20,540 bases of DNA from a virus. Shown here in pieces: positions 1 to 20,540 of this stretch. The stretch is taken from the IMG/VR virus record IMGVR_UViG_3300035698_000727, positions 1-20,540 of that record; one strand, 5' to 3'. Both the position numbers and the translations under genes were made by a program. The notes under the pieces are model-generated. The model was not told the DNA's origin. It did not search any database and was given only the letters and a program-made list of their open reading frames with translations. Within the stretch, counting starts at the first letter, position 1. Every line of letters starts with the position of its first letter.

Positions 1-488
1 CCTTGTTGTATAGCTAATTGCTTCGCTTGTTGCGCATCTGCCATTATTTGCTGATTCCCTGCTACCTCTCCTAAATCTAAATTCATACCCATATCAGCTA
101 GTCTAGAGTCTTCTGCTATAATAGCGTTTTCAATACGTATTTGATCTGCCTCCATAGCTACCCGTGTTTGCTCTGATCCTTGTTGCATTACTGCAAATAC
201 TCTACCCGCTGTAGCCGCAGAGCCTCTTTCGCTTTGTATACCCGCTTGTGTTAATTGCGCTCCTGCATTTATTAATGTTTGCTGCTGTAGATCGTAAGCC
301 TCTTTTTTTATCGACATATTCTCAGCGAAGTTCACTTCTAAACGACCTCTTGCTGCTGCCATAGCTTCATCAGCATCTTTCTCGGCTTGTTTTTGCAATT
401 TATTTTGCTTACTTGCTTGAGCAAATGATAAAGCGGTAGTTCCTAAGCCAATTGCAGCACTAGATATGCCTACTATTAATCCTGCCAT
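1..488 (-). CDS. Probable internal virion protein, N-terminal part (runs off the window)
   Basis: The gene starts with ATG at 488 and stays open to base 1, giving 162 codons with no stop, so the 3' end lies outside the window. The protein begins with a short glycine/alanine-rich hydrophobic stretch (MAGLIVGISSAAIGLG), then becomes a highly charged, glutamine- and alanine-rich helix (KQNKLQKQAEKDADEAMAAA) that probably forms a coiled coil. This composition is typical of podovirus internal or ejected virion proteins located after the tail genes (T7 gp14-like in style), but I see no diagnostic motif. The start overlaps the end of the cupin-like gene by 13 bases, which implies co-transcription with the tail module. 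That it is coding is fairly sure; the role is inferred from composition and position. Confidence 0.7.
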   Translation of the reverse strand, partial: MAGLIVGISSAAIGLGTTALSFAQASKQNKLQKQAEKDADEAMAAARGRLEVNFAENMSIKKEAYDLQQQTLINAGAQLTQAGIQSERGSAATAGRVFAVMQQGSEQTRVAMEADQIRIENAIIAEDSRLADMGMNLDLGEVAGNQQIMADAQQAKQLAIQQ

Positions 489-988
489 AATAATTTCTGT
501 TTATTTATAATATGTTCTGGAAGATCCATATAGTCCTCCGTATAAATTTCTTTCTCTGCTTCCTCTACTGTTTCTGCATCTGTTTTGTACGTACACACCC
601 ACACACAGTCTTCGTGCATATAAGCTACTCTCTGAGTTCCTATTTCTGTTTGCACTACCATGGGTGCTTTTATTCGTTTAAGCTCTCCATTGTCCGTTAT
701 GACAGACATATCACCACTCATGAAAAAAGATGGATGGTTAGTTTTATGTATAAAACTAACGACAACCATTCCTTTGGGCATTAACACCTCTCTCGTGTAT
801 ATACCGTCTCTTATATGGTGCTTTAACGGCATATTTTCCTCCATAGCTTTTGTGTGGTGTTCTATTGCACCGCTCTGTAGTAATAATTCTTCTTTAAATT
901 GGCTAATCCTATCCCATAGTAAGCCTCTGTTATGAGTTATATGCTCTAAGATAAAGCTATTTCCTTGAAGGGTATTCATATTAAACAA
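476..988 (-). CDS. Small cupin-like phage protein
   Basis: A 170-residue protein. Its centre, about residues 60-135, has a run of short strands: a REVLMPKGMVVVSF stretch, then HKTNHPSFFMSGDMSVI, then RIKAPMVVQTEIGTQRVAYM and HEDCVWVCTY. This arrangement (ligand-like His, a glycine turn, 'RIKAP', then a 'G-T-R' and 'H-x-D-x-V-W' pair) matches a small beta-sandwich, cupin-like protein that I recall from many tailed-phage structural clusters. Its biochemical function is unknown to me. The C-terminus is acidic (TVEEAEKEIYTEDYMDLPE). It stops with TAA inside the start of the next gene and sits 11 bases after the previous gene, so it belongs to the tail operon. A virion or assembly role is inferred from context only. 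Confidence 0.75.
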   Translation of the reverse strand: MFNMNTLQGNSFILEHITHNRGLLWDRISQFKEELLLQSGAIEHHTKAMEENMPLKHHIRDGIYTREVLMPKGMVVVSFIHKTNHPSFFMSGDMSVITDNGELKRIKAPMVVQTEIGTQRVAYMHEDCVWVCTYKTDAETVEEAEKEIYTEDYMDLPEHIINKQKLLWQD

Positions 989-999
989 AGATACTAAAA

Positions 1000-1785
1000 C
1001 TAAGGGAAGGATTTCATTACTTCAGACTGTGCTACAAACAACTCTATTTTTGATGTATTATCGTTTGAAAGCTCGAATATACCGTAATGTCCTAATATGC
1101 CGTGAGATTCAGATATGCTGTTTTTAAGGTACAATATGTATTCTGTATCTGTAGGTAATGCTACTCCTGGATTGCTATTTATAACAACGTTATTGATCCC
1201 TGCAGGAAGATTTTGATTAACTTCTGTTACTACTCCTGCTCTTTGTGGTGTAGGAGTTCCCCAATATACCACGTCCCCTATGCTTATAATATTTCCAATC
1301 GTTAATGTATTCACAAAGCTAATTGTTGTAAAATCTCCATCTACAACTCTTGTTAGGCTAGTTCCTATACCATTTAATGATCTTAACGCTAGTTGAGGAT
1401 CTAATAAAGTTCCGTTATTCCTAACGAAAGCAAAATAAGCCCCTTCTCTCTTTTGATACCAGTCTTTCTCAATGAACCCTGTGTCTTGTTGATCGCTTAT
1501 TAATGTTGTTTCCCAAGAGTCAGTTCCTTCTATATTTAATGTTTTAAACAACTTATTCTCTAATGGCTGATCGTTAAATACAGACTTTAGTGTTGTAGGA
1601 AATAATTCTCCGTAAAACTCATTTCTAGTCTCGTTAGTATTATGCCTGTAAAGATTACCTCCTTTAAACGTATAGAAGTAATTATTCATCCCTATCATCC
1701 AATCAGGATTATAGGAATAAAAAGATGGCCATCCTTCTACTGAGGCACTGTAAGTTAATGTGTAACTTTGATTTGCTTCTACCAT
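1000..1785 (-). CDS. Tail protein resembling the C-terminal part of crAss-like muzzle/stabilisation proteins
   Basis: A 261-residue protein ending in TAG. Residues 18-60 carry the aromatic pattern GWPSFYSYNPDWMIGMNNYF followed by FKGGNLYRHN and RNEFYG, and the end reads KIELFVAQSEVMKSFP. I recognise both blocks from the C-terminal part of large podovirus tail proteins of crAss-like and flavobacterial phages. Here they form a separate gene, placed two genes downstream of the main muzzle-like reading frame. Residues about 158-222 (VNTLTIGNIISIGDVVYWGT onward to YILYLK) look like a small inserted beta-barrel also seen in the capsid and first ring proteins. It starts 4 bases after the preceding gene's stop. 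Probably a structural tail subunit that contacts the muzzle or adsorption proteins. Confidence 0.7.
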   Translation of the reverse strand: MVEANQSYTLTYSASVEGWPSFYSYNPDWMIGMNNYFYTFKGGNLYRHNTNETRNEFYGELFPTTLKSVFNDQPLENKLFKTLNIEGTDSWETTLISDQQDTGFIEKDWYQKREGAYFAFVRNNGTLLDPQLALRSLNGIGTSLTRVVDGDFTTISFVNTLTIGNIISIGDVVYWGTPTPQRAGVVTEVNQNLPAGINNVVINSNPGVALPTDTEYILYLKNSISESHGILGHYGIFELSNDNTSKIELFVAQSEVMKSFP

Positions 1786-1789
1786 TCTC

Positions 1790-3097
1790 TTATCTGTTTG
1801 ATATAATGAAGTATGCTTTTGTTTCGCTTGGTGTTGTTGTTCCTCCTTCTACAAAATTAAAAGATATTTTGATTTCATGAACAACATTTATGCTGTACAA
1901 TTCTATTAAATCTATAATTTCATTATATGAACTTCCTGGCGTACCTCCAGCATCCCATATCTTATCTGGATACGTATTTATTGTTACTCCATCTATAGAT
2001 AATACGATACTAGTTTTATCATTATCTAAGTTACCAATTGTAGTCACTGTAGTTGCTATATTATAACTAGATGCATTAGATCCTGTATCACCTACATTCA
2101 TTCTAATAGTAGAATAAGAATGATCCGAACCTGATAAGTTAGTTAGCCATGTGATTTCAGGTGAAACACTTACCCCGCTATATGGAAAGGTGAAAGGAAA
2201 AACATTTTTTATATTAAAATCGGTAGCTGGTAGAGGTACATTCCAACTGTCAGAAAGCCAGTAAGTCCCTGCCACGCCCGTTCCATTATGTACTATTGAG
2301 GCAGTAGCACTATCTACTGTTACAGTAGGGTTTCCATTACTATTACTTGCTGTAGTAAACATGTTACTTATCACTGTAGCTCCATTTTTATTTGGAAATG
2401 CAGCATTATCTGACGCTGAAGCAAATACATACTCTAAGAATTTACCTTGCTCTAAAGTGTCTGTAGCTGTATCAGTATCTCCACCTGTAATTTTAAATAC
2501 ACACTCAATATCTATTTCGGGATCTAAAGCAGGGTCAGGAAGCCCTTCTGAGCTTTGATAAGATGCTCCAGTAGCAGTAGCTAAACCTGAGTTCTTTGAT
2601 AATTCATTAATACTAAAACCTGTTGAGCTCCATGTAATATTAGTGTCTGTGATCGTAGATCCATTTGGCTTAGTTAATCCTACAGTGTCAAATATAGTAC
2701 TCAATGCTGTTATAGCTGCCGCACTATCATTATAAGCAAAGTAACCTGAATCCATTAAAGAACCACCTTGCAATGTAACTCTTAATTTAAACTCATCAGT
2801 AGCATCTAATACTCCTATGCCTTTTGACGCTGTAACGATAATATCGTTATCATTAACAGAATTTAAAGGACTATCTGGATTGGAATCAAGTATATTTATA
2901 CTGACTACAGGCACAGGCACACAACTAGGGCAAACTGTGGCACTATCTAAAACAGGAACACCTCCTATTATCTGCTGGCTTCTAGCGATAATACCGTCTG
3001 AATAAAAATTCTCTGGAGCAGGAATTGTCAACGCTTCATCTGTGTAAACACCTGTGGAATTAGCTAAAGTTGATCCATCTACGTAAAATGTTGGCAT
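1790..3097 (-). CDS. Probable surface-exposed tail/adsorption protein, function unknown
   Basis: A 435-residue protein rich in Thr, Ser, Asn, Asp and Val, with many predicted short beta strands and few charges. This composition is typical of exposed virion or fibre-like proteins. The N-terminus (FYVDGSTLANSTGVYTDEAL, then APENFYSDGIIARSQ and a C-P-S-C pair at about residues 56-59) is a module I associate with tail-region proteins of flavobacterial phages: an expected-value-like 'YTD...FYSDG...R' repeat-style head ending in Cys-Pro-Ser-Cys. The rest matches nothing I know. It lies between the muzzle-like gene (15-base gap) and the 261-residue tail protein (4-base gap), so it is co-transcribed with them. 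Host recognition is a reasonable guess, not shown. Confidence 0.65.
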   Translation of the reverse strand: MPTFYVDGSTLANSTGVYTDEALTIPAPENFYSDGIIARSQQIIGGVPVLDSATVCPSCVPVPVVSINILDSNPDSPLNSVNDNDIIVTASKGIGVLDATDEFKLRVTLQGGSLMDSGYFAYNDSAAAITALSTIFDTVGLTKPNGSTITDTNITWSSTGFSINELSKNSGLATATGASYQSSEGLPDPALDPEIDIECVFKITGGDTDTATDTLEQGKFLEYVFASASDNAAFPNKNGATVISNMFTTASNSNGNPTVTVDSATASIVHNGTGVAGTYWLSDSWNVPLPATDFNIKNVFPFTFPYSGVSVSPEITWLTNLSGSDHSYSTIRMNVGDTGSNASSYNIATTVTTIGNLDNDKTSIVLSIDGVTINTYPDKIWDAGGTPGSSYNEIIDLIELYSINVVHEIKISFNFVEGGTTTPSETKAYFIISNR

Positions 3098-3112
3098 TGG
3101 TTTTTATTAATG

Positions 3113-5956
3113 TTATGTGCAACAAGCAACTACCTCGGTAGGGCCTGATTCTAGTTCAATTATTGTAGTTTTTCTGTAATCATATATAATATACAGATAA
3201 TCTCCGTCTGCACCAGTAGGAACTGTAAATGTTCCTTTATAGTAATTAGGTGCTCCGTCAGAGTTTAAAGATAATACATTTCCTGCTGCTGCATCTAAAA
3301 GAACTCCTATTGATGCTGGTGTATTTGGGAAATTAGTAGCAGACCTTAAGTACTTAAATTTGTATGTAGTTGGTTTAAATACAGCCGTATCTCCTTGTAA
3401 TTTATTAAAAGCTAAAGTTACATCTGATCCGTCAGTAGGGATATTCCCTTGGCCTTGCATTCCTGTAGTTACATTGTAATAACTTACAACATTCACTAAA
3501 TCACTATCGGCAAATTGAACTAAGTTAGATTGTAACGGAGAGTTGTATGTTCCGTCTATAAATCTATTTTCATTATGAATAGTATCTCCAGCTTCAGATT
3601 GTCTTGTTACACAAACCTCTATTAACGTTAGACTCTTAGTTACTGGACATTCAACGTTAATTATTAATATCGTATTATCTGAATTTGCATCTATAGTAAG
3701 CGTTAAAGTGTCTTCGTTAATAGTATCCTTGTCAACCACAAGAGACCCGCTTGACGTTTCACCAAGAGCTTCTACTGTGACTCCGTTGTATAATGCTATT
3801 ACATTAAATGTACTCTCATTTGATATTACCGTCCAACTTATAGTTGACATCCCTACTAAATCTCCTAAATTAAAACAAGCTACATAATTACCTATCCTGT
3901 CAATAGTTATCTGCTGTGTAGTTCCACAATTTATACAGTTTATATCTTGAGGCAACTCTTCTAAGTTTGAAGTAAGAACATATTCTTGCATGTACGGGTC
4001 GTACCCGCCTAGCTTTTGAGTCTCAAATTGTACTTGAAATAGCTCTCTAAACCAACTGCTCATACCCATTTGAGAGACGGGTGTTAGAGATTCATTCTTC
4101 ATAGATGAACCAGTTAGCTGTAGAACCATTCCTCTTTTAGCATCAGTAAAATACTTATGAGCACCATAAACGGCATAACTCTCAGGGTTATTACTTATAC
4201 CGTACTCTTCTATCCTAGCTATTTGCTGACCTAATACTTCAGGAACAGAAGTTAATAAATTTACACCAGAGGCATCTGATAATAGATTCCTGCCAACTTG
4301 TACGTAAGATACTTTATCTTCTTGTAAGACTAGCATATCTCTCTCTCTTCCTTCTAATATCTGTATTGAGCCAAACGACTCTTCTAATATTTTAAAGTTA
4401 AGCAAACCTCCGTTGAACTCATTAAGTCTATTTACATTAGACTCATCACTAAAGTTACCGCTATAAGTTAGGTCTGAGAACCTTCTTATTTGCTCGTAAT
4501 CTTTAGCCTCAGTAGACGTGACTCTATTACCTAAATTAAGATCTTTTCCAATTACACTATCTCTTATTTTATAACTTTCTGCACCGTTCCCAAACGTGTA
4601 GCAATTAAAGAAACTTAAGTTACATATAGCTGAAGTATCTGTAGCGAATATCTGATTAGACTCATCTCCTAAATGTGTTCCTATAGTTAGTGTTATAGAT
4701 GTAATGCTAACATTTACTGGGTTATCAGGAGGTGTTTCTGGAGCTATAACAGCAGAACCGCACTCAGCTATTATAACAGACGAAGAATTAGGGTTTACAA
4801 TTATCTGCTGAGGGATATTATCTATATCTACGTAATCAAAGGCTATTGCATTTGACTCTGCTGCATCTACTGTTAATGTTATTTGACAAGTAGTGTCATT
4901 ATTTACAATACCATACGACTGAGATCCTTCATACCAAATATCTGGAGCTGAATCTAAAGGCTCACTTTCAAATATAACTTGGCCTCCCGGCCTTCTTACA
5001 GATATACTCACGTCTAGTCTAGCTCTCTTATTTTCTTGCCAACTAGCTCCAGAACAAGACTCAGTAGTGTTTATAACTAAAAATAGTAAATTGATAGTTG
5101 TATTTCTATAGAATTGTAAAAAGTTAGTACAATCACCTTCTGGCAAATCATCTGGAGACAGCAGTAAATCATCGTCATAAGAGTTAATAAATTCGCAATC
5201 TAAAGCTGACACTATAGATACACCGTTGTTATTTATGACATCAATTATATTATCTCCTTCAAACCATTCCTTTAAGTTAGAATAAGCCTGAGAAGAGGTC
5301 ACCGTAAAGTTAACCACATAAGTTCTCTGCCCGCAACCACCTTGACCATTTCTATTTGATTTAAAATAAAAAGCCACCTCTGCCCCTGCTGGTATAGCAT
5401 AATCAATATAGCTACCCGGAATGTCAGGATCAGGAATACCTACAGGATAACTAACTAAAGGATGAGATCCTTCATTAGCCCCATCGTCAGATAATATGCC
5501 ATAGGTAGATACTGCATTTTGCTGGTCTTCTGTGCTAAAATTATTAGCTTTAATCCTCATGTAAACACCTGCTGGACTAGTTACGCCAAGAAAGTTAGCT
5601 TCTATAGCTTCCTTTCTTAAAACTGTAACGTAAACACATCCTTTTACCGCTCCGTAAGCGTCAGACTTTACAATTAACCTTTGTCCTTCCGTTATCTTCT
5701 GAGAGTTCTCCCCCTCTAATAAGAAATACGTATCGTTAGAATCATCTATAGAGAAATAAAAACTTGAATATATTGTCTCGTAACCTTCTTTATCTGGCTT
5801 AATAGCAAACTTATACCTTGTCGCCCATGCAGGTGCTACCTGACTTGTAGGGATAATAATATTAATGCTATTTATATTGTCAGATAATGAACAAGGAAAA
5901 TGAGCTGTATTGTATTGGCTTACTTGAGGTGGAGTAGACCTGTTAAAGCTATCCAT
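3113..5956 (-). CDS. Muzzle-like large tail protein, C-terminal segment (downstream of an in-frame TAA)
   Basis: From its first ATG this frame gives 947 residues, but it is open and coding-like upstream to the TAA at 6149-6151, adding 64 codons that end in RGYETGIVYMDSFNRSTPPQ. That phrase is typical of the interior of tail-tube-B/muzzle proteins, not of an N-terminus, so the ATG at 5956 is probably an internal methionine. Other family-like phrases are WATRYKFAIKPDKEGYETIY near residue 45 and LGGYDPYMQEYVLTSN in the middle of the segment. A C-I-N-C pair follows the latter. The last 200 residues are Asn/Thr/Ser-rich beta sandwich-like sequence. In crAss-like virions this protein forms the end of the tail nozzle that opens for DNA ejection. 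It is read with the 517-residue segment upstream as one disrupted gene of about 1,530 codons. Confidence 0.75.
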   Translation of the reverse strand: MDSFNRSTPPQVSQYNTAHFPCSLSDNINSINIIIPTSQVAPAWATRYKFAIKPDKEGYETIYSSFYFSIDDSNDTYFLLEGENSQKITEGQRLIVKSDAYGAVKGCVYVTVLRKEAIEANFLGVTSPAGVYMRIKANNFSTEDQQNAVSTYGILSDDGANEGSHPLVSYPVGIPDPDIPGSYIDYAIPAGAEVAFYFKSNRNGQGGCGQRTYVVNFTVTSSQAYSNLKEWFEGDNIIDVINNNGVSIVSALDCEFINSYDDDLLLSPDDLPEGDCTNFLQFYRNTTINLLFLVINTTESCSGASWQENKRARLDVSISVRRPGGQVIFESEPLDSAPDIWYEGSQSYGIVNNDTTCQITLTVDAAESNAIAFDYVDIDNIPQQIIVNPNSSSVIIAECGSAVIAPETPPDNPVNVSITSITLTIGTHLGDESNQIFATDTSAICNLSFFNCYTFGNGAESYKIRDSVIGKDLNLGNRVTSTEAKDYEQIRRFSDLTYSGNFSDESNVNRLNEFNGGLLNFKILEESFGSIQILEGRERDMLVLQEDKVSYVQVGRNLLSDASGVNLLTSVPEVLGQQIARIEEYGISNNPESYAVYGAHKYFTDAKRGMVLQLTGSSMKNESLTPVSQMGMSSWFRELFQVQFETQKLGGYDPYMQEYVLTSNLEELPQDINCINCGTTQQITIDRIGNYVACFNLGDLVGMSTISWTVISNESTFNVIALYNGVTVEALGETSSGSLVVDKDTINEDTLTLTIDANSDNTILIINVECPVTKSLTLIEVCVTRQSEAGDTIHNENRFIDGTYNSPLQSNLVQFADSDLVNVVSYYNVTTGMQGQGNIPTDGSDVTLAFNKLQGDTAVFKPTTYKFKYLRSATNFPNTPASIGVLLDAAAGNVLSLNSDGAPNYYKGTFTVPTGADGDYLYIIYDYRKTTIIELESGPTEVVACCT

Positions 5957-6148
5957 GTAAACAATACCAGTTTCATACCCCCGATTACTATGTAAACTTC
6001 TTCCTGATCCTGATTTTGAAAATTCAAATGTACTGGACGATATTGTGAAATATTCTGTTACAACTTGACCCGTATCCTCATATTGTATCGCAGGGAATAC
6101 AAAAACTATACTTGTAGATCCGGGGTCTTCACTTGTTAATATAGCCTC
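5957..6148 (-). other. Coding sequence linking the two muzzle segments in the same frame
   Basis: These 64 codons lie between the TAA at 6149-6151 and the ATG at 5956. They contain no stop in the frame shared by the two flanking segments. My translation starts EAILTSEDPGSTSIVFVFPA and ends SNRGYETGIVY, which is ordinary protein sequence continuous with both sides. So this is not an intergenic region. If translation really restarted at 5956, these 192 bases would be untranslated yet conserved as coding, which seems unlikely. Confidence 0.8.
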
Positions 6149-6151
6149 TTA
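6149..6151 (-). other. In-frame TAA interrupting the muzzle-like gene
   Basis: The codon order on the minus strand is GGT ATT TAA GAG GCT. The frame is identical on both sides, so a single substitution (for example from CAA, GAA or AAA) would restore one open reading frame from 7702 to 3113. I see neither a classic read-through context after the stop nor a suppressor tRNA among the five tRNA genes in the window. Confidence 0.85.
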
Positions 6152-7702
6152 AATACCTGTTATCCCACTCTCAAATTTATTAAAAGAAGCAATAGTATCT
6201 AAAAATAAACTATTGTAAATATCTGTCACTGTAGTTCCATCGTTAGACGTAGACATAGGTTGTATTGTGCCTCCGGGTAATGAAGTACCTATAGCGTTTA
6301 TAAACTCAGTGCTTATTGAGAAATCAAACACACTATCGTAAGACTGAGATAATGTTAATGCAAAAGAGAACTCTATAGGAGGGTTAACACTAGGGAAGGG
6401 AGCAGTCCCGCTCCAAGAATCATGTTCAAATGAAAAAGCGAAAACGAGTAAAGCTCCTACGACTAAATCAACACCATCTAAATCGAAAGAAACGCTAGAG
6501 TCATTAATGGTCACAGCCCCTTGTATACTGTAATTTGTAAGAGATAAATCACCCGAGACCCCTGTAGATATAAATTCATTTGAAACTTTCTCTACGTTAT
6601 AATCTAACCTGACACTATTCCCATTGAAATCTATAAGATCATACCCCTCTAGGTAATTACCATAAGTAATTCTATTTCCTATAATTGTTTGTGCTTTAGC
6701 TAATAAAGGTACGTTATCGTAAAGCCTTAATATCTCTGACTCTGGAAGAATAGTGAATATCTTACTGTTAGAAAATGTGTATACTACATTCTGAAAATCA
6801 CTATATCCTTGATCTTCTTTATCTAATTTTTCTATTATTTTTATTATAGAGTTATTCTGATCTTTAAACAATAAATCAACTCCTTTTACTAATTCACCTC
6901 CAGTGTTAAATGTAATATTTGCGGTGTTGTAAAAGTTAGTCATTCCTTCATTCAAATAACTAGCCGATGAAAGGTCAAATCCGTTAGGATCAAATGCCAC
7001 TTCAGTCCATTGAGAAGTTGCTGAGTACTCATCGTCATCGTATTTATATCTATAAGCAAATGAAATAAACCTTTCTAATAAGAAATTATTTTCATTTGTA
7101 GTAGTTATTAAATTAAGATCAGGGGCTTTAGACGGTGGTTTTTTAATGACTAAAATATCATTATAATTAAATGTATCTATACTGTTCGTATTTGGAGAAC
7201 CGTATGACTTATTTATATTTATCTTTCTTGGTGGATTATAATCATCGCTAAAAGGCAATAGATCTTCAATCATATTTATTGCCGTAATTAAGTACTGAGG
7301 ATTAAAGTTTAGCGTAGTATTAACACCTCCTCCATCATCCATGCTTATGATGTGATAAGTAATAGTACTCGTAGTGGTATTATACGAAACTATTAAATCA
7401 AGCTTACCCGTGTTAGGGCTACCCGTGAAACTCGGATCATGTACCATCCAGTATAATGTCTCTCTAGCTCCGTCCTCAATCTTACCTATAGTCCTAGCGT
7501 TTGACGATAAAGATACCCCGTCATACTGAAGAGTGGTTAAGTTAGTATTTCCTTTGGAGTTCTCTATAACACCAATCTCAGATAATTCGGTAGAACCCAT
7601 ACGGATGTTTAAGGCATCAATGTATTCCCCGTTTGGCACGAGTCGTTCATCGACAATCTTATTCATTTTGCCTGAAGTAAAATTCCTTGTTAATTTAGCC
7701 AT
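6149..7702 (-). CDS. Muzzle-like large tail protein (tail-tube-B/stabilisation type), N-terminal segment
   Basis: A 517-residue frame opening with AKLTRNFTSGKMNKIVDERL, then NGEYIDALNIRMG and GVIENSKGNT. This is the hallmark N-terminus of podovirus tail tubular protein B-like and crAss-like muzzle proteins, which form the distal nozzle of the short tail. Further blocks typical of the family are FSDDYNPPRKININ (about 150-165), ERFISFAYRYKYDDDEYSATSQWTEVAF (about 210-235) and DNVPLLAKAQTIIGNRITYGNY (about 330-350). It ends at a TAA with no domain boundary in sight, and the same frame continues immediately afterwards. It starts one base after the stop of the second ring protein gene. The product would be a truncated nozzle unless the stop is bypassed or is a sequence error. 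Confidence 0.85.
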   Translation of the reverse strand: MAKLTRNFTSGKMNKIVDERLVPNGEYIDALNIRMGSTELSEIGVIENSKGNTNLTTLQYDGVSLSSNARTIGKIEDGARETLYWMVHDPSFTGSPNTGKLDLIVSYNTTTSTITYHIISMDDGGGVNTTLNFNPQYLITAINMIEDLLPFSDDYNPPRKININKSYGSPNTNSIDTFNYNDILVIKKPPSKAPDLNLITTTNENNFLLERFISFAYRYKYDDDEYSATSQWTEVAFDPNGFDLSSASYLNEGMTNFYNTANITFNTGGELVKGVDLLFKDQNNSIIKIIEKLDKEDQGYSDFQNVVYTFSNSKIFTILPESEILRLYDNVPLLAKAQTIIGNRITYGNYLEGYDLIDFNGNSVRLDYNVEKVSNEFISTGVSGDLSLTNYSIQGAVTINDSSVSFDLDGVDLVVGALLVFAFSFEHDSWSGTAPFPSVNPPIEFSFALTLSQSYDSVFDFSISTEFINAIGTSLPGGTIQPMSTSNDGTTVTDIYNSLFLDTIASFNKFESGITGI

Positions 7703-7703
7703 T

Positions 7704-8627
7704 CTATTTTATCCACTTATCTCGACCCCTCATGTTTTGAAGTAATCTTCCCGGGTGTATGTTACTAATTCTAATTTTAGCATTTCTTAAAAGAGATGTT
7801 TTCTTTCGTCTTTTTCGATTTACAATATATTCCTGTACTCCTAATTTAGAGTCTAATAATTCATACTCCATATAAGCATAAATGTAAGACTCAAACATCT
7901 TATTTACACTGACAGAAGAATCGTCACCATTCTCCATTCCGTCTGACACGTATTCTAAAATACATATCTCATTAGACATTCCAGAACTAAAGTTAATCGT
8001 ACCACTTTTCTTATCTATCTTAAATGTAGGGTTAGAATTTGCTGTCTCTGTATTTAACCCATATCTAGCTCCTATGCCTAATTCAAAATACCAATTGCCA
8101 TCTACATTCCATCCTTCATAACCATCGTAAGGAGAACCTTCATTTAGATATATTGATGGTCTAGTACCCCTAATTCGTTCAAAGTCTATATTTGAAAACT
8201 CTGGACTTAATGCGTTACCTTCAATATCAAATAAGATATTACTATCATTATCCTGAAGGTATGCTTTAGCCCAATTTGTTTGAATATTTTCAGAAAGCGG
8301 AAATAAAACCCCTTCTCTGTATTGAGATATCCTTACCCAATTTACGTAGTCAGAAGGTAATATAAATCTTAATAATTCAGAGACGTTAAGTTCTAATATC
8401 TTTATCTCTTTAAACGCATCGTAATTAAGCTCTTGAATTGCTCTCTTAGCATGAAACAATATCTTATATCTCTCCTCATTATTTATAAGACTATGGTTTC
8501 CTTGGTGCATCAACATAAAATTGTTGACAATATTTTCTAGAGATACATATTGATACGATCCCCAATTAGCATCTGTAGGAGCATTACCTCCATTTTCGTA
8601 ATATTGATATTGGCTAATGTATGACAT
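7704..8627 (-). CDS. Ring/adaptor protein, tail-tube-A-like
   Basis: A 307-residue protein resembling the tail tubular A-like head-tail connector proteins (ring proteins of crAss-like virions). The N-terminal half has the usual pattern: a YVSLENIVNNFMLMHQGNHS helix, then NNEERYKILFHAKRAIQELN, then LELNVSELLRFILPSDYVNW, in which a helical bundle precedes a strand ending in 'LPSDYVNWVRIS'. The middle contains a WNVDGNWYFELGIGARYGLN stretch, and the C-terminal part is a basic helix with an RKRRKKTS cluster. It follows the first ring gene by 2 bases, stops with TAG, and is followed after one base by the muzzle-like gene. This matches the usual podovirus order of connector then nozzle. Confidence is high for the connector class and moderate for which ring it forms. 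Confidence 0.8.
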   Translation of the reverse strand: MSYISQYQYYENGGNAPTDANWGSYQYVSLENIVNNFMLMHQGNHSLINNEERYKILFHAKRAIQELNYDAFKEIKILELNVSELLRFILPSDYVNWVRISQYREGVLFPLSENIQTNWAKAYLQDNDSNILFDIEGNALSPEFSNIDFERIRGTRPSIYLNEGSPYDGYEGWNVDGNWYFELGIGARYGLNTETANSNPTFKIDKKSGTINFSSGMSNEICILEYVSDGMENGDDSSVSVNKMFESYIYAYMEYELLDSKLGVQEYIVNRKRRKKTSLLRNAKIRISNIHPGRLLQNMRGRDKWIK

Positions 8628-8629
8628 AT

Positions 8630-9604
8630 TTATTTCTCTTCTTGTGAGTCTAATTGCTCTGCGGCTTGAGCAAATTGTACCGCTGCTATTTCTCTTATAC
8701 TCATACCTGCAAGTTGAAGTATTTTAGTTACTAAATTTACCTCATCGTCAATTGGTAATTCAAAATCTTGGTAATCTAATGCCGAAGCGTCAAAAGCTGG
8801 CTCACCGCTAGTAAGATCTACAAACGTCCATTTAGGCGTTTTAGGATATCTTATATACTGAGCTATGACTTGACCTATGCCAGTTATAGTTGATGGATAT
8901 GAAGCTAGTAATAGATCTTCTTGAGTGTATGCAGGGTAAGATAAGTTAGGTTTTGTGATTAAGGAGTTATTTAGCATAGTGATTTTACTATGAGTAACCT
9001 TCTCTGCTTCTTTCACATTTTCTGGCTCATATATTGAGTAAGTTTGTCCGATTGTACTGAATAATATTACTCCTGAGATAGCTTCAACTTCTAATTGAGT
9101 CTCACTTGTTATTGAAGTGACCGTAGTGTTATATGTAATACCTCCTGCTACAGTTGAGATGATATCCCCTACAGCTATTGCTAAAGCCACAAAATCTACG
9201 GCTGTATCTTCGACTAACGTACCTGCGCCACCATCTACGGCTGTAGTTGTGCCTAAACCAATAAGGACTTCATTATTAATTAGAACTTTATTTATAAGGT
9301 AATAATCATTATTTGTAGTCGTTAATGACGGAAGAAAATACTTACTTCCATTAAACTTAAGTAAAGGCAAAGTTACAGAGAATGTATCTATAACTTCTTC
9401 TATAGATTTAGTAATATCAGCGTAACCCGTGCCAGATTGTCTAGCATTTTCCTTTATTATCTGATAATTGTACTGATAAAAATAGTTTTCAAATAAGTCT
9501 AACTGAGCTTGCTTTGCAAATAGGTTAAAATCAGATGGTGAAATGTATCCGTAATTATTTTTATTCAGCACTGACATTACTGTTTGCCTAACTGAGTTTA
9601 TCAT
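8630..9604 (-). CDS. Ring/adaptor protein, first gene of the tail module
   Basis: A 324-residue protein. The N-terminus (YGYISPSDFNLFAKQAQLDL, then FENYFYQYNYQI) and the C-terminal half (ELPIDDEVNLVTKILQLAGM, then SIREIAAVQFAQAAEQLD) form the frame of a small connector-type virion protein common next to the tail-tube-A-like gene in crAss-like and flavobacterial phages. Residues about 117-192 appear to be an inserted beta-rich module (GAGTLVEDTAVDFVALAIAVGD onward, ending TYSIYEPEN), which splits the family core. A promoter of the Bacteroidota type sits just upstream (-7 box at 9622-9629), so this is the first gene of its operon. The ATG at 9604 is 18 bases from that box. It ends with TAA 2 bases before the next gene. 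A head-tail ring role is inferred from context. Confidence 0.75.
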   Translation of the reverse strand: MINSVRQTVMSVLNKNNYGYISPSDFNLFAKQAQLDLFENYFYQYNYQIIKENARQSGTGYADITKSIEEVIDTFSVTLPLLKFNGSKYFLPSLTTTNNDYYLINKVLINNEVLIGLGTTTAVDGGAGTLVEDTAVDFVALAIAVGDIISTVAGGITYNTTVTSITSETQLEVEAISGVILFSTIGQTYSIYEPENVKEAEKVTHSKITMLNNSLITKPNLSYPAYTQEDLLLASYPSTITGIGQVIAQYIRYPKTPKWTFVDLTSGEPAFDASALDYQDFELPIDDEVNLVTKILQLAGMSIREIAAVQFAQAAEQLDSQEEK

Positions 9605-9621
9605 TTCTTATTTCTTTAGAA

Positions 9622-9649
9622 CAAAGATAATCAAAAAAAAAGACCCCAA
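9622..9649 (-). promoter_or_regulatory. Candidate Bacteroidota-type promoter of the tail module
   Basis: On the minus strand, TTG (9649-9647) is followed after 17 bases by TATCTTTG (9629-9622). This fits the Bacteroidota primary sigma consensus TTG ... TAnnTTTG. The start codon of the first ring protein lies 18 bases further. The TTG belongs to the 3' arm of the terminator hairpin that ends the tRNA unit, so terminator and promoter overlap. Confidence 0.6.
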
Positions 9650-9671
9650 CTTTTTAGAATTGGAGCCTTTA
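9633..9671 (-). terminator. Rho-independent terminator after the tRNA array
   Basis: On the minus strand an AAAGGCTCCAA arm pairs with TTGGGGTCTTT across a loop of about 10 bases, with G-U pairs inside the stem. A run of T residues (nine in total) follows immediately. It begins a few bases after the 3' end of the last tRNA gene, exactly where an array terminator is expected. Confidence 0.75.
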
Positions 9672-9676
9672 GATAG

Positions 9677-9750
9677 TGACTCATGCAGGACTCGAACCTG
9701 CAAAAAATAGATTCTAAATCTACTATGTGTACCAATTCCATCAATGAGCC
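9677..9750 (-). tRNA. tRNA-Leu(TAG) with a short variable region
   Basis: The acceptor arms GGCTCAT and ATGAGTC pair over 7 bp (one G-U) with discriminator A. The D arm reads GATGGAATTGGTACACAT, very like bacterial tRNA-Leu. The anticodon loop TTTAGAA gives anticodon TAG (codon CTA). The T arm is GCAGG-TTCGAGT-CCTGC. Only about 5 T residues separate the anticodon and T stems, instead of the long class II arm usual for Leu. No CCA is encoded. Confidence 0.85.
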
Positions 9751-9756
9751 ATACTG

Positions 9757-9830
9757 TACTCCACCTTGGACTCGAACCAAGACTGAACAGAGTTTAAGTC
9801 TGATGCCTCTGCCTATTAGGCTAGTGGAGT
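9757..9830 (-). tRNA. tRNA-Leu(TAA) with a short variable region
   Basis: The acceptor stem is ACTCCAC with GTGGAGT (7 bp), T8 and A9 are present, and the discriminator is A. The anticodon loop CTTAAAC gives anticodon TAA (codon TTA). The outermost anticodon-stem pair is a T-T mismatch. The T arm CTTGG-TTCGAGT-CCAAG is perfect. The variable region is only 5 bases, not the long Leu arm. It reads sense codon TTA and not stop codons. Confidence 0.85.
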
Positions 9831-9834
9831 ATTT

Positions 9835-9907
9835 GCTGTTACCTGAGGCTCGAACTCAGATCATCGGATTCACAGTCCAACCGCTTAACCATTTAGCGTA
9901 ATAACAG
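9835..9907 (-). tRNA. tRNA-His(GTG)
   Basis: The acceptor stem is CTGTTAT with GTAACAG. The D stem CGCT/AGCG, anticodon stem TTGGA/TCCGA and T stem CTGAG/CTCAG all pair. The loop CTGTGAA gives anticodon GTG. The discriminator is C73, the histidine identity base, but the base at -1 is T and not the usual encoded G. No CCA is encoded. Confidence 0.9.
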
Positions 9908-9909
9908 AG

Positions 9910-9980
9910 TTTTTCCAACTGGACTCGAACCAATAGTACAACCGTCAAAGGGTTGTGTGTTACCATTACACTATAGAAAA
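9910..9980 (-). tRNA. tRNA-Gln(TTG)
   Basis: The acceptor is TTTTCTA with TGGAAAA. The D arm ATAGTGTAATGGTAACACA is almost the standard bacterial Gln D arm. The anticodon stem is CAACC/GGTTG and the loop CTTTGAC gives anticodon TTG (codon CAA). The discriminator is A and no CCA is encoded. It is a sense tRNA and not a cognate suppressor of TAA or TAG. Confidence 0.9.
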
Positions 9981-10001
9981 ATATAAGACCGTGCCTTTAG
10001 G

Positions 10002-10073
10002 TATGGGGAGCAGGATTTGAACCTGCGACCTCTCGCTTCCAAGGCGAGTAAACAACCACCGTTATCTCCCCAT
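10002..10073 (-). tRNA. tRNA-Pro(TGG)
   Basis: The acceptor is ATGGGGA with TCCCCAT and the discriminator is A. The anticodon stem CTCGC/GCGAG encloses the loop CTTGGAA, anticodon TGG (codon CCA). The T arm GCAGG-TTCAAAT-CCTGC is perfect. The D arm is weak (about 3 good pairs) and position 8 is G instead of T, so this gene is somewhat divergent. It is the first tRNA of the array, 7 bases after the terminator at 10081. Confidence 0.8.
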
Positions 10074-10080
10074 ATATCAT

Positions 10081-10114
10081 AAAAAAACCCTAACAAATTA
10101 ATGAAAGGGTTTTT
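10081..10114 (-). terminator. Rho-independent terminator, effective on either strand
   Basis: The arms AAAAACCCT and AGGGTTTTT pair over 9 bp with a 14-base loop, flanked by a run of 7 A on the plus strand (T on the minus strand). On the minus strand it would end a transcript coming from the hairpin region just upstream, before the tRNA array. Confidence 0.7.
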
Positions 10115-10140
10115 AAATGTTTTATAAAATTTCAAACATT

Positions 10141-10183
10141 ACTCATCCCTTTCCGTAGTACGGATCAGTAAGGGTTGATGAGT
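10141..10183 (-). repeat. Stepped inverted repeat forming a 15-bp hairpin
   Basis: Three stacked helices of 6, 5 and 4 bp (outer ACTCAT/ATGAGT, middle CCCTT/AAGGG, inner CCGT/ACGG) are separated by a 3-base bulge and a 6-versus-1 internal loop, with a 3-base apical loop. It lacks a T tract of its own, so it is not a simple terminator. Confidence 0.7.
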
Positions 10184-10202
10184 TATAATGAAATTCATAG
10201 TG

Positions 10203-10210
10203 CAAATATA
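10203..10210 (-). promoter_or_regulatory. Candidate -7 promoter box for the small RNA and/or tRNA array
   Basis: The minus-strand sequence TATATTTG, followed by C, matches TAnnTTTG plus pyrimidine. It is just past the stop codon of the 250-residue gene (10217). I see no clear TTG at the expected distance upstream, so the support is partial. Confidence 0.4.
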
Positions 10211-10216
10211 GCTTTT

Positions 10217-10969
10217 TTAATCTAATAAAGTTTCTAAATGTTCTAAAATTTCTAAGCCTTCATCTGAAATCATAAAGGATAATACAGCATCTTCCTTTTT
10301 TGCATCAAAAGGTATATTCATCATCTTCTTCTTATTTGAAGGAGTGTTAAACCACACTTCTTTGTTGTTCTTCTTATAAGTTAGCAAATTATTATCGAAA
10401 ATCTTAGCTATTGTTCCTTGTAGCTTCAATTGAGGATCAGAAATAGAGTCTAAGAAGTTCTTAGGGTTTTTCTTAGCATAAACCCTGACATCTCTTTTAA
10501 GCTCGTCTGTAGATACTTTACTAGTGTCCTTGTTGAATAAAACTCGACATAACGTCTCTAATTGATCTAAAGTTAATTCCTTAGCAGCTATTAACGCATC
10601 TGCTTCTAAATCTAACTTTATTACTTCCTCTTGTGCTGATTTAGCCTCATTTACTTCTGTAAATATCTTTCCATTACCGGGATGCAAAGATAAAAAATGT
10701 TGTAATGATTTCTTTTCCGCTGGTACATTTAAAAATCCATCTATGAAAATAATAGGCTCTAACATAGCATTTCCGTCTTGCTCATCTTCAAATGGACTCT
10801 TCTGATTGCTGGCATACCTAAGTGCTCTCTGTTCCTGCTTGTCTTCATCATAATACAATAATGCAGACCTCTTACTATTCTTCGTAGATATCATAAATGA
10901 TAACGGTACTCTAGATCTTGTTAGTTTATATTGTTTTGCAACAAATATTTTTTCTTGTGCTTTTTTCAT
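10217..10969 (-). CDS. Conserved head-region protein downstream of the capsid gene, function unknown
   Basis: A 250-residue protein. The first 80 residues hold the most recognisable part: KQYKLTRSRVPLSFMIST, then NSKRSALLYYDEDKQEQRAL, RYASNQKSPFEDEQDGNAML and EPIIFIDGFLNVPAEKKSLQ. I recall similar proteins next to the capsid gene in many flavobacterial and marine phages, but without an assigned function. The middle is helical (DLEADALIAAKELTLDQLET) and the C-terminus ends in an acidic helix. A terminator separates it from the capsid gene upstream, so it may be expressed at a lower level. No promoter is evident in the 68-base gap. Candidate roles are capsid auxiliary, head completion or portal-adaptor factor, on position alone. 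Confidence 0.7.
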   Translation of the reverse strand: MKKAQEKIFVAKQYKLTRSRVPLSFMISTKNSKRSALLYYDEDKQEQRALRYASNQKSPFEDEQDGNAMLEPIIFIDGFLNVPAEKKSLQHFLSLHPGNGKIFTEVNEAKSAQEEVIKLDLEADALIAAKELTLDQLETLCRVLFNKDTSKVSTDELKRDVRVYAKKNPKNFLDSISDPQLKLQGTIAKIFDNNLLTYKKNNKEVWFNTPSNKKKMMNIPFDAKKEDAVLSFMISDEGLEILEHLETLLD

Positions 10970-10991
10970 TTAAAATTAAATTTAATTTATT

Positions 10992-11024
10992 AAAAAAAAG
11001 GAGTAGCCCTAAAGCTACTCCTTA
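10992..11024 (-). terminator. Rho-independent terminator after the major capsid gene
   Basis: On the minus strand AAGGAGTAGC pairs with GCTACTCCTT across a loop of about 6 bases, followed by a run of T. It starts 13 bases after the capsid stop codon. Terminators directly after capsid genes are common and raise capsid over downstream gene expression. Confidence 0.85.
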
Positions 11025-11036
11025 ATGTTATGCTTA

Positions 11037-12440
11037 TTATGCGTTAAATATGAAGAAGTTATTCGCTCCTAAAGTGCAAATTGCTCTTTCAGTCAAATAG
11101 TTTACTTCCATCGCATCTAAAGAAGAGTTAGTCGCTCCACCCGCAGATCCTGTAATCCACGTTTTGTAACGTCTATCTTCTGTCTCAGAAGCTCTATAAC
11201 GAACGTGTAAACATGGTCTATCAACACTTTTTCCCATTACCTGATCGTAAACAGACTTTGTTCCTGCTGGAACTAGTAATCCATTTATTTTACCTGAGTC
11301 AGTAGCGTCACTAAAATCACCTCTCATTGTAGGATCATTTAGGTATTTCCAATCACTCTTGTAAAAATCATAACCTCTACGGAATCCGTTGAATCCTAAG
11401 TTTAGAGCCATATCTTCAGAGTTATCAAATAAACCAAATGATGCTCCAGAAGAACCGAAGTTGTTTTGAGCGGCTAACATATCATCAATATCAAAACCGA
11501 AGTTTCTGTCTACGAATAATGCGTTCTCCTCAATCGAACCTTGCTTATCTAATCTAGATACCACTGTATCCCATTCAACAAGTGTTGATGGATTACCTGC
11601 GCCCCATACGTTACCTCTATTGTTAACTGTATAGAATACACCTTCTGAACCTTTGTTTCCTACATCACCTGTAGTTGCAATTGCTCCTGAACCTGCCTCT
11701 GCTGGTACTGCCTCAATCATAGAAGTTTCTAAATAATCATCGAAACGCAATCTTGTTTCGTGAGCAGACTTCATGTACCAAAGATACCCCATTCCGTTCT
11801 CTCCCTCAACTTCAATCCAGCCAATCTGAGCCATATCAGAACCTGATACTGCATACTTGTCTTTCATGATTATAGGAGAAGTCTCGAAAATCAATGGTTC
11901 AGCCTCTAAAGACTCAGCCATACCAAGAGTACCTTTTCTAAACTCCGAACCATAAATGAATACACTTAACGTATCTGCTGCTGCAAATACCTGTCCACCT
12001 GCTTCGTAGTATGCTACTGCAAATGTTCCTGCTGCATAATCTACCGCTGTTACAATCGCTTTATTTGATCCAGAACCACCATTATCAGTAATCATAACAG
12101 TTTGACCTACTCTGATTGCAATTGATGTGATACCAGCATCAGATACCGTAATAGTAGCTGTATCTGAGGCCGCTGCTTGACCTGAAGCACAATCAACGTA
12201 CTTCGTGTGTAATCTTCCTTCTTCAGACCACTTAATGAGATCTGAAGTACATGGTAACTCCGCTCCAACATTTCTTAAGAATGATGAAACAGATCTATCT
12301 CCATATCTCGCAAATTCCTTTTCATAAGTATCAGGTAGATACTGGTTAAGGAAATTGAAATCCGTAATATAATTTGATGCTAACGCCTGTCTTGTTGCGC
12401 TAGGTTGTAAATCATATCCGGGTACTGCTTGTACTGCCAT
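11037..12440 (-). CDS. Major capsid protein (HK97-fold, crAss-like type)
   Basis: A 467-residue protein that forms the icosahedral shell. The N-terminus (TDFNFLNQYLPDTYEKEFAR, YGDRSVSSFLRNVGAELPCTSDLIKW) and the central helix region (GWIEVEGENGMGYLWYMKSA, then HETRLRFDDYLETSMIEA) resemble the capsid proteins of crAss-like and related flavobacterial phages. It has no obvious cleavable prohead part. Residues about 92-163 (TATITVSDAGITSIAIRVGQ through DTLSVFIYG) look like a small inserted beta-barrel domain between the N-arm and the core. The gene lies between a probable scaffold and a strong terminator, as expected for a highly expressed capsid gene. The AT-rich leader at 12441-12466 has no Shine-Dalgarno motif, usual for Bacteroidota-type translation. 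Confidence 0.9.
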   Translation of the reverse strand: MAVQAVPGYDLQPSATRQALASNYITDFNFLNQYLPDTYEKEFARYGDRSVSSFLRNVGAELPCTSDLIKWSEEGRLHTKYVDCASGQAAASDTATITVSDAGITSIAIRVGQTVMITDNGGSGSNKAIVTAVDYAAGTFAVAYYEAGGQVFAAADTLSVFIYGSEFRKGTLGMAESLEAEPLIFETSPIIMKDKYAVSGSDMAQIGWIEVEGENGMGYLWYMKSAHETRLRFDDYLETSMIEAVPAEAGSGAIATTGDVGNKGSEGVFYTVNNRGNVWGAGNPSTLVEWDTVVSRLDKQGSIEENALFVDRNFGFDIDDMLAAQNNFGSSGASFGLFDNSEDMALNLGFNGFRRGYDFYKSDWKYLNDPTMRGDFSDATDSGKINGLLVPAGTKSVYDQVMGKSVDRPCLHVRYRASETEDRRYKTWITGSAGGATNSSLDAMEVNYLTERAICTLGANNFFIFNA

Positions 12441-12466
12441 TTTTAATAATTTTTAATAATTTATAA

Positions 12467-13543
12467 TCATTTTCTAGCCCTTATAGTTAAACCTTTTCCT
12501 CGGTCACTATTAAGTGCTTTTACTCTAACCCCTGTTTTAGTCTTTGAAGTTTCAGGAGTAGATCGAGTTGTCATATTAATATTCTTCAACTCTTTCATAC
12601 CATCTTCTGCTGCCGAAGACTTACCTTGATCGTAAAAAAACTTCGCAAACTTTTCAGGGTTTGACGCAATCGCTAATGACTTATGATATCCCGCAGCGTC
12701 TTCGACTGTACCATCTTCTCCTAAAAATTTCTTCATGAAATTAACTGGATCTGACTGTGCCTTCTTTAACTCTGTAGCATCTCCCGGAGTAAATAGAATT
12801 TTAGTGTCATCAATATTGAACTCAAAACCTTTGAACTCATTGAATACATCTTCCGTTCTTTTTAAGAACACTTCTCTATTTCGAGATTGTTTCTCCTGTT
12901 GCGTCTTCGCTTCTGCTATATATTGGTTATAAGCCGCTGTCTGCTCTGCATTCTCCGTTGAACCTTGATCCCTTTTCGACTCGATAGGGATTTTATATAG
13001 TTCTTGTTGTTCTGCAAAGTATTCTTTGGCTTTTGCAATTGTTCTATTCTTTCTTAATTTAGCTCTTTTAATATCTTTATCATCGTCCACATCTTCATCA
13101 TATTCATATTCCTCCATCATGAAGCCTATGTCTTCTGACTTTAAGCCTTTCTCTGTAGATTTTAAAAACTCTCTAATAAGATTGTCGTCTGTCACATCTG
13201 TATAATCTCTTTGAAGATTGTAAAAATCTGAAATTCCTCTTCCTGTTTCGTTCTTATATTTTAAATATTGAGATACGTCTTCTGGTAATTCTTGCTTTAC
13301 TTCAGCAGGTTTATTAAACTCATCAAATGAACTTATCTCCCTACCGTAATGATTACTCATGTATTTTAAGACTTCTTCATCATTTAATACTGGTGCTTCT
13401 GGTGGGATAATTTTATCCACTTCTATATCTTCAGTTGCTTTCTTATCATCATCGATCTGCTGATTGTGCTTATCTAATAATTCAACTTCAATTTGCTGAT
13501 TTGATTTTTCTTCTGTTGTGACTTCTCTTACTTTTAATTCCAT
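12467..13543 (-). CDS. Probable capsid scaffolding protein
   Basis: A 358-residue, very charged protein with no hydrophobic core and almost no cysteine, made of Glu/Lys/Gln-rich helices. There is an acidic cluster (MMEEYEYDEDVDDDKD, about 142-157) followed directly by a basic one (KRAKLRKNRTIAKAK), and a basic C-terminus (GVRVKALNSDRGKGLTIRAR). Scaffolding proteins in this class usually have helical charged bodies and a basic C-terminal tail that binds the capsid protein. The position between portal and capsid genes is the classic scaffold slot. No protease motif is seen, so a separate prohead protease is not encoded here. It ends with TGA. The assignment rests on composition and order. Confidence 0.7.
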   Translation of the reverse strand: MELKVREVTTEEKSNQQIEVELLDKHNQQIDDDKKATEDIEVDKIIPPEAPVLNDEEVLKYMSNHYGREISSFDEFNKPAEVKQELPEDVSQYLKYKNETGRGISDFYNLQRDYTDVTDDNLIREFLKSTEKGLKSEDIGFMMEEYEYDEDVDDDKDIKRAKLRKNRTIAKAKEYFAEQQELYKIPIESKRDQGSTENAEQTAAYNQYIAEAKTQQEKQSRNREVFLKRTEDVFNEFKGFEFNIDDTKILFTPGDATELKKAQSDPVNFMKKFLGEDGTVEDAAGYHKSLAIASNPEKFAKFFYDQGKSSAAEDGMKELKNINMTTRSTPETSKTKTGVRVKALNSDRGKGLTIRARK

Positions 13544-13565
13544 AATTTAATTTAATTTGTATAAT

Positions 13566-15992
13566 TTATCTTGGATTAAATTCTGATAAATCGAATCCAT
13601 CTAAGCTGTCCTCGTTTGATTCAAAATTTACAGGAGCTAGATTGTTTTGTCTCTGATCTATCAATTTAGACTGTTGAGTACTCTGTTCTTTAATTCTATC
13701 TGATTTTGAAGCTTCTCTTTGGTCTTCTCTCATCTGCAACTGCTGTCCTTCTATTTGCCTAATCTGCATATTTAAGTTAAACTCTTGAGTCATCAGTTGA
13801 GACTTCAATTTAGCTTCCTCTTTCATCTTCTCTATCTCAAATGCCACATCAGCTTGCCTATATTGAATCTTAGCCTGAGCCTCTGCTTGTATTTTCATCT
13901 GAGCAGATTTCTGAGCTAACTCTTGAGATTTTAACTGCTGCTGTGCCTGCATCGCTTGTTGCTGCATCTGCATCCTTTCTTCACGATCTTGTTTAGCTAG
14001 TCTTTTCAATTTTAGTAATTGATTAGCTAATTTCATATTTCTTATCTCCCTAATATCAATTGCATCTTCTAGGTTTATATCTCCTTTAGATAGTGCTAAT
14101 TGTATATTTTGCTCTAATTGCGCTTTTTGCTCCTCATCTGGAGATAGCTCTATAAATATACCAAAGTCATATATGTACAAGTCCTTAATATCCCCAAGTA
14201 TAGATACGTTATACTTACCTATTTGGTTAATAAATTCCTCCTTAAAGTCTGAGTATTCTAATATATCAGCTACTCTATATGTGATAGCTTGAGCAAATGT
14301 TCGATACATATAAAGACTAGCATCTAAAACGTGTCTTGTAGCTACGTTTGAATTTAAAGCGGCTATCTTCTGAAGTCCAATTGAACCGTTAGGATCAGCA
14401 TTTGATCCGTCTCTTGCTTCATTTACTCCCGTCACCCCTCTAATTTGATCTAGGTAATGATTGTAATTGGAAATAAGCATCTGTGTCTTTGACGCTCCTG
14501 AAGATGATTGTAATTCTTTAATTGGAACTTTACCTTGGTTGTATTCCCCGTCTTGAGTGTAACTACGGCCAACCACACTACCTGTTTGAAAGTATAAACG
14601 TAAAGCATCTTCTGGTGCGTAGGCCGCGCCCCCGCCTAAATCAACTTCATTTATTCCGTCCGCATCTATATATACACCGTCTGGTACAACTCTTTGTATT
14701 ACCTGCTGTAGCTTCATGTGCGTGATCTGTATAAGATCAGCAAATGTGATAGCTCTACTTACCATAGACTCAATAGACCCCTTGTACATACGAGGTGCTG
14801 TACATATATAATTAGGAATAGCATGCTGAGCAGCTGATTGTGGCCTTACCATGTTCTCCATAAGTTTCCACTGAAGCACAACATTAGTGCCTAATACCAT
14901 TACTCCTTCATACCACACGTCAATAGTCTTAGACTCCATCGTAAAGTTCCCATCCTCTTGCATTTCTACAGGAGGATTGAACGTGTCGTCCTTCTTAATC
15001 ATACTAACGTTTCCGTTATCTTTTACTTTTCTTTTGTAAACAACTTTCTTTGTCGTCTTATAATTGAAATACAACAAATTAGTAGTCTCCCTTGAGAATA
15101 TGCTATTACTATCTGGATTATATTCACGAGTCCAACTGTCAGAGTACTTGGAAATTTCCTCTAAATCATCTGTCGTTAATTCTGGATCAATTTTAACAAG
15201 CTCACCTATGGAGACTGATTTTACTTCACCCCAATAGAAACAATCTTTAAAATTAGGATCTTCAGTATAACTATAAATAAGGTTTGCAGGATCAACATAA
15301 GACAGCCTTACACCATCGCCAGCTAAGAACTCATGTTTACCACACGATATCCCTAAATCTACCATATCCTTATCTAATCTCTTACGAGTGTCGTCATACA
15401 TATTTGACTCAAATAAAGTACTTATAGCCTGTTCTGTGGCTATCTCTATTGCTGGCTTGTAATTAAGCTGCATGTATAATTTAAGTTCTTCGTCTGAGTT
15501 AGGTAACTCATTAGAATCTACTGTAAAAGGATTAACCCCCACTTTTTTCTGAATAGTCTCTAACATAGGACGGGCTAACATTTGCCCCTCTATCATTTGC
15601 TGATACTTACTTCTCTTAGATTGTGATAGCGCGTCTTGCGCAAATGCTTTTGGTACGAACTCCCTGCTCTGTAAGCCATTTACAACAATGTCTACAAATT
15701 TAGGTATGATAGGAACAGGCGTCCAATCTAAGTTTAGATAAGATAAATCGCCATCAATAGCTAATTCATTCTTATACTTAGCTACCGACTGCTGGCCTCT
15801 TGAATATAACCTACGTCTGTGAAATTCTCTCTGCTGCTCGTAATACCTACAACTACCACCGTCTTTAATAAACCATTGATGTTGAATACTCTGGCCTATC
15901 CTTAATCCAAAATCAAGCGTTTCTTTTTCAGAGTCTGAGACAAATTGACTTGGAAAACCTTTGTATGGTATGTTGATTTCTACTTTTTTCAT
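13566..15992 (-). CDS. Portal protein
   Basis: An 808-residue protein that forms the dodecameric ring at the packaging vertex. The N-terminal part (RYYEQQREFHRRRLYSRGQQ, then LDWTPVPIIPKFVDIVVNGL, QSREFVPKAF) and the central block (RGVTGVNEARDGSNADPNGS, then IGLQKIAALNSNVATRHV) match portals of crAss-like and related podoviruses. The latter resembles the wing-to-crown region that precedes the C-terminal barrel. From about residue 640 on it is a long glutamine-rich coiled coil (MQMQQQAMQAQQQLKSQELA and similar), which in podovirus portals can form the barrel inside the head. The start ATG at 15992 overlaps the TGA of the terminase (ATGA), so the two are translationally coupled. Scaffold and capsid genes follow. 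Confidence 0.85.
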   Translation of the reverse strand: MKKVEINIPYKGFPSQFVSDSEKETLDFGLRIGQSIQHQWFIKDGGSCRYYEQQREFHRRRLYSRGQQSVAKYKNELAIDGDLSYLNLDWTPVPIIPKFVDIVVNGLQSREFVPKAFAQDALSQSKRSKYQQMIEGQMLARPMLETIQKKVGVNPFTVDSNELPNSDEELKLYMQLNYKPAIEIATEQAISTLFESNMYDDTRKRLDKDMVDLGISCGKHEFLAGDGVRLSYVDPANLIYSYTEDPNFKDCFYWGEVKSVSIGELVKIDPELTTDDLEEISKYSDSWTREYNPDSNSIFSRETTNLLYFNYKTTKKVVYKRKVKDNGNVSMIKKDDTFNPPVEMQEDGNFTMESKTIDVWYEGVMVLGTNVVLQWKLMENMVRPQSAAQHAIPNYICTAPRMYKGSIESMVSRAITFADLIQITHMKLQQVIQRVVPDGVYIDADGINEVDLGGGAAYAPEDALRLYFQTGSVVGRSYTQDGEYNQGKVPIKELQSSSGASKTQMLISNYNHYLDQIRGVTGVNEARDGSNADPNGSIGLQKIAALNSNVATRHVLDASLYMYRTFAQAITYRVADILEYSDFKEEFINQIGKYNVSILGDIKDLYIYDFGIFIELSPDEEQKAQLEQNIQLALSKGDINLEDAIDIREIRNMKLANQLLKLKRLAKQDREERMQMQQQAMQAQQQLKSQELAQKSAQMKIQAEAQAKIQYRQADVAFEIEKMKEEAKLKSQLMTQEFNLNMQIRQIEGQQLQMREDQREASKSDRIKEQSTQQSKLIDQRQNNLAPVNFESNEDSLDGFDLSEFNPR

Positions 15993-18589
15993 GTAATAAT
16001 TTCACTTCTTGAGCCCGAATTACTGTACCTTGCAAAGTTAACCTTTATTTTTGACTGTTTTTGCTCAGGTAAGTACATACCTTTTTGAGTTGCCATTATA
16101 GCCAATCCTGAGCTAATAGACGCATCGTGATTAGTTCTATTGCTAATATCAAATTTAGACCAATCTTCAAGTGTCCTGTTAAATATCATAGTACCCATTT
16201 CGATTGAATCCCTATAGTTTCCATCGGTATCTATACCTACATGCTTCTCAATATAAGACTCAATAGCTGTAGCGTGTGACTGCTTTACGTCTTCGCTTGA
16301 GTTAGGAATACCTCCTAGCTCCTTTTCTGTTTTAGAAAGTTTATTCCATCTCTTGTCTGGACGGTTAATTGAGAACCCTCTATATCCCCTGTTTTTAAAA
16401 TGATATAATAATCTAGGCTTGTTATTCTCTATTAAGATAGGCATTCCATAAAAAACACAAGCCTTTAAAACGTCTTCATAAAATATCTCCGCTGTCTGAG
16501 GTCTTGCTATGTATTCTAAGAAAAACTCATTCACAGGTGCTTCATCCATGTGAAAAGTAGTTAACCCATGAAGAGAGCCGTTAGACCCGCCTCCACCAAC
16601 TATACCTGATATATCGTAGCTATCACAACCGAAAGCTCCGAGGTGATCGTTTGCTGGATATTTCACTCCGTTCTTTACATGAAACCTATTCTGCATATTC
16701 TTTTTAGGAGTCCAGCTAACCCTAAATCTTCCTCTAACATCAGGGTTAAATACTACCTTAGTATCCTTCTCACCATTTAACCAAGTCATGTTGCCAATTG
16801 TCACCTCTTGTCCTATTATTAACGTATCATTATAATCAATCTGTTGATATATTTTGGTAAGATTAAATAAAGACTGCTTAGACTCATCTCTAAATGCGTG
16901 AGATTCCGTTCTTGGGAACTGACGGTAAAATTCATTTAATGCGTCAGGATCACTTTTTAAAGAATCAACCTCACCTTCCCAATAGTCAATAGCACCATCT
17001 CGAATCATCTCACCATCTATACCTAACAAAGGCTCTAAAGGTGTTCTAAATACAGGCCAACCAAATCTATCTATATATCCCTCGAAATTCCACTCCATAG
17101 GTATGAATAAAGAATACAACCCACTCTTAGTCCTACCGTTCTTACTCCTATTGCTTACGTCAGAATCATAATATAAAGCCTTATATTCCGCTCCACCTTT
17201 ACTTAGAGCATTGGAGGTTGAACCCATCATGCACTTGCCTATGATTTTTGCTCCTAACCTTAAGCACGTCTTTGTAACTCTCCAGTTGTTTAGTATGTTA
17301 TTGGGTTTAAGCCATTTTGCAGAGTTCATAGACACAGTGAAGTCGCTAAGTATTAGCTTTCTTTCATTGTCGTTTTCTCCGTTTACCTGTATCCCAACAT
17401 ACCCTCCATAATCTAAATATTCTACCGATACTTTACTTCTTCTTCCCCTTGATTTAGGAGTGTAATTTTCGAAACTTTTATATTTAGATAGAATAGGTAT
17501 TCTAGATAAATCTCCAGATATTCCTACTCTGTATACTTGAGTGTTAAAGTTAGATGTATAATTTTCAATATTACCACAACTTAATCCACAGGATAGGGCG
17601 AGTAATCTAATGTCTTCTATAAGACCTAATCGGCTCATTCCTATAGATACTGTTCCTTTTTTTAAATCTGAAAACCCATCTGAATCAGAAATTCCAGCTA
17701 AAACCTGAAGTCTTGCTTCTATAGATGATTTTAAATACTGTTTTGGAATGTGCTTATTTTTAAATACGCCTATTTTTTTTAGCTCTTTATTTATTTTTTT
17801 AAATCTAAATTCAACAACCTTCTCATTACATTCAATTTGATCTTTTATGTAAAAATCTATTTTTTTCATTTTAGCTATCATTCCTAGATACTCCAATATT
17901 TCTGGAGATCTTTGAACATTTACCATTATTGACATTGACTCTTGCCTGCCATCTCCTAACCATAAACCTAGAAGATATGGAGGTATGCCATCAAAACAAT
18001 CTTCTGACTCTATTCCTTTTGACACTACTCTAGTTAAATGCTGCTTAATAAATCCTGAAGAATTAATGTAGTCTTCTGGATTCATAATAACTTCTTCATG
18101 ATATCCTTTTTTCAGCCTAGCGTTGTACTTATATCTATTAAATACCAATCTGTGGTTTTTAGTTACAATATAATCTTTTCCGTATGGCTGTTTAACTATG
18201 TACCTATCAGTTTGACCTGAAATGGTTTTCATTACTGTTTTAATTACGCCTCCTTCAATAATAACTTTTTCTCCAATCTTAATGTCTTTTATTTCTTTAA
18301 AACTCCAATCATCCATTAATATTTTAGTCTCTGGAGCATAACATTCATCGTGAGCTAAGAATAATAACTTTTCTCCATCGTATGAGTTATCATCTGTATT
18401 CTTCCAATCTATACTTGTGTCCAGCCCTTCTAATTCCTCAAGGTCTGTCTCGTACATATTCTTTTTGGTAATCTTAGCCGCTGGAATCCTAAATGCTAAT
18501 TCAGTCTTTGGCTTATCCATACCATCTTGAATAGGTTTAAAAAAGAACGGAAGACTGTTTGCTATAGGTACTACCTTATCGGTAAACAT
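15989..18589 (-). CDS. terL: Large terminase subunit, C-terminal part, with an intein in the Walker B site
   Basis: An 866-residue frame. Residues 1-82 are the middle of the packaging ATPase, ending in the Walker B motif KLLFLAHDE. Residues 83-422 are an intein. Residue 423 on resumes the ATPase (SAKWLKPNN, then motif III region KCMMGSTSN at 452-460). The RNase H-like nuclease has candidate acidic residues at D656 (GCDSYD), E721 (ILIENN) and D823 (NHDASISSG). Seven more codons upstream of the ATG (TGSDAKK) are also TerL-like, so the true N-terminus is in the preceding frame. After splicing and frame repair TerL would be about 749 residues, a usual size. The enzyme cuts concatemers and pumps DNA through the portal, whose gene overlaps its stop. 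Confidence 0.9.
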   Translation of the reverse strand: MFTDKVVPIANSLPFFFKPIQDGMDKPKTELAFRIPAAKITKKNMYETDLEELEGLDTSIDWKNTDDNSYDGEKLLFLAHDECYAPETKILMDDWSFKEIKDIKIGEKVIIEGGVIKTVMKTISGQTDRYIVKQPYGKDYIVTKNHRLVFNRYKYNARLKKGYHEEVIMNPEDYINSSGFIKQHLTRVVSKGIESEDCFDGIPPYLLGLWLGDGRQESMSIMVNVQRSPEILEYLGMIAKMKKIDFYIKDQIECNEKVVEFRFKKINKELKKIGVFKNKHIPKQYLKSSIEARLQVLAGISDSDGFSDLKKGTVSIGMSRLGLIEDIRLLALSCGLSCGNIENYTSNFNTQVYRVGISGDLSRIPILSKYKSFENYTPKSRGRRSKVSVEYLDYGGYVGIQVNGENDNERKLILSDFTVSMNSAKWLKPNNILNNWRVTKTCLRLGAKIIGKCMMGSTSNALSKGGAEYKALYYDSDVSNRSKNGRTKSGLYSLFIPMEWNFEGYIDRFGWPVFRTPLEPLLGIDGEMIRDGAIDYWEGEVDSLKSDPDALNEFYRQFPRTESHAFRDESKQSLFNLTKIYQQIDYNDTLIIGQEVTIGNMTWLNGEKDTKVVFNPDVRGRFRVSWTPKKNMQNRFHVKNGVKYPANDHLGAFGCDSYDISGIVGGGGSNGSLHGLTTFHMDEAPVNEFFLEYIARPQTAEIFYEDVLKACVFYGMPILIENNKPRLLYHFKNRGYRGFSINRPDKRWNKLSKTEKELGGIPNSSEDVKQSHATAIESYIEKHVGIDTDGNYRDSIEMGTMIFNRTLEDWSKFDISNRTNHDASISSGLAIMATQKGMYLPEQKQSKIKVNFARYSNSGSRSEIIT
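17324..18343 (-). mobile_element. LAGLIDADG homing-endonuclease intein inside terL
   Basis: This 340-residue block starts with Cys (CYAPETKILM, then IKDIKIGEKVI: the A block). It continues with the B block VTKNHRLVF, where T143 and H146 of the frame fit T-x-x-H. Two LAGLIDADG motifs follow, PYLLGLWLGDG (about 203-213) and LQVLAGISDSDG (about 293-304). It ends with GIQVNGENDN...LSDFTVSMN followed by Ser as the first C-extein residue. The F/G block keeps the terminal Asn, but the penultimate His is replaced by Met. The insertion is exactly after the Walker B Asp-Glu, a typical site for inteins in essential ATPases. Confidence 0.9.
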
Positions 18590-19257
18590 TTTCTTTGCAT
18601 CCGAACCTGTTTAGATAACACTCCTATTCTAGAATCTTTTGCTAATGTACCTATGTTAACACATTCAGAGGATTCCATATATGAAAATCCAGAACGCCTT
18701 ATCTTTAGGTACTGCATACCAAATGATCTATTGTCTGCCTTACACGCTTCCCAATGTAAAAATAAAATCCTATTAGCCTCTCTAAAATCAGGATACCCTA
18801 TATCAATTTTAGCCCATTGGAGGTACATATAATTAGATCCAGTGATATAAGTAGACTCACCGTTATTCATAAACCATACTCCTAATTCTCTACGGTCAAA
18901 TTCACCTTCTATGTAATCTACCCACTTATCTTTAAACTCTCTTGGTTTCTCATTCCATTGAAATATTGACTGTATTTTAGAAAGGTCTTTGGGTAAATCT
19001 TTTCTTTCCCAATATTGCTCTGACTTTTTACCTGATCTTTTTTCGCAACTATTTGGTTGTTTAGGTAGGGCTATATTTAATCCTTGGACAGATATAATAT
19101 CCCCTATCTGGCCGTCTTTAGATATAACTACAAAATCATATTTTTCATCATAGCCGTAAACCCAAGACTTTGTTTTGTTTTTTTTAGCCAAAACCGTCTT
19201 AGGAACTATATCGTGTAGTGTAGTATATAATCTACTTTGATGCTCTTCTTTCTGCAA
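18571..19257 (-). CDS. terL: Large terminase subunit, N-terminal part (frame broken)
   Basis: A 228-residue frame. Residues 1-216 are the start of TerL: a charged leader, then KIQSIFQWNEKPREFKDKWV, GVWFMNNGESTYITGSNYMY, then DFREANRILFLHWEACKADN, with the Walker A-like sequence LKIRRSGFSYM at about 184-194. This is the deviant P-loop form (K-x-R-R-x-G-x-S) seen in crAss-like terminases. The last 12 residues (QVRMQRKCLPIR) are out-of-frame readout. In the other frame the same bases give TGSDAKKMFTDKVV, the expected continuation after VLSK. So this fragment and the 866-residue frame are one gene with a one-base lesion. The ATG overlaps the upstream gene by 26 bases. Confidence 0.9.
   Translation of the reverse strand: MQKEEHQSRLYTTLHDIVPKTVLAKKNKTKSWVYGYDEKYDFVVISKDGQIGDIISVQGLNIALPKQPNSCEKRSGKKSEQYWERKDLPKDLSKIQSIFQWNEKPREFKDKWVDYIEGEFDRRELGVWFMNNGESTYITGSNYMYLQWAKIDIGYPDFREANRILFLHWEACKADNRSFGMQYLKIRRSGFSYMESSECVNIGTLAKDSRIGVLSKQVRMQRKCLPIR
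18609..18612 (-). other. Apparent single-base deletion (frameshift) in terL
   Basis: The minus-strand bases read TTA TCT AAA CAG GTT CGG. One additional A in the A run would give TCT AAA ACA GGT TCG GAT GCA AAG AAA ATG (SKTGSDAKKM), which restores the TerL frame. The run is three A here and presumably four in an intact gene. A short homopolymer is a common place for both sequencing and replication slippage. Confidence 0.85.
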
Positions 19258-19513
19258 ATCCTTCGTTTGTATCTGTGCGTGTTGCGCCTTTCTCCTCTAT
19301 CCTTATTGCGTTATCTTCAGCTTCTATCCTATTAAGTATTTCAAAAGCATCAAATACTGCTAATTTTTTAGTAGCCGCAGCATTTTTAAGTTTTTCAGGA
19401 TTAGGATCAGCCTCGCTTCCATCTAAGATAGGCTCTTTGATAACCTTTATAAGCTCTTTAACTGCTTTGTGTGCGGCTTTTATTATCTCTTGCTTTATCT
19501 CTTTTGACTCCAT
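19232..19513 (-). CDS. Small helical protein upstream of terL, possible small terminase subunit
   Basis: A 93-residue, almost wholly helical protein: EIIKAAHKAVKELIKVIKEP, then PEKLKNAAATKKLAVFDAFE and ILNRIEAEDN. I recall the phrase 'LKNAAAxKKLAxxDAFEIL' from short proteins encoded just before TerL in many flavobacterial phages. The position is that of a small terminase subunit, but no helix-turn-helix DNA-binding motif is convincing. An alternative is a packaging accessory factor. The end overlaps the start of terL by 26 bases, so the two are tightly coupled. Confidence 0.65.
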   Translation of the reverse strand: MESKEIKQEIIKAAHKAVKELIKVIKEPILDGSEADPNPEKLKNAAATKKLAVFDAFEILNRIEAEDNAIRIEEKGATRTDTNEGFAERRASK

Positions 19514-19589
19514 CTTTTATTCGTTTTGTCTTTTTCAAAGGTATTTCCTCATTCCACATCTCATCCCAATACATGTACTTCCTTTTCAT
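19458..19589 (-). CDS. Small basic protein overlapping the pre-terminase genes
   Basis: A 43-residue frame starting at an ATG whose ATGA overlaps the TGA of the GroES-like gene, a sign of translational coupling. The sequence begins MKRKYMYWDEMWNEEIPLKK and ends in a basic, Lys/Arg-rich tail. Its last 56 bases overlap the start of the 93-residue gene in another frame. It fills the 72-base gap that would otherwise separate the two genes. I do not recognise the family. It could also be fortuitous, and its tail may be only a by-product of the overlap. Confidence 0.45.
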   Translation of the reverse strand: MKRKYMYWDEMWNEEIPLKKTKRIKDGVKRDKARDNKSRTQSS

Positions 19590-20149
19590 AAAACTAAATT
19601 TATTTGATGATCGTACATTCTGTATAATTTCTCATCGTCTACGGTAAACTCATATTCGCTGTCTGGATTGAATGATATCTTATCTCCTTTATTTAACCCC
19701 TCGGATTTCAAATACTCACTTGGATAAATCATATAACCAATTAGAGGCTCTTCTGTAATAGGCTTATCTATGAACGTGTGCTCTACCTCCGCAGGTTTAA
19801 CAAAGCAATATTTATCATGCGCATTCCATCCGTCTTCATTTTTATAAAGAAAAAACTGATCGTTGTCTACGAAGAAAAGGTCATCTTTAAAGTAGCTTTT
19901 GCCACTCCTTTGATTACCTTTCATGTCATTGTAAAACTTGAACACGTTATGATGAACTAGAAGCGTGTCTCCTTGCTTTATCTTTCCTTTGTAATGCAAT
20001 GGGGTCTCTATAACTATAGCCTCCCTATTAGATGCTCTATGGTCTTCCTGAGAAGTGCTAATTATAAACTCTACTCCTCCTACTTCTTTTGTATTATTAT
20101 ATCGCCTCCCTTTGGAAGGTTTTACAATAAAAGAAAATGGTGATTGCAT
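19586..20149 (-). CDS. GroES-like (co-chaperonin fold) phage protein
   Basis: A 187-residue protein. The sequence FIVKPSKGRRYNNTKEVGGV, then STSQEDHRASNREAIVIETP, KIKQGDTLLVHHNVFKFYND (about 57-74), DQFFLYKNEDGW and YCFVKPAE follows a strand order found in Hsp10/GroES-like proteins: 'V-x-P' near the start, a flexible loop about where GroES has its mobile loop, 'GD-x-V-x-x-x' and a closing 'V' strand. I recall this family from many phages of Bacteroidota, close to packaging genes. GroES-like action (helping host GroEL fold capsid protein, as T4 gp31 does) is plausible but unproven. It starts at TAATG overlapping the upstream stop. Confidence 0.6.
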   Translation of the reverse strand: MQSPFSFIVKPSKGRRYNNTKEVGGVEFIISTSQEDHRASNREAIVIETPLHYKGKIKQGDTLLVHHNVFKFYNDMKGNQRSGKSYFKDDLFFVDNDQFFLYKNEDGWNAHDKYCFVKPAEVEHTFIDKPITEEPLIGYMIYPSEYLKSEGLNKGDKISFNPDSEYEFTVDDEKLYRMYDHQINLVL

Positions 20150-20373
20150 TAAAAATTAATATTATATTCTATAGATACTGGCATGCAAGAGTTAAACTCT
20201 TTCCATTTCACTATCTCGTCTTCTTTATGAATAAAGATAAGATAAGATTTTTTATCCTCGTTATAATCTATCAAATGTATCTCGTAATTACCTCCTAATA
20301 CTTCTTGCCCCACAAGGTAGTGCATAGCACTTGATTTATAGTCAGCACCTACAGATATTTTTCTTATGTGCAT
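20149..20373 (-). CDS. Small conserved phage protein, function unknown
   Basis: A 74-residue protein: MHIRKISVGADYKSSAMHYL, then VGQEVLGGNYEIHLIDYNED, SYLIFIHKEDEIVKWKEFN and SCMPVSIEYNINF. The ending 'KWKEFN...MPVSIEYNINF' is familiar to me from small proteins in marine flavobacterial phages, always without a known function. It appears to be a single small alpha/beta domain without membrane segments or cysteine pairs. The stop codon overlaps the next gene's start (TAATG), so it is in one operon with the GroES-like gene and probably precedes the packaging genes in the same transcript. Confidence 0.7.
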   Translation of the reverse strand: MHIRKISVGADYKSSAMHYLVGQEVLGGNYEIHLIDYNEDKKSYLIFIHKEDEIVKWKEFNSCMPVSIEYNINF

Positions 20374-20379
20374 TTTAAT

Positions 20380-20540
20380 TTAAGATATAGCGGTAATAAT
20401 TCCCCACTGATTAACTGTTATAGTGGCATTTGGATAAACTCCAGCAACCACTCCTGCCTGTACCGCTAAGTCTATATTTATATCTCCTCCTCCTAAAGAA
20501 GCGAATACAATATTATCTTCATCGGAAGTAAAAGTTATAG
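20380..20540 (-). CDS. C-terminal end of a probable fibre or appendage protein (partial)
   Basis: An open frame enters from the right edge and ends with TAA at 20382-20380; the gene's start is outside the window. The visible part (about 52 codons) is DNIVFASLGGGDINIDLAVQ, then AGVVAGVYPNATITVNQWGI and ITAIS at the end. The ending 'G-x-Y-x-N-A-T-I-T-V-x-x-x-G-x-I-T-x-I' is typical of the C-terminal end of phage fibre-like or base-appendage repeat proteins. The 7-base gap to the next gene suggests the same operon. The exact product cannot be stated. Confidence 0.55.
   Translation of the reverse strand, partial: ITFTSDEDNIVFASLGGGDINIDLAVQAGVVAGVYPNATITVNQWGIITAIS

Follow-up and report, generated by a model that had tools for sequence, protein, structure and literature searches.

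The window analyzed in this work (20,540 bases, the whole of a virus record of the IMG/VR type) carries on its reverse strand a muzzle-like structural gene that is interrupted by an in-frame TAA (Table 1). Two open frames of 517 and 947 residues, the first starting at 7702, lie in one and the same reading frame and are separated by this TAA and by 64 codons that resemble normal protein, which is how the first-pass annotation had described the locus and which is borne out here by the coordinates and the coding statistics. A single profile model, PHROG 14478 (1474 positions), spans both fragments, with its positions 761–1363 matched by the stretch from 3116 to 6148 (E = 3e-113, profile search).

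Table 1. Features of the window discussed in the text, with their coordinates, strand and supporting matches.
Feature	Coordinates	Strand	Evidence or remark
Crassvirus muzzle C-terminal domain gene (PF25729, crAss_MUZ_C)	1000..1785	-	57.9 bits (cut-off 27)
Downstream fragment, 947 aa, remainder of muzzle-like protein	3113..5956	-	Opening ATG encodes a Met internal to a conserved motif
64 sense codons between the TAA and the next ATG	5957..6148	-	Include the nearly invariant motif SLHSNRGYExGIVY
In-frame TAA, codon 518 of muzzle-like gene	6149..6151	-	Aligned column Gly 32, Asn 6, Gln 3, Pro 2 in 43 IMG/VR relatives
Upstream fragment, 517 aa, N-terminal part of muzzle-like structural protein	6149..7702	-	PHROG 14478 positions 3-371, E 1e-100
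Five-tRNA cluster (Leu-TAG, Leu-TAA, His, Gln, Pro)	9676-10073	-	Inside structural gene block
Terminase large subunit, remainder, other frame, with intein-like insert	15989..18589	-	PHROG 6681 positions 297-749
Terminase large subunit, N-terminal fragment	18571..19257	-	PHROG 6681 positions 12-217, E 1e-44; relatives' matches extend to ~19293

The 64 codons that follow the stop are real coding sequence, since they are free of stops, score as coding and align to the relatives. The gene frame holds no stop across this segment, whereas the two alternative frames have 3 and 6, and from base composition the chance of a stop-free segment of this length is about 0.6%; the coding score is likewise above zero in the gene frame only. 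The mean identity of the segment to the relatives is 37%, with values of 34% and 55% for its two flanks, and residues 567–582, which contain SLHSNRGYETGIVY, rank among the best-conserved stretches of the muzzle-like protein. Throughout the window, no other in-frame stop was found within any gene that aligns across it, the remaining in-frame stops on the list being located at gene edges or on the opposite strand.

The relatives give a consistent picture of what occupies the site elsewhere. Scanning IMG/VR with the downstream part of the muzzle-like gene yielded 46 loci, two of which (L043 and L047) end short of the site and were left out of the site count. An uninterrupted single frame crosses the site in 43 of the 44 readable loci (19 groups at 95% identity), and the residue aligned to the TAA is always one of the four amino acids given in Table 1, never a stop. 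Only L039 departs from this pattern, through an unrelated change of frame that lies upstream of the site, between window residues 443 and 528. We considered it as a second break at the same site and rejected it, as the frame change is at another position and is another kind of lesion. This change (L039:5662–6028) sits in the same variable segment of the gene and could be either an error or a real shift. A single gene is also found in all four GenBank phages compared, namely MW202828 (Manatee Spring), Cellulophaga phi46:3, Flavobacterium elemoF and Tenacibaculum Gundel_1, with lengths of about 1551, 1612, 1493 and 1386 residues, respectively. Taken together, a stop is present at the column in none of the 48 relatives readable there (44 from IMG/VR and 4 from GenBank). 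The segment around the TAA varies in length among the relatives, and is shorter or absent in Gundel_1 and phi46:3. Because the relatives have single frames and one PHROG 14478 model covers both fragments, the ancestral state is a single gene in which a sense codon occupies the site. Identity in the muzzle-like protein is only about 50% even to the closest relatives, and the TAA could conceivably be common to a narrow phage lineage; the exact DNA pattern around the stop had no match in IMG/VR, and a scan of genome contigs found no relatives.

Among the phages covered by PHROG 14478, annotated as a virion structural protein, our comparison took in Cellulophaga phi46:3 (Pachyviridae), the Flavobacterium elemo phages (Elemovirus) and Caudoviricetes sp. 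MW202828. The window has the same gene in the same place, after two smaller structural genes, and both of its fragments are covered by the family, whereas in all of the phages examined the gene is one uninterrupted frame. The description of the gene as "muzzle-like" in the first-pass annotation seems a fair name and is supported by indirect homology through Gundel_1. The Gundel_1 version of the gene passes both Pfam crAss_MUZ and crAss_MUZ_C, the Elemovirus version passes crAss_MUZ_C, and the window protein is homologous to that of Gundel_1 over much of the Pfam-matched part (61 bits). A direct search with PF25731 (crassvirus muzzle) gave no match to either window fragment, even at an E value of 10. 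Searching the PDB by sequence, with both fragments and with the family profile, produced no convincing match, and a fold search of the PDB with a low-confidence model (mean pLDDT 59.8) returned meaningless matches only. The fold of the crassvirus muzzle comprises a ring-joining domain, a seven-bladed propeller, and Ig and crass domains; in BFVD the same model gave low TM-scores, its matches being a crAss-like "stabilization protein" and, more faintly, the N-terminal region of a muzzle.

The muzzle of phicrAss001, gp44, is a hexameric gatekeeper of the tail tip whose length varies by insertions (PMC10172136). Measured against that protein (PMC10172136; PF25731, PF25729), the likeness is that both are very large tail-tip proteins of Bacteroidota phages, while the differences are that the large protein of the window falls short of PF25731, that its C-terminal domain is on a separate gene, and that no solved structure is matched to it by sequence or by fold. 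The PF25729 gene is also separate in MW202828 and phi46:3, and in Elemovirus and Gundel_1 the muzzle C-terminal domain is fused to the large protein. A gene lies between the large protein and the PF25729 gene in both MW202828 and the window; in the window this gene (1790–3097, reverse strand) matches the relatives over its first ~59 residues only, with its far end looking as if it were exchangeable.

The fact that the downstream frame opens with an ATG, at 5956, invites the reading that the gene has genuinely split into two proteins, and parts of the muzzle are truly split in this lineage, as the separate PF25729 gene illustrates. We regard such a split as very improbable. The methionine in question, Met-583, is an internal residue; 40 of 43 relatives also have Met at this position and three have Leu. 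The motif that holds Met-583 begins upstream of it, with S572, R574, Y576, E577 and Y582 invariant; a protein begun at this ATG would be without the first half of the conserved motif. The 30 bases 5' of the ATG are merely conserved coding sequence, and in no relative is there a stop or a separate start at Met-583. Structural considerations point the same way. In an AlphaFold model of residues 1–1130, in which the stop was entered as a placeholder residue (mean pLDDT 59.8), residues ~360–935 are mostly at pLDDT 60–89, the stop falls between predicted strands 508–513 and 522–524, and residue 583 ends a strand comprising residues 574–583, all at low-to-moderate confidence. The model, itself of moderate confidence, supports the view that the break would fall inside a folded region. 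Since the ATG at 5956 is an internal Met of a nearly invariant motif, the downstream frame is not a separate gene. The first-pass annotation had named, as one finding that would overturn its account, relatives in which the two proteins stand well apart and the start at 5956 is conserved; what is conserved in the relatives is Met-583 as an internal residue, and neither a conserved division of the gene nor a dedicated second start was found among those aligned.

We then consider whether the stop could be decoded. Programmed read-through of the UAA, yielding tail proteins of 517 and ~1,529 residues, would account for a frame that remains open and conserved past the stop, and the first-pass annotation had offered this as one option. 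The stop, however, is missing from all 47 intact relatives, as well as from L039 at the site. Near the stop, the RNA is no more stably folded than its shuffled versions (z of 0.35, −0.06, −0.41 and 1.06; the test covers structures other than pseudoknots), tRNAs were the only matches to Rfam, and the contig carries no suppressor tRNA. With the stop unconserved and neither structure nor suppressor tRNA to assist it, this proposal went unsupported, and we give it very little credence. Repeats, promoters and terminators around the stop were not found above chance, and the literature on read-through and on assembly-error pseudogenes held nothing bearing on this case. A related version, in which the UAA is real within a narrow lineage and is partly read through, so that the tail would contain few full-length and many 517-residue copies, strikes us as equally far-fetched.

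Reassignment of TAA to an amino acid in this phage has nothing in its favor beyond the single codon 518, and we consider it next to impossible. TAA is the commonest terminator of the window, ending the genes at 1790, 3113, 8630, 10217, 11037 and 13566 among others, and the codon at 6149–6151 is the sole TAA of the window inside a gene that aligns across it; on these two grounds an altered code is excluded. Two supporting remarks made at first pass hold up as well, as TAA, TAG and TGA all terminate other genes in the window and none of its five tRNAs reads a stop codon. These tRNAs (Leu, Leu, His, Gln and Pro) have ordinary anticodons, and the Leu tRNA with the anticodon TAA reads the codon TTA.

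The muzzle-like gene is not the only core gene of the contig that is broken. While the account of the tail-gene stop given at first pass was accurate, it missed a second break, in the terminase large subunit. The relatives' single terminase frames, of ~760 residues, switch between two frames of the window at ~18,610, and comparison with the L052 peptide shows that the frame of the window shifts by one base near 18,600, next to a short stretch of A residues. The terminase is whole in 73 of the 74 relatives that have this part of it. Annotators could misread the broken terminase (18571–18620, reverse strand) as two genes. The ATPase part of the terminase also contains an intein-like insert at ~17,500–18,260 (reverse strand), with Hint and LAGLIDADG homing-endonuclease matches (Pfam Hom_end_hint and Hom_end); the insert is missing from most of the relatives' 760-residue terminases, and a 1103-residue frame in L056 has a homologous one. 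Just upstream of the terminase, the stretch 19586–20149 (reverse strand) matches a PHROG family annotated as co-chaperonin GroES.

Breaks of this kind are rare among the relatives, at 1 in 48 for the tail gene and 1 in 74 for the terminase. Since each gene is so seldom broken, yet both are broken on one contig, a shared cause at the level of the contig (poor consensus or a defective phage) seems likely. The two core-gene breaks point to contig-level error and, with less likelihood, to a defective phage. That isolated nonsense codons do occur in single public contigs of this gene is seen in L042, which differs from L008 and L009 at 2 of 4404 bases in the gene, one of the differences creating an in-frame TGA near the C-terminus. 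Like the case in the window, this is an in-frame stop made by one base that affects the gene in one record only; unlike the stop at codon 518 it lies close to the C-terminus, and near-identical intact records (L008 and L009) exist for it.

A real loss of function, in which a defective phage or a decaying element has had both the muzzle-like gene and the terminase knocked out, would also explain why one contig has breaks in two core genes. We judge it rather unlikely, though considerably less so than any reading that makes the stop functional. Compared with the relatives, the other genes of the window show no frame breaks or internal stops, and invariant sites have not clearly gained extra substitutions (12 of 178 sites changed in the window and 9 of 175 in L006, with no clear excess beyond what a long branch would lead one to expect); no damage is seen in the conserved motif that lies between the stop and 5956. 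For these three reasons the data fit either a very recent event or an error. Counting against error is the fact that the TAA lesion need not involve an insertion or deletion, which makes it less typical of platforms prone to homopolymer errors. On balance error is favored over mutation or decay, a preference that is inferred rather than shown.

The TAA is thus very probably an isolated, non-programmed nonsense codon in one 20.5-kb metagenome contig, and 3113–7702 one gene of ~1,530 codons for a large protein of the tail tip, a relation of the crassvirus muzzle. Its cause is probably a base-calling or assembly error, and otherwise may be a recent damaging mutation in the phage, which we hold to be about half as probable. 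The suggestion at first pass of a substitution artefact or a genuine knockout is in this respect supported, the relatives showing a sense codon and one long frame. Were the codon real, translation would stop after 517 residues, inside a folded region, and everything 3' of the TAA would go missing, the part that matches the muzzle among it. No working product would come from the remainder, and the virion would depend on an intact copy of the gene.

The finding is an ordinary one: an error is the likeliest cause, with a chance mutation as the alternative, and it is not a design for two products. It serves as a caution that, when only one metagenome contig shows an in-frame stop, the stop mimics recoding until the relatives and the rest of the contig have been checked, and the presence of a second broken core gene points at the contig rather than at biology. 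For annotation, the locus is to be described as one interrupted muzzle-like gene and not as two proteins.

Follow-up and report, generated by a model that had tools for sequence, protein, structure and literature searches.

The window, by which we mean the whole 20,540-base IMG/VR virus record IMGVR_UViG_3300035698_000727, carries on its minus strand a gene for the terminase large subunit (TerL), the packaging ATPase. Within this gene lies a 340-residue stop-free translation that runs from Cys1 to Asn340 and is directly followed by Ser+1 (Table 1). A preliminary description of this DNA, made from the sequence alone, had proposed a LAGLIDADG intein at this place, and its limits proved to be exact to the base.

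Table 1. Features of the terL locus in the window (positions in the record; minus, reverse strand)
Feature	Position	Strand	Evidence or remark
Intein, Hint splicing domain and two-motif LAGLIDADG endonuclease, 340 aa	17324..18343	minus	Pfam, phmmer, AlphaFold, Foldseek, VIA-align
Block A, CYAPETKILMDDW, Cys1 nucleophile	18305..18343	minus	Cys in 40/40 distinct alleles
Block B, QPYGKDYIVTKNHRL, Thr61 and His64 (T..H)	18146..18190	minus	His64 in 40/40, Arg65 in 40/40, Thr61 in 35/40 alleles
LAGLIDADG motif 1, LLGLWLGDG, Asp131	17948..17974	minus	Aligned with PI-SceI Asp218 (counted on the phmmer alignment)
LAGLIDADG motif 2, LAGISDSDG, Asp222	17675..17701	minus	Aligned with PI-SceI Asp326 (counted on the phmmer alignment)
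Block F, Arg328 at 17360-17362	17354..17404	minus	Same column His in 27/41 other-site relatives
Block G, DFTVSMN, Met339 at 17327-17329 in place of the penultimate His, then Asn340	17324..17344	minus	Translation and allele alignment
N-extein stretch sharing the frame of the intein, ends ...LLFLAHDE (Walker B)	18344..18589	minus	
TerL N-terminal part with Walker A-like KIRRSGFS, frame differs from the remainder	18571..19257	minus	Frame break near 18590-18610
TerL C-extein, starts SAKWLKP (+1 Ser), runs to the stop codon	15989..17323	minus	

When the intein was searched alone against Pfam, Hom_end_hint (3.8e-9), Hom_end (9.2e-6) and LAGLIDADG_3 (3.6e-5) each passed their cut-offs, which bears out the Hint and LAGLIDADG assignment; with the entire ORF as the query, LAGLIDADG_3 was slightly under its cut-off. 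A phmmer search of PDB sequences found PI-SceI at 3.6e-7. An AlphaFold model covering the intein and 10 residues of extein at either end had a mean pLDDT of 90.2, and Foldseek matched the modeled intein to PI-SceI with an E value of 1.4e-24. VIA-align placed model residues 11-350, which correspond to intein residues 1-340, on residues 1-454 of PI-SceI (1vde_B, Z 30.6). Thus, the predicted fold is PI-SceI-like from end to end, and both ends of the intein agree with those of a solved intein. With the window intein as the sole query, no viral contig was matched in a direct scan.

Block A, block B, the two LAGLIDADG motifs and block F/G, all recognized in the preliminary description, could each be located by coordinates. 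The residue set of the intein (Cys1, T..H in block B, the C-terminal Asn and Ser+1) is of class-1 type. Class 3 inteins are set apart by the absence of the nucleophile at position 1, and Cys1 is present here in all 40 distinct alleles of this site.

Host protein and integrity of the terL frame

The sequences that flank the intein match a terminase large subunit family (phrog_6681, E 5.9e-114), and in the nearest phage record, MW202828.1, the matching protein is annotated as the terminase large subunit. Other named relatives are phages of Flavobacterium, Cellulophaga, Tenacibaculum and Maribacter. The host of the intein is a tailed phage, and its named relatives infect Flavobacteriia. Elsewhere in these genomes, MW202828.1 (L082) has genes annotated as GroEL and a 10-kDa chaperonin at 8046-9936, and the window ORF at 8630-9604 encodes 324 amino acids versus 256 in its MW202828.1 relative, the extra length being in the middle (9011-9211).

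Among the at least 80 loci that the C-extein matched in viral contigs (the best 80 were kept), 2 carry the intein, 2 start within the C-extein and 76 are empty. The intein-free TerLs run continuously across the junction (...HDE|S...) in all 76 junction-readable relatives among the matches listed, as expected if removal of the intein rejoins HDE to SAKW. A profile-profile alignment (hhalign, deep on both sides) between the TerL family and the T4 gp17 family (probability 94.2, E 1.1e-7) put HDE on T4 YIDE and KIRRSGFS on T4 LSRQLGK, which we take to be the Walker B and Walker A motifs of gp17, respectively. As HDE pairs with YIDE, the insertion point of the intein immediately follows the acidic pair of Walker B, where it had been placed before. 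A shallower TerL profile, aligned by hhalign with the single TerLs of T4, lambda, HK97 and T7, gave no significant match. A TerL profile search of PDB sequences returned chance matches only, a Pfam scan of two empty TerL relatives matched no family, and an AlphaFold model of an empty TerL, built on a 26-row alignment, was poor (pLDDT 40). Because the intein sits behind the catalytic Asp-Glu of Walker B, unspliced TerL should be without a working ATPase.

Upstream of the intein, the window terL also contains a one-base frame shift, which leaves the N-terminal part in one ORF and the remainder in another frame (15989-18589). Aligned with the TerL of MW202828, the window follows residues 1-216 in one frame up to 18607 and the residues from 217 in another. 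Of 161 loci given to a check of the frame, the N-terminal parts were without a match in 9 and partially matched in 5; at least two contigs appear in duplicate in this set (L074 and L163 share one, L153 and L186 another). In 145 of the 147 loci with both parts readable, terL is in one frame, the exceptions being the window's own locus (L081) and L042. The window contains a further defect, an in-frame TAA at 6149-6151 that splits its tail/structural gene (7702 to 3113), a single CDS in MW202828.1. A frame shift in this gene was considered and ruled out, the defect being the stop codon itself. Metagenome contigs often contain scattered single errors, and both the frame break and the TAA are likely due to sequencing or assembly errors. 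In L114, a stop codon at 2998-3000 replaces the last codon of the N-extein (HD*|C) while the rest is intact, which is probably a lone sequencing error.

Since the frame is broken upstream of it, the intein by itself cannot make the window TerL work, and the window copy of TerL and intein may be non-functional. The two defects would suit a dead element, in which TerL is broken and the intein is drifting. We consider this very unlikely: all 340 codons of the intein are open and the clade-invariant residues are retained, dN/dS between the window and the L135 intein is 0.19 for the Hint domain and 0.25 for the endonuclease, terL is in frame in 145 of the 146 other readable loci, and L042 and L114 have similar lone defects. 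Another reading, in which the break separates two TerL proteins or is crossed by programmed frameshifting, and the intein belongs to the second part, could draw on an ATG at 18589 in the second frame. However, the one continuous frame in those 145 loci and the position of the break, within a conserved stretch aligned with T4 gp17, leave it hardly any likelihood.

Penultimate residue and block F

His at the penultimate place is typical of inteins, although not obligatory, and the window intein has Met there, as had been read before. Among the 86 contigs with readable ends at this TerL site, the window included, the penultimate residue is Met in 60, Leu in 26 and His in none. These contigs were collected in two scans. 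The first used patterns near the C-end of the intein, which could bias the residue count, and yielded 72 site loci with 47 Met, 25 Leu and no His. None of them has an internal stop, the C-junction is N|S in 72/72, and the N-junction is DE|C in 65 of 66 readable loci, L114 being the one that differs. The second scan used patterns from intein residues 1-250 only, and the best 80 loci were kept. An automatic C-end was obtained for 31 loci, 12 of them on new contigs, and with L198 in addition 13 contigs were added; 12 of these have Met and one has Leu, which matches the outcome of the first scan. The second scan omits L184, L193, L197 and L199, site loci that end before the end of the intein. The +1 residue is Cys in the distant alleles L194, L195, L196 and L198 and Ser in the remaining alleles read.

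For comparison, 81 site alleles (53 different sequences) were reduced to 40 at 93% identity and aligned with 41 hand-chosen relatives from other sites. In block F, the column of the helper His is occupied by Arg in all 40 distinct site alleles. By our reading of the block numbering in PMC4031507, this column would be F:13, a known assisting position, at which His is the commonest residue but is not obligatory. The residue after the block B His is also Arg in 40/40 site alleles, versus Ile in 35 of the 41 relatives. Both helper His are missing together in none of these 41 hand-chosen relatives; one of them, L223, has Arg at the penultimate place and retains the block F His. It should be noted that the other-site C-ends in the second scan were chosen by a filter favoring HN, and two sets obtained free of this filter served as controls. 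All 10 other-site phage inteins examined end in HN. Among 44 related cellular inteins examined, the penultimate residue is His in all 41 with readable ends; these 44 came from the best 80 matches, of which 3 of the first 47 were dropped and the other 33 were left out.

Natural phage inteins with a penultimate Gly, Lys or Ser are on record in PMC5050341, where the block F His is described as able to substitute for the penultimate His. The same text reports that a phage RDF intein with a native penultimate Gly was fully spliced at time zero and that its Gly to His mutant needed more than 5 hours to reach approximately half splicing; for other inteins it cites that His at this place speeds splicing or has no effect.

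The preliminary description had further suggested that Met may slow or condition splicing and that packaging might thus be gated. Met or Leu is fixed in the alleles read (86/86), the RDF test runs in the opposite direction (PMC5050341) and the cited literature is mixed; gated packaging, with the missing His as its sole evidence, was dropped as the leading reason for the Met and is not supported. We also consider unlikely a conditional form of splicing, slowed or made responsive (for example to redox or timing) by Met/Leu and the missing His, through which the packaging ATPase would appear late in infection. Both known helpers of Asn cyclization are missing in 40/40 distinct alleles, a gene used late would be a plausible place for a delay, and His does speed splicing in some inteins (PMC5050341). 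However, no signal or condition is evident in the sequence by inspection without a special tool, and the trait is uniform in 86 contigs over wide divergence, which is easier to reconcile with a fixed chemistry than with tuning; the fast native Gly form of the RDF intein and its slow His mutant, in the same source, point the same way. The absence of both usual helpers could in itself mean slow splicing. The lineage has persisted and spread in an essential gene, so it presumably must splice well enough.

Descent, spread and selection

In an 81-row intein tree, the 40 site alleles form one side of one branch (SH-aLRT 100). Three switches between Met and Leu are needed on the 40-row tree, a number that is uncertain because a single clade of all Leu-type inteins was not rejected (p-AU 0.125). 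As every readable site allele has Met or Leu, this state is probably ancestral in what has been a successful lineage. A tblastn search with a clade member against 50,697 phage records gave no match of at least 60% identity, and the 12 matches listed were 29-31% identical.

On a tree of 125 different TerLs, 74 empty and 51 occupied, occupancy requires 20 changes, and 13 of these are forced by well-supported branches. With shuffled labels the mean was 39.7 changes; thus, occupancy also clusters by descent. The window TerL belongs to an 11-row set (support 96) with L149, L005 and 8 empty TerLs. Grouping the inteins of the window, L149 and L147 (the representative of L005) as a clade was rejected with a p-AU of 1.7e-5, a value that ignores that this grouping was picked after the TerL tree was seen. 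In the 12 most discordant pairs, the TerL of L194 is 23-25% identical to the others and its intein 44-48%. Over 666 pairs of occupied loci, the identities of intein and extein correlate (Spearman 0.63, Pearson 0.83), and much of the history of the intein would therefore be shared descent, with some transfers.

The Asp residues of both LAGLIDADG motifs (D131 and D222) are kept in 40/40 distinct alleles. The dN/dS of the endonuclease is below 0.3 in 11 of 13 independent pairs (0.02-0.28, all without L194 or L198), whereas the two pairs that involve L194 and L198 give 0.49 and 0.69; all 133 usable pairs together have a median of 0.21 and a maximum of 0.75. The patchy distribution, the discordant trees and the low dN/dS point to a mobile, maintained element. 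The earlier suggestion that homing could be active is in line with these data, as the endonuclease is intact and the intein is probably still mobile.

The predicted fold, boundaries, insertion site, conserved residues, clade and patchy distribution of the intein are directly established. On this basis, we regard it as highly probable that this is a class-1-type splicing, homing intein of a tailed-phage TerL, and that its C-terminal end represents a stable, working variant of the active site rather than a regulatory brake. Judging from the conserved residues, Cys1 would start the reaction, the chain would pass to Ser+1, Asn340 would cyclize and HDE would be joined to SAKW. Asn cyclization in this clade would have to do without both the penultimate and the usual block F His, the bulky Met/Leu and the invariant Arg occupying the two helper places. 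From its distribution and the selection acting on it, the LAGLIDADG domain would carry the intein to empty copies of terL. That the intein splices, at what rate, and that its endonuclease cuts DNA are in each case predictions from sequence. One possibility for the last cleavage step, which we think doubtful though worth stating, is a different active site, in which the invariant block F Arg and the bulky hydrophobic penultimate residue replace both His; the Arg that follows the block B His might take part, and the host's Walker B His-Asp-Glu might assist. Alternatively, Arg and Met/Leu may simply tolerate the loss of the two His. If this host triplet does help cleavage, the intein would be tied to this one TerL site.

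Relation to known inteins

The closest solved fold is that of PI-SceI, the yeast VMA1 intein, which likewise combines Hint and LAGLIDADG parts (Z 28-31, 21-23% identity). Its Asp218, Asp326 and Lys301, which we take to be catalytic, pair with Asp131, Asp222 and Lys197 of the window intein when counted on the phmmer alignment. PI-SceI differs in its host protein and is approximately 100 residues longer, and its Lys403 falls on Asn293 of the window intein, which is not a Lys; a shared Lys lies a few residues off.

The nearest cellular relatives in the scan were inteins in the P-loop of a putative DnaB from Bacteroidota and Campylobacterota, of which the 44 examined are 24-36% identical over the N-terminal 250 residues; we read their hosts as DnaB from the motif AARPxMGK|C...HN|T. 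They differ from the window intein in that 39 of the 44 lie behind Walker A and 41/41 readable ends have the penultimate His. Inteins at Walker A of phage helicases and TerLs, such as those of Klebsiella KpV2811 and Vibrio pYD38-A, are of the same family, the best 40 of 631 matches covering 89-100% at 25-30% identity. The 10 that were examined differ in being at Walker A or, in one case, in the portal protein, and all 10 end in HN. An intein lineage that seeks Walker B and hops among different ATPases was considered and rejected, as these 10 related phage inteins lie at Walker A or in the portal protein. A separate observation concerns the helicase of Vibrio phage PS65A.1 (L089), which has an intein at Walker A and, directly after a DE that resembles Walker B, what looks like the start of another intein (QDE|CFPAGTLITMADD).

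In a literature search that covered few subscription papers, we found no account of the clade or of a penultimate Met/Leu. TerL inteins are well known, and natural inteins without the penultimate His are known too (PMC5050341). Thus, the window intein is ordinary as a TerL intein, and what is unusual is the loss of both helper His throughout its clade. The mycobacteriophage RDF intein is comparable in having a natural non-His penultimate residue and splicing well, according to PMC5050341, with Gly there and Met/Leu in the window clade. A mobile and widely diverged clade without either His provides natural variants for probing how Asn cyclization proceeds in their absence, and could be a source of useful tools for protein splicing that are new.

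The mycobacteriophage intein TerL1-e lies in Walker B, was shown to splice and is classed among class 3 inteins (PMC5050341). By our own reading of Gaia gp2 (FIILNE|ALALDTP...THN|SHH), TerL1-e resembles the window intein in being a TerL intein behind the Walker B acidic pair and before Ser. It differs in having Ala at position 1 and in keeping the penultimate His, whereas the window intein has Cys1 and Met. The clade described here thus adds an independent intein lineage at what appears to be the TerL Walker B position of mycobacteriophage TerL1-e.
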